The translations under genes and the position numbers were made by a program. From Candidatus Sungiibacteriota bacterium (GTDB lineage Bacteria; Patescibacteriota; Minisyncoccia; Sungbacterales; JACQCQ01): a DNA stretch of 42,835 nucleotides. How positions within the stretch are numbered: position 1 is the first letter of the stretch; each line of letters begins with the position of its first letter. Shown here one piece after another: positions 1-42,835 of the stretch. The notes under the pieces are model-generated. The model saw nothing but the letters and a program-made list of their open reading frames with translations, had not been told where the DNA came from and searched no databases. The DNA lies in contig JACQCQ010000008.1 in the NCBI GenBank assembly GCA_016201505.1, positions 1-42,835 on the forward strand, read 5' to 3'.

Positions 1-75
1 TTGGATGGAAGTCCCTTCATCTTTGATGGCGGACAAGATCTTGGCCCGCGTTTCGGGCGCGATGGTGGTGGACAT
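1..75 (-). CDS. Transposase-like protein, N-terminal 25 residues only
   Basis: A minus-strand ATG at 75-73 opens a frame that leaves the window after 25 codons. It begins MSTTIAPETRAKILSAIKDE and continues GTSIQ. The helical, basic and acidic pattern fits the start of the helix-turn-helix region in OrfA-type transposases, but 25 residues cannot prove this. No strong Shine-Dalgarno sequence is seen. The position just inside a putative IS end supports the reading. It could also be another HTH protein. Confidence 0.35.
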   Translation of the reverse strand, partial: MSTTIAPETRAKILSAIKDEGTSIQ

Positions 76-141
76 GAGTGATTAAAAAAAACGGTATTAA
101 AAACACAGTCGACTACTGTCTAGTATATCTGGGACAGGTCA
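1..141 (-). mobile_element. End of a probable insertion sequence (rest lies left of the window)
   Basis: Read on the minus strand from 141, the sequence begins TGACCTGTCCCAG, a TG-initiated end of the kind seen in IS3/IS481-type elements. About 66 nt further in a reading frame starts that looks like a transposase N-terminus (75 to 1). At 142 the DNA switches to in-frame serine recombinase sequence whose upstream coding part is missing. The simplest inference is an IS inserted into the recombinase gene with its left end at about 141. The other end and the target duplication are outside the window, so the family is not certain. Confidence 0.4.
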
Positions 142-916
142 TCGTCGTCACAGCTTCACCTACGGCGGGCTGATCCAGTGCGGTCAGTGCGGCTGCCGCG
201 TCACCGCCGAGCACAAGGTGAACCGCTACGGAACCCGCTACACTTATTACCATTGCACGCGGCGCCGGCCCTGCCGGCAACGGGTCATCGAGGAGCGCGC
301 CGTTGAACGCCAAATCGCCCGGTTCTTCGCCGGGCTCACCCTTCCGCCGCTGATCCTCGAGTGGGCCTTCGAGTACCTCGACGAGCCCGACCGCGGCGAC
401 GCCGATCACCGGGCCGCGGTCCTGCGGGCGATTGACCACGCCATCAGCCAGGCCGAGCGGGCGCTGTCCAATCTGACCCTCATGCGGGCGCGCGAAGTGA
501 TTACCGAGGCCGAATTCCTGACGGAACGTCCACGGCTGGAACGCGAGCTGGCGACTCTCCGAAGCCAGAGGCCGGTCCCCGTTGATCACGCGAGCCTCGC
601 TGAGGCCACGGCCGACACCTTTGTGACCGTCGCCTACGCCCTCATGGCCTTTGGCGAGGGAGATCCCGCCACCCGACGGGAGCTGGTCGAAACCGTCTGC
701 TCGAACCTTTTCCTGAAGGATAAAGTCCTCAGCATTGAAGCCAAGAAACAGTTCCGCATCATCAACGACGGACTTGGAGAGCTCGCGACCGGGCCGGGAG
801 CGTTCGAACCTCCCCAGGGGCGCTTCACCATGCGGGATTTGGTGGGGTTACCGACGAAGAAAAATACAATGTGGGCGACGGAAGGATCGAACTTCCGACC
901 TCGTCATTATCAGTGA
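142..916 (+). pseudogene. Large serine recombinase, C-terminal fragment
   Basis: The frame is open from 101, but recognisable protein starts near 142. It shows the recombinase zinc beta-ribbon (FTYGGLIQCGQCGC, then YYHC and RRPC), followed by a coiled-coil-like region rich in Arg, Glu and Leu, as in resolvase/invertase-type large serine integrases. The catalytic N-terminal resolvase domain with its nucleophilic serine is absent, so the fragment cannot recombine DNA. The 5' break coincides with a probable IS end at 141. The DNA is clearly more GC-rich than the genes that follow, which suggests transfer. The last 14 or so codons are read from the 3' half of a tRNA-Ile gene on the other strand, which fits an element integrated at that tRNA. 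Confidence 0.8.
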
Positions 917-943
917 CGCGCTCTACCACTGAGCTAGTCGCCC
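873..943 (-). tRNA. tRNA-Ile (anticodon GAT)
   Basis: On the minus strand the acceptor arms GGGCGAC and GTCGCCC pair. The D arm reads GCTC...GAGC, the anticodon stem CGTCA/TGACG encloses the loop CTGATAA with anticodon GAT, and the T arm GGAAG/CTTCC encloses TTCGATC. The discriminator base is A. The next bases read CATTG, so CCA is not encoded and must be added by a nucleotidyltransferase. The 3' half overlaps the end of the recombinase fragment on the opposite strand, a common attachment-site arrangement. Confidence 0.95.
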
Positions 944-1065
944 CTGCCTTACACTCTCAAGATACTAATCAAAAGCCTAAATGTTATCAACTCTATCGCA
1001 ATGGCAGACCCTCCCCTAATTAGTTCCATTCTCTCAATCCATTTTCGCCTCCGTTGTATATTCGC

Positions 1066-1329
1066 CTATTCGAGCGAATTAGAGATGTATTTTGCGATGT
1101 GATGAAGGTGAGGCGAGAGTCTATACCAAACCCGCAAACTGCGCTATTCCTTATCAACAATATCGGCGGCCGAAAGTATGCCGAGATGTTTCGAAGTGGC
1201 TTTAAGGGAAATGCCGATCTTCCCCGCGATCTCACTGACCGAAGCCTCTTTCTCTTTTTTCAAATACTTAACGATTGAGAGCCGTCTCCGATTTGCCAAA
1301 GCCTTTAACACGCGCTCGAAATCTTTCAT
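1066..1329 (-). pseudogene. ArsR-type winged-helix regulator broken by an in-frame TAG
   Basis: Codons 1-61 encode an ArsR/SmtB-like winged helix (starts MKDFERVLKALANRRRLSIV; recognition region around KATSKHLGILSAADIVDKE). A TAG at 1146-1144 then stops the frame. The same frame continues as RSLRVWYRLSPHLHHIAKYI and ends with SNSLE and a stop at 1066. The second part reads like the family's beta-wing and last helix, so intact length would be about 87 residues, which is usual. One C-to-T change (CAG to TAG) would explain the break. TAG ends other genes here (galT, adk), so recoding is unlikely. Candidate operators lie upstream of the gene and inside its end. Confidence 0.75.
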
Positions 1330-1367
1330 CAGTTCAGCATATCACCATCCAGATATACTATTCCACC

Positions 1368-1379
1368 ATTCGCGCGAAT
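1368..1379. promoter_or_regulatory. 12-bp palindrome, candidate operator of the ArsR-like gene
   Basis: ATTCGCGCGAAT is a perfect palindrome about 40 nt before the regulator's start codon. It is followed by TAGAGATATATAAG. A close variant, ATTCGAGCGAAT followed by TAGAGATGTAT, lies at 1068-1079 at the 3' end of the same gene. The position and symmetry suit a dimeric winged-helix repressor and autoregulation; this is inference. Confidence 0.45.
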
Positions 1380-1435
1380 TAGAGATATATAAGGTGAGAG
1401 AATAAAAAATCCAAAACAAAAGAGTCTATCTAAAA

Positions 1436-2029
1436 TTAAACAAAATGGGAAATAAATGAATCCCTATGAATTGGCAATGGAGCGTTGCCTTTCAGCATTT
1501 CAATATGCGCCCGCGTGCCGTAGCCTTTGTGCCGATCAAAATCCCAACCGGGGAATTTTTTGGCCATACGCACCATATATCGATCGCGGCGAATTTTGGC
1601 AATAATTGAAGCCGCCGCGACAACCGGAATCTTTGCGTCTCCGCCGATGACAATTTTATGCGGCAGATCGGCGCGCATGACGAGCGCCCCGTCTAAAAAT
1701 ACAAAGTGCGGCCGCTGCGCGCATTTCAAAATTAACCGCGCTGCGCCTCGATAGGTCGCCTCTTGAATATTCACGCGGTCAATGACTTTTGCTGAAACAT
1801 ACGTCTGATGCCAGACGAGTCTCGGATGATTGACGATGAACTGATACCAGAGCTCGCGTTTTTTGGGGCTTAGCTGTTTTGAATCCTTAATTTTCCCGAG
1901 TTCCTTCGTCCAAAAGCGAAAGCCTTTTGGCGCAATCACGAGTGCCACTGAGACTGGCCCGGCCAAAGGGCCCCGTCCCGCCTCATCAATTCCGCCGATT
2001 AACATCCGCTTCATGAATTCATCATACAT
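1436..2029 (-). CDS. rnhB: Ribonuclease HII
   Basis: This 197-residue protein has the RNase HII signature GGIDEAGRGPLAGP near its N-terminus (catalytic Asp-Glu pair), a further acidic site at FLDGAL, and the RDRYM and FDRHKGYGT segments of the family. The enzyme cuts the RNA strand of RNA-DNA hybrids and starts removal of misincorporated ribonucleotides. Three in-frame ATGs (2029, 2014, 2005) precede the conserved core. The first has a weak AAGGA upstream and is used here. The gene is divergent from dnaE, with about 50 bp between them holding start signals for both. An RNase HI gene lies at 21840. Confidence 0.93.
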   Translation of the reverse strand: MYDEFMKRMLIGGIDEAGRGPLAGPVSVALVIAPKGFRFWTKELGKIKDSKQLSPKKRELWYQFIVNHPRLVWHQTYVSAKVIDRVNIQEATYRGAARLILKCAQRPHFVFLDGALVMRADLPHKIVIGGDAKIPVVAAASIIAKIRRDRYMVRMAKKFPGWDFDRHKGYGTRAHIEMLKGNAPLPIHRDSFISHFV

Positions 2030-2066
2030 TCAGTCCTTGTCCACTACCAACGATCGCTCCGAGGCC

Positions 2067-2081
2067 TATACTATAGAAGCA
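2067..2081 (+). promoter_or_regulatory. -10 element close to the dnaE start
   Basis: TATACT at 2067-2072 lies 9 nt before the dnaE ATG and no Shine-Dalgarno sequence fits between. A transcript from it would begin almost at the start codon. This matches the near-leaderless pattern seen before thrS, the 8583 gene, ndh and the 32825 gene. Confidence 0.45.
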
Positions 2082-5000
2082 ATGAGCCAAAGATTTGTCC
2101 ATCTTCACGTGCATTCTCACTATTCTCTTTTAGACGGCCTAACCAAGCTGGATGAATTAATCGCGCGCACAAAAGAGCTCGGCATGGATGCAGTCGCACT
2201 CACCGATCACGGCAATTTGTACGGCGCGATTGAGTTTTATCAGAAAGCCAAGAAAGCCGGCATAAAACCGATCATTGGCTGTGAGATGTATATTGCCTCG
2301 CGCGCGATGGAGGATAAAGAGCCGGGACTCGATGATAAACGCTTTCATTTAACGGTGCTTGCGCGTACCAATGAGGGCTATCAAAATCTCATCAAACTTG
2401 TCACCGCCGCGCATTTAAAAGGCTACTATTATAAGCCGCGGATTGATCACAAAATTTTGCGCGAACACGCCGCGGGCCTAATCGCGCTCTCGGGATGCCT
2501 GAATGGCGAAATTCCGCGCGCCATTCGGGCGGGCCAGATGGAGCGCGCGGAAGAATTAATCCGCGAATACCAAGAAATTTTTGGCAAGGAATATTTTTAT
2601 TTAGAACTGGCTCCAAAACGAAGTTACGAAGAGAAAGAGGGCGTGAATGACGCACTCATTAAACTTTCGAAAAGTCTGGGGGTGCCGGTTGTCGCAACCA
2701 ACGACGTCCACTACTGTCGTCCTGAAGATAAAGAAGCGCAAGATATTCTAGTCTCCGTCCAAACAGGCGCAAGATTCGAAGATGAAAACCGACTTACTAT
2801 GCGTGAAGATAACTATTCTATTCGCTCTCCGGAAGAGATGGCCTCTTTTTTCACCCATATCCCGGAAGCCATTGAAAATACTGCCCGCATCGCCGACTCA
2901 ATTGAAGTTAAAATTGAACTGGGGAAAAATAAAATACCCCCATTCGAGACTCCCGAAGGCTTTACCCAGGAATCGTACTTGGAAAAACTCTGTCTCGAGG
3001 GCATAAAAAATCGCTACGCCATTTCGGCAGGTGATCTAAAAAATTCAAAGGAGGCGGGTGTGGCCGCCGTTCGCGAGCGGTACAATTATGAACTCGAAAT
3101 TATCAAAAAAACCGGCTTCACCTCGTATTTTTTGGTCGTCCAGGATTTTGTAAATTGGGCGCGTGCCCAAAACATCATCGTCGGCCCGGGCCGCGGATCG
3201 GCTGCCGGCTCTTTAATTTCCTACGTTTTAAATATCACCAACATCGATCCGCTCCATTACAATCTCCTCTTTGAGCGCTTCTTAAATCCCGAGCGCATTG
3301 CGATGCCTGATATCGATCTTGATTTTGCCGACACGGGCCGAGATCAGGTCATTGACTATGTCCAAAAAAAATACGGTCGGGATAAGGTGGCACAGATTGT
3401 GACCTTCGGGACCATGGCGGCGCGGGCGGCCATCCGCGACACGGGCCGGGCGCTTGGCATGTCGTATTCGTTCTGCGATCAGATCGCGAAATTAATTCCT
3501 TTTAATCCGACACAGGGCATGAAAGAGGGCTGGCTGATTCAGTGTTTACGTGACGTCGAGGAGCTAAAAAATTTATATGAGCGAGATGCGGAAGCCAAGC
3601 GGCTTATTGACGCGGCACTGAAATTAGAAGGCGTCGTGCGACACGCCTCGATTCATGCCTCGGGTCTCGTGGTTGCCCCCGAGCCGCTTGTTCAGTACGT
3701 CCCGCTACAATACGCCACTCGTGCGAAAGGAGATGAAAAAGAGGAGGTTTTAGTTACTCAATATGACATGCACGGCGTTGAAGCCTTGGGTCTTTTGAAA
3801 ATGGATTTTCTGGGCCTTCGAAACTTGTCGATTATTGAGCGGACCGTTGAAATTGTCCGTCAAACCCGCGGTATTGAAATTGACATTGATACATTGGCAC
3901 TCGATGACAGGCCGACGTATAAACTTTTTCAGGAAGCAAAAACAACAGGAGTGTTTCAGTTTGAGTGCCTAGCCGGCGACACTATTGTTTCCAATACAAC
4001 AATCGAAAAACTTTATAAAAAAGGTAAACCGAGTTTACGTTCTGTGTTCCTGGATAAAGGAACGGTGCACAACAATAAAGTCCTTAAAATAATGCGAAGT
4101 GGCAAAAAAGAGATTTATGCACTGATTGCTGACGATGGAAGGTACATAAAAGCCACCATAAATCATAAATTTTTGACTGCAGACGGATGGAAAAAACTTG
4201 AAAATATTCGACCGGGAGAAAAAGTGCTTACTAAAATCAGGGCGAAATCTGAGATTTGGAATACATGTCAGATATGCAATAGGCAAATTGATGGGCAAAA
4301 AAATGGAAAAAGTAGATTCTGCTATCGCTGTTCAGCGTCATTTTATAGCAACCCCACGAAAGAAATGTCGCGGACGAAGATGTCTTCATCGAGAAGAAGA
4401 TTCTTCCTCAATGGAGGGCAGCCTTGGAATCTGCATAAGACGAGTGCTACAAACAATATCAATATCCTTTACGAAAATGGGAAGAAAATTTCTAAGGCCC
4501 TGACTGGTAAAACACTAGAAATGAGAGTTGGAAAAATGGAAGCAGAAAAATGGCGGCTGCGTCTTCAGCAACGTAGGCGTGGGCAAAATAACCCCATGTA
4601 CGGTAAACCTTCTCCTCATCGCAAAGGAGGATACCGCGCTGATCTTGGCCATTATGTACGGTCGAACTGGGAGGCAGACTTTGCTAGAATTCTCAACCTC
4701 CGTAAAGTTGAATACGCATACGAGCCACAACGTTTTGAGCTTAAGCGAAGAGACGGGAGTATCTGTTCTTATACGCCGGATTTCTATACTCCGCACGATG
4801 GCACATTCTATGAGATTAAGGGCTGGTTCCACGATGCAGACAAGGAAAAAATTGAACTTTTTAAAAAGCAACATCCCGACCGACGGTTTGTTTTGATCAG
4901 TGCAACAAGATTCGCTGAACTAGCTCTGCAATATAAAAATTTGATTGCTTGGGAATGCCCCGAGATTCCTGCTGGGTTTGGGTGGAGAGTGGTGAAAGAA

Positions 5001-6464
5001 ATTTTACCCGCAGGAAAAGAAATGACATATGACATTGCAATGGCATATCCCGCGAATAATTTCATTGCTAACGGCTTTGTGGTGCATAACTCATCCGGCA
5101 TGAAGCGCTACTTAAAAGAACTAAAACCAACCGAGCTGGAAGATTTAATCGCCATGGTCGCCCTCTATCGCCCCGGCCCGATGGAGTATATCCCTTCATA
5201 CATCAATCGCAAGCATAAAAAAGAGACCGTTACGTATTTGCATCCGAAGCTGGAGCCAATTTTGGGTCCGACCTACGGCATCGGCGTCTATCAGGAGCAG
5301 ATGATGCAGATCGCGCGGGATCTGGCCGGATTTACGCTCCCCGAAGCCGACACGCTGCGAAAAGCCATCGGCAAAAAGATTAAATCGCTACTGGCCGAGC
5401 AGGAAGAAAAAATGATCACTGGAATGATTAAAAATGGAATTAGCAAAGAAACGGCGGCGGCTGTATGGGGACTGTTTCCTGCTTTTGCACGATACGGCTT
5501 CCCCCGAGCTCACGCAGCTTGCTACGCCTTGGTCGCCTATCAAACAGCCTACTTAAAGGCCCATTTTCCCGCCGAATACATGGCGGCGCTGATGACGGCC
5601 GAAGGGTTTGAAATCGAGCGCGTCGCTTTCCTGATTGATGAAACGAAAGCCATGGGGATTGAGGTGTTGGCACCCGATGTCAATGAAAGTTTCGAGACGT
5701 TTACGGTCGTTGATAACGGGAACGAAAAAGAGAAAGAGGCAAAAATTCGATTTGGCCTTTCGGCCATCAAGAATGTCGGATCAAATATTGTCGAATCAAT
5801 TATTGCTTCGCGAAAAAAGAGCGGAAGATTCGTTTCGCTGACCGATTTTATTGAGCGGCTACCGGTAAAAGATTTAAACCGAAAATCAATTGAAGCGCTC
5901 GCCAAGTGCGGCGCACTCGACTCGCTCGCCGAGCGTAATCAAATTTTAGCAAACATGGACGTATTGCTTGAGTTTGCCCGAAACCGCGAACGCGAGGCCC
6001 TGTCAAACCAAAATTCATTGTTCGGCGGCGAGAGCGCGACTTTTTCAACGCTTAAGTTGCAGGAGGTGCCGCCAGCGGATAAACGCGAGCGGCTGCAATG
6101 GGAAAAAGAATTGCTCGGTCTGTATATCTCGGAGCATCCACTCGCCTCATTTATCCAGAAATTAAAAGCCAGTGACGCCATCCCCATTCGCGGACTTGAT
6201 GCCGAATCAATACGAGGCCGCGCGATTTCTATTGGGGGCGTGGTTTCCGGCATTAAAAAGATTATAACCAAAAGCGGCGAATCGATGTTATTTGTCACGG
6301 TCGAAGACCCAACCGCGAAAACCGAGGTTCTGGTATTTCCCTCGCTCTTAAAATCAAACCCGACGATCTGGCAGATGGATAAAATTTTGCTGGTTCGCGG
6401 CAAGGTCTCGGAAAAAGACGGCGAGCCGAAATTGCTTTGCGATCAGGTGAGCGAGCTAGTCTAA
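2082..6464 (+). CDS. dnaE: DNA polymerase III alpha subunit with intein
   Basis: The replicative polymerase catalytic subunit. The ATG at 2082 is chosen because MSQRFVHLHVHSHYSLLDGL is the family's PHP-domain start; the open frame upstream is antisense to rnhB. The precursor is 1460 residues: a PHP domain (about 1-280), then the polymerase core with GPGRGSAAGS and the catalytic MPDIDLDFAD motif, fingers with ALYRPGP, and helix-hairpin-helix plus OB-fold regions at the end (TVEDPTAKTEVLVFP). A 375-residue intein at 629-1003 splits the conserved FQFE/SSGMKRYL segment, so the spliced product is about 1085 residues. No PolC-type proofreading domain is present. Confidence 0.96.
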   Translation: MSQRFVHLHVHSHYSLLDGLTKLDELIARTKELGMDAVALTDHGNLYGAIEFYQKAKKAGIKPIIGCEMYIASRAMEDKEPGLDDKRFHLTVLARTNEGYQNLIKLVTAAHLKGYYYKPRIDHKILREHAAGLIALSGCLNGEIPRAIRAGQMERAEELIREYQEIFGKEYFYLELAPKRSYEEKEGVNDALIKLSKSLGVPVVATNDVHYCRPEDKEAQDILVSVQTGARFEDENRLTMREDNYSIRSPEEMASFFTHIPEAIENTARIADSIEVKIELGKNKIPPFETPEGFTQESYLEKLCLEGIKNRYAISAGDLKNSKEAGVAAVRERYNYELEIIKKTGFTSYFLVVQDFVNWARAQNIIVGPGRGSAAGSLISYVLNITNIDPLHYNLLFERFLNPERIAMPDIDLDFADTGRDQVIDYVQKKYGRDKVAQIVTFGTMAARAAIRDTGRALGMSYSFCDQIAKLIPFNPTQGMKEGWLIQCLRDVEELKNLYERDAEAKRLIDAALKLEGVVRHASIHASGLVVAPEPLVQYVPLQYATRAKGDEKEEVLVTQYDMHGVEALGLLKMDFLGLRNLSIIERTVEIVRQTRGIEIDIDTLALDDRPTYKLFQEAKTTGVFQFECLAGDTIVSNTTIEKLYKKGKPSLRSVFLDKGTVHNNKVLKIMRSGKKEIYALIADDGRYIKATINHKFLTADGWKKLENIRPGEKVLTKIRAKSEIWNTCQICNRQIDGQKNGKSRFCYRCSASFYSNPTKEMSRTKMSSSRRRFFLNGGQPWNLHKTSATNNINILYENGKKISKALTGKTLEMRVGKMEAEKWRLRLQQRRRGQNNPMYGKPSPHRKGGYRADLGHYVRSNWEADFARILNLRKVEYAYEPQRFELKRRDGSICSYTPDFYTPHDGTFYEIKGWFHDADKEKIELFKKQHPDRRFVLISATRFAELALQYKNLIAWECPEIPAGFGWRVVKEILPAGKEMTYDIAMAYPANNFIANGFVVHNSSGMKRYLKELKPTELEDLIAMVALYRPGPMEYIPSYINRKHKKETVTYLHPKLEPILGPTYGIGVYQEQMMQIARDLAGFTLPEADTLRKAIGKKIKSLLAEQEEKMITGMIKNGISKETAAAVWGLFPAFARYGFPRAHAACYALVAYQTAYLKAHFPAEYMAALMTAEGFEIERVAFLIDETKAMGIEVLAPDVNESFETFTVVDNGNEKEKEAKIRFGLSAIKNVGSNIVESIIASRKKSGRFVSLTDFIERLPVKDLNRKSIEALAKCGALDSLAERNQILANMDVLLEFARNREREALSNQNSLFGGESATFSTLKLQEVPPADKRERLQWEKELLGLYISEHPLASFIQKLKASDAIPIRGLDAESIRGRAISIGGVVSGIKKIITKSGESMLFVTVEDPTAKTEVLVFPSLLKSNPTIWQMDKILLVRGKVSEKDGEPKLLCDQVSELV
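3966..5090 (+). other. DnaE intein with PD-(D/E)XK-like homing endonuclease
   Basis: The segment starts at Cys1 (CLAGDTIV, block A), has block B with TINHKFLT, and ends with the C-terminal splicing blocks (YDIAMAYPANNFIANGFVVHN), followed by Ser as the +1 residue. All splicing residues expected of a class 1 intein are visible. Between the splicing halves lie a Cys4 zinc-finger-like motif (CQIC...CYRC, intein residues about 100-121), a NUMOD3-like motif (NNPMYGK, about 206) and a nuclease-like region with RSNWEADF, YTPDFY and YEIKGW (about 232-287). The last motifs fit PD-(D/E)XK or Vsr-like nucleases. No LAGLIDADG motif is seen. The nuclease frame is intact, so it may be active. Confidence 0.9.
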
Positions 6465-6511
6465 CAATTATCGCCCCCTTTCGCCGAGCGAAAATTATAT
6501 GCTAGGCTCGG

Positions 6512-6523
6512 TATAATCAGTCT
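6512..6523 (+). promoter_or_regulatory. -10 element 6 nt before thrS
   Basis: A consensus TATAAT at 6512-6517 is followed by 6 nt and the thrS ATG. Transcription normally starts about 7 nt after the -10 box, so the mRNA would begin at or within the start codon. No Shine-Dalgarno sequence is present. Confidence 0.6.
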
Positions 6524-8230
6524 ATGTCAAACGACGAATCGCTGGAGAATCTCCGTCACTCGCTCGCCCATCTCCTTGCCGCCGCAGTTTTAGAACTCTG
6601 GCCAAATGCGAAGCCCACCATCGGCCCCGCCATTGAAAACGGGTTTTATTATGATTTCCAGTTTGTCCAGCCAATTTCAGAAAATGACCTTCCCAAGATT
6701 GAGGCCAAAATGCGTGAGATGCTGGGAAGCTGGGGCGGCATTACCGGAAAAGAAGTTTCGGCGGAAGAAGCAAAAGAGTTTTTTAAGGGAAACCTCTTCA
6801 AGCTCGAACTTATCGATGAAATAGTCTCAAGGGGTGAGCCGATTACCCTCTACACCTCTGGCAATTTTATCGACCTTTGCCGCGGCGGCCATGTTGAGAA
6901 TATTAAAGACATCAACCCCGAGGCCTTTAAACTGACTAAGGTCGCGGGTGCTTACTGGCGCGGCAGCGAAAAAAATCCCCAATTAACACGCATCTACGGC
7001 GTGGCATTCGAGACTCCCGAGGAATTAAAAAAGTATCTGACTATACTTGAAGAAGCCGAAAAGCGAGACCACCGAAAATTGGGTAGAGACCTTGAACTTT
7101 TTATGTTCCATGAGACCGCGCCCGGCATGCCCTATTGGCTGCCGAAGGGACTTATCGTCATCAATCAGTTGATCCACTTTTGGCGCACGGAACATCAAAA
7201 GCGCGGCTACCAGGAAATTAAATCTCCTCTTTTAAATAAGAAAGAGCTCTATACGACCTCGGGCCACTGGGATCATTATCTCGAAAATATGTTTATCTCG
7301 GAAACCGCAGAGGGCGAGACCTATGCCTTAAAACCCATGAATTGCCCGAATGCTATGGTTGTGTTTGATTCGAAACTCCGCAGCTATCGCGACCTGCCGC
7401 TGCGTCTTTCAGATACCGATACGCTCCATCGGTTTGAACGCTCCGGCACCTTAAGCGGACTGTTGCGGGTGAGAGAATTCTCCCAAGACGACGCTCATAT
7501 TTTTATCGCCGAAGACCAGATTCATTCGGAATACCAAGAAATATTTTCCATCGCCGAGCGTTTTTATTCAGTTTTTAATTTAGAGTATTCATTCCAGCTG
7601 GGAACGCGGCCGGAAAAATTCATTGGTGAGAAGTCTACTTGGGATAACGCTGAAAAACAATTAAAAGATATCCTCGCGCACAGCGGCAAATCATTTTCTA
7701 TCGCCCAAGGCGAGGGCGCCTTTTACGGACCTAAAATAGACATTTTAATGAAAGATTCGCTGGGACGAGACTGGCAAACGGGCACCATCCAGCTTGATTT
7801 TCAGCTGCCGCAGCGCTTTGACCTACGATACGTCTCGGCCGATGGAACGCCGAAAACCCCGATCGTTATTCATCGCGTCATCTACGGTTCACTTGAAAGA
7901 TTTTTGGGCATCTTGATTGAGCATACCGCCGGGGTGTTCCCCTTCTGGCTCGCGCCCGTACAGGTTGCGATTTTACCGATTAACGACAAAAATGCCGACT
8001 ACATTGAAAAAGTTGCGACACAATTGGCCGAAAAAAATATCCGACACCATACTGACTCGCGCAATGAATCTATCTCAAGAAAAATTCGCGATGCGGAACT
8101 CGAAAAAATTCCCTATTTATTCGTCATCGGCGATCGTGAAGCCGAAACCGGCAAGGTAGCCGTTCGCCAACGCGGCAAGGGAGACCTGGGCGCTAAAACT
8201 ATTGAAGAGTTTCTTGGTCAAGTTTTATAA
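6524..8230 (+). CDS. thrS: Threonine-tRNA ligase, lacking the TGS domain
   Basis: ThrRS charges tRNA-Thr. At 568 residues it is shorter than the usual 640 or so, because it starts directly at the editing domain (RHSLAHLLAAAV; later DLCRGGHV with the Cys and His of the editing site). The N-terminal TGS domain is missing. The class II core follows with motif 2 (RFERSGTLSGLLRVREFSQDD), the zinc ligands in MNCPNAM, DDAHIF and VIHRVIYGS, and a C-terminal anticodon-binding domain (LAPVQVAILPI...). TGS-less ThrRS occurs in other bacteria and archaea. The gene follows dnaE on the same strand but has its own near-leaderless promoter. Confidence 0.96.
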   Translation: MSNDESLENLRHSLAHLLAAAVLELWPNAKPTIGPAIENGFYYDFQFVQPISENDLPKIEAKMREMLGSWGGITGKEVSAEEAKEFFKGNLFKLELIDEIVSRGEPITLYTSGNFIDLCRGGHVENIKDINPEAFKLTKVAGAYWRGSEKNPQLTRIYGVAFETPEELKKYLTILEEAEKRDHRKLGRDLELFMFHETAPGMPYWLPKGLIVINQLIHFWRTEHQKRGYQEIKSPLLNKKELYTTSGHWDHYLENMFISETAEGETYALKPMNCPNAMVVFDSKLRSYRDLPLRLSDTDTLHRFERSGTLSGLLRVREFSQDDAHIFIAEDQIHSEYQEIFSIAERFYSVFNLEYSFQLGTRPEKFIGEKSTWDNAEKQLKDILAHSGKSFSIAQGEGAFYGPKIDILMKDSLGRDWQTGTIQLDFQLPQRFDLRYVSADGTPKTPIVIHRVIYGSLERFLGILIEHTAGVFPFWLAPVQVAILPINDKNADYIEKVATQLAEKNIRHHTDSRNESISRKIRDAELEKIPYLFVIGDREAETGKVAVRQRGKGDLGAKTIEEFLGQVL

Positions 8231-8240
8231 TGGTGTGAGG

Positions 8241-8249
8241 AAGGAGGTG
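8241..8249 (+). promoter_or_regulatory. Strong Shine-Dalgarno site for the 8255 gene
   Basis: AAGGAGGTG sits 5 nt before ATG 8255 and matches the anti-Shine-Dalgarno sequence almost perfectly. Most neighbouring genes lack such a site, so it both fixes this start and marks the gene as different in origin or expression. Confidence 0.8.
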
Positions 8250-8254
8250 ATGGG

Positions 8255-8530
8255 ATGCGCTTTTTGCGCATTGTCGCATCAATAGAACGGCGCCGGAGGG
8301 CTCGAAGAGAGTTTCTCGAGACTCTCAAAGTTGCCTGTCTTCAAGAAAAGCAGGCGACCGAATCCTGGCAGAAGAACCTGTACAGCCTCGACCGACGCGA
8401 AGCGGCCATCGCTTCACGCCGAAGTCTGCGGGAACTGGTCAGTCGCTATCGACGCACCTACCCCGACGAGATTCGTGCCTACCTTCGGCGATACGAAGTT
8501 CGAGGATTTCACCGACTCCTCCGCCGCTAA
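8255..8530 (+). CDS. Hypothetical basic small protein
   Basis: A 91-residue, Arg-rich, mainly helical protein (starts MRFLRIVASIERRRRARREF; ends RGFHRLLRR) with no signal peptide, membrane segment or recognised domain. The very strong Shine-Dalgarno site and an immediate intrinsic terminator make it a convincing, separately delimited gene. The base composition is more GC-rich than thrS and miaA. The high charge could suit nucleic-acid binding, but nothing specific supports that. It begins 24 nt after thrS and may be co-transcribed with it. Confidence 0.7.
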   Translation: MRFLRIVASIERRRRARREFLETLKVACLQEKQATESWQKNLYSLDRREAAIASRRSLRELVSRYRRTYPDEIRAYLRRYEVRGFHRLLRR

Positions 8531-8568
8531 GCGCCGAGTGCTCATTGCACTCGGCGCCTTCACTGCTT
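8531..8568 (+). terminator. Intrinsic terminator after the 8255 gene
   Basis: An 11-bp perfect stem, GCGCCGAGTGC/GCACTCGGCGC, with a TCATT loop starts right after the TAA stop and is followed by CTTCACTGCTT. The U tract is weak but the stem is strong. Confidence 0.7.
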
Positions 8569-8570
8569 GA

Positions 8571-8582
8571 TATACTAAGCCT
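8571..8582 (+). promoter_or_regulatory. -10 element 6 nt before the 8583 gene
   Basis: TATACT followed by AAGCCT and ATG. The surrounding CTTGATATACTAAG is identical to that before ndh (26097-26110). Spacing implies a leaderless or nearly leaderless mRNA. Confidence 0.55.
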
Positions 8583-8864
8583 ATGAAAATTGCTTTGATA
8601 CTTGTTTTGTTAGCCGCTTTGGTTTCATTTGGCGCTTGGATCATACTCCAAAGTCAACCAAGCGAGACCCCCGTGATGGCGCGAGAGCCAGTTCTCGAGA
8701 CGCCCCCCAAAACACCGGCGGAAATTGATTTTGGCTATCCGCCATTTGGCCGCGATCATGCAGCCAGCAGCACAGAAATCAAAAACCAAATCGACACGGC
8801 TCTTCAGGAACTAAAGAGTCTCTACCAACAAAAATACGCGGCCTCAACCAGCCCCGCGCAGTAG
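8583..8864 (+). CDS. Small membrane-anchored protein, unknown function
   Basis: A 93-residue protein with an N-terminal membrane segment (residues 3-22, IALILVLLAALVSFGAWIIL), then a Pro- and Glu-rich linker and a short helical, Gln- and Lys-rich end. It resembles the many single-span exported or anchored small proteins of CPR bacteria. No domain is recognised. It sits between a terminator and a 42-nt palindrome, so it appears to be a one-gene unit. Confidence 0.65.
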   Translation: MKIALILVLLAALVSFGAWIILQSQPSETPVMAREPVLETPPKTPAEIDFGYPPFGRDHAASSTEIKNQIDTALQELKSLYQQKYAASTSPAQ

Positions 8865-8873
8865 TATGCCTCT

Positions 8874-8915
8874 AGAGAACATTCTCATATTCTTAAGAAT
8901 ATGAGAATGTTCTCT
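8874..8915. repeat. 42-nt perfect palindrome without a loop
   Basis: The left half AGAGAACATTCTCATATTCTT is exactly mirrored by the right half, with no unpaired centre. It fills the gap between the 8583 gene stop and the miaA start. In RNA it would be a very stable hairpin. It may act as a terminator or transcript-end stabiliser, though no U tract follows. Confidence 0.85.
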
Positions 8916-8933
8916 GCTGCTCATGGGACAAAA

Positions 8934-9818
8934 ATGAATGACTTACCAAAACTTATTGCCATTGTTGGCCCGACGTCGTCAGGCAAATCAGCTCTCGCGG
9001 TGAAATTGGCGAGGTGTTTTGATGGTGAAGTTATATCGGCTGACTCGCGCCAAATTTACAAGGGCCTGGATATCGGGACCGGAAAAATCACCGAAAGCGA
9101 AATGCATGGTATCCCCCATTACTTGTTAAGCTTTGTCTCACTCCCAAGGCAGTATTCGGTAGCTCTCTACAAAAAGGCGGCTGATGGAGCGATCCGAAAA
9201 ATCCTAGATAAAAATAAGCTGCCGATTTTGGTTGGCGGGACGGGGCTGTATATTGATGCTGTTACGCGGGGCATTTATTTTCCGGATGTTCCGCCGGATT
9301 CTAAATTGAGAAAAAAATTGGAAAAAAGGAATGCAAAAATGCTGCTTGCAATACTAGAAAAGCTGGATTCAGCGCGAGCTAGTAAAATCGACCCGCAAAA
9401 CCGTCGTAGAATCATCCGCGCCATCGAGATAGCCAAAGTTTTACCGCGAACTCCGAAAAAATCCGTACAGCCGAACTATGATACCTTGTTTCTGGGAATC
9501 AGAAGAAGCCCGGTTGAACTAAGAAAGCGAATTAAAAATTCGGTGCATGATCGAATCCAGCGTGGCCTAATTCAAGAAACAAAAAAACTTCTAAAGTCCG
9601 GCCTATCCAAAAAGCGACTGGCTGAAATTGGGCTTGATTATCGATTTGCGATTGAGGCACTCGGGGGAAGGTTAAGCCGCCAAGAATTAATTGAAAAATT
9701 AGAAACTGCTAGCCGGCAATACGCCAAACGTCAGCATACCTGGTTTAAACGATACAAAGATATTCATTGGTTTAAAAATGAAAAAGAGGCCAAACAACTT
9801 GTTCTTCAATTTTTGTAA
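8934..9818 (+). CDS. miaA: tRNA dimethylallyltransferase
   Basis: MiaA adds the dimethylallyl group to A37 of tRNAs that read UNN codons. The 294-residue protein has the P-loop GPTSSGKSAL, then ISADSRQIYKGLDIGTGK, VGGTGLYIDAV and the C-terminal RQYAKRQHTWFKRY motif. An ATG at 8901 is also in frame, but the extra 11 residues come from the upstream palindrome and are not family-like, so 8934 is preferred. Length is normal. No MiaB is in the window. Confidence 0.95.
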   Translation: MNDLPKLIAIVGPTSSGKSALAVKLARCFDGEVISADSRQIYKGLDIGTGKITESEMHGIPHYLLSFVSLPRQYSVALYKKAADGAIRKILDKNKLPILVGGTGLYIDAVTRGIYFPDVPPDSKLRKKLEKRNAKMLLAILEKLDSARASKIDPQNRRRIIRAIEIAKVLPRTPKKSVQPNYDTLFLGIRRSPVELRKRIKNSVHDRIQRGLIQETKKLLKSGLSKKRLAEIGLDYRFAIEALGGRLSRQELIEKLETASRQYAKRQHTWFKRYKDIHWFKNEKEAKQLVLQFL

Positions 9819-9833
9819 CCTTACGCCTTCTAC

Positions 9834-9861
9834 ATCATCCCACGCTATAGCGTGGGATGAT
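9834..9861. terminator. 28-nt palindrome after miaA
   Basis: ATCATCCCACGCTA and its exact mirror form a loopless palindrome between the convergent miaA and the TIM-barrel gene. Its central 22 nt are identical to the centre of the palindrome at 11449-11486, so it is part of a repeated family. As it lies between converging genes, bidirectional termination is the likely role; this is inferred. Confidence 0.6.
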
Positions 9862-9964
9862 TGTACTTACAAAATAAAAGCCGCCGGTCTCACATGCATG
9901 GCTGCACGCGAGACCGGCGTTGAATCCGAAGCAGGTTCTATACCTGCTGATACCGCTCGAAGGT

Positions 9965-10717
9965 TCACGTCGCCTCAGTGAAGTACAGCCGAGCGCGCTC
10001 CAGATTGAGATCATCTGCTGGCTTGTTCCGTAAGCGGCTTTCCGCATCGATGGAGAGGCCCGGGAACTCTTCGAGGAGCGGCTCGAGGAGTTGAATCGAC
10101 TGCGCATCGAGCCCTCCGGCGATGCCGAGACCGAGATCCCAGCCACGCTCGGCAATGGCGCGAAGAAACATCCGTGCTGATTCCGTGTTAAAAGGCTCCC
10201 CCTTCCCACCGGAGGGATCGATGAGAACGTCGTCAACGACCCCGGCATAATCTTCCAGACGATCAGAGACCTCCCGGGGATCGTGATTCATCTCCCCCAT
10301 TGCGCGACGTCCGATCTGGAGAACGATGCGTGGCTCCCATCCAAAAGCTCGTCGGTAATCATCAAGGAGTCGTGTCTCGGGCCACGCCATGTTGAGCTGG
10401 AATCCATGGAGATGCGGGCCCGCCAGCTCGTGGAGTCGAACAAGATCGCCGAGCGCCCCCATCTCGTTGTCCGTGTTGTAGTGGATAAGGTTCACCATGT
10501 TGAGATGCGCGGTGAAGATCGACTTTATGTCTTCGACCTTCGGGTAGCGCCCCGGCCATTTGTTGGTAAGGCCCACGAGCGTCTTTGAGCTTGCGAGCAC
10601 ACCGGACATGAGCCACCTGACCGGATTCTTGGTAGCGAGCGAATGCTGCACTCCCGCCATCCAGACCACTTCGTGCATAGTCATGAACCCTGTGATCCCA
10701 ATGTACGGTGGCTTCAT
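9965..10717 (-). CDS. TrpF-like TIM-barrel protein of unknown substrate
   Basis: The 250-residue protein reads as a (beta/alpha)8 barrel: it starts MKPPYIGITGFM and ends with phosphate-binding-like loops DDVLIDPSGGKGE and LGIAGGLDAQS, which recall the GG motifs of phosphoribosylanthranilate isomerase. No other trp genes are nearby, so tryptophan synthesis is not supported. The start at 10717 is chosen for the GGGAGGGG Shine-Dalgarno site 5 nt upstream; an in-frame ATG at 10741 lies before it. A TTGACA/TATAAT promoter precedes it. The gene is GC-rich beside its neighbours and may have been acquired. The TIM-barrel call is firmer than the family. Confidence 0.65.
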   Translation of the reverse strand: MKPPYIGITGFMTMHEVVWMAGVQHSLATKNPVRWLMSGVLASSKTLVGLTNKWPGRYPKVEDIKSIFTAHLNMVNLIHYNTDNEMGALGDLVRLHELAGPHLHGFQLNMAWPETRLLDDYRRAFGWEPRIVLQIGRRAMGEMNHDPREVSDRLEDYAGVVDDVLIDPSGGKGEPFNTESARMFLRAIAERGWDLGLGIAGGLDAQSIQLLEPLLEEFPGLSIDAESRLRNKPADDLNLERARLYFTEAT

Positions 10718-10764
10718 TGCTTTCCCCTCCCTTTCTCTCAAAGATCAATATCTTAGGCTTGCAA

Positions 10765-10791
10765 ATTATAACGTAATATCAAATATGTCAA
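10765..10791 (-). promoter_or_regulatory. Sigma-70-like promoter of the TIM-barrel gene
   Basis: On the minus strand a perfect TTGACA (10791-10786) and a perfect TATAAT (10770-10765) are separated by 15 nt, slightly shorter than the usual 17. They lie about 48 nt before the start codon, leaving a leader with a Shine-Dalgarno site. This is the most canonical promoter in the window apart from that of rnpB. Confidence 0.65.
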
Positions 10792-10805
10792 CGCGACTAA
10801 AGTGA

Positions 10806-11162
10806 TTACCGTCTAAAAAGGGACAAAAATGCCTGCCAAATTGAGGCAAAAAATCCGCGGGAGGTGGTTGAGGCGGAGCTGGTTGGCGACTGGATTATGA
10901 CCACGACTTCTTCGCCGGGCTTCTTTTCATTGAGCCGGGCTTTAGCGTCACGTTCGATGGCTTCGGGGGTGTTGGCGATACGCAGCTCCTCGCCTAATTT
11001 TTTGTTTTCTGCATTATAGTAAGAAGTTTTATCTTCGATTTTTGATTCGGAGACGCTCAAGCTGTAATAGGCACGCCAAACGCGGAAAATTTTTACCGAC
11101 ATCCAAATGATGAGGCTGATTAAAATAATAGACACGATCGGCGACTTCAAGATCTTTGACAT
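10806..11162 (-). CDS. FtsB/DivIC-like septum protein
   Basis: A 118-residue bitopic protein: a short cytoplasmic start, a membrane helix at about 9-27 (IVSIILISLIIWMSVKIF), a coiled-coil region, and the motif RDAKARLNEKKPGEEVVVI, which is typical of FtsB and DivIC. A second hydrophobic patch near the end (FFASIWQAFLSLF) follows a Ser/Thr linker. These proteins bridge early and late divisome parts with FtsL and FtsQ. The family is sure, the exact member is not. It lies upstream of the TIM-barrel gene on the same strand, about 90 nt before it. Confidence 0.75.
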   Translation of the reverse strand: MSKILKSPIVSIILISLIIWMSVKIFRVWRAYYSLSVSESKIEDKTSYYNAENKKLGEELRIANTPEAIERDAKARLNEKKPGEEVVVIIQSPTSSASTTSRGFFASIWQAFLSLFRR

Positions 11163-11199
11163 TGGGATTGGAATTTCCTAAAGTATACAGGACTTATGG

Positions 11200-11304
11200 A
11201 TCCCGTTAGAAGCCGCGATCGCGGAAACGGGGTAATGGAAGTATACTAAACTATAATTCAGCCAGCAGACAGAGATTTTGATCGCGATCTGCTTCTAACG
11301 GGAT
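11200..11304. repeat. Inverted-repeat cassette ending at an ATG
   Basis: Arms ATCCCGTTAGAAGC (11200-11213) and GCTTCTAACGGGAT (11291-11304) pair perfectly over 14 bp; the last AT is part of the ATG of a small plus-strand gene. Next to the arms, CGCGATCGCGG and GATCGCGATC extend the symmetry. A TATAAT lies inside at about 11255 and could drive the small gene. The arm core CCCGTTAGA recurs at 13430 and 24672. Confidence 0.75.
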
Positions 11305-11419
11305 GGAGAAGAAATCGAGAAAGAAAGCGGCGAGTATCGTCTGGATGATAATATCCGTCATCGCCATAGCTTCAATGGTGGCTTTTACATTTCTCCCCTT
11401 GCTCACTCTTCGACAGTAA
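11303..11419 (+). CDS. 38-residue single-span membrane peptide
   Basis: ATG 11303 opens a 38-codon frame: a basic start (MEKKSRKKAA), a membrane helix (SIVWMIISVIAIASMVAFTF) and LPLLTLRQ. The charge pattern suggests the N-terminus stays in the cytoplasm. Such tiny membrane peptides are common in CPR genomes, but no function is known to me. The start directly abuts the right arm of an inverted-repeat cassette, as several larger genes here do, which supports its reality. A palindromic terminator-like sequence follows 30 nt later. Confidence 0.55.
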   Translation: MEKKSRKKAASIVWMIISVIAIASMVAFTFLPLLTLRQ

Positions 11420-11448
11420 ACCGGGACAGCATAAATCAGAAATCGATG

Positions 11449-11486
11449 TATACCTTATCCCACGCTATAGCGTGGGATAAGGTATA
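11449..11486. terminator. 38-nt perfect palindrome between convergent genes
   Basis: TATACCTTATCCCACGCTA and its exact mirror form a loopless 38-nt palindrome. It lies after the 11303 small gene and before the 3' end of lepA on the other strand. The 22-nt centre ATCCCACGCTATAGCGTGGGAT is shared (two halves of 11 nt) with 9834-9861. A bidirectional terminator is likely. Confidence 0.6.
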
Positions 11487-11549
11487 AGCAAATGAGGGGT
11501 AAATGGAAAGTAAAAAGTAATATGCGGACCGATAAGGAAATTGGGACCT

Positions 11550-13412
11550 TCAAGATCTCTTCAGCATTTTTAAAAACACGTCGGGCGGAATTTGAACACT
11601 CCCCATGCCAAGACCCGCCAGTTTTTTCTTGCCCTTTTTCTGTTTTTTCCAGAGCTTCATTTTTCTGGTTCTATCGCCGCCGTATAAATAGCCCGTTACG
11701 TCTTTTGACATAGCCGACAACGTCTCGCGCGCAATGACGCGGCCGGCAACCGTCGCTTGTATCGGTACGGCAAAAACCTGCGAAGGCAGAAGCGACTTTA
11801 ATTTTGCCACAATGCGTTTTCCTTCCTCATAGGCTTCGTCTTTCGTGATGACGACAGAAAATGCCCGCTCACGGCGTTCGGCAACTAAGATATCAAGCCG
11901 CACCAGATCCCCCGTTTCGTATCCCCCCAACTCGTAACCCATCGAGGCATAGCCGGAAGTCGCACTCTTTAGCCGGTCGTACAAATCAACAATGACTTCT
12001 TTTAGCGGCATCTCGTATTGGATGAGAATTCGCGCAGCGGAAAGGTAATTGGTTTCGACAAATCGGGCGCGTGTTGTCTCAAACAATTTTAAAATTCTGC
12101 CCTGATAGTCAGCGGGCGCAATAACCTCAAGCCGCACCCAAGGCTCGGCAATGGAAAGAATCTCACCTGCTTCGGGGATATCAGCGGCAGAGAAGACGGT
12201 CATCTCGCCGCCCTTTTTTAGCCTCACTTTATATGAAACGGAGGGCGTCGACACCAAAGTTTCAAGCCCGAACTCGCGCTTGACGCGTTCTGAAATAATT
12301 TCTAAATGCAGCATGCCTAAAAATCCAACCCGAAATCCGCGGCCCCAGGCTTCTGAGGCTTCAATTTCATAGGTGAGCGCGGCGTCATTTAGTTTTAATT
12401 TATTGAGTGCGTCTTGGAGTTTAAGAAAATCATCGGCCTCTGTCGGATACATCGAAGCAAACACGACGGGTTTTGGTTCTGCGTATCCGGGCAGCGGAGC
12501 GGCCAAAATATTTCCTTTTTCGACGATCGTGTCGCCAACGCGGATGCCGGTTTCTTTTAAGCCTGTCGCGATATAGCCGATTTCGCCCCCAGCCAATGAA
12601 TCTGCTGCTTGCATCTGGGGTTTAAAATAGCCGACTTCCAAAACTTCGGCGGCGATTTTTGTTTTGAGCATGATGATTGAGCTGGCTTTTTTGATACTTC
12701 CTGACATTACACGGACGTAGGCGATAACGCCTTTATACTGATCGAACTGCGAATCAAAAATTAAAGCCTTGAATCCTCCATTTGATTTTTTCGGCGGGGG
12801 AATACGGAGAATAATTTGTGCAAACAATTCATCAATGCCTTCGCCCGTTTTACCCGATACGCAAAGGACTGAACCTTCGGGGACCTCGAGGAGAGAGGCA
12901 ATTTCCGAAACTGCGCCTTCGATATCTGCGCCCAGCATGTCAATTTTATTTACGACCGGGATAATCGCGAGCCCCTCTTTTTTAGCCACATGCAAGTTAG
13001 CAATGGTTTGCGCTTGGATGCCCTGGGTCGCGTCCACCAGCAAGACGGCGCCTTCAACCGCAGCCAGCGCACGAGAAACCTCGTAGCCAAAATCAACATG
13101 CCCGGGAGTATCAATCAGATTCAGAATATATTCTGAATCTGAAAATTCTAAATTCAAAGCACTAGATTCTAAATTTTTTAGGATTTCGGATTTAGAGTTT
13201 CGGATTTCCGTATGATTTGGTCTCCAAATCATACGGACGGGCTGCATCTTAATCGTAATCCCCCGCTCACGCTCTAAATCCATTTGGTCCAAAACCTGCT
13301 CACGCATTTTGCGATCTTCAATCGTATGCGTTCGCTCAAGCAACCGATCCGCCAGAGTGCTTTTCCCATGGTCTATATGTGCGATAATTACAAAGTTTCT
13401 TATCTGGCTCAT
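11550..13412 (-). CDS. lepA: Elongation factor 4 (LepA) with a small N-domain insertion
   Basis: A translational GTPase that back-translocates stalled ribosomes. G1 is AHIDHGKST, switch regions DLERERGITIK and DTPGHVDF, G4 NKID; domains II and III, and the LepA-specific end (GYLYGGDRTRKMKLWKKQKKGKKK) follow. The 620 residues exceed the usual 600 because about 30 residues (64-94, Asn-, Glu- and Ser-rich) are inserted in the strand before the G3 motif. That stretch is encoded by an AT-rich repeat like those in rnpB. All motifs around it are intact. The start is MSQIRNFVIIAH; an inverted-repeat cassette lies 15 nt upstream. Confidence 0.95.
   Translation of the reverse strand: MSQIRNFVIIAHIDHGKSTLADRLLERTHTIEDRKMREQVLDQMDLERERGITIKMQPVRMIWRPNHTEIRNSKSEILKNLESSALNLEFSDSEYILNLIDTPGHVDFGYEVSRALAAVEGAVLLVDATQGIQAQTIANLHVAKKEGLAIIPVVNKIDMLGADIEGAVSEIASLLEVPEGSVLCVSGKTGEGIDELFAQIILRIPPPKKSNGGFKALIFDSQFDQYKGVIAYVRVMSGSIKKASSIIMLKTKIAAEVLEVGYFKPQMQAADSLAGGEIGYIATGLKETGIRVGDTIVEKGNILAAPLPGYAEPKPVVFASMYPTEADDFLKLQDALNKLKLNDAALTYEIEASEAWGRGFRVGFLGMLHLEIISERVKREFGLETLVSTPSVSYKVRLKKGGEMTVFSAADIPEAGEILSIAEPWVRLEVIAPADYQGRILKLFETTRARFVETNYLSAARILIQYEMPLKEVIVDLYDRLKSATSGYASMGYELGGYETGDLVRLDILVAERRERAFSVVITKDEAYEEGKRIVAKLKSLLPSQVFAVPIQATVAGRVIARETLSAMSKDVTGYLYGGDRTRKMKLWKKQKKGKKKLAGLGMGSVQIPPDVFLKMLKRS
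13131..13223 (-). repeat. AT-rich repeat inside lepA, translated in frame
   Basis: The DNA shows AAATTCTAAATTC and TTTAGGATTTCGGATTTAG stretches like the two rnpB insertions and the rplR-rplF gap, and next to it a perfect 13-bp hairpin CCGTATGATTTGG/CCAAATCATACGG (about 13207-13236). The translation adds an Asn-, Ser- and Glu-rich loop to domain I. Elements of this type normally lie between genes. Confidence 0.6.
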
Positions 13413-13427
13413 GAGTTTCCAGGATTA

Positions 13428-13497
13428 ACCCCGTTAGAGATCCGATTTGTGTGCGACAAATCGGCGTCAAGCTGTACTGGCTTATCTCTAACGGGGT
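13428..13497. repeat. Inverted-repeat cassette upstream of lepA
   Basis: Arms ACCCCGTTAGAGAT (13428-13441) and ATCTCTAACGGGGT (13484-13497) pair over 14 bp and share the CCCGTTAGA core with other cassettes. The interior holds a second hairpin, CCGATTTGT/ACAAATCGG. The cassette lies in the murJ-lepA gap, 15 nt from the lepA ATG. Confidence 0.75.
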
Positions 13498-13568
13498 CAA
13501 TATGGGCAATGATTACGAAATTTCTGATTTTAAGCATGTCGAATATTAGCAGATAGCGATGCTACCCG

Positions 13569-15269
13569 CTAGCGAAAAGCCGCTCTATCCTCATCAATTT
13601 CTTGTGGCAGAATCGCGGGCTTAATGAGACGGCGGCGGAAGGGTTCGATGAAAGCATTCACCTGCTCACTGCCCAACATATACATAATCCCCGTGTAAAA
13701 AGCGGCCGCAACCATGAAGGTTGCACCGCCCTGCAACAGTACATGCAAAAATGTATCGAGTGGAATGTAGAGTGAAAGAAGATATAAAACTCCGTAGCCG
13801 ATGAATGTTGCGGCAATGGAGGCAAAGATGATTTTAAGTCCGGAGGCCAGCGTTTTTAATGGAATCCCGCCGCCGCCAAAATATTTCTTTGACTCGCGCG
13901 AGAGCGCCACCCAAAGAAAAATGAGATCGAGCAAATCACCTAAGGCGAATGCGAGTGCAAGTCCCAAAACCCCGACATCGTGCAAATCACCGACTTTTAG
14001 AAGATCGGCAATCAATTTGCCGGAGGCTCGGTGAGTGGTAAAAAGTGTCAGCAGAAAAGGCGCCAGCCCGATGACAAAGACGGTTGTAAAGAGCGAGGTG
14101 AAGAATGGGAGTTTCGTGTTGCCGATGGCATAAAAGGAGCGAATAAAAAGCGTGGCCAGACTCTCGCCGATAATGGCGAAGGCAAGTATGGCCAGTGTCG
14201 CGGCCGTAAGCCGCGTATCAACCCAGCTAAAGTGACCGGCTCCCAGGGCGAGCCGCACGACATGCGCGCGCAAAATTAAAAGAAAGCAGGCCAGCGGCAC
14301 CACCCAAAATAAAATTGATTCAATTAAAGCCGATAAATCCTCAAAGAATCCCTCTTTTGATTTTTTGGCCGCATGCTCGGCTAATCGAGAAAATCCAGCC
14401 ACCGAATACGAGACGCCGAAAATCCCGACTGGAATGAAACGCAAATTATCAGCGAGGCGAAACACTGCCACACTCCCGGCGGCCAACGTCGACGCGAGCG
14501 CCACCAGCATAACCGAAATAATCTGATCGAGCGAGAGCGCGGCGACCCGCGGAATCGAAACTAAAAAAACGTTTTTAATTTCAGGAATTTTTTTAAAGCT
14601 TAAAAACTGCGGCCGGAACGAAAGCGCACCAAGCGCCGGAATCTGCACTGCCATATGGAGGAAGGCTCCCAAAATAACCCCGTAGGCGAGCCCCTGCGGC
14701 CCAAAAACAGGTACAAAGGCGAGAATGCCGATAATAATACCGAGATTATAAAGAATTGAGGTGAGGGCAAATACGATAAATTGGCGATTGGCCTGTATGA
14801 CTGAGGAGAAAATATTGGAAACGCCGAGAAATATGGGCGAGATCATCATGATACGCGTCATGGTGATCATGAGAGCCCGCGAGGCGGGATCAAAACCGGG
14901 CGCAACGAGGCGCACGATGAAGGGGGCAAATATCGCAACGATTAAGGAGACGAGCGCCGCCGCCAGTGAGAAGATGATGAGCAATCCCCCAATGAATTCT
15001 TCGGCCTTTTTTTTATCGCGTTCCCAAATCGATATGAAGGTCGGCAAAATGGCCGCCGAGGCGGCACCAATCAAAAATAGCGTGTAAAGGAAATCCGGAA
15101 TTTGGAATGAGGCGTAGTAGATGTCGAGAGTACGCGAGGCTCCATAATGCGAGGCCAGCAGGCGGTCGCGGAAAAGTCCTAAAATTCTCGATAAAAACCC
15201 AGCGGCCCCGATGAGAAAGGCCGCTGCGTGAATCGATGAGATTTCTTTTTTCCAGAACGGTAAGACCAT
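13569..15269 (-). CDS. murJ: Lipid II flippase MurJ
   Basis: A polytopic membrane protein of the MurJ/MviN family (566 residues, about 14 hydrophobic helices). The N-terminal region AAGFLSRILGLFRDRLLASHYG and IPDFLYTLFLIGAASAAILPTF are family signatures. It moves the peptidoglycan precursor lipid II across the membrane. It follows the TPR membrane protein gene with 20 nt between them, so both are likely on one transcript, consistent with envelope functions. Length is close to the usual 510-560 and no break is seen. Confidence 0.93.
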   Translation of the reverse strand: MVLPFWKKEISSIHAAAFLIGAAGFLSRILGLFRDRLLASHYGASRTLDIYYASFQIPDFLYTLFLIGAASAAILPTFISIWERDKKKAEEFIGGLLIIFSLAAALVSLIVAIFAPFIVRLVAPGFDPASRALMITMTRIMMISPIFLGVSNIFSSVIQANRQFIVFALTSILYNLGIIIGILAFVPVFGPQGLAYGVILGAFLHMAVQIPALGALSFRPQFLSFKKIPEIKNVFLVSIPRVAALSLDQIISVMLVALASTLAAGSVAVFRLADNLRFIPVGIFGVSYSVAGFSRLAEHAAKKSKEGFFEDLSALIESILFWVVPLACFLLILRAHVVRLALGAGHFSWVDTRLTAATLAILAFAIIGESLATLFIRSFYAIGNTKLPFFTSLFTTVFVIGLAPFLLTLFTTHRASGKLIADLLKVGDLHDVGVLGLALAFALGDLLDLIFLWVALSRESKKYFGGGGIPLKTLASGLKIIFASIAATFIGYGVLYLLSLYIPLDTFLHVLLQGGATFMVAAAFYTGIMYMLGSEQVNAFIEPFRRRLIKPAILPQEIDEDRAAFR

Positions 15270-15289
15270 CGGCTGATGAGAACGTACTG

Positions 15290-17839
15290 CTACTTAGACG
15301 GCTGGCCGGAATCACTCACGGGAGGCTGTTTTCGCTGTGTAGGCGAGGGGGCGGGCGGCGAGATAGTGGCCAGAGCCGGTTTTCCGGCATGGAGATTTGC
15401 CAGAATGGTTTTGATTTCTTGATTATCGGGATTTAAGGCCTCGATTTTTTCGAACTCACCGATGGCTTTGTCTTTTTGACCGTTCTTGTCATAGATCAAT
15501 CCGAGGAAATAACGCGCATTGGAATAATTATCATTGATCGAGACGGCGCGCTCGAATTCCGCCTGGGCTCGCGCGAAGTCATTCGATTGGTAGTACAGCA
15601 CACCGAGTTGAAACGCGACACCGATATCAAAGGGTGCCAAGTTTTTTACCTGTTCAACCTGCTGGATAGCTCGCGGCAAATTTCCTTGCCTGATTAAAAC
15701 CTGGGCGAGCAGGTAATTCGACTGGGCCAGATCCGGTTTTAATTGAATCGAATGCTCGAGTGCAATGCGCGCGCCTTCCAAACCATTTCGTCCATCGGCC
15801 AGGATAGCACCCGCCGTATCCTGCGAGAGGCCGGGTTGGGAAAGCAGCAGCTGGTCTCGATCGACTAAAGCCACATAGGTCGTCGCCTTGCTGTAATCAT
15901 AGGTCGGGTTATAGGGATCGGTTTTTAAGGCATTATCAAATTGCTGAACGGCCAACTTTTCAGACCCCGAGATGAAGGGAACGATTGACTGATAGACATT
16001 CCCCAGGGATACCCAATTGAGCGAGTCGCTCGGGTTAATTTGCGTCGCCCGCTGTGAGGCCGCAATGGCTGATTGCACAGTATTCTGAAAATCAACCTGG
16101 AGATTGGCGCGATTGGCTCCACCTTGGGAGGCTTGCGAGATGATTCCCTGAAGCTTGGTGAGCAACATTTGAGAAAGTCCTCGGTAATAGGCATCATTGT
16201 TGGGATCAAGCGAGGTGGCGCGCGTGGTGCGTGTGATGGCATCATCAACATGGCTCTCTGAAAAAAGATTCGCGCCTGCGGCAAAATAATATGCGGCGAT
16301 GTATTGCTCCACGGTGCTATACAGCAGTGTAATGCCGCCAACCATCAAAAATATGATGGCCAGCGAGGTCGCGAAGGTTACCCAGGGCGCAGTGAAGGCG
16401 ATTGTTCGTTCGGATATTCTCCACCAGGATGGAGAAAATTCCGGTTCGTAGACTTCGGCAATGCGACTCACTAAAATCCCGAGCAAGACGAACACCGTGG
16501 TCCATAGCGTGAACGTGCTGGAATAGAGCGATAAAGCAATAAAGGAAAAAATGACCGCCACACTTCCGGCTATGAAAATTGGATTATCATCAATGGTCCG
16601 TGCAATTTGACGCAACAAAGAGCCAATGACCACAACAGCGAAGATAATCAAGGCGAGAACACCGAGCGCCCCGGTTGTGGCGAGCGAGGTCGTAAGAAAT
16701 GATGAACCGTTGTTAAACCTGACACCCCAAAAGTTTGTCTGATTGATGGACGGATCGCGATACATGCTGTAGTCGACACCAAACGTACCGGGGCCGGAAC
16801 CGAATACAATATTCTTTTTCAGCGCTTCTTTGGCAATAGTTAAGGTCGCTTTCAGCGAGGGTGAAACTTCGGCCGGTATCGCGCTGTTCTGCCAAACCGA
16901 AGCGCCGGAAAGCAGGAAGAAAATCACCAGAGCCAGAACCAGGAATGGCAAAGCCAAAGCCTTGGTGTCTAAAAATGATCGATCAGACTCGGAAAACGAC
17001 TGATGCAGAACTCGGAATCTGAAGGCGAGAATCACCACAATCGAAGCCAACAGTCCGATCCATACCGTCTTAAAGTTTAAAATCACAAGGTTGGCAAAGA
17101 GCGTTGCGGCCATGAGATAGAGGAGTCTTTGTACATTTTTCGAAAGGCCGGCATTTTCAGAGGTCAGCAGGCTCAGCGCAAAAACGAAGAAAATGCCAAG
17201 CATAACAGCCAGCGCATTCGTCGTGCCAATCGTGTTAACATCGGCGCGAGCCAAAGCCGCAATTGGTATGATTTTGGGTGCTATCAGCTGGACGAGAGAG
17301 AAAATCGAAAGCAGAAAACCTCCGGCCAGCAGCCAGCCAGCGTATCTTTGGGATTCTTCTTGATTTAAAATCACACCACCCGAGACAAAAAAGACGGCCG
17401 CCAAAACAAGAAACGAGATGAATCGCTCGCCAACCAAATCGCCGGCAAGCAACCCTTTTAATGCCTGGGGCGAGAAGAGAGTTGAGAGGAAAAGAACCAG
17501 CAGCAGCAAGAGTACCGCGGCATTAACGAGCGAGCGTTTATAGTAAACCCGACCGGAAAGAAGCGACTCTCCAAGCCAGGCGATAAAGGATACGAGAGCC
17601 AAAACCGAAACGACAACCTGCTTGATTAAGGTTGCCGGAACCGTCGAGTTCGAAAACAAAAGCGGGCTCGCAAAAGCGATGGCATACAAAGACCAGCGCG
17701 CAATTTTGCGCCAGACGCTTTCTTCGGAAATAACAACTGCTTCATCGACTTCTCGGACCTCACCGACTTCTCGGACCTCACCCTCGGCGAAACCGGCGCC
17801 GGCGAATCCGCCAAACCAGGCTCGAATATTCATATTCAT
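15290..17839 (-). CDS. O-antigen-ligase-like membrane protein with TPR tail
   Basis: This 849-residue protein has an N-terminal cytoplasmic stretch with a short duplication (EVREVGEVREV), about 12 membrane helices, a Wzy/WaaL-type loop (FGSGPGTFGVDYSMYRDPSINQ) between helices, and from about residue 540 a soluble part with tetratricopeptide repeats (e.g. ALKTDPYNPTYDYSKA, AVSINDNYSNARYFLGLIYDKNGQKDKAI). CPR genomes often encode this architecture. It may transfer glycans to proteins or lipids at the cell surface, but the substrate is unknown. It lies upstream of murJ and is likely co-transcribed. The end is Pro- and Gln-rich. Confidence 0.8.
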   Translation of the reverse strand: MNMNIRAWFGGFAGAGFAEGEVREVGEVREVDEAVVISEESVWRKIARWSLYAIAFASPLLFSNSTVPATLIKQVVVSVLALVSFIAWLGESLLSGRVYYKRSLVNAAVLLLLLVLFLSTLFSPQALKGLLAGDLVGERFISFLVLAAVFFVSGGVILNQEESQRYAGWLLAGGFLLSIFSLVQLIAPKIIPIAALARADVNTIGTTNALAVMLGIFFVFALSLLTSENAGLSKNVQRLLYLMAATLFANLVILNFKTVWIGLLASIVVILAFRFRVLHQSFSESDRSFLDTKALALPFLVLALVIFFLLSGASVWQNSAIPAEVSPSLKATLTIAKEALKKNIVFGSGPGTFGVDYSMYRDPSINQTNFWGVRFNNGSSFLTTSLATTGALGVLALIIFAVVVIGSLLRQIARTIDDNPIFIAGSVAVIFSFIALSLYSSTFTLWTTVFVLLGILVSRIAEVYEPEFSPSWWRISERTIAFTAPWVTFATSLAIIFLMVGGITLLYSTVEQYIAAYYFAAGANLFSESHVDDAITRTTRATSLDPNNDAYYRGLSQMLLTKLQGIISQASQGGANRANLQVDFQNTVQSAIAASQRATQINPSDSLNWVSLGNVYQSIVPFISGSEKLAVQQFDNALKTDPYNPTYDYSKATTYVALVDRDQLLLSQPGLSQDTAGAILADGRNGLEGARIALEHSIQLKPDLAQSNYLLAQVLIRQGNLPRAIQQVEQVKNLAPFDIGVAFQLGVLYYQSNDFARAQAEFERAVSINDNYSNARYFLGLIYDKNGQKDKAIGEFEKIEALNPDNQEIKTILANLHAGKPALATISPPAPSPTQRKQPPVSDSGQPSK

Positions 17840-17986
17840 GGATTTAAAAATTATCGAACAATATGCTCGCGAAGGACTCGCGATCGTCTCCTTATCCCCA
17901 GAGTTTTAAATAGGATAAACAGTACCTACATCTTAGTGGCTAGGAAATGGCGGCGTCAACTGAAATAATACAGAGATCATCCCCTA

Positions 17987-18015
17987 TTGCCAAAAGAGAA
18001 TTTCTAATATATAAT
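17987..18015 (+). promoter_or_regulatory. rnpB promoter
   Basis: TTGCCA at 17987-17992 and a perfect TATAAT at 18010-18015 are spaced by 17 nt. The expected transcription start (about 18022) matches the 5' side of helix P1. Confidence 0.75.
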
Positions 18016-18162
18016 CGAGCCATCTTTTACATCGTTATGGCCGCCCCGCACTTTTATTAGCTTTTGAGCTAATAAAAGTGCGGGGAGGAAAGTCCGAACA
18101 CTTGACTCTTACATGAGTTGTCGTGATAGCGGCTAACGGCCGCCCCGAGTCGTGCATGGCAT

Positions 18163-18262
18163 GGAAATTCGAAATTCGAAACCCTAAATTCTAAACAAAT
18201 TCGAAAACTCAAAACTTCGAAATTCAAAACGTTTAGGATTTAGCAATTAGGATTTAGGATTT
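18163..18262 (+). repeat. AT-rich insertion 1 in rnpB
   Basis: It begins GAAATTCGAAATTCGAAACC and ends TTAGGATTTAGGATTT, the two sides being partly complementary (CCTAAATTCTAAAC with GTTTAGGATTTAG), so it folds into a long hairpin. It sits before the GGTGAAAAG block on top of a helix with flank GTGCATGGCATG/GCGCGCTGTGCGCGG. It is nearly identical to insertion 2. Confidence 0.8.
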
Positions 18263-18376
18263 GCGCGCTGTGCGCGGCCAAAGGTGAAAAGTAATCCGCG
18301 AAGGATTTCTCGTGATTGGTAACAGTCACGAGTGGAAAACCCTATCTAGTGCAAGGACAAACACCGTGCATGGCGC

Positions 18377-18476
18377 GGAAATTCGAGATTCGAACCCCTA
18401 AATTCTAAACAAATTCGAAAACTCAAAACTTCGAAATTCAAAACGTTTAGGATTTAGAAATTAGGATTTAGTGTTT
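18377..18476 (+). repeat. AT-rich insertion 2 in rnpB
   Basis: Nearly the same sequence as insertion 1 (shared core CTAAATTCTAAACAAATTCG through AATTAGGATTTA). It sits after the GCAAGGACAAACACC block, on a helix closed by GTGCATGGCGCGGAAA and TTTCCGCGCCGTGCGC. By position this is the P15-P17 area; the first insertion is near P8-P11. Both have the same stem flank, which suggests targeted insertion or gene conversion. Confidence 0.8.
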
Positions 18477-18610
18477 CCGCGCCGTGCGCGGTGACAAGTA
18501 GTCCGCTCGACCCCGAGAGTAATCGAGGGGCTAGACAGATGGCCATACCGGCAAATGAAAATTTTGCCGAGAACAGAATTCGGCTTATGAATGTAACAAG
18601 ATATCAAGGT

Positions 18611-18637
18611 CTCCGCCCTAAAAGCGGGGATTTTGTT
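18611..18637 (+). terminator. Probable rnpB terminator
   Basis: TCCGC, CCTAAAA loop, GCGGGGA, then ATTTTGTTTT. The stem is short but the U-rich tail directly follows, right after the 3' end of P1. Confidence 0.6.
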
Positions 18638-18648
18638 TTATGAAGCCC

Positions 18649-18706
18649 CCACGGCCGTACGGCCGTGGTATCTCGCAATTCGCCTTCAGGCGGACTCTTG
18701 CGAGAT
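18649..18706. repeat. Two hairpins between rnpB and the next gene
   Basis: A loopless 20-nt palindrome (CCACGGCCGT mirrored, 18649-18668) is followed by ATCTCGCAA (18670-18678) pairing with TTGCGAGAT (18698-18706) around an inner CGCC/GGCG stem. No gene is seen between 18638 and 18848. The hairpins may be terminators or structured untranslated RNA. Confidence 0.6.
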
Positions 18707-18809
18707 CAGCGGAATCCGCCAAAGCATCTACCCTTCAACTTAGCTCGGGGTTATCCGCCGCTTTTCGCATTCATCCACCGGTTTAGGCTAGTGGTCTTTT
18801 GCGCCGGCA

Positions 18810-18844
18810 GATAAAAAATTGTGCGGGCCCACGAGGGCCCGCAC
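18810..18844 (-). terminator. Strong terminator of the 18849 gene
   Basis: On the minus strand a 10-bp stem, GTGCGGGCCC (minus) with a TCGT loop and GGGCCCGCAC, is followed by AATTTTTTATC. It starts 4 nt after the stop codon. Confidence 0.85.
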
Positions 18845-18848
18845 GGAA

Positions 18849-19181
18849 TCACGCCAGATGACTGACCAGATTGAACGGCGCTTCGCACTTTCTCGAACTG
18901 TCTTGCGCCAGCCTGGTGGCTAACTCGCGAGCCAGCTGGAGTAGCAAGTGCCTCAGCTCTTCTACGTCATTTGCCGCGGATCGAATTTCGGAGAGAGCCT
19001 CCGACACTTCAGGCAGAGGGAGCTGCATTTCCGCTTGCAACGATGAGCTGTCGCACGGCACGCCGATTCGCTCGAGCTCCCTAACTGATTCCACCAGAAC
19101 GCCGAAGGCGGTTCCGTTGCACCTCCGCGCAACATCGACTATGAGACCGTCCCAGAGATCTTTCCTCGGGATTTCGGCCAT
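18849..19181 (-). CDS. Hypothetical helical protein
   Basis: A 110-residue soluble, Leu- and Glu-rich protein, likely all helical (VSEALSEIRSAANDVEELRHL and more), with two Cys and no recognised domain. A GGGGGGTG Shine-Dalgarno-like run ends 4 nt before the ATG, and a classical terminator follows. The composition is GC-rich like the 8255, 9965 and 32984 genes. No function can be given. Confidence 0.65.
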   Translation of the reverse strand: MAEIPRKDLWDGLIVDVARRCNGTAFGVLVESVRELERIGVPCDSSSLQAEMQLPLPEVSEALSEIRSAANDVEELRHLLLQLARELATRLAQDSSRKCEAPFNLVSHLA

Positions 19182-19241
19182 GTCTCACCCCCCGTTTTTG
19201 ATGGCAAACCCATCTTAAGCAAAAAACCAAGTTCGTACAAC

Positions 19242-19919
19242 TTAGTTTTTAAACAGGTTGATCTCATTGAATGCCAAAACCCTCCATTCGCCGGGTTTTA
19301 AATTCCTGATACCAATATCACCAATCCGCACGCGGGTTAATTGGACGACGGTTAGCCCGACAGCCGCCGCCATCCGGCGGATCTGTCGATTTTTACCCTG
19401 AACCAAAACTATCTGAAATGACTTCTTGCCTGTTTTCATGGCGTGGGCCGGTTTTGTCAGGCCATCCGAAAGCCGGATGCCGCCCGACAGTCTTTGCATC
19501 ATTGCCGGCGTTACATCTTCTTGGGTCTTGACTTCATATTCTTTTTCCACTGCATACTTTTCAGCCGTAAGATGCGAGGCGAGCACTCCGTCATCCGTCA
19601 AAATGAGCATGCCCGAACTTCCTTTATCGAGTCTCCCGACGTAGGCCAAATTTTGAAACGCTTTCGGCAGCCAGTGATAAATCGTCTGGCCCTCTTTTGC
19701 CCCCTTTGTTACCACATACCCCTCGGGTTTATTGAGCAGAATTGCTCTTCTCTCCCTCCTCCCCAGCACCTCGACTCTATCTTTTGCGGGATCGATTTTT
19801 GTGCCGAGCGTCCTCTCAACTTTCCCATTTACCATAATCTTCCCCGCCAAAATTAAGCGCTCGGCCTCGCGCCGCGAGGCCATGCCTTTTTCCGATAAAT
19901 ATTTTTGGATGCGAATCAT
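19242..19919 (-). CDS. RluB/RsuA-family rRNA pseudouridine synthase
   Basis: A 225-residue protein with an N-terminal S4 RNA-binding domain (RIQKYLSEKGMASRREAERLI), the catalytic-Asp motif VGRLDKGSSGMLILTDDG, and the C-terminal QGKNRQIRRM motif. It converts a uridine in 23S or 16S rRNA to pseudouridine. The family norm is GRLDxxTxGLL; here the Thr is Ser, a mild change. Its ATG overlaps the stop of the ABC transporter gene (TAATG), so translation is probably coupled. RluB-like is more likely than RsuA by the S4 plus QIRRM layout. Confidence 0.88.
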   Translation of the reverse strand: MIRIQKYLSEKGMASRREAERLILAGKIMVNGKVERTLGTKIDPAKDRVEVLGRRERRAILLNKPEGYVVTKGAKEGQTIYHWLPKAFQNLAYVGRLDKGSSGMLILTDDGVLASHLTAEKYAVEKEYEVKTQEDVTPAMMQRLSGGIRLSDGLTKPAHAMKTGKKSFQIVLVQGKNRQIRRMAAAVGLTVVQLTRVRIGDIGIRNLKPGEWRVLAFNEINLFKN

Positions 19920-21682
19920 TATACAATAAACCCGCCAACTTGGAGCTCCCAGAGTTTTTTGTAAAGGCTATCGGAGGTATCAAGCAGCATCTGATGTGTT
20001 CCTTCTTCCAGCCTAGCCCCATCTTTCATCACCACGATGCGATCGAGTCTCATAATCGTCGAGAGCCGGTGGGCAATCACAATTGTCGTTTTGCCTTTCA
20101 TTAAGTTCGCCAACGCATCCTGAATGAGAGATTCGGAATGAGAATCGAGACTTGAGGTTGCTTCATCTAAGACCAATATCGGCGCATTCTTCAAAATAGC
20201 GCGCGCAATCGCCACCCGTTGACGTTCCCCGCCGGATAATTTAATTCCCCGCTCGCCGACATAGGTATTATATTTTTCCGGCAAGGCTTCAATAAACTCA
20301 TCACAATGCGCCAGGCGCGCCGCGCTAATGACTGCCTGATCGGTCGCATCCCGCCGCCCGTATCGCATATTCTCCATCAAACTGCGGTGGAAAAGAATCG
20401 GCTCCTGCGGGACGAGCGAAATATTTGACCGCAGAGACTCTTGGGTGACATCGGCGATATTTTGTCCGTCAAAAAGAATCTGACCCGACCGAACATCATA
20501 AAATCGGAAGAGAAGTGCGGACAGGGTCGTTTTTCCCGCACCGGATGCGCCGACGATGCCGACGCGTTCACCCGGTTGGATGATAAGATTAAAATTCTTC
20601 ATCACTGACCGGCCATTTTTGTAGGTAAACGAAACGTCGCGAAATTCTATTTTGCCTGCTTGCACTACCAAGTGGGGAGCCGCTGGTTCATTTTGAATTT
20701 CGTGCGGCGTGTTTAAAATTTCCGTCATCTCTTCAGCGTCAGCCAAGTTTTTATAGAGCTGGCGGAATATGCGGCCGAAGTTCCAGAGCTGGTGGATCGT
20801 GGTTAACACATAGGCCTGCAGCAAAACAAAATCACCAATCGTTAATCGGCCCTCGCGCCAGAGATGTAAAGCCGCCCAAAAAATCAGGAACTCGAGTATG
20901 ACCGTAAGCGCGGCCTGAACTGCTTCAATATAGCCGCCTAAGTTCCAGACAAACCGACTCATTTTGTACTCTTCATCTGTCAGCCTCCTAAATGAGGCGA
21001 CTTCATCGCGAAATCCGGTAAAAAGCTTGATCGTAACATTATTCGTAATCGTATCGGCCAGCCGGGCAGTCACCCGCGTGTCAATTTCAGCGCTCCGGAT
21101 GTCGTATTTCAGTTTATAGATGGCGAGTGAATAATTGATCGCCATGAAGAGAACCGCCCAGCCAAGCATCAGCCAGCCAAGCAGCGCGCTTTTTATAAAC
21201 AGCACGATGAGAATACCCGAGATTTTTATGACCAAAGGAAACAGGTCCCAATAGAGCTTATCGGCAATATTCTCGAAAGCGCCCGAGAATCGATTAACTT
21301 TCCGCACCAAAGCGCCGGCAAATCGATTGACAAAAAAGCCGTAGGAATGTTCGTGTAAGTACTCGAAGGCGGTATTGATCAGGTTCGTCATAACTCGCGG
21401 CTGCAGAAAGTTATTTGAGAAAACTGAAATACGCCACAGCCCCCATGAGAGCGCGTTTAAGGCCAAGACCTGAAGCACGATCGCAAATAATTTGGGAAAT
21501 GTCGCCGCCGGGTTTGAAGACCCGGCCGCAATCACATCAAAAAATTTCTTATAGAAAAGGGGTGTCACAACATCCAGCGCCGTAACCAGCGCCAGCGAAA
21601 GCACCATTAAAACCACAATCCCGCGGTAGGGTTTTGTGTGTTGCCAGTAGACCTTATAGGTGTCTTTAGTTAACTGCTTCAT
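19919..21682 (-). CDS. ABC exporter, fused membrane and ATPase domains
   Basis: A half-transporter of 587 residues: six membrane helices in the first 320 residues, then an ATPase with Walker A GASGAGKTTL, Q-loop PQEPILFHRS, signature LSGGERQR, Walker B ILVLDEATSSLD and the switch His in VIAHRLST. It resembles lipid and multidrug exporters (MsbA-like) and would work as a homodimer or with a partner not seen here. The start at 21682 (MKQLTKDTYKVYWQ) is preferred over 21721 because the extra 13 residues are not family-like. Substrate unknown. Confidence 0.9.
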   Translation of the reverse strand: MKQLTKDTYKVYWQHTKPYRGIVVLMVLSLALVTALDVVTPLFYKKFFDVIAAGSSNPAATFPKLFAIVLQVLALNALSWGLWRISVFSNNFLQPRVMTNLINTAFEYLHEHSYGFFVNRFAGALVRKVNRFSGAFENIADKLYWDLFPLVIKISGILIVLFIKSALLGWLMLGWAVLFMAINYSLAIYKLKYDIRSAEIDTRVTARLADTITNNVTIKLFTGFRDEVASFRRLTDEEYKMSRFVWNLGGYIEAVQAALTVILEFLIFWAALHLWREGRLTIGDFVLLQAYVLTTIHQLWNFGRIFRQLYKNLADAEEMTEILNTPHEIQNEPAAPHLVVQAGKIEFRDVSFTYKNGRSVMKNFNLIIQPGERVGIVGASGAGKTTLSALLFRFYDVRSGQILFDGQNIADVTQESLRSNISLVPQEPILFHRSLMENMRYGRRDATDQAVISAARLAHCDEFIEALPEKYNTYVGERGIKLSGGERQRVAIARAILKNAPILVLDEATSSLDSHSESLIQDALANLMKGKTTIVIAHRLSTIMRLDRIVVMKDGARLEEGTHQMLLDTSDSLYKKLWELQVGGFIV

Positions 21683-21787
21683 GAAGGGACACTGCGCGCT
21701 AAACGCGGCGAGCCGCCACAAATGATGTGACGGCCTGAAAGTTGACCGAATTTATTTTTAGCAGAAAAATCAAAGCCGTCAATCCTT

Positions 21788-21823
21788 TATACCTATAACA
21801 TCCTATAGGATGTTATAGGTATA
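21788..21823. terminator. 36-nt perfect palindrome between rnhA and the ABC gene
   Basis: TATACCTATAACATCCTA is mirrored exactly without a loop. It lies in the rnhA-ABC gap, after the rnhA stop on the minus strand. It belongs to the same structural class as those at 8874, 9834 and 11449, but has a different sequence. Confidence 0.55.
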
Positions 21824-21839
21824 GGGATGATGGGGGTTA

Positions 21840-22298
21840 TTAAAAGAGGCTTCCCTTAATTTGATCAAGCGCTTGGTTTACCAATCGATCGGCCTGGCGA
21901 TTTTTTTCGCGGAATACGTGAGTAAACGTGACTAATTTATAATCAAGCATTAAATTCCAAAGCTGGATGAATAAAGGAATCACCTGATCGGATTCAATTT
22001 TATATTGGTGATTCAATTGGCGCACGAGTAACTCTGAATCGGCGCGGATATCGATTGAAAGTTGTTTGGTTTTTTCTTTGCCGACAAGCGCTTTTATTTT
22101 TTTAAGCGCAAAAATGACTGCGGCATACTCGGCCTCGTTGTTTGTCTTTACCCCCAGCGTTTCGCCGTATGATTTTACGTGATTGGCTTTGGCATCGGTA
22201 ATATAAACCCCAAGCGCCGCCGGTCCCGGATTGCCCCTCGACCCGCCATCGGTGTAGACAATAAGTTTATCTGAAATTAAGTCTTTGATCTTGGGCAT
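21840..22298 (-). CDS. rnhA: Ribonuclease HI family protein
   Basis: The 152-residue protein has the RNase H fold signature: YTDGGSRGNPGPAALG, NNEAEYAAV, RADSELLVRQLN and NRQADRLVNQAL, giving the four acidic residues (Asp, Glu, Asp, Asp). The short QLNHQYKI region lacks the long basic handle of the E. coli enzyme. The group resembles the ribonuclease-H-like YpdQ/RnhA proteins. It cleaves the RNA of RNA-DNA hybrids. Its ATG directly abuts an inverted-repeat arm. Confidence 0.9.
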   Translation of the reverse strand: MPKIKDLISDKLIVYTDGGSRGNPGPAALGVYITDAKANHVKSYGETLGVKTNNEAEYAAVIFALKKIKALVGKEKTKQLSIDIRADSELLVRQLNHQYKIESDQVIPLFIQLWNLMLDYKLVTFTHVFREKNRQADRLVNQALDQIKGSLF

Positions 22299-22352
22299 AG
22301 AATAATCTCATTATTTCATCCGCATGGACGCCAGAGTAAAATCAGATTATTC
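22299..22352. repeat. Inverted-repeat cassette abutting the rnhA ATG
   Basis: Arms GAATAATCT (22300-22308) and AGATTATTC (22344-22352) enclose 35 nt. In the minus direction the second-read arm ends one base before ATG. The arms are shorter than in other cassettes, so chance is harder to exclude. Confidence 0.5.
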
Positions 22353-22401
22353 AGGTATGGGTCAAGATGACGCCGACAATAAAAACCTTCATCATATTTT
22401 C

Positions 22402-22433
22402 ACATCAATTAATTGTTTATAATTAATTGATGT
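22402..22433. terminator. Hairpin at the end of the 22409 gene
   Basis: ACATCAATTAATT and AATTAATTGATGT form a 13-bp stem with a 6-nt loop. It overlaps the stop codon of the minus-strand gene. It is AT-rich and has no long U tract, so its strength as a terminator is uncertain. Confidence 0.45.
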
Positions 22434-23224
22434 GGCGGGCCGGAGCGCAAAATTAATTGAATCGAATAAGTTTTACCGCCGACACTAAATGATGCGAGAT
22501 TATTTTCGGCCAATCTTTTGGAAATAGAGACAATTTTATGTTCATTTGCAGTTTTCACGGCAAACTGATACGGGACATCGAATCCCGGCGCGGGCGGAAG
22601 ATATTCCACAGAAAAGTCGGAGAAGGTTATACGCTTATTTACTTTATAATCTATTGGCTTCCCATATGGTGCGACAGTCGTACTTTCAGAATCTGTGGGT
22701 CGAAAACTCTCAATCACGGTTTTGAAGAAGAGGTCTTTATCAAAAGTATTATCTGCAACACCCGCTAGTCTTATTTTTATTTCTGAATTGCTCACCCAAA
22801 AATTAACTCCGTTTTCAACTTTTCCATAACCTATTTGATTCGGATTTGAAAATGGGAACGTTGAAGTGAAAAAGTGGGCATCTGGGTTTGTGGGTTGTCC
22901 TTTGGTCACCAGTATTTCCTGTTCTTTCTTATATTTGGCGCTTTTAAATAACATGCTGCAAATATCAGGCAGATTTTCTTTCGAAGAAGGACCTTTTTCG
23001 GAAATTACCATGGAAATTTCAACGTCCCAATCCCTAAACACCGGGTACTTGAAAATAAAGCCGGACATGCCTGGGCAGGAGAAGTCTCTGACCTCGACGA
23101 CATTATTTTGCGGCCGGTCGAAATAGTGCCAATTAATTGCCCGGCCAGCTTTATAGGCTTCATGGCCAAAAACTACCAACACAATGCCTGCAATGAAAGC
23201 TAAAATGATCATTGGTTTTTTCAT
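22409..23224 (-). CDS. Membrane-anchored protein of unknown function
   Basis: A 271-residue protein with an N-terminal membrane segment (residues 5-20, MIILAFIAGIVLVVFG) and an exported, beta-rich remainder with two Cys (FSCPGM, PDICSM). A PsbP-like or lipoprotein-like beta fold is possible, but no motif is recognised. Its ATG overlaps the stop of the upstream small gene (ATGA), which implies translational coupling and a shared task. The composition is lower in GC than the housekeeping neighbours. Confidence 0.6.
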   Translation of the reverse strand: MKKPMIILAFIAGIVLVVFGHEAYKAGRAINWHYFDRPQNNVVEVRDFSCPGMSGFIFKYPVFRDWDVEISMVISEKGPSSKENLPDICSMLFKSAKYKKEQEILVTKGQPTNPDAHFFTSTFPFSNPNQIGYGKVENGVNFWVSNSEIKIRLAGVADNTFDKDLFFKTVIESFRPTDSESTTVAPYGKPIDYKVNKRITFSDFSVEYLPPAPGFDVPYQFAVKTANEHKIVSISKRLAENNLASFSVGGKTYSIQLILRSGPPHQLIINN

Positions 23225-23523
23225 TCTATGTAAAACGTAATCGACTTTTCATCAAAAAACGAGTAGGCATCCTGGTCGAAATCTATTGACAAAATGTAAT
23301 TCCCGCCATGATCACTCGGTACTAAACCGAATCTGAAGTCCCGATTGCTTGAGATTAGGTCATAAATACCAATGCCATTTATGGTACGGCAGTTTACCCT
23401 TCCGCTGCCAAAACACAAACCTTCATCCTTTTCCCCACACACATCAAGTGAAATCGTTGCATGTAAATTTTTAGCCAGAAGAAAACGTGCGCCACAAAAT
23501 TGGATACGTCCTCCACTTTCCAA
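23221..23523 (-). CDS. Small Cys-containing protein, possibly 5'-truncated
   Basis: The 100-residue frame has no Met; the only possible starts are a TTG at 23523 and later non-ATG codons, and a TGA lies 5 codons upstream. The protein is beta-rich, with Cys in FCGARF, DVCGEK, GLCFGS and VNCRT. No signal peptide or domain is seen. It may be the end of a gene whose 5' part was lost, or an exported protein whose start is misread. It overlaps the next gene by 4 nt (ATGA). About 250 nt upstream (23524-23772) hold no gene. Confidence 0.4.
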   Translation of the reverse strand: MESGGRIQFCGARFLLAKNLHATISLDVCGEKDEGLCFGSGRVNCRTINGIGIYDLISSNRDFRFGLVPSDHGGNYILSIDFDQDAYSFFDEKSITFYIE

Positions 23524-23772
23524 CCCAAAGTCAGATCAAATGAGAAGTTGAGAAGGGTGAGAGATCTTTGGACGGAGGTGCTTTGAAATGTCGTGGGCTT
23601 TGTGATCTGTTGGCGTCCTATGAACTACACCAATCTACCCACAATGAACATAAGAGCGACTAAGATAAGAACGGGAAGTTTAAAACCAAGCGGTGGCTTA
23701 TTCGTTTAACATGTTTTTCTCTAGTGTAGCAAAGCGAGCTCAACGTGAACATAGGCGACTGCGTGAGTGTAA

Positions 23773-24570
23773 TTATCTCAAATACCCGACTTGCTTTAAC
23801 CAATAGTCATTCTCCCACTCCCAAAGAGTTTTGGCGGCGAGAAAGGCCTTGGCGTCGCGGTAATAATAGGGAAACTCTTTTAGTTCGATATCCCCTTCCG
23901 GCCCATTAAACTCATGCTCCGCTTCCGGACAGGGCTTCACTGCATTTCGTCTGCCATTTCTGATTTTGGACCTTCCGCCTTTTTCGCGAAGCTTGGCGCC
24001 ACATTTTTTGCAGACCGAATGCTGATTGATACGCAAGATCCAGCGCGTTTCTACGGCCCGAGTAAGCCCCAGGGCTTTTTTCATCTGATACTCTTGCAAG
24101 GCCTGAATGTAGGCCGCAGTCTGCAAATTATATTCGGGATAAAATCCGGGCGAGGTTTTTATATCCAGCACGCCGAACTTCCCATCAATGATGCAAAGCG
24201 CATCGACAGTCCCCGCATAGCGGTGTGACCTGGACCAAATTTGTTTTTCAATATACTCGGGAATAAATTCCATCTTCCGTTCTTCGTTAAATTGCATAAG
24301 TGTTTCCAGGGCGGCGGCAAATTCGGGCGGGATCTCGACAGCTGCACCGGTTAAAAGTTTTTGGGCAGTTTCATGAATCAGCGAGCCTTCTTCGGCTGAT
24401 TTATTCTTTACCTCTTCGGCTGATTCATACGAGCCCATCTCGCGAAAAAATGAATCGAGCGCAGGCTTTGATTTAATATCCAAAATCTTGGTAACCCGCG
24501 GATACCAAACCCCGTCAATGTGATATCCCATCTCCTCTTTAAATTTATTGCCGTCAGAAAACCATCCCAT
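23773..24570 (-). CDS. PD-(D/E)XK nuclease (RecB/Cas4-like)
   Basis: A 265-residue protein with the RecB-family nuclease core: an early His (GSLIHETAQKLL), GTVDALCIIDGKFGVLDIKTS holding the Asp and the D-x-K pair, and the motif YNLQTAAYIQAL. A four-Cys/His-like insert (CKKCGAKLRE, later PCPEAEHEF) follows. Such proteins occur as phage-type exonucleases or in DNA repair. No cas genes or CRISPR array are present, so a Cas4 role is not supported. The ATG coincides with the end of a 92-bp repeated element, which may have supplied its start region and promoter. Confidence 0.8.
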   Translation of the reverse strand: MGWFSDGNKFKEEMGYHIDGVWYPRVTKILDIKSKPALDSFFREMGSYESAEEVKNKSAEEGSLIHETAQKLLTGAAVEIPPEFAAALETLMQFNEERKMEFIPEYIEKQIWSRSHRYAGTVDALCIIDGKFGVLDIKTSPGFYPEYNLQTAAYIQALQEYQMKKALGLTRAVETRWILRINQHSVCKKCGAKLREKGGRSKIRNGRRNAVKPCPEAEHEFNGPEGDIELKEFPYYYRDAKAFLAAKTLWEWENDYWLKQVGYLR

Positions 24571-24767
24571 TAGAAAATTAATCAGTTTAACTTTGGTAAT
24601 GCTTACACGTATATTCAGTATAGCAGTTTACTAACATATTCCTTATCATTTTAATTTTCTAACGGGATAATCCCGTTAGAAAATTAATCAGTTTAACTTT
24701 GGTAATGCTTACACGTATATTCAGTATAGCAGTTTACTAACATATTCCTTATCATTTTAATTTTCTA
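24570..24767. repeat. Two identical 92-bp elements with inverted ends
   Basis: Copies at 24570-24661 and 24676-24767 are identical over 92 bp. Each starts TTAGAAAATTAA and ends TTAATTTTCTA. The 14 nt between them complete a 37-nt palindrome (24651-24687, with CTAACGGGAT/ATCCCGTTAG). Each copy carries an extended -10 (TGCTATACT, minus strand) pointing toward the nuclease gene. The right end supplies the stop codon of a truncated GIY-YIG gene; the left end abuts the nuclease ATG. The layout is like a miniature inverted-repeat element. Confidence 0.9.
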
Positions 24768-24908
24768 GAGTTCAAACGGACCTCGCTTATTCGTGTAGCT
24801 ACCTTTACTACCCCTATTGTGCTGGTTGAGGCGTTTCCGCAAGTCGGCAGTGAACCCGGTATAGAATCTGTTTGATTTTAAGCTTCTCAGTACATAGACA
24901 TAGAACAT
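24765..24908 (-). pseudogene. GIY-YIG endonuclease fragment
   Basis: The frame starts MFYVYVLRSLKSNRFYTGFT, continues ADLRKRLNQHNRGSKGSYTN and KRGPFEL, and stops at a TAG formed by the edge of the 92-bp element. This is the first half of the UPF0213 GIY-YIG family (Y-V-Y...Y-T-G and the catalytic Arg in LRKRLNQHN). The second half, seen as HYEAYLNESDAKRRGHYLKT in the intact gene at 29297, is missing, as is its catalytic Glu. The break at the element boundary indicates insertion or deletion caused by the element. Confidence 0.8.
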
Positions 24909-24918
24909 AGATAGGTCT

Positions 24919-26076
24919 CTAATGGGACCGCCTTTCAAGCGCCCTGATCCCCGCTAGCGTCCCGTTGGCCGCGAGCTCGAGCAACGCCCCGCCCGCGGTT
25001 GAAATATAAATCCCCGGGTTTCTAATATGCTCACGCGCCAAGACACCGGAGAGATCCCCGCCGCCTAAAATGATTTCCGCCCTGGATGACCGAAGGGCCC
25101 TGGCGGCGCGCGCGGTCCCCTCATTGGTTTTTTGAAGCTCCATATACCCCAAGGGGCCATTCCAAAGAATGGTTTTCGATTTTTTTATTTCGCTCACCAA
25201 AAATTCGGTTGCCGCGCCGCCGACCTCAACAATGTATTCATTTTTTTGGACCTGGGTAATTTTTTTATTTTTGGGAGCCGCACGTGAGGCCAGGCTCGGC
25301 AGTGTCTTTACATCTCGGGGCAAATATATCCCTTTGACGCGCAACAATTTTTTTGCGATTGAAAGAGAATCTTTATCATAGATCGACTTACCGATTTCAT
25401 AGCCTTTGGCTGCTAAAAAAGTATTAAGCATCGCCCCGCCGATAAATATAAAATTTGACCTTCGGGCTAGGGCTTCGATGTAGGCGATTTTTGTGCTGAC
25501 TTTGGCGCCACCTATGATTACCAGAAATGGTTTCTTGGGATTCTTGAAGCTTTTTCCCAAGTGCGTAACTTCTTTTATAAAATCAATGCCCGCATAGGCC
25601 GGCAGCAACTGCGGAAGCTGAACGATTGAGGCCGCATTTCGATGCGACACGGAGAAGGCCTCGTTTACATACACATCGCCCCAACGGGCAATGGATCGCG
25701 CAAATTTTGCCTCATTTTTCTGTTCGCCCGGCCAAAAACGCAGATTTTCGGAAAATAAAATGGGAGTTGAATGGCTATCGGGATTTTCTTTTACCGGATC
25801 GGAAACGAAGCCGATCTTTTTGCCGAGTAATTTTTCCAGCCGACTTACAATCGGTCGGATTGACATTCGAGTATCACGGCCCTTCGGCTCGCCTAAATGA
25901 GCAATGATAAAAAGCCGGCCGCGATGGGCTAAAACCCATTTGATCGTGGGCAGTGCCGCCTGGATGCGAAAATCGTCGAGAATCTTTCCTCGAACCAGCG
26001 GCACATTCATATCCACCCGAAGAATCACGCGTTTTCCCTCAAAATTTCTGACAGTCTCAATAGTTCGAATTTTCAT
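24919..26076 (-). CDS. pgk: Phosphoglycerate kinase
   Basis: PGK makes ATP from 1,3-bisphosphoglycerate in glycolysis. Motifs in the 385 residues: RVDMNVP (substrate loop), IAHLGEPKG, VNEAFSVSHRNAAS, GGAKVSTKI, LWNGPLG and the C-terminal GGGDLSG and STAGGALLELAANG. Length is typical. With tpiA and galT nearby, the area holds sugar metabolism genes, but ndh between pgk and tpiA is on the other strand, so this is not one operon. TATACT boxes lie 25-40 nt upstream, in the divergent region shared with ndh. Confidence 0.96.
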   Translation of the reverse strand: MKIRTIETVRNFEGKRVILRVDMNVPLVRGKILDDFRIQAALPTIKWVLAHRGRLFIIAHLGEPKGRDTRMSIRPIVSRLEKLLGKKIGFVSDPVKENPDSHSTPILFSENLRFWPGEQKNEAKFARSIARWGDVYVNEAFSVSHRNAASIVQLPQLLPAYAGIDFIKEVTHLGKSFKNPKKPFLVIIGGAKVSTKIAYIEALARRSNFIFIGGAMLNTFLAAKGYEIGKSIYDKDSLSIAKKLLRVKGIYLPRDVKTLPSLASRAAPKNKKITQVQKNEYIVEVGGAATEFLVSEIKKSKTILWNGPLGYMELQKTNEGTARAARALRSSRAEIILGGGDLSGVLAREHIRNPGIYISTAGGALLELAANGTLAGIRALERRSH

Positions 26077-26100
26077 TGTCTCGTGATGGTCTAGTCTTGA

Positions 26101-26120
26101 TATACTAAGTATAACAACTT
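26101..26120 (+). promoter_or_regulatory. -10 elements before ndh
   Basis: TATACT (26101-26106) and TATAAC (26110-26115) precede the ATG by 14 and 5 nt. The context CTTGATATACTAAG is the same as before the 8583 gene. No Shine-Dalgarno sequence is visible. Confidence 0.5.
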
Positions 26121-27398
26121 ATGCCGGAAACCAAGAAAAATATTGTCATTGCGGGCGGCGGATTCGGCGGGATTCTTGCCGCCGTTTATTTAGATAAAGG
26201 CTTAAAAAAGAATCCGGCTATTGCAAAAAACTACCAGCTGATCTTAATAAATAACCATCACTTGCATCTCTACACGCCGGCTCTCTATGAAATCGCCTCG
26301 ATTCCTCAAGGAAAACATAATCTTGAATATGTAAAATCATCCATCACGATACCCCTCATCGAAATTTTCGAGCATCGAAATGTCGAGTGGAGGGAGGAGA
26401 CAATTATCAGCATTGACCGAACGAAAAAAGAATTAGCGTTTCAAAGCGGAAAAGCACTCCCCTACGAATATCTAATATTGGCTCTCGGTTCTGAAACTTC
26501 ATACTTCAATATCCCCGGCGCCAAAGAGCATGGTCTGCCGCTTAAAACATTCGCCGATGCGGTACATCTTCGGGATGCAATCGAAAATGGCTTGATGTCG
26601 GGCACTTCGCATCTGGATATCGTGGTGGCGGGGGCGGGAGCTTCTGGCGTTGAGGTGGCAGCCGAATTTGAAAATTTTGTCTCTTCCATTCAGAAAATTG
26701 GCCAGGCCTGCCAGGTCACTGTCTCACTGGTTGAAGGCTCACCTGAAATTCTCCCGGGATTTGATGCTTGGGTGGTCCAAAAAGCCAAAAAACGGCTTGA
26801 ATCGCTAGGCGTAAAGATTATAACGAACGCCCTGATTACCCAAGTCGATAAAACCATGATCAGGTTTAAAAATGGCTCGACGCGTCCCTATACGATTTTA
26901 GTTTGGGCGGGAGGGGTGAAGGCGGCTTCGGTACTCGCATCCATGGGGATTCAATTATCGCCAAAAGGTGGTGCACCTATCAATCAATTTCTTGAGGTAG
27001 GGAGAAGTATTTTTGCCGTTGGAGACAGTGCTGCGTTTATCCATCCTAAAACCGGAAAACCATTGCCCTGGAATGTACCAATTGCCGAAGCCCAAGCCAA
27101 AACCGCGGCGGCCAATATCATCCGAGAAATCAGCGGGAAGCCGAAGCTTCCCTTTCGCCCAAAGATTAAATACCCATTTATCCTGGCCGTTGGCGAAACC
27201 TATGCCATTGCCGACCTAAATCTCTTCCATCTCGCCGGCTTCTCCGCCTGGATTTTAAAACAGGCTATTGAATTAAAATATCTCCTAACCATTCTCCCAT
27301 TCTTTCAGGCCATCCCGACTTGGCTCAAGTTCATGGCGGTTGCGCGGTCAAACGATGTCAGGATGTCTACTAAGACTCAATCTCCTCAAGCGAACTAA
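26121..27398 (+). CDS. ndh: Type II NADH dehydrogenase-like flavoprotein
   Basis: A 425-residue FAD/NAD(P)-dependent oxidoreductase. An N-terminal dinucleotide fold (IVIAGGGFGGILAAVYL), YEYLILALGS, a second NAD-binding fold (DIVVAGAGASGVEVAAEF) and the FAD site SIFAVGDSAAF are present. The C-terminus has a hydrophobic, amphipathic end (FSAWILKQAIELKYLLTILPFF) for membrane contact. NDH-2 oxidises NADH and passes electrons to quinone without pumping. Few other respiratory genes are expected in a CPR cell; it may simply recycle NADH. The end overlaps tpiA (opposite strand) by 29 nt. Confidence 0.88.
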   Translation: MPETKKNIVIAGGGFGGILAAVYLDKGLKKNPAIAKNYQLILINNHHLHLYTPALYEIASIPQGKHNLEYVKSSITIPLIEIFEHRNVEWREETIISIDRTKKELAFQSGKALPYEYLILALGSETSYFNIPGAKEHGLPLKTFADAVHLRDAIENGLMSGTSHLDIVVAGAGASGVEVAAEFENFVSSIQKIGQACQVTVSLVEGSPEILPGFDAWVVQKAKKRLESLGVKIITNALITQVDKTMIRFKNGSTRPYTILVWAGGVKAASVLASMGIQLSPKGGAPINQFLEVGRSIFAVGDSAAFIHPKTGKPLPWNVPIAEAQAKTAAANIIREISGKPKLPFRPKIKYPFILAVGETYAIADLNLFHLAGFSAWILKQAIELKYLLTILPFFQAIPTWLKFMAVARSNDVRMSTKTQSPQAN

Positions 27399-28161
27399 TA
27401 ATCTTTGCAAAATCGTCTTTTAAGGATGCACCGCCAACTAGAACACCCTGAACTTCGCCGGAGGTTTCGCGAATGAACGAGGCCACGTTTGTCGAAGTGA
27501 TCGATCCGCCGTATAAAACTCTGGCGTGCGAGACACTGCCCTCGCCATGCATTTCGGCCAAAACTTTTCGTATATAAATTGCGGCTTTATGCATACTCTC
27601 CGGCGTGTCCGGCTTTCCCGTCCCGATCGCCCAAACCGGCTCATACGCCACGACGAGAGACTCAATAAACATTCCGGAAATTCCTTGGGTCGCCTTTTTT
27701 AATTGATCGCCAACAATTTCTGGGATATCATCGCCCATTCGTTCTTTTTCACCGATGCACAGTATCGGATGCAGCCCAGTCTCAAATGCGCGCTGTAACT
27801 TTTTATTTACCATCTCGTCCGTCTCGCCGAGAAGTCGCCTACGCTCTGAATGACCAATGATGACATACGAAACGCCGAGTTCCTTTTCCATCGGCCCCGA
27901 AACTTCGCCGGTATAGGCGCCGTCTCGCTCCCAGAAAAGATCCTGCGCGCCAAGATGAACCGCGGCCTCACTGCGCATCTCAAGATCATGAATTCCCCAC
28001 CTGCGCTCGATGGCCGATAAAAACGGGAAGGGCGGACAAACCACGACCTCAACATTTCTGGCAGATTTGGCGGCGTTCAAAGTCGTGGAAAATAAATCCA
28101 GAGCTTCCCCCTCCGTCCCCGGATTCATTTTCCAGTTAGCAACCGCGAGGTATTTTTTCAT
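27370..28161 (-). CDS. tpiA: Triosephosphate isomerase
   Basis: TIM interconverts dihydroxyacetone phosphate and glyceraldehyde 3-phosphate. The 263 residues show VANWKMNP (catalytic Lys), VIIGHSERR (catalytic His), VAYEPVWAIGTG (catalytic Glu, hinged loop) and LYGGSI with GGASL for phosphate binding. The start MKKYLAVANWKM directly abuts the arm of a 102-bp inverted-repeat cassette. The gene converges on ndh with a short overlap. Confidence 0.97.
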   Translation of the reverse strand: MKKYLAVANWKMNPGTEGEALDLFSTTLNAAKSARNVEVVVCPPFPFLSAIERRWGIHDLEMRSEAAVHLGAQDLFWERDGAYTGEVSGPMEKELGVSYVIIGHSERRRLLGETDEMVNKKLQRAFETGLHPILCIGEKERMGDDIPEIVGDQLKKATQGISGMFIESLVVAYEPVWAIGTGKPDTPESMHKAAIYIRKVLAEMHGEGSVSHARVLYGGSITSTNVASFIRETSGEVQGVLVGGASLKDDFAKIISSLEEIES

Positions 28162-28262
28162 CCCATTAGAGAATTAATTAATAACTTCATTGCACGTTTA
28201 ATGTTTTTATGGCTGCGAATCTCATTTTCGAGATACGGCTTCTGGTTAATTCTCTAATGGGA
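28161..28262. repeat. Inverted-repeat cassette filling the galT-tpiA gap
   Basis: Arms TCCCATTAGAGAATTAA (28161-28177) and TTAATTCTCTAATGGGA (28246-28262) pair perfectly over 17 bp. The left arm touches the tpiA ATG and the right arm lies 4 nt from the galT stop. The interior holds a small TCTC/GAGA hairpin. In the mRNA this is a strong stem with a 68-nt loop just before the start codon. Confidence 0.85.
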
Positions 28263-28266
28263 CAAA

Positions 28267-29304
28267 CTAGCTGACTTTAACCGAGCGCAAAAATTCGGCG
28301 GCCGATTCGGGTGTAATGGTCGAGATTTCAATGCCGGTGGCAAACTCAAATCCAGCCAGCGTACTTGTTATCGGCAAAATCTCGAGATGCCAATGATAGT
28401 GCGAGTATCCCGAAGCGGATTTCGCCGGTGCGGTATGAATAAAGAAGTTGTGTGACGGATCGTTTAGGCCTTTATCGAGTTTGGCGAGGGACACCCGCAA
28501 GGCCTCGGCAAAGGGCGTTATTTCGTTATCGCTGATATTTTGAAATTCAGAGGCATGGAGTTTGGGAAAAATCCGCACCTCAAATGAGGTATGCGAAGCA
28601 AAGGGCGCAAATGCCACAAATAAATCATTTTCAAAAATAATACGGTGTCTTTCTTGCAATTCAAACTCAATGATTACGCAATGAATGCATTTTTTATTCT
28701 CGCGAAAGTATCGTTCGGAACCGGCCAGCGAGCGCAACAGTTCAGGCGAGACAACAGGAATGGCGATTAACTGTGAATGCGGATGCGTAATGGAAGCTCC
28801 CGAATGCGGGCCATGGTTATGGATAATAGAAACGTATTCAACGCATTCTTCAAACGACAACGTGCTCATCCGTTCGCGATAGCTACGAATTACGAGGGCG
28901 GCTTCGTCATTTGTCATCTGGGCAATCGACTTATGATGATCGCGGGATACGATAACTTCGTGAAAGCCATTGCCGTCGGTAAACTTATGCGGACCCAAAG
29001 GTAAAATAACGGGGCAGATCGGGCTGGGATAAAATGCCGGAAACTTGTTGGGGATCACCTCGATAAACCAATCGGCTGCGGCGGGGCTATCAAAATCAGT
29101 TACGATTTCTCCCTTTTTTGAAATGACTAATTTGGCATCACTTTCTAATTTCTCAAAGGGACAGGTCTCGATATTGTTCGTTGGCTTTTCTTCTTTCGAG
29201 ACAAAATCATTTGGGCGCCGGGCGCGGCCCGTCGCAATCACCACCCATTCGCCGGTCACAACATCCTGGCGCAGTTCAGTTAATTTTTTTCCAGCATCAA
29301 GCAT
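28267..29304 (-). CDS. galT: Galactose-1-phosphate uridylyltransferase family protein
   Basis: The 345-residue protein has the GalT/HIT-superfamily active site ASITHPHSQLIAIP (HPH-Q), preceded by VSIIHNHGPHSGAS, and two further His-rich regions (HASEFQNIS, YSHYHWHLEILPI). It begins with LRQDVVTGEWVVIATGRARRP, typical for the family. It swaps UMP between UDP-sugars and sugar 1-phosphates. Without galK or galE nearby, the real substrate may be another sugar or nucleotide phosphate. The 3' end of an upstream GIY-YIG gene overlaps its start by 8 nt. Confidence 0.88.
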   Translation of the reverse strand: MLDAGKKLTELRQDVVTGEWVVIATGRARRPNDFVSKEEKPTNNIETCPFEKLESDAKLVISKKGEIVTDFDSPAAADWFIEVIPNKFPAFYPSPICPVILPLGPHKFTDGNGFHEVIVSRDHHKSIAQMTNDEAALVIRSYRERMSTLSFEECVEYVSIIHNHGPHSGASITHPHSQLIAIPVVSPELLRSLAGSERYFRENKKCIHCVIIEFELQERHRIIFENDLFVAFAPFASHTSFEVRIFPKLHASEFQNISDNEITPFAEALRVSLAKLDKGLNDPSHNFFIHTAPAKSASGYSHYHWHLEILPITSTLAGFEFATGIEISTITPESAAEFLRSVKVS

Positions 29305-29587
29305 ACCGGGTAGTATAAATTTGGCTATTTTTTTGATTATAGCAGAATTCTTTCAACATACGCTTTAATAGTCTAGCGCCCTGACTCGTTTTTAAATAGT
29401 GCCCTCTTCGCTTCGCATCTGATTCATTCAAATAGGCTTCGTAATGAATCAAATGCCAGGGCGCGTAAGGCTCGGTAGACTTATTCTTTTTGGAATTATG
29501 TTCCACGATTCTTTTTCTTAAATCTTTTGTGTAACCAACGTAGAGTCCATTCGCTCTATTTTGTAAAAGATAGATATAGTGGAACAT
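29297..29587 (-). CDS. GIY-YIG endonuclease, UPF0213 type
   Basis: A 96-residue intact single-domain protein: HYIYLLQNRANGLYVGYT (the GIY and YIG parts), DLRKRIVEHN with the catalytic Arg, and HYEAYLNESDAKRRGHYLK with the Glu. The family is widespread in CPR genomes in many copies; the role is uncertain (DNA repair or selfish). A second, truncated copy lies at 24765. The tail YNQKNSQIYTTRYA is non-conserved and overlaps the galT start. Confidence 0.85.
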   Translation of the reverse strand: MFHYIYLLQNRANGLYVGYTKDLRKRIVEHNSKKNKSTEPYAPWHLIHYEAYLNESDAKRRGHYLKTSQGARLLKRMLKEFCYNQKNSQIYTTRYA

Positions 29588-29607
29588 AATTCACAGCCAA
29601 ATTTTCA

Positions 29608-30198
29608 CTACCTGGCATAGGTTCCTTTTAGATCATTCCATTTAATGATTAAAAGTTCGCGGAAGGTTGAAACATAGGCAGAAAGGCCGACTTTAGAGCC
29701 CGGCGGATTGTGCCAAATAACTGGGACTTCTTTAATTTTTAAGCCAGATTTTTCACCTACTATTAATAACTCTGAGTCGAAAAACCATGCTTTATCTTCA
29801 ACAAGCGGCAACAGCTCATCGATGACCGCGCCCGCGAGTTCAATTGAACCAATCACCAGATCATAGCCTTGCTGTAAATAGGGTTCCATTTTGCCGAAAT
29901 GATCGGGCGCGGTTGAGTTGTCGGCATCAGAAAATAACCGAACCGCACCCCCGGCTTTTAGCATTCCATCAAGAACGGCACCGCCCTTGCCCGCATCATT
30001 TGCCTCAAGAATGGAAAGCTCGCGAATTTCCTTCATCAAGCGCTCAACAATTTCTCGCGTTCGATCGCCCGAATGGCTGTCTACGACAATGATTTCATAT
30101 TCAATAGCGCGTCCGGAAAGATAGGCGTTAACTTCCCGAATCGATTTTTCAATATTTCGTTCCTCATTTTTTGACGGAATAATCCAGGAGAGATACAT
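29608..30198 (-). CDS. GT2 glycosyltransferase with an apparent internal deletion
   Basis: The protein has a GT-A fold as in dolichol-phosphate-mannose-type enzymes: WIIPSKNEERNIEKSI, YEIIVVDSHSGDRTREI, DAGKGGAVLDGML and the metal site LFSDADNSTA. After VIGSIELAG the sequence jumps to an acidic stretch and WFFDSELLIVGEKSGLKIKEVPV. From memory of homologues, about 40 residues (the membrane-near helix and the TQCGFK-like acceptor loop) are missing; length is 196 instead of about 240. The frame is kept. It could be inactive or adapted. The upstream gap holds an AT-rich inverted repeat. Confidence 0.8.
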   Translation of the reverse strand: MYLSWIIPSKNEERNIEKSIREVNAYLSGRAIEYEIIVVDSHSGDRTREIVERLMKEIRELSILEANDAGKGGAVLDGMLKAGGAVRLFSDADNSTAPDHFGKMEPYLQQGYDLVIGSIELAGAVIDELLPLVEDKAWFFDSELLIVGEKSGLKIKEVPVIWHNPPGSKVGLSAYVSTFRELLIIKWNDLKGTYAR

Positions 30199-30218
30199 GG
30201 GAGCAGAATTTCTAAGGC

Positions 30219-30296
30219 CTAATGTCTAATTTTTAAAATTGAGCATGCCGGAAACAAGATCTGCCTAGAGATTAGAAATTAGACATTTATAATTTA
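30219..30296. repeat. AT-rich inverted repeat between ruvX and GT2
   Basis: CTAATGTCTAATTTTTAAAA and a right part AATTAGACATTTATAATTTAG (split as AATTAGACATTTA and TAATTTAG) are partly complementary and enclose about 45 nt. The word composition (CTAAT, TTTAG) is close to the other AT-rich elements here. No gene is present. Confidence 0.5.
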
Positions 30297-30307
30297 GCAT
30301 TTCGATT

Positions 30308-30697
30308 CTATTGTACTCTATTCCGTTTGTCCAAAAAACTTTGCAGAATGAGCGCTGCCGCCGAGGCATCAGAGTTCTCTTTTGAGTGCATTTCAGCTAT
30401 TTTAGTCGTAAACATCTCGTCCTCAAAGTGCACCTTGGCCGGGCATCGCGAGGCAAGATTCTTGCCGAAGTTTTCAATTTCTTCTCTGACGTCACGCACC
30501 ATGCCCAGGATGGCCTGCGGCTCACCTAAAACGACATTTTCCACCCCCTCCTCACGAACGAGGAGGCAGACCGCGTCAATGATTTCTTCTGCCGAATTAT
30601 TTGCGAGGACTGTATGCGGAAAGGCTATCTTGCCCTCCACATCCGAAAGCGAGATGCCGACCCGCGCCCTGCCGTAATCGATTCCCAAGTATTTCAT
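30308..30697 (-). CDS. ruvX: RuvX/YqgF Holliday-junction resolvase-like protein
   Basis: The 129-residue protein has the RNase H-like start MKYLGIDYGRARVGIS and the later DERMT-equivalent VHFEDEMFTTKIAE plus DASAAALILQSFLD. YqgF proteins act in 16S rRNA 5' processing and were proposed as Holliday-junction resolvases. The ATG at 30697 overlaps the stop of map (ATGA), so the two are coupled; a longer frame from 30787 is only map in another frame. Confidence 0.9.
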   Translation of the reverse strand: MKYLGIDYGRARVGISLSDVEGKIAFPHTVLANNSAEEIIDAVCLLVREEGVENVVLGEPQAILGMVRDVREEIENFGKNLASRCPAKVHFEDEMFTTKIAEMHSKENSDASAAALILQSFLDKRNRVQ

Positions 30698-31506
30698 CCC
30701 GTTATAACTTGATGTCCATCTTTTGTTACCACAACCGTATGCTCGAAGTGAGCCGCCAATTTTCCATCGGCAGTGCGGAAGGTCCATTCATCGGGATCGA
30801 GCCTGACGCGCCAGGTCCCTTCAGTCGCCATCGGCTCGATGGCGATGACCATGCCTTCTTTTAATACGAGGCCCTTCCCCCGCTCGCCGAAATTAGGCAC
30901 AAAGGGATCTTCATGCACTTTATACCCCACGCCGTGCCCGGCGAGATCCCGCACCACGCCGAATCCGTGATTCTCGATGTGCGCCTGGATTGCCGCTCCG
31001 ATATCGCCGATTGTAGCACCCGCTTTTACTTCTTTAATCCCCAAGTCAAGCGACTCGCGCGTCACACGAATTAATTTTTCAGCCGTCTTTGAAATTGCGC
31101 CGACACCGACGGTAATCGCCATATCAGTTGCCATCGGCCGCACGCCACTTAATTCTTTATTCTTTATTCTTAATTCTTTTCCCGGCCACCACATTCCAAT
31201 ATCAAGACTCACCACATCGCCGTCTTGGAAGATTTGCGTTTTTGGGGGAATAGCGTGAACCACTGCGTCATTCACCGATACGCAAATCGAAGCCGGATAG
31301 GGAGTTTTGGCGCCATAGGGATTATACCCTTTAAATGAAGGCTCACCGCCTGCGGCTCGAATCAATCTCTCGGCGAGTCTATCAATCTCACCCGCCGAAA
31401 CGCCGGACGCGACCGCCTGCGACACCTCACGCAAAACTTCAGCGAGCCGCCGCCCGCCTTCACCTAAAGTCTTAATCTCTGCTTTAGATTTAATGCTAAG
31501 GTTCAT
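30694..31506 (-). CDS. map: Methionine aminopeptidase type I with a short insertion
   Basis: Map removes the initiator Met. Metal ligands are visible: GDVVSLDIG (Asp), PMATDMAITVG (Asp), GHGVGYKVHEDP (His), IAIEPMA (Glu) and HFEHTVVV (Glu). About 12 extra residues (KELRIKNKELSG, 110-121) interrupt the strand between the first two ligands, where the family has a short turn. They are encoded by repeated AATTCTTTATTCTT words, so a simple-repeat insertion is likely. Length is 270 instead of about 250. The gene overlaps ruvX by 4 nt; adk is upstream. Confidence 0.93.
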   Translation of the reverse strand: MNLSIKSKAEIKTLGEGGRRLAEVLREVSQAVASGVSAGEIDRLAERLIRAAGGEPSFKGYNPYGAKTPYPASICVSVNDAVVHAIPPKTQIFQDGDVVSLDIGMWWPGKELRIKNKELSGVRPMATDMAITVGVGAISKTAEKLIRVTRESLDLGIKEVKAGATIGDIGAAIQAHIENHGFGVVRDLAGHGVGYKVHEDPFVPNFGERGKGLVLKEGMVIAIEPMATEGTWRVRLDPDEWTFRTADGKLAAHFEHTVVVTKDGHQVITG

Positions 31507-31607
31507 CCCGTCAGAAAATTAACTCCTGACTTTTCAGAAATTTATCTACGCTATAATAGTTTTGGTCTCTAATGTATCCCATAGCACGCCTCAATTTTTT
31601 AACCGGA

Positions 31608-32294
31608 CTATCCCAATACTTTCAAGAAATTTTCTTTTAGAGACTGGGATACTATATCAGCGAGAGGCTCGCCGTCAATTTCTATCACCGGTATATTTTT
31701 CGATCGCAGATAATTGAGAACGGGCTCGGTCAGCCGATGAAAGACCTTGAGCCGCTCGCCGATTATTTCGGACGTGTCATCCGGCCGAGACGAGACCGTG
31801 CCACCGCAATCCGGGCATAAGAGAGGCGCCGGCTCATTCGGTGACCAGGGGAATACCCGGCCGCATTCGGTGCAAATTTTTCTTTTGGTATTCCTAAAAA
31901 GTGAGGTGTCGTCTTTTACCACAATCGAGAAGGCGGCCATTCTCCCAGGATAAAGAATTTGTATTTCAGGAATTTCTTTGTCCGCTTCAACTAATGTTCT
32001 CGGATTTCCCGAGAAGATAATACTTTTTCCTTCAGCCGCGAGCTCCTTTACTTTTTGAATCACCATGCTTTCCACCCACATTGAATCATTCAACTGGCCG
32101 GCGTCGTATTTCGCTTTTTCTTCTTTAATTTTTGGGTCACCCGTTTTTGATGGGTCGTGGAGCATTTCGCGCAGGAGTTCGCCGGAATCCAAATCCACCG
32201 CCCCGAATTCTTGCGCCAAAAACGCCGCCTGGGTTGATTTCCCCGATCCCGGCGGCCCGAAGACAAATACGGCGAATGGTTTTAGCGATTCCAT
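31608..32294 (-). CDS. adk: Adenylate kinase-like nucleoside monophosphate kinase
   Basis: The 228-residue protein has the P-loop VFGPPGSGKSTQ, LDSGELLREML, a Cys4 zinc LID (CTECGRVF, CPDCGGTV) and SRPDDTSEIIGERLKVF. The usual GFPR motif reads SGNPRT here. It balances AMP, ADP and ATP. In many bacteria secY, adk and map are one block; here secY lies 2.3 kb away, with map still next to adk. Confidence 0.9.
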   Translation of the reverse strand: MESLKPFAVFVFGPPGSGKSTQAAFLAQEFGAVDLDSGELLREMLHDPSKTGDPKIKEEKAKYDAGQLNDSMWVESMVIQKVKELAAEGKSIIFSGNPRTLVEADKEIPEIQILYPGRMAAFSIVVKDDTSLFRNTKRKICTECGRVFPWSPNEPAPLLCPDCGGTVSSRPDDTSEIIGERLKVFHRLTEPVLNYLRSKNIPVIEIDGEPLADIVSQSLKENFLKVLG

Positions 32295-32300
32295 CGGCGC

Positions 32301-32825
32301 TTACTGACTCTGCAATTCACCTACCACAAATCGTTCCATGACGGCGTGTCCCTCTTGCATCACCGGCACGTCGACTTGGTAATCAAATTGATGATCGCCG
32401 TTATCGGAATGAATCATGGCGTAGTAGACGCCCAAGACCGTCGGCCGCAAGAGATCAATCATTTTGTTTTCTGATGTACCCTTCCCTATGTAAAGAGCAC
32501 CCAAAATATTTCCTGGCTTTCCATCTTTGTCTTCATGAATCACGGCCCAGCCGTTATCTGTCATGCTGACTGATTTGATGACGACCGAATCCCCCGCCTT
32601 TTGATCATCTACCATGATTGAGTATCCGCCGCCCGACGAAGATGAAATCGAGGGACTCGAAAGATCTAAAGAGCTTGAAGCATATTGCGTTTCTTCGGTT
32701 TTACCGTTCGTTGAAACTGGCTGACGCAGAGAATAGCGCCCCGCCAAAAACCCGGCGCCGCCGGCAACAACAGCCGCAATGGCAAGGCCCGCAACAAACT
32801 GCCGGTTGGTATACATCATGATCAT
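32301..32825 (-). CDS. Membrane-anchored DUF7282-like protein
   Basis: A 174-residue protein: an N-terminal membrane segment (about 9-31, FVAGLAIAAVVAGGAGFLAG), a Ser-rich linker and an exported beta domain with VVIKSVSMTDNGWAVIHED, GALYIGKGTS and YYAMIHSDNGDHQFDYQVDVPV. This pattern fits the DUF7282 family of surface or secreted proteins in archaea and CPR. The function is unknown. It ends 6 nt before adk and is probably co-transcribed with it and map-ruvX. Confidence 0.75.
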   Translation of the reverse strand: MIMMYTNRQFVAGLAIAAVVAGGAGFLAGRYSLRQPVSTNGKTEETQYASSSLDLSSPSISSSSGGGYSIMVDDQKAGDSVVIKSVSMTDNGWAVIHEDKDGKPGNILGALYIGKGTSENKMIDLLRPTVLGVYYAMIHSDNGDHQFDYQVDVPVMQEGHAVMERFVVGELQSQ

Positions 32826-32837
32826 CTTGGTAGAATA
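32826..32837 (-). promoter_or_regulatory. -10 element 6 nt before the 32825 gene
   Basis: On the minus strand TATTCT is followed by ACCAAG and ATG. This gives the same 6-nt spacing as at thrS and the 8583 gene, so a leaderless mRNA is expected. Confidence 0.5.
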
Positions 32838-32983
32838 CTTACTTTATTTGTATCTCCATCATAATAGCTTCGTCTTCAGCCTGTCGACTTGACACTCTAT
32901 ATACAATATGATAATAAATACGAAGAGCACATTTTAGTTCCCACTTGGATAACTTGCGGTTAACCCCTACTCGGAGGCATGCT

Positions 32984-33511
32984 GTGATCTACGAATGGAA
33001 GCTCCATCAGTGCGAAGCCGGTCACTTTCACTTCATCTCACTCCCCGATTTTCCTTCGTGGCCGTTCTGGTCACATTGGGCAGGCAAGCTGATGTTGAAG
33101 CTCATCTCAAGGAACACTGAAAGGTGGCCGATCGAGAATCAGATTCTCTGGGAGAAAGAGATTGCGAGGATGCGTCTCGAGCTTGCAAAGCTCGTGGGAC
33201 GTCGCCGTCGCAACAAGCTCGGTCAGTTCGTTAAGGGTCGCGGAAACGATCGCTTCGTGCTAACCCAGAACCAGCACCAGTTCGATCAAGACTTGATAGC
33301 CGAACAGTGGGAGGAGTTTTTCGGTGGTAAGACAAAGAACGTCTTCCTGCGCCATGAGCTTCTGCGATACATCCCGCTCTCCTGTGATTTCGTGAATCGT
33401 CCTGGCGAGAATCAGAAAGAGCCGTGGCTGATCAATGATTTGATGAACCTCCCGGCTAGGCCAGTAACGCCGCTACGGCGAGGAATCAAGTTGAAGAAGC
33501 TCGTGGCCTGA
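32984..33511 (+). CDS. Hypothetical protein with strong SD and terminator
   Basis: A 175-residue soluble, basic and Trp-rich protein (starts VIYEWKLHQCEAGHFHF; ends RGIKLKKLVA), not recognised. The GTG at 32984 is chosen because GGAGG lies 6 nt before it; a longer frame from TTG 32945 has no such site. A central stretch RMRLELAKLVGRRRRNKLGQ is helical and basic. It is followed by a good terminator. Composition is more GC-rich than the methyltransferase gene after it. Possibly acquired. Confidence 0.65.
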   Translation: MIYEWKLHQCEAGHFHFISLPDFPSWPFWSHWAGKLMLKLISRNTERWPIENQILWEKEIARMRLELAKLVGRRRRNKLGQFVKGRGNDRFVLTQNQHQFDQDLIAEQWEEFFGGKTKNVFLRHELLRYIPLSCDFVNRPGENQKEPWLINDLMNLPARPVTPLRRGIKLKKLVA

Positions 33512-33528
33512 TTAAGTCTTGCGAGTTC

Positions 33529-33571
33529 AAGTCTCGCGCAGGAAAGTTCCTCGCAGGACTTTTCTGTTTCT
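33529..33571 (+). terminator. Terminator of the 32984 gene
   Basis: AAGTCTCGCGCAGGAA pairs with TTCCTCGCAGGACTT (three interruptions), followed by TTCTGTTTC. It lies 18 nt after the stop. Confidence 0.65.
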
Positions 33572-33596
33572 AATAAGAGGATGTAAAATCAAATTT

Positions 33597-34292
33597 ATGG
33601 GTGCACAAATTTACGAAGATAATCCGTTTGAAGATGAAATAGTAGCCAAAGAGTGGATAAATTCAATCGAGAATGAGCACGGAATGATCCGTGATAAAGA
33701 ACTCTATCCCAAACTTAAAGATTGGGTTGTTTTAACGGCTGCTGAAGTCATCGTAGAAATTGGCTCCGGACAAGGAATTTGTGCAGAAAAATCCATTCCT
33801 AACTCAATGCAGTATATTGGCATTGAACCATCAGAGACATTAGTTAAACGAGCTGAAGAACTATACCTCAGACCAAATAGAAAATTTATTATTGGGAATG
33901 CTTATAATCTACCCTTACCAGATTTGTATGCAGATGCAGCGTTTTCGATAAATGTTTGGTTTCACCTTAGAGATCTCCCGACTGCTTCAAAAGAACTACA
34001 GCGTATACTGAAACCGGGAGCCAGGTTTTGTGTCATGACAGTGAATCCCAATATGAATAATGTTTGGGAGTCGTTTTACTTTGATTATAAAAAGGAAGGA
34101 AATGCCATTGATGGCAAGGTGATGATCCCAGTAAACCCGTTATCACGAAATGTATTCTACCAACATACTTTGGAAGAAATTTTGGAGGCTCTCAAATCTA
34201 ATAATCTTGTGATGGAAAAGATCGAAAACTTTGGCTTTACCGATACCAAGGATGACGGACTATTTATTAATATTATTGGACATAAAAATTAG
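33597..34292 (+). CDS. Class I SAM-dependent methyltransferase
   Basis: A 231-residue protein with motif I VIVEIGSGQGICAE, the acidic end of strand 2 YIGIEPSETLVKRA, the adenine loop IIGNAYNLPLPD and post-motif AFSINVWFHLRDLPTASKELQRILKPGARF, as in UbiE/Methyltransf_11 enzymes. The acceptor cannot be inferred. The ATG at 33597 is preferred because the 26 codons before it are the preceding terminator. It is clearly AT-richer than both neighbours, which suggests recent transfer. Confidence 0.85.
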   Translation: MGAQIYEDNPFEDEIVAKEWINSIENEHGMIRDKELYPKLKDWVVLTAAEVIVEIGSGQGICAEKSIPNSMQYIGIEPSETLVKRAEELYLRPNRKFIIGNAYNLPLPDLYADAAFSINVWFHLRDLPTASKELQRILKPGARFCVMTVNPNMNNVWESFYFDYKKEGNAIDGKVMIPVNPLSRNVFYQHTLEEILEALKSNNLVMEKIENFGFTDTKDDGLFINIIGHKN

Positions 34293-34593
34293 AGAAATTA
34301 CCTATACCAAAAGCACTTAGAGAGTACTTTTTGGTATGGGTCTCTCACTTTTAACGGCGAATATAAGACACCAACGACGCTACCTTAAGCAAGCCTCAAG
34401 TGAAAATACGCTTTCTAGAAACGCTCGACAAAAGTTTCGAAGAAACTACCATCGGCAAGCCTAAAACGAAGAGCCCTTTACCAAAACGCTCGGCCGACGA
34501 TGCGACCCGGTTCTCGCGAAACGAGATCGCAAGGAGGCCGGCGAGTCGAAATTTCCGGTGGGAAATGAGACGCTTTTGGTAAAGCGGCTCGAG
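34293..34593. other. Gene-free stretch with hairpins after secY
   Basis: No convincing gene lies in these 301 bases between convergent genes. A hairpin at 34301-34340 (CCTATACCAAAA with TTTTTGGTATGGG) follows the methyltransferase gene. A wider inverted repeat, CTTTACCAAAACGCTC near 34476 with GAGACGCTTTTGGTAAAG at 34568-34585, ends 9 nt before the secY stop. Both may terminate transcription from the two sides. Confidence 0.55.
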
Positions 34594-35859
34594 CTAGTCA
34601 TATTCGCGCATCACGAGCTGCGCATCCACTTGCTTCATGGTCTCGAGAATTACCGAGACCACAATGAGTAACGCCGTACCACCGAGCGTAATGGCTTTAA
34701 TGCTTAGAAGATTTTGAATAATTAGGGGCAGAACCGCAATCGCGCCAAGAAATAAGGCGCCGGCCAGCGTAATGCGCGAGAGAATTTTAGAAAGATACTC
34801 TGCAGTCGGACGCCCCGGCCGAATGCCTAAAATAAATCCGCCTTGTTTTTGGATGTTTTCTGAAATGGCACCGGGATCAAAGGTGAGGCCGGTGTAGACA
34901 TAGGTGAAGGCAAATACCAAAAGAAAATAAACCGCGGCATAAATCCAGGTATTATTGAAGGCTGCAATCAAGAAATGCGAGGTTGCTTGCGCCCAGCCGG
35001 CACTCACCCCGGCTAAAATATTTCCCACTAGTCCCGGAAATAATACAATCGAGATCGCAAAAATAATCGGAATAACGCCGGCCTGATTGACGCGCAACGG
35101 CAAATGCGTCGAGACGCCGCCATAAACGCGCATGCCGCGGACACGCTTGGCATACGAGACCGGAATATTGCGCTGGCCTTCTGAAATTAAGACGACGCCG
35201 CCGATCACAGTTAAGGCAACGATTAAGAAAACGAGATAAACCGGAACCTGCGAGGGATCAAACGTCGTTAATGCATTTCCGAAGTCGCTCGGGAGACGCG
35301 AGACGATACCAGCAAAAATCAAAAGCGAAACACCGTTCCCAATTCCCTTTTCCGTGATCAATTCACCCAGCCACATCAAGACCAGCGTCCCGGCAGTCAC
35401 TACCGCAATATTTGTGAGAAATCCAAAGGGCGTTAAATGCGGCAAAACCTGCTTACGGATAAGTAATATCAGAAGTCCGTAGGACTGCAAAATGGCGAGC
35501 GGCACTGTGAGTATCCGCGAATACTGATTGAAGCGCTGGCGGCCGGCCTCACCCTCTTCCTGGTAGATTTCTTTGAGCCGCGGGAAAATCATCGTCAGCA
35601 ACTGCATAATAATCGAGGCCGTAATATAGGGCCCGACACCGAGCATGACAATCGAAAGATTATTTAAAGCACCACCCGAGAAAATATTTAAGAGGCCGAA
35701 GAATTGATTTCCCTGAAAAAATGAGCGAAGGCGGGTAGGATCAACCCCCGGCACAGGAATGGCGGCGAACAAGCGGAATACGACGAGCATCCCCAAAATA
35801 AACAGGAATTTGTTGCGAAGTTCAGGGGTTGTTACGATTTGTTTTAATTTTTGCAACAT
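34594..35859 (-). CDS. secY: Protein translocase subunit SecY
   Basis: The 421-residue channel subunit has ten membrane helices; signatures include VDPTRLRSFF, the plug-region GLLNIFSGGALNNLSIVMLGVGPYITASIIMQLL, the EGEAGRQRFNQYSRI cytoplasmic turn, and the helix 8-9 loop IQKQGGFILGIRPGRPTAEYL. It moves unfolded proteins across the membrane with SecA, SecE. The start MLQKLKQIV (35859) is preferred to 35886. It closes the ribosomal operon, as in most bacteria. An inverted-repeat cassette lies directly before the ATG. Confidence 0.96.
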   Translation of the reverse strand: MLQKLKQIVTTPELRNKFLFILGMLVVFRLFAAIPVPGVDPTRLRSFFQGNQFFGLLNIFSGGALNNLSIVMLGVGPYITASIIMQLLTMIFPRLKEIYQEEGEAGRQRFNQYSRILTVPLAILQSYGLLILLIRKQVLPHLTPFGFLTNIAVVTAGTLVLMWLGELITEKGIGNGVSLLIFAGIVSRLPSDFGNALTTFDPSQVPVYLVFLIVALTVIGGVVLISEGQRNIPVSYAKRVRGMRVYGGVSTHLPLRVNQAGVIPIIFAISIVLFPGLVGNILAGVSAGWAQATSHFLIAAFNNTWIYAAVYFLLVFAFTYVYTGLTFDPGAISENIQKQGGFILGIRPGRPTAEYLSKILSRITLAGALFLGAIAVLPLIIQNLLSIKAITLGGTALLIVVSVILETMKQVDAQLVMREYD

Positions 35860-35861
35860 GG

Positions 35862-35975
35862 AGTAATCTCTAATATACGAATACACACCAAATACACAAA
35901 TAACATACCGGCATATTCGATACTCGTTTTAGCATACTCGTATATTTTGCCAGAATTTGTATATTCGCGATTACT
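35862..35975. repeat. Inverted-repeat cassette between rplO and secY
   Basis: Arms AGTAATCTCTAATATAC (35862-35878) and GTATATTCGCGATTACT (35959-35975) pair except for four central bases. The right arm contains the rplO stop codon (TAA within GTAATC), and the left arm ends 2 nt before the secY ATG. The interior repeats the words TATTCG and CGAATA. Confidence 0.7.
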
Positions 35976-36405
35976 TCCTCACTGATCCTCCAGCATTCTC
36001 GATCATGGCGCGGGCACTCTTCGAAACCGGAATGCCAACCAATGAAAGATTCTTAGACATGGGAGTATTGCCAAGAATCTTTACCCGCGGCAGTTTCCCG
36101 TTTCTGGTTGAAATCATCTTCTTGCGAGCCAAGTTTCTCATTGAGACGATGTCGCCTTTGGCGAAGGCATCCTCAAGTCTCGTAAGCGAGATGGCCACGA
36201 CCGGCGTCTGAAACGAGCGGAACTTATAGCCGCGAAGCTTGGGGATACGTTTAATAACATCGCGCATCTCCGGCCGAATTTTATGCCCGGCGCGAGCTTT
36301 TTGGCCTTTCGTACCGCGGCCAGCGGTAGTCCCCCGTTTTCCGCCGCGCCCGACCCTCTGGCCGCGGCGTAAATGTTTACTTCTTTCTAGTGAATAGAGT
36401 TGCAT
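35971..36405 (-). CDS. rplO: Ribosomal protein L15
   Basis: The 144-residue large-subunit protein has the typical basic N-terminus SKHLRRGQRVGRGGKRGTTAGRGTKGQKARAG, which threads into 23S rRNA, and a C-terminal globular part with KGDIVSMRNLARKK and VGIPVSKSARAMIENAGG. It directly follows rpsE with no rpmD (L30) between, as in CPR genomes. Its stop codon is inside the arm of the following cassette. Confidence 0.95.
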   Translation of the reverse strand: MQLYSLERSKHLRRGQRVGRGGKRGTTAGRGTKGQKARAGHKIRPEMRDVIKRIPKLRGYKFRSFQTPVVAISLTRLEDAFAKGDIVSMRNLARKKMISTRNGKLPRVKILGNTPMSKNLSLVGIPVSKSARAMIENAGGSVRK

Positions 36406-36408
36406 GTG

Positions 36409-36891
36409 TTATTCAAATGACTGTAATTGCTTTAACGCCTCGATGGTCGCTCTGGCATTGTTTAATTTGTTGGCTGATCGGGAGATAATTTTTGAAGTCA
36501 GATTCTGAATGCCGGCGAGATTGGCGACAGTTCGCACGGGACCGCCAGCGATAAGTCCGCGGCCTTCAGAGGCTGGGCGGAGCTTTACGATAGCGCTGCC
36601 ATATTTAGCCATGACGTCATGGGCGATACTGCCTGCTTTCGTAATTGGGACTTGCAGCATATTGCGCTTGGCGTTACTCGCCGCCTTATCGATTGAAAGA
36701 GCAACGTCAGCGCCTTTGCCAATCCCAACCGCAACGCGCCCCTTTCGGTTTCCCATCACAATAGTAGTACGAAAACTAAATCGGCGGCCGCCTTTTACGA
36801 CACGGGCAACACGCCGGATATCCAGCGTCTTCTGATCGTATTCGGACCGTTCTCTTGGCGGTCCTTGTCGTCTAAATTCACGTCGTGCCAT
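36409..36891 (-). CDS. rpsE: Ribosomal protein S5
   Basis: The 160-residue small-subunit protein shows the dsRNA-binding-like N-domain (DIRRVARVVKGGRRFSFRTTIVMGNRKGRVAVGIGKGADV) and the C-domain (AGSIAHDVMAKYGSAIVKLRPASEGRGLIAGGPVRTVANLAGI). S5 helps decoding accuracy. It is spaced 3 nt from rplO. The upstream gap to rplR is filled by a repeat module. Confidence 0.96.
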   Translation of the reverse strand: MARREFRRQGPPRERSEYDQKTLDIRRVARVVKGGRRFSFRTTIVMGNRKGRVAVGIGKGADVALSIDKAASNAKRNMLQVPITKAGSIAHDVMAKYGSAIVKLRPASEGRGLIAGGPVRTVANLAGIQNLTSKIISRSANKLNNARATIEALKQLQSFE

Positions 36892-36949
36892 GCCTTTGAT
36901 GTCTAAATTTGTAAAGTCCCTGCTGTAGCAAATGTAGCCGCGGCCAAGA

Positions 36950-37083
36950 GCACCCAGCCAAGTTTTTCAGCGGCTGTATGCCCACCTTGAAATAGCAAGT
37001 TATCATAGCTGAAAAACTTGGGCGGGTAAAGGTTTTGTGACATAATTTTTTTCATAGTCAGGCAAAAATTCTGACAAAGCCCT
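36950..37083. repeat. Ribosomal-operon repeat module R1 (rplR-rpsE gap)
   Basis: Hairpin A: CCAAGTTTTTCAGC (36959-36972) with GCTGAAAAACTTGG (37009-37022). Hairpin B: GGTAAAGGTTTTGT (37026-37039) with ACAAAGCCCTTTA (37074-37086). Hairpin B's outer base is the TAA stop of rplR. The modules at 38150, 38989, 39970, 40334 and 42696 share parts of this sequence. Confidence 0.8.
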
Positions 37084-37455
37084 TTAAAATGCTAGTCCAG
37101 CTTTACGCGCCGCATCGGCTAAGGCTTTAATCCGACCATGATATTTATATCCGCCGCGATCAAACACAACCGCTTTTATCTTTTTCTCCAAAGCTTTTTT
37201 AGCAATCTCGGCGCCGACATAGGTTGCTCGTTCGATCGGGGTTGGTTTCTTCTTTCCCCCTGCTCTTTTCATTGCGTCATGGGCTGAAACAATGGTTTTC
37301 CCTACCGCGTCATCAATAATTTGAGCATACATATGCTTCCCAGAGCGGAAAATTGAAAGACGGGGCAGAGTTCGGCTCACAGCGCGAAGTTTGAAGCGGG
37401 TCCTTCGCGCGCGCGTTTTTTGCTGTATTCGTTTTCGTGATGAAGTAAGTCCCAT
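37084..37455 (-). CDS. rplR: Ribosomal protein L18
   Basis: The 123-residue 5S rRNA-binding protein has the family parts [32 protein letters not shown] and [44 protein letters not shown] (read as [12 protein letters not shown]...). It ends with TAA, which begins the next repeat module (R1). Upstream, a 134-nt AT-rich element separates it from rplF. Confidence 0.95.
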
Positions 37456-37589
37456 ATGAGTTAAACCCTAAATCCGAAATTCAAAATACGAAACAAATTC
37501 AAAGCTCCAAACTCGAAACGTTTTTGATTTTGGACTTTTATGATTTTCATATTTGTTTAGGATTTAGGATTTCGTGCTTTGGGTTTTTA
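37456..37589. repeat. AT-rich element between rplF and rplR
   Basis: The gap begins AAACCCTAAATCCGAAATTC and ends GTTTAGGATTTAGGATTTC, then GTGCTTTGGGTTT; the outer parts AAACCC/GGGTTT and CCTAAATCC/GGATTTAGG pair. The words match the two rnpB insertions (CCCTAAATTCTAAAC; GTTTAGGATTTAG) and the lepA insertion, so it is one dispersed family. No gene. Confidence 0.75.
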
Positions 37590-38135
37590 CTACGCAGCGC
37601 CCGTTGAGGCTTTCTTACCGGCTTTGCGGCGGATCGTCTCGCCCAGGTAATGAATCCCTTTGCCTTTATAGGGCTCGGGCTTTTTAAGGCTCCTGATTTT
37701 GGCAGCCGTCTCGCCGACCGCATCTTTACTGAAACCAGAAACCGTAATCACGTTTTTTTCTACTTTAAATTGAATCCCGTCGGGCGCATCAAACATAACC
37801 GGATGCGAAAATCCAAGCGCGAAAACTAAATTCTTGCCTTCCAAATTTACTCGATATCCCACACCCTCCAACTCCAATTTTTTTTCAAATCCTTTCAAGA
37901 CTCCTTCAATCGAGTGAGCCAGAATCGCGCGCGTTAGGCCCCAGAAAGCCTGAGTCTTTTTAGTTTTTTGTGCCGGGTTAATGAGGATCTGATTGTCTTT
38001 CACTGCCACTTTAATTTCCGGCCGGATGTGTCGAACAATCTCGCCTTTGGGGCCTTTCATTTTTACTTCGTCACCAGAAAGCGTGACGGTGACACCTCCG
38101 GGGACTGAGATCGGTTGTTTTCCAATGCGGCTCAT
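37590..38135 (-). CDS. rplF: Ribosomal protein L6
   Basis: The 181-residue protein has the two L6 repeats, MSRIGKQPISVPGGVTVTLSGDEVKMKGPKGE at the start and the second with KVEKNVITVSGFSKDAVGETAAKIRSLKKPEPYKGKGIHYLGE, plus a C-terminal basic tail. It binds 23S rRNA near the GTPase centre. Its ATG directly abuts the end of a repeat module (AAAATTGGC-ATG), the same joint as at rplX and rpsC. Confidence 0.96.
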   Translation of the reverse strand: MSRIGKQPISVPGGVTVTLSGDEVKMKGPKGEIVRHIRPEIKVAVKDNQILINPAQKTKKTQAFWGLTRAILAHSIEGVLKGFEKKLELEGVGYRVNLEGKNLVFALGFSHPVMFDAPDGIQFKVEKNVITVSGFSKDAVGETAAKIRSLKKPEPYKGKGIHYLGETIRRKAGKKASTGAA

Positions 38136-38526
38136 GCCAATTTTGTTGAAATTATTGAGTAAGGATGCCCGAACGAAAAGAATTGCGCTACAAAACTGAG
38201 CACCCGCCCAAGTTTTTCAACTGATGTGCATACCATTAATTTCGTATTTCTTGTTCGCATTTTCATTTCTTGATTCATAGTCTTGAAAAATTTGGGCGGG
38301 TAAAGGTTTTGTTGCATCATTTTTTTCATAGTCATTCAAAAATTCTGACAAAGCCCTTACCCCGCCCCAATCTAAACGACGTTCGACCGAACCATCAAGA
38401 TTATGAGCCGTCAGACGGCTTCGCCTTCCGTTATCATTTACCCCATCGTTCATGGTTGAGATTGGGGCGGGGTAAGGTTTTGGTATAAAATTTTGTTCGC
38501 TTCGCTCCATAATTCTAACAAAGCCC
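38136..38526. repeat. Compound repeat modules R2 and R3 (rpsH-rplF gap)
   Basis: This 391-nt gap is filled by repeats. R2: CCCGCCCAAGTTTTTCAA (38203-38220) with TTGAAAAATTTGGGCGGG (38283-38300), then hairpin B, TAAAGGTTTTGT (38301-38312) with ACAAAGCCCTTA (38348-38359). R3: CCCCGCCCCAATCT (38360-38373) with AGATTGGGGCGGGG (38459-38472), then TAAGGTTTTG and a second hairpin B whose far arm contains the rpsH stop (38527-38529). The other end, AAAATTGGC, touches the rplF ATG. No gene is seen. Confidence 0.85.
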
Positions 38527-38925
38527 TTACCAAATTTCTGCTATAATTTCTCCGCCTAATTTTTTCTTTTTGGCTTCATCATTTGAGAGAACCCCGGCGG
38601 AAGTTGAAATCACCGCGATGCCATGGCCGTACTTTACCGGCCTAATTTCAGAGGCTTTGACATAGAGGCGGCGCGAGGGTTTTGAGATTCTGCGTCCTCC
38701 AGCGAATGCCGGAGTCCCATCTTTATACTTCAGTGATATCTCCATGAACTTTCGCGCTTTCTTTCCCTTCTTTTCAATGCCGGCAATATAGCCTTTCCGC
38801 TCTAAGACCTTGGCAATGGATTCTTTTACATTGGAATGCGGAACAACCACCGCCTCTTTCTTGGCCCGGTAGCCATTCTGTATTCGTATGATCATATCCC
38901 CGATGGGATCAGTTATGACTGACAT
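38527..38925 (-). CDS. rpsH: Ribosomal protein S8
   Basis: The 132-residue protein binds helix 21 of 16S rRNA. Signatures: DPIGDMIIRIQNGYRAKKEAVVVPHSNVKESIAKVLE at the start and YGHGIAVISTSAGVLSNDEAKKKKLGGEIIAEIW at the end. It is normal in length. The TAA stop is the first triplet of the repeat module arm TAAGGGCTTTG. Confidence 0.96.
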   Translation of the reverse strand: MSVITDPIGDMIIRIQNGYRAKKEAVVVPHSNVKESIAKVLERKGYIAGIEKKGKKARKFMEISLKYKDGTPAFAGGRRISKPSRRLYVKASEIRPVKYGHGIAVISTSAGVLSNDEAKKKKLGGEIIAEIW

Positions 38926-39157
38926 ATGCCAGTGCTCTCTAAATTTTAGAGTGATTTAACGAATAAAATTTAGTTGAGTCACTGAGCACCCCGCCCCAAT
39001 CTAAACGACGTCCAGCCGAACTGTCGGGGCTGTAAGCCGCCAGGCGGCTTCGCTGTAGATTGTCTGTGGTTTGGTAATTCATGGTTGAGATTGGGGCGGG
39101 GGAAGGTTTTGGCATAAATTTTGTTCGCTGTCGTGCTCCATAATTTAGACCAAGCCC
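38926..39157. repeat. Repeat module R4 (rpsN-rpsH gap)
   Basis: CCCCGCCCCAATCT (38989-39002) pairs with AGATTGGGGCGGGG (39088-39101); the interior is related to that of R3 (AAACGACGT, later GGCGGCTTCGC). Then GAAGGTTTTGG and a degenerate far arm CCAAGCCCTTACC, which contains the rpsN stop (39158-39160). A further small hairpin, CTCTAAATTTTAGAG (38937-38951), lies near rpsH. Confidence 0.8.
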
Positions 39158-39343
39158 TTACCAGGAAGATTTTTTAACTCCGGGAATTTCGCCGCGATTT
39201 GCGAGTTCCCGAAAACAAATCCGGCATAAATCAAAATCGCGCATATAGCCGTGCTTCCGTCCGCAGCGGAAACAGCGCCTGACTTTGCGGGATGAAAATT
39301 TCGGCTTCTTTTTGGACCTGGCGATAACTGAAGTTTTTGCCAT
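39158..39343 (-). CDS. rpsN: Ribosomal protein S14, zinc type
   Basis: A 61-residue S14 with the zinc-binding [21 protein letters not shown] (two CxxC pairs), then [17 protein letters not shown]. This short type is found in many Gram-positive, archaeal and CPR ribosomes. It sits in the standard rplE-rpsN-rpsH order. The stop is inside the R4 arm, and an inverted repeat lies before its start. Confidence 0.95.
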
Positions 39344-39358
39344 CTTTTTGCTTATCGA

Positions 39359-39410
39359 CTACTGACCACGGACTACCGCACAACTGTATGCCGTAGTCTG
39401 TAGTCAGTAG
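39359..39410. repeat. Inverted repeat between rplE and rpsN
   Basis: CTACTGACCACGGACTAC (39359-39376) pairs with GTAGTCTGTAGTCAGTAG (39393-39410) with two mismatches and a 16-nt loop. It starts 15 nt before the rpsN ATG (minus strand) and ends 6 nt from the rplE stop. Confidence 0.75.
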
Positions 39411-39416
39411 ATACAG

Positions 39417-39953
39417 TTATGTCTGAATGGGAAAGCCTAAACTGCGAAGGAGCGACATGCCTTCTTCTTTTGTTCTGGCAGTTGTGACAATTGTAACTTC
39501 CAAGCCAAAAATAAATCGGACGTCTTCACCGATCATTTCCGGAAAAACAATATGCTCTTTGACGCCAATCGTCAAGTTGCCGCGGCCGTCAAAGGCCGTT
39601 GCCGGAATACCCTTAAAATCGCGTGTTCGGGGAAGAGCAATACCCACCAGTCTATCCAAAAATTCATACATGCGTGCCCCGCGTAGCGTCACCGAGTAGC
39701 CGATGATCTGCCCCAGGCGCGTCTTAAATGAGGCGATGGCCTTTTTAGCCCGGCGCGGTACCGCGTGCTGCCCCGTAATGGCGGACAAGGATTTTTGTAC
39801 AATCTCACGCTGCTTTTCATCGACGATACGGCCCACGCCGGAGTTTACAACTACTTTTATAATTTTCGGCACCGCCAAAATATTCGAGTATTCGAACTCT
39901 TTTTTTAGTGCCGGTATGGCTTCCTTTTGGTATCGTTCTTTTATAACTGACAT
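39417..39953 (-). CDS. rplE: Ribosomal protein L5
   Basis: The 178-residue 5S rRNA-binding protein: an N-terminal YQKEAIPALKKEF, then VPKIIKVVVNSGVG, the QHAVPRRAKKAIASFKTRLGQIIGYSVTLRG stretch, and C-terminal IGVKEHIVFPEM and GLEVTIVTTARTKEEGMSLLRSLGFP. Normal length. The rplX frame, if read through the repeat module, overlaps this start by 13 nt. Confidence 0.96.
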   Translation of the reverse strand: MSVIKERYQKEAIPALKKEFEYSNILAVPKIIKVVVNSGVGRIVDEKQREIVQKSLSAITGQHAVPRRAKKAIASFKTRLGQIIGYSVTLRGARMYEFLDRLVGIALPRTRDFKGIPATAFDGRGNLTIGVKEHIVFPEMIGEDVRFIFGLEVTIVTTARTKEEGMSLLRSLGFPIQT

Positions 39954-40336
39954 GTCAGTGTGCTTAAAATTATTGAGTGAGTGAAGCGAACGAAAAGAAT
40001 TTCGCTACAAAAGTGAGCACCCCGCCCAAGTTTTTCAGCGGCCGTATGCTCACATTGAAACAGCACATCATCATGGCTGAAAAATTTGGGCGGGTAAAGG
40101 TTTGGTGTGCCGCATGAGGCGCAAACGACCATAGCGGCCGAGGCGGAAAATGAGGCAGGAATCTCAACAACCTCACCGCGTTTTCCTTCCTGCCGCGGGC
40201 GGATATGCTTTTTCTTTATATTGATGCCTTCGGCCAGCAGTCTCGCCTCCTTCGGCCAGACATGCAAAACCTTCGCGGTTTTGCCGCGATCTTTGCCGGC
40301 CATGATCTGAATCGTGTCGCCCTTTTTGATTTTCAT
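39941..40336 (-). CDS. rplX: Ribosomal protein L24, C-terminus replaced by repeat
   Basis: Residues 1-78 are standard L24: KOW domain MKIKKGDTIQIMAGKDRGKT and then INIKKKHIRPRQEG up to VVCASCGTP. Homologues go on for about 25 residues with a second Cys pair or equivalent. Here the frame instead enters repeat module R5 at about 40102 and is translated as [19 protein letters not shown] and further, unrelated to L24, until 39941. Either the real end was lost by repeat recombination, or the assembly dropped sequence between similar repeats. The start is sure: the ATG abuts the R6 end. Confidence 0.85.
   Translation of the reverse strand: MKIKKGDTIQIMAGKDRGKTAKVLHVWPKEARLLAEGINIKKKHIRPRQEGKRGEVVEIPASFSASAAMVVCASCGTPNLYPPKFFSHDDVLFQCEHTAAEKLGRGAHFCSEILFVRFTHSIILSTLTCQL
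39966..40101. repeat. Ribosomal-operon repeat module R5 (rplX-rplE)
   Basis: CCCGCCCAAGTTTTTCAGC (40021-40039) pairs with GCTGAAAAATTTGGGCGGG (40076-40094) with one G-T type mismatch. From about 39969 to 40089 it matches R6 and R7 almost base for base. The GGTAAAGGTTT that starts hairpin B is present, but hairpin B itself is missing; rplX coding sequence follows at once. Confidence 0.85.
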
Positions 40337-40473
40337 GCCAATTTTGTCGAAATTATTGAGTGAGTGAAGCGAACGAAAAGAATTTCGCTACAAAAGTGAG
40401 CACCCCGCCCAAGTTTTTCAGCGGCCGTATGCTCACATTGAAACAGCACATCATCATGGCTGAAAAATTTGGG
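40334..40473. repeat. Repeat module R6 (rplN-rplX), 140 nt identical to R7
   Basis: From the rplX start codon (40334) to 40473 the sequence is identical to 42696-42835, including the CAT of both start codons and both arms CCCGCCCAAGTTTTTCAGC/GCTGAAAAATTTGGG. Right of 40473 the rplN frame begins abruptly. Confidence 0.9.
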
Positions 40474-40690
40474 CTTTGCGGCGATAGGAATTTCTCTGCC
40501 GGACAATCACCGCGCGGACCACATCTTTTTTCTTTACCTGCTTTCTGGGTTCTGCAATTTTAACCGAAGCCACGATAATATCCCCCAGCTGGGCGTATCG
40601 CCGTCTCGTTCCGCCCAGCACTTTAATGACCTGGAGCAGTTTGGCTCCAGAATTATCGGCGACTTGTAACATGGATCGCGGCTGAATCAT
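40454..40690 (-). CDS. rplN: Ribosomal protein L14, C-terminally truncated
   Basis: Residues 1-72 are good L14 ([57 protein letters not shown]). The family continues with DGSYIRFDDNA and about 45 residues that contact L19 and 16S rRNA. Here the frame goes into repeat R6 (AQIFQP) and stops at 78 residues instead of about 122. As L14 is essential and single-copy, an assembly artefact at the repeat is at least as likely as a real truncation. The ATG abuts repeat T1. Confidence 0.85.
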
Positions 40691-40830
40691 ACCTAGTGTT
40701 ATAACTTCGGAAGGCCACTTGAGGCGACCAGCTGAAACCGATAGTTATCCTTTCGACTTTTTATCTTTATTCTGTACGTATTCTTTTCCATGATTGATAT
40801 TCTGCATCCGAAGTTATAACGACCGGGCAT
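40691..40830. repeat. Repeat T1 (rpsQ-rplN gap)
   Basis: Arms GTTATAACTTCGGA (40698-40711) and TCCGAAGTTATAAC (40807-40820) are perfect inverted repeats of 14 bp. About 95 nt of its right part differ from T2 (41303-41445) at only two positions. The left end touches the rplN ATG, and the other end lies a few bases from the rpsQ stop. Confidence 0.85.
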
Positions 40831-40834
40831 ATAA

Positions 40835-41110
40835 TTATTCTTCTTCAGTAACGGCTGTATTTCCTTTTGATTCAAGGACTTCTACGACTTTCCAGCGTTT
40901 ATCTTTGGACAGGGGCCTGGTTTCCTGAATCTTGACCACATCGCCAACTTTAAGCGAGTTATCTTCATCATGCACCTTAAATTTGGTCGAACGCTTTTCG
41001 TATTTTAAATACTTAGGATTTTTTTTGAGGCGCGAAACCAAAACCACCGCAGTTTTCTGCATTTTGTTTGAAGCCACCGTGCCTTCTAATGTTCGGGGAT
41101 GCTTTTCCAT
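40835..41110 (-). CDS. rpsQ: Ribosomal protein S17
   Basis: The 91-residue OB-fold protein: [44 protein letters not shown], then [26 protein letters not shown], the S17 signature. It binds helix 11 of 16S rRNA. An acidic tail ends the protein. It follows rpmC by 9 nt. Confidence 0.95.
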
Positions 41111-41119
41111 ATTACTGTA

Positions 41120-41302
41120 TTACTGTTCTCGAATAACGGTCAGAATTCTCGCGATATCTTTTTTGACTCCGGCAAGCGACTTTACGTTCTTTACTTTTTT
41201 TCGTTCAGTATCAAATCGCAGGGTCTCGACTTTGGCGCGAAGATCAAGCAGCTTGTTGGTTAACTCATCTTTTGTTTTTTTCCGCAGTTCAATGGCTTTC
41301 AT
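41120..41302 (-). CDS. rpmC: Ribosomal protein L29
   Basis: A 60-residue helical hairpin protein (KAIELRKKTKDELTNKLLDLRAKVETLRFD, VKNVKSLAGVKKDIARILTVI). L29 sits at the exit of the peptide tunnel. Its ATG abuts repeat T2 (CACCGGGT-ATG), and rpsQ follows closely. Confidence 0.92.
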   Translation of the reverse strand: MKAIELRKKTKDELTNKLLDLRAKVETLRFDTERKKVKNVKSLAGVKKDIARILTVIREQ

Positions 41303-41445
41303 ACCCGGTGTTACAATTTCGGAAGGTCGCTCGGTGCGACCACCTGAAACCGATGGTTATCCTTTCGACTTTTTATCTTTATTCTGTGCGTATTCTTTTC
41401 CATGATTGATATTCTGCATCCGAAGTTATAACGACCGGGCATAGA
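41303..41445. repeat. Repeat T2 (rplP-rpmC gap)
   Basis: Arms GTTACAATTTCGGA (41310-41323) and TCCGAAGTTATAAC (41419-41432) pair with two mismatches; flanking CCCGGT and ACCGGG extend the stem. It is nearly identical to T1. The stop codon of rplP and its last residues (ARSL) are read from this repeat. Confidence 0.85.
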
Positions 41446-41839
41446 CAAATCTCGTCTTCATGGGTAATTTGTGAGCCGCGCGCTCGAGCGCTTGCTCGGC
41501 CACTTCTTTCGTAACTCCATCCATCTCAAACAAAATCCTGCCGGGTTTTACCGGATAAACATAAAACTCGACACCGCCTTTGCCGCCGCCCATGGTTACC
41601 TCCGGTGGGCGTCTCGTGATCGGCTTATCGGGAAATACACGAATCCAGACTTTACCGCCGCGCTGAATATAGTGCGTGATGGCGCGACGTGCGGCTTCAA
41701 TTTGGCGCGCCGTAATCCAGCGTCGCTCAAGAGCTTTTAATCCGTAACTGCCATAGGCGAGTGCCGTCCCTCGAGTCTCAACGCCGGGAGAACGCATTTT
41801 TTGCCACTTTCTGTGTTTTACTTTTTTAGGCTGCAACAT
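41426..41839 (-). CDS. rplP: Ribosomal protein L16
   Basis: The 137-residue protein has [69 protein letters not shown] and the end [11 protein letters not shown]. It shapes the A-site tRNA elbow contact. The last four residues ARSL and the TAA come from repeat T2, a harmless extension. GlyGlyGlyLysGly and all signature residues are intact. Confidence 0.96.
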
Positions 41840-42023
41840 AATTATTCGCCATTCGTCGTTTGAAAATCGTTCACTCGCCCCGGCGCGGCTCGCTCACTCA
41901 CGTCCGCGCTCGCTCTTTTGCCTCGCAAAATCCAAGCCCGCGAGCACTCCCAAGTGTTTTCAAACAAGAATGTCTCACCGGAGGCTTTCTGAATGTAGCC
42001 CTTCGGGCTTTGATTCACATTAA
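41840..42023. repeat. Structured rpsC-rplP gap
   Basis: GTTTGAAAA (near 41858) and TTTTCAAAC (near 41958) form the arms of another inverted-repeat cassette of about 110 nt with a GC-rich interior (GCGCGGCTCGCTCACTCACG). A small hairpin AGCCCTTCGGGCT (about 41997-42009) follows. The open frame through this gap looks like repeat translation, not a gene. Confidence 0.55.
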
Positions 42024-42698
42024 TCATACATTTTTCTTTTCTTCAAAAATCTGGCCCTTATAAATCCAGACTTTGATGCCAATGACGCCGTAGGTGGTAT
42101 ACGCCTCTTTTTGAGCATAATCAATATGAGCACGCAGCGTCTGCAAGGGGATACGCCCCTTTTTAATCCATTCATAGCGAGCCATTTCCGAACCATCAAG
42201 CCGCCCCGAGATGGCAATTTTTACGCCTTCCACACCTTTGGACTGGATTACTTTTTCGGAGGTTTGTTTTAGAACGCGACGAAAAGGCAGACGTTTTTCA
42301 AGATCATCGGCGATCATCTGACCGACAATTGCCGCATGCGCTTCAGGCGTTTTTACCTCCTCGACGGTAAGTTTTAAGTCGCGCTTGTCAGCGGCCGCAT
42401 TTTTATTTATGCCGCTAATTTTTTTAGCAATTTCTTGTTTTAATTTTTCAGCCCACTCTCCCCCGCGGCCGATCAAAATTCCGGGACGTGAAGTCCGGAT
42501 GATGATATTCATGGTCGTGGGCGACCGTTCAATTTCGATGGCATCGATGTGTGCCGCTCTTAATTTTTTCCGCAGCCACTCGCGAACAACCGTGTCTTCG
42601 CGTAAATAATCTTTATATTTTTTTTCATTAAACCAGCGCGACTTCCAGGTCGTGTTAATGCCTAATCTGAAAATGTAGGGGTGGACTCGGTGGGTCAT
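42024..42698 (-). CDS. rpsC: Ribosomal protein S3
   Basis: The 224-residue protein: THRVHPYIFRLGINTTWKSRWF at the start, the KH domain (MNIIIRTSRPGILIGRGGEWAEKLKQEI with the GRGG loop) and the C-domain (EGVKIAISGRLDGSEMARYEWIKKGRIPLQTLRAHIDYAQKEAYTTYGVIGIKVWI). S3 lines the mRNA entry channel. Its ATG abuts repeat R7. The gene expected upstream (rplV) is outside the window. Confidence 0.96.
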   Translation of the reverse strand: MTHRVHPYIFRLGINTTWKSRWFNEKKYKDYLREDTVVREWLRKKLRAAHIDAIEIERSPTTMNIIIRTSRPGILIGRGGEWAEKLKQEIAKKISGINKNAAADKRDLKLTVEEVKTPEAHAAIVGQMIADDLEKRLPFRRVLKQTSEKVIQSKGVEGVKIAISGRLDGSEMARYEWIKKGRIPLQTLRAHIDYAQKEAYTTYGVIGIKVWIYKGQIFEEKKNV

Positions 42699-42835
42699 GC
42701 CAATTTTGTCGAAATTATTGAGTGAGTGAAGCGAACGAAAAGAATTTCGCTACAAAAGTGAGCACCCCGCCCAAGTTTTTCAGCGGCCGTATGCTCACAT
42801 TGAAACAGCACATCATCATGGCTGAAAAATTTGGG
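42699..42835. repeat. Repeat module R7, cut by the window end
   Basis: Identical to R6 (counting the shared start-codon CAT at 42696-42698, 140 nt). It carries arm CCCGCCCAAGTTTTTCAGC and ends within the other arm at AAATTTGGG, precisely where R6 joins rplN. Confidence 0.9.

Follow-up and report, generated by a model that had tools for sequence, protein, structure and literature searches.

Inteins are usually described as carrying homing enzymes of the LAGLIDADG or HNH class, and Vsr-like enzymes accompany some split inteins. Phage T7 endonuclease I is a small, freestanding, structure-selective Holliday junction resolvase. A review of intein homing families names LAGLIDADG, HNH, His-Cys box and GIY-YIG (PMC7765530), and two reviews give PD-(D/E)xK and EDxHD as group I intron enzymes (PMC3943268, PMC3984707). 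We found no description of an intein-embedded endonuclease I-type nuclease among the open-access texts that were searched; papers on crAss-like and Jug phages were considered as precedents and set aside, as the PDDEXK genes there are separate from inteins. The plan of an intein with a homing enzyme is already known, and an endonuclease I-type nuclease within one is apparently unreported in open-access text. Here, we describe such an element in the replicative polymerase gene dnaE of a CPR bacterium.

The window, meaning the whole stretch of DNA analysed, comprises 42,835 nt from Candidatus Sungiibacteriota bacterium (assembly GCA_016201505.1, contig JACQCQ010000008.1, positions 1-42,835, forward strand). 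Its dnaE open reading frame spans 1863-6464 with a probable start at the ATG at 2082 (MSQRF...), and is interrupted, between ...GVFQFE upstream and SSGMKRYLK... downstream, by an intein of 375 residues by translation. The parts of the gene are as follows:

2082-3965, + strand: dnaE N-extein, from the inferred start codon; Pfam PHP and DNA_pol3_alpha matches in the ORF
3966-5090, + strand: intein, 375 aa, C1 to H374-N375, in the conserved DnaE motif FQ[LF]E/SxGM (PF14890, 2.5e-15)
3966-4241, + strand: N-terminal splicing (HINT) part, residues 1-92, with C1 and T64-x-x-H67
4266-4331, + strand: Cys4 zinc-finger-like motif, residues 101-122, its four Cys invariant in 19 homologues
4557-4607, + strand: NUMOD3 DNA-binding motif, residues 198-214 (PF07460, 7.9e-4)
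4614-4970, + strand: T7 endonuclease I-like PD-(D/E)XK domain, residues 217-335 (PF05367, 3.7e-7)
4671-4820, + strand: span of the predicted catalytic residues, invariant in 50 nuclease domains (codons of E236, 4671-4673; D272, 4779-4781; E283, 4812-4814; K285, 4818-4820)
4971-5090, + strand: C-terminal splicing (HINT) part, residues 336-375, ending H374-N375 (PF14890, TIGR01443)
5091-6464, + strand: dnaE C-extein, from the +1 Ser through the stop codon; Pfam DNA_pol3_finger, HHH_6 and OB-fold matches

The element is, from its sequence features, a class-1 (Cys1/Ser+1) intein, probably mobile, whose HINT domain is interrupted by a putative DNA enzyme at the customary position. A sequence-only reading had recognised intact splicing blocks around a 375-residue intein at FQFE/SSGM, and these boundaries proved exact. 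The Intein_splicing match covers intein residues 11-375, both the intein_Nterm and intein_Cterm models of NCBIfam exceed their cut-offs, and all class-1 splicing residues are in place (C1, block B T64-I-N-H67, H374-N375 and S+1). The N-terminal HINT part resembles solved DnaB and RecA mini-inteins, and a model of the whole intein returns solved mini-inteins as its top folds (E 5e-8), with T7 endonuclease I lower in the list. When the intein is removed, the joined DnaE flanks align as one stretch to the intein-free DnaE of 50 relatives. The interrupted dnaE is the only DNA_pol3_alpha gene of a genome rated 100% complete, and a splicing-dead intein would therefore probably be lethal; because there is no second DnaE, the intein very probably splices actively. 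This arrangement shares with class-1 inteins that carry LAGLIDADG or HNH enzymes (e.g., PI-PfuI) the HINT fold, Cys1, TxxH, His-Asn and +1 Ser, as well as a nuclease placed between the N- and C-terminal splicing parts, but the window intein instead has an endonuclease I-like PD-(D/E)XK domain, a Cys4 finger and NUMOD3.

Base composition varies along the contig. Within the intein, GC content falls to 38% over its first half (positions 4001-4500), versus 48-53% in flanking dnaE. At the contig start, positions 1-950 reach 58-66% GC versus about 38-53% over the next 7 kb. An ORF there (218-916, + strand) resembles the C-terminal portion of large serine recombinases, is without a Pfam match and ends at a tRNA-Ile gene (871-943, - strand); this region may be the border of an integrated element.

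By its sequence and modelled fold, the intein nuclease is a member of the phage T7 endonuclease I group, a narrower assignment than generic PD-(D/E)XK. The Phage_endo_I (PF05367) match, over residues 230-310, scores 30.3 bits when the intein alone is scanned, above the curated cut-off of 29.1, and 27.6 bits, slightly below it, when the whole DnaE is scanned. PHROGs assigns residues 224-308 to a Holliday junction resolvase family (3.6e-15), and a single-sequence search of the PDB lists T7 endonuclease I at 2.9e-5. With a profile of 50 nuclease domains, taken from DnaE inteins and phage contigs, the PDB matches are T7 endonuclease I at 1.3e-17 and then archaeal Bax1 at 5.6e-5. Only seven columns are invariant in these 50 domains (E236, Y269, P271, D272, F273, E283 and K285). 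The motifs RSNWEADF, YTPDFY and YEIKGW carry the PD-(D/E)XK residues E236, D272 and E283-x-K285, which the profile alignment places opposite those of the T7 endonuclease I motifs. The AlphaFold2 model of the nuclease domain (pLDDT 92.3, pTM 0.84) was compared with the PDB using Foldseek, and T7 endonuclease I accounts for each of the five best folds (E 1e-3 to 4e-3, probability 0.97-1.00, TM 0.36-0.41), where the low TM-scores could perhaps reflect the domain swap of the T7 chain. Since the sequence-family, PDB-sequence and fold evidence are independent and concordant, the assignment is not due to chance. The two enzymes have in common the catalytic Glu...Asp...Glu-x-Lys, the YTPDF and E-x-K-G motifs and the domain length; unlike T7 endonuclease I, the window nuclease sits in an intein and is preceded by sequence-recognition modules. 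The first of these modules has the spacing C101-x2-C104-x14-C119-x2-C122, which is unchanged across all 19 homologues described below, and a few of these inteins give weak Pfam zinc-ribbon matches; metal binding by the finger is putative. The second, NNPMYGK, is the NUMOD3 motif, matched by Pfam in 16 of the 19 inteins (best 9.1e-10), and Phage_endo_I is likewise matched in 16/19.

The sequence-only reading had named a Cys4 motif, a NUMOD3-like part and a PD-(D/E)XK-like nuclease in place of LAGLIDADG. Each of these stands, the nuclease now being refined to T7 endonuclease I-like, and the profile search that had been suggested for this region recovered T7 endonuclease I with the acidic/Lys site intact. 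A nuclease of some other homing class (LAGLIDADG, HNH, GIY-YIG, His-Cys, EDxHD/Vsr-like or I-Ssp6803I-like) is highly improbable. I-Ssp6803I and the EDxHD homing classes do have a PD-(D/E)XK-type active-site architecture (PMC3943268), broadly shared with T7 endonuclease I, and both I-Ssp6803I, from a tRNA group I intron, and the EDxHD enzyme I-Bth0305I use such a site in homing. Both, however, are group I intron enzymes, and neither appears among the profile PDB matches or the top 50 folds. Neither Pfam nor NCBIfam gave a match to the competing classes: LAGLIDADG, HNH and GIY-YIG profiles are absent from the window intein and from the families listed for the 19 members.

A scan of GTDB contigs with a three-member intein alignment revealed 18 further full-length copies at this DnaE motif; two of these copies are also among the relatives of the window. 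Twelve are in CPR hosts, five in Chloroflexota (Anaerolineae) and one in an Acidobacteriota bin. The insertion point is FQxE|S-x-G-M in CPR versus FQxE-G/S|S-G-M, one codon later, in Chloroflexota and Acidobacteriota, with Ser always at +1. The intein is rare; 3 of the 380 genomes taken from across the phylum have it, as do 3 of 188 closer relatives, the genome itself being counted in both. Intein-free alleles, which the sequence-only reading had proposed to look for, are common: the site is uninterrupted in 50 of the 52 relatives with a DnaE match, and it is empty in G001, a member of the same family with the nearest DnaE by tree. That reading had also held this to be an uncommon intein-nuclease pairing in a CPR polymerase. 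The CPR host agrees with its relatives and the rarity is borne out across the phylum, but the pairing extends beyond CPR, as it recurs in Chloroflexota and the Acidobacteriota bin, and similar split inteins occur in phages. Searching the 380 genomes with the degenerate motif VFQ(L/F)E-Cys returned the three known members and two chance matches, and no other intein family at this DnaE site in CPR. Two of the loci (L005 and L010) have DnaE genes with different inteins at other sites, and L025 and L035 have unusually long C-exteins (890 and 1111 aa), which suggests further inteins within them.

Counting that of the window, the 19 copies are all open and without stops, and every one retains H374-N375 along with C1, H67, the four finger cysteines and the catalytic set. 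Conservation within the intein is highest in the nuclease, with a mean pairwise identity of 64% versus 53% for the N-terminal HINT part, and 42 of its 116 columns are invariant. Most copies are too divergent for dN/dS, and the single usable pair (L029/L030) gives 0.056 for the nuclease and 0.057 for the N-terminal splicing part. The low dN/dS and the conservation fit a nuclease that is still in use. A relic that splices while its nuclease is catalytically inactive is very unlikely, given that the four catalytic residues and four cysteines are invariant in 19 copies over three phyla, and that the nuclease has evolved no faster than the splicing domain.

The distribution of the intein bears on how it is inherited. 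Within CPR, the inteins share a mean identity of 63% versus 55% for the DnaE flanks, and between Acidobacteriota and Chloroflexota 53% versus 39%; the flank values are approximate, since some sequences include further inserts. In the intein tree the window is sister to L021 (support 100/99), whereas in the DnaE tree it groups with L022 and L024 (support 96/95). AU tests of this conflict, on groups named post hoc once the trees had been seen, gave p 0.0495 with the intein data and 0.066 and 0.010 with the DnaE data. We regard this conflict as moderate support for transfer of the intein. Gains and losses were also counted along the DnaE tree (7 changes), but this count was dropped because empty-site genomes had been sampled only among the relatives of the window.

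A nuclease that no longer drives homing, in an intein inherited mainly vertically, would explain part of these observations, its fold being kept to support splicing or for cleavage in junction processing or repair. There is partial agreement between the two trees, intein and DnaE (L022 with L024, and L029 with L030), T7 endonuclease I itself resolves junctions, and the strong purifying selection, together with the lack of degenerate or mini-intein forms in the 19-copy set, is unlike the decay to be expected once an intein is fixed. The patchy presence of the intein, the empty site of the nearest relative and the greater similarity of inteins than of host proteins between phyla argue against this explanation, which we consider unlikely. 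The filling of an intein slot in phages by an unrelated HNH enzyme also argues that homing is the shared job.

This slot lies in a phage tail-component gene of HK97-gp10 type, a name that comes from a Pfam match in L161 and extends to the other contigs by alignment of the same site. In two IMG/VR phage contigs (L041 and L042), the gene contains an intein that is split over two adjacent frames, the downstream frame beginning at, or immediately next to, the stop codon of the upstream frame and encoding a Cys motif, NUMOD3, an endonuclease I-type nuclease, the C-terminal part of the intein and the C-extein. At this site L161 and L199-L201, which are apparently one phage, as well as L202 and L203, have the same split intein with an HNH domain in place of that nuclease. 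A further split intein interrupts an apparent terminase large subunit gene in L160, named from reading the sequence, as the frame is without a Pfam terminase match; here the nuclease is fused to the N-terminal intein half and the C-terminal half opens a new, overlapping reading frame. These phage loci are:

L041, 4298-5744, and L042, 4821-6296: gp10-like split inteins whose C-terminal half bears a T7 endonuclease I-like nuclease
L161, 2075-3318, L202, 2998-4268, and L203, 2012-3416: gp10-like split inteins with HNH on the C-terminal half
L160, 2323-5054: phage gene split by an intein, apparent terminase large subunit

Judged by alignment, the allelic gp10-like intein shows a nuclease swap in one slot, endonuclease I-type against HNH. 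The nuclease tree groups the 19 enzymes of the DnaE inteins in one clade (100/98) within freestanding phage nucleases, and the L160 nuclease falls elsewhere, outside this clade. A single origin of all intein-borne endonuclease I-type nucleases was rejected (AU p 0.0025). Inteins and this type of nuclease have thus come together on more than one occasion, and a homing enzyme unrelated to it can replace it. Repeated pairing and HNH replacement provide the strongest indirect support for a homing role.

The same domain occurs in freestanding nucleases of phages and CPR, among them L039, L040, L070, L104 and L154, and several of these have Cys fingers or NUMOD3 as well; they differ from the window nuclease in lying outside inteins. 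The nearest phage examples, L039 and L040, are 45-47% identical to it. No group I intron was found at Rfam cut-offs near the phage nucleases (16 loci), which are therefore freestanding rather than intron-borne within the reach of Rfam. Related freestanding Cys-finger nucleases of this type occur in three CPR genomes, each of a different family: L154 (1480-2307, - strand), L155 (overlapping L004) and L156 (overlapping L006). Two of the three lie directly 3′ of tRNA-Thr(TGT), and the third has a tRNA-like read-through ahead of its ORF, across a run of N; this tRNA-adjacent position is possibly a conserved homing locus.

Taken together, these comparisons make it likely that the window element is a mobile intein whose homing enzyme combines a Cys4 finger, NUMOD3 and a T7 endonuclease I-type nuclease, and that this enzyme descended from freestanding phage nucleases. 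After translation, the intein would excise and ligate both DnaE halves, a step that must happen because the interrupted DnaE is the only one in the genome. The freed intein would then bind an intein-free dnaE through its finger, NUMOD3 and nuclease domain, and the site formed by E236, D272, E283 and K285 would cut this empty copy with metal ions. Repair templated by the occupied copy would insert the intein. As for the nuclease lineage, its probable source is freestanding homing-type phage nucleases that combine Cys fingers and NUMOD3 with the same domain, and these source nucleases would be related to the junction-resolving T7 endonuclease I. A broader proposal, slightly less probable still than mainly vertical inheritance, is that these junction-resolvase kin constitute a further class of intein homing enzyme, captured independently several times (DnaE, gp10-like, terminase-like), which may keep activity on branched DNA. 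If so, one protein could both cut the empty allele and help to resolve the recombination intermediates, or could target replication forks.

For the preferred reading of a mobile, homing-competent intein, the gp10-like phage site, with its exchange of HNH and endonuclease I-type nucleases in one slot, offers a direct test of modularity. A structure-selective resolvase fold might become sequence-specific by the addition of Cys-finger and NUMOD3 modules, and the intein offers splicing and cutting parts that are as yet unused. A contiguous chromosomal intein with an endonuclease I-type nuclease, conserved over three phyla, shows that the recruitment of nucleases by inteins is freer than published family lists indicate.
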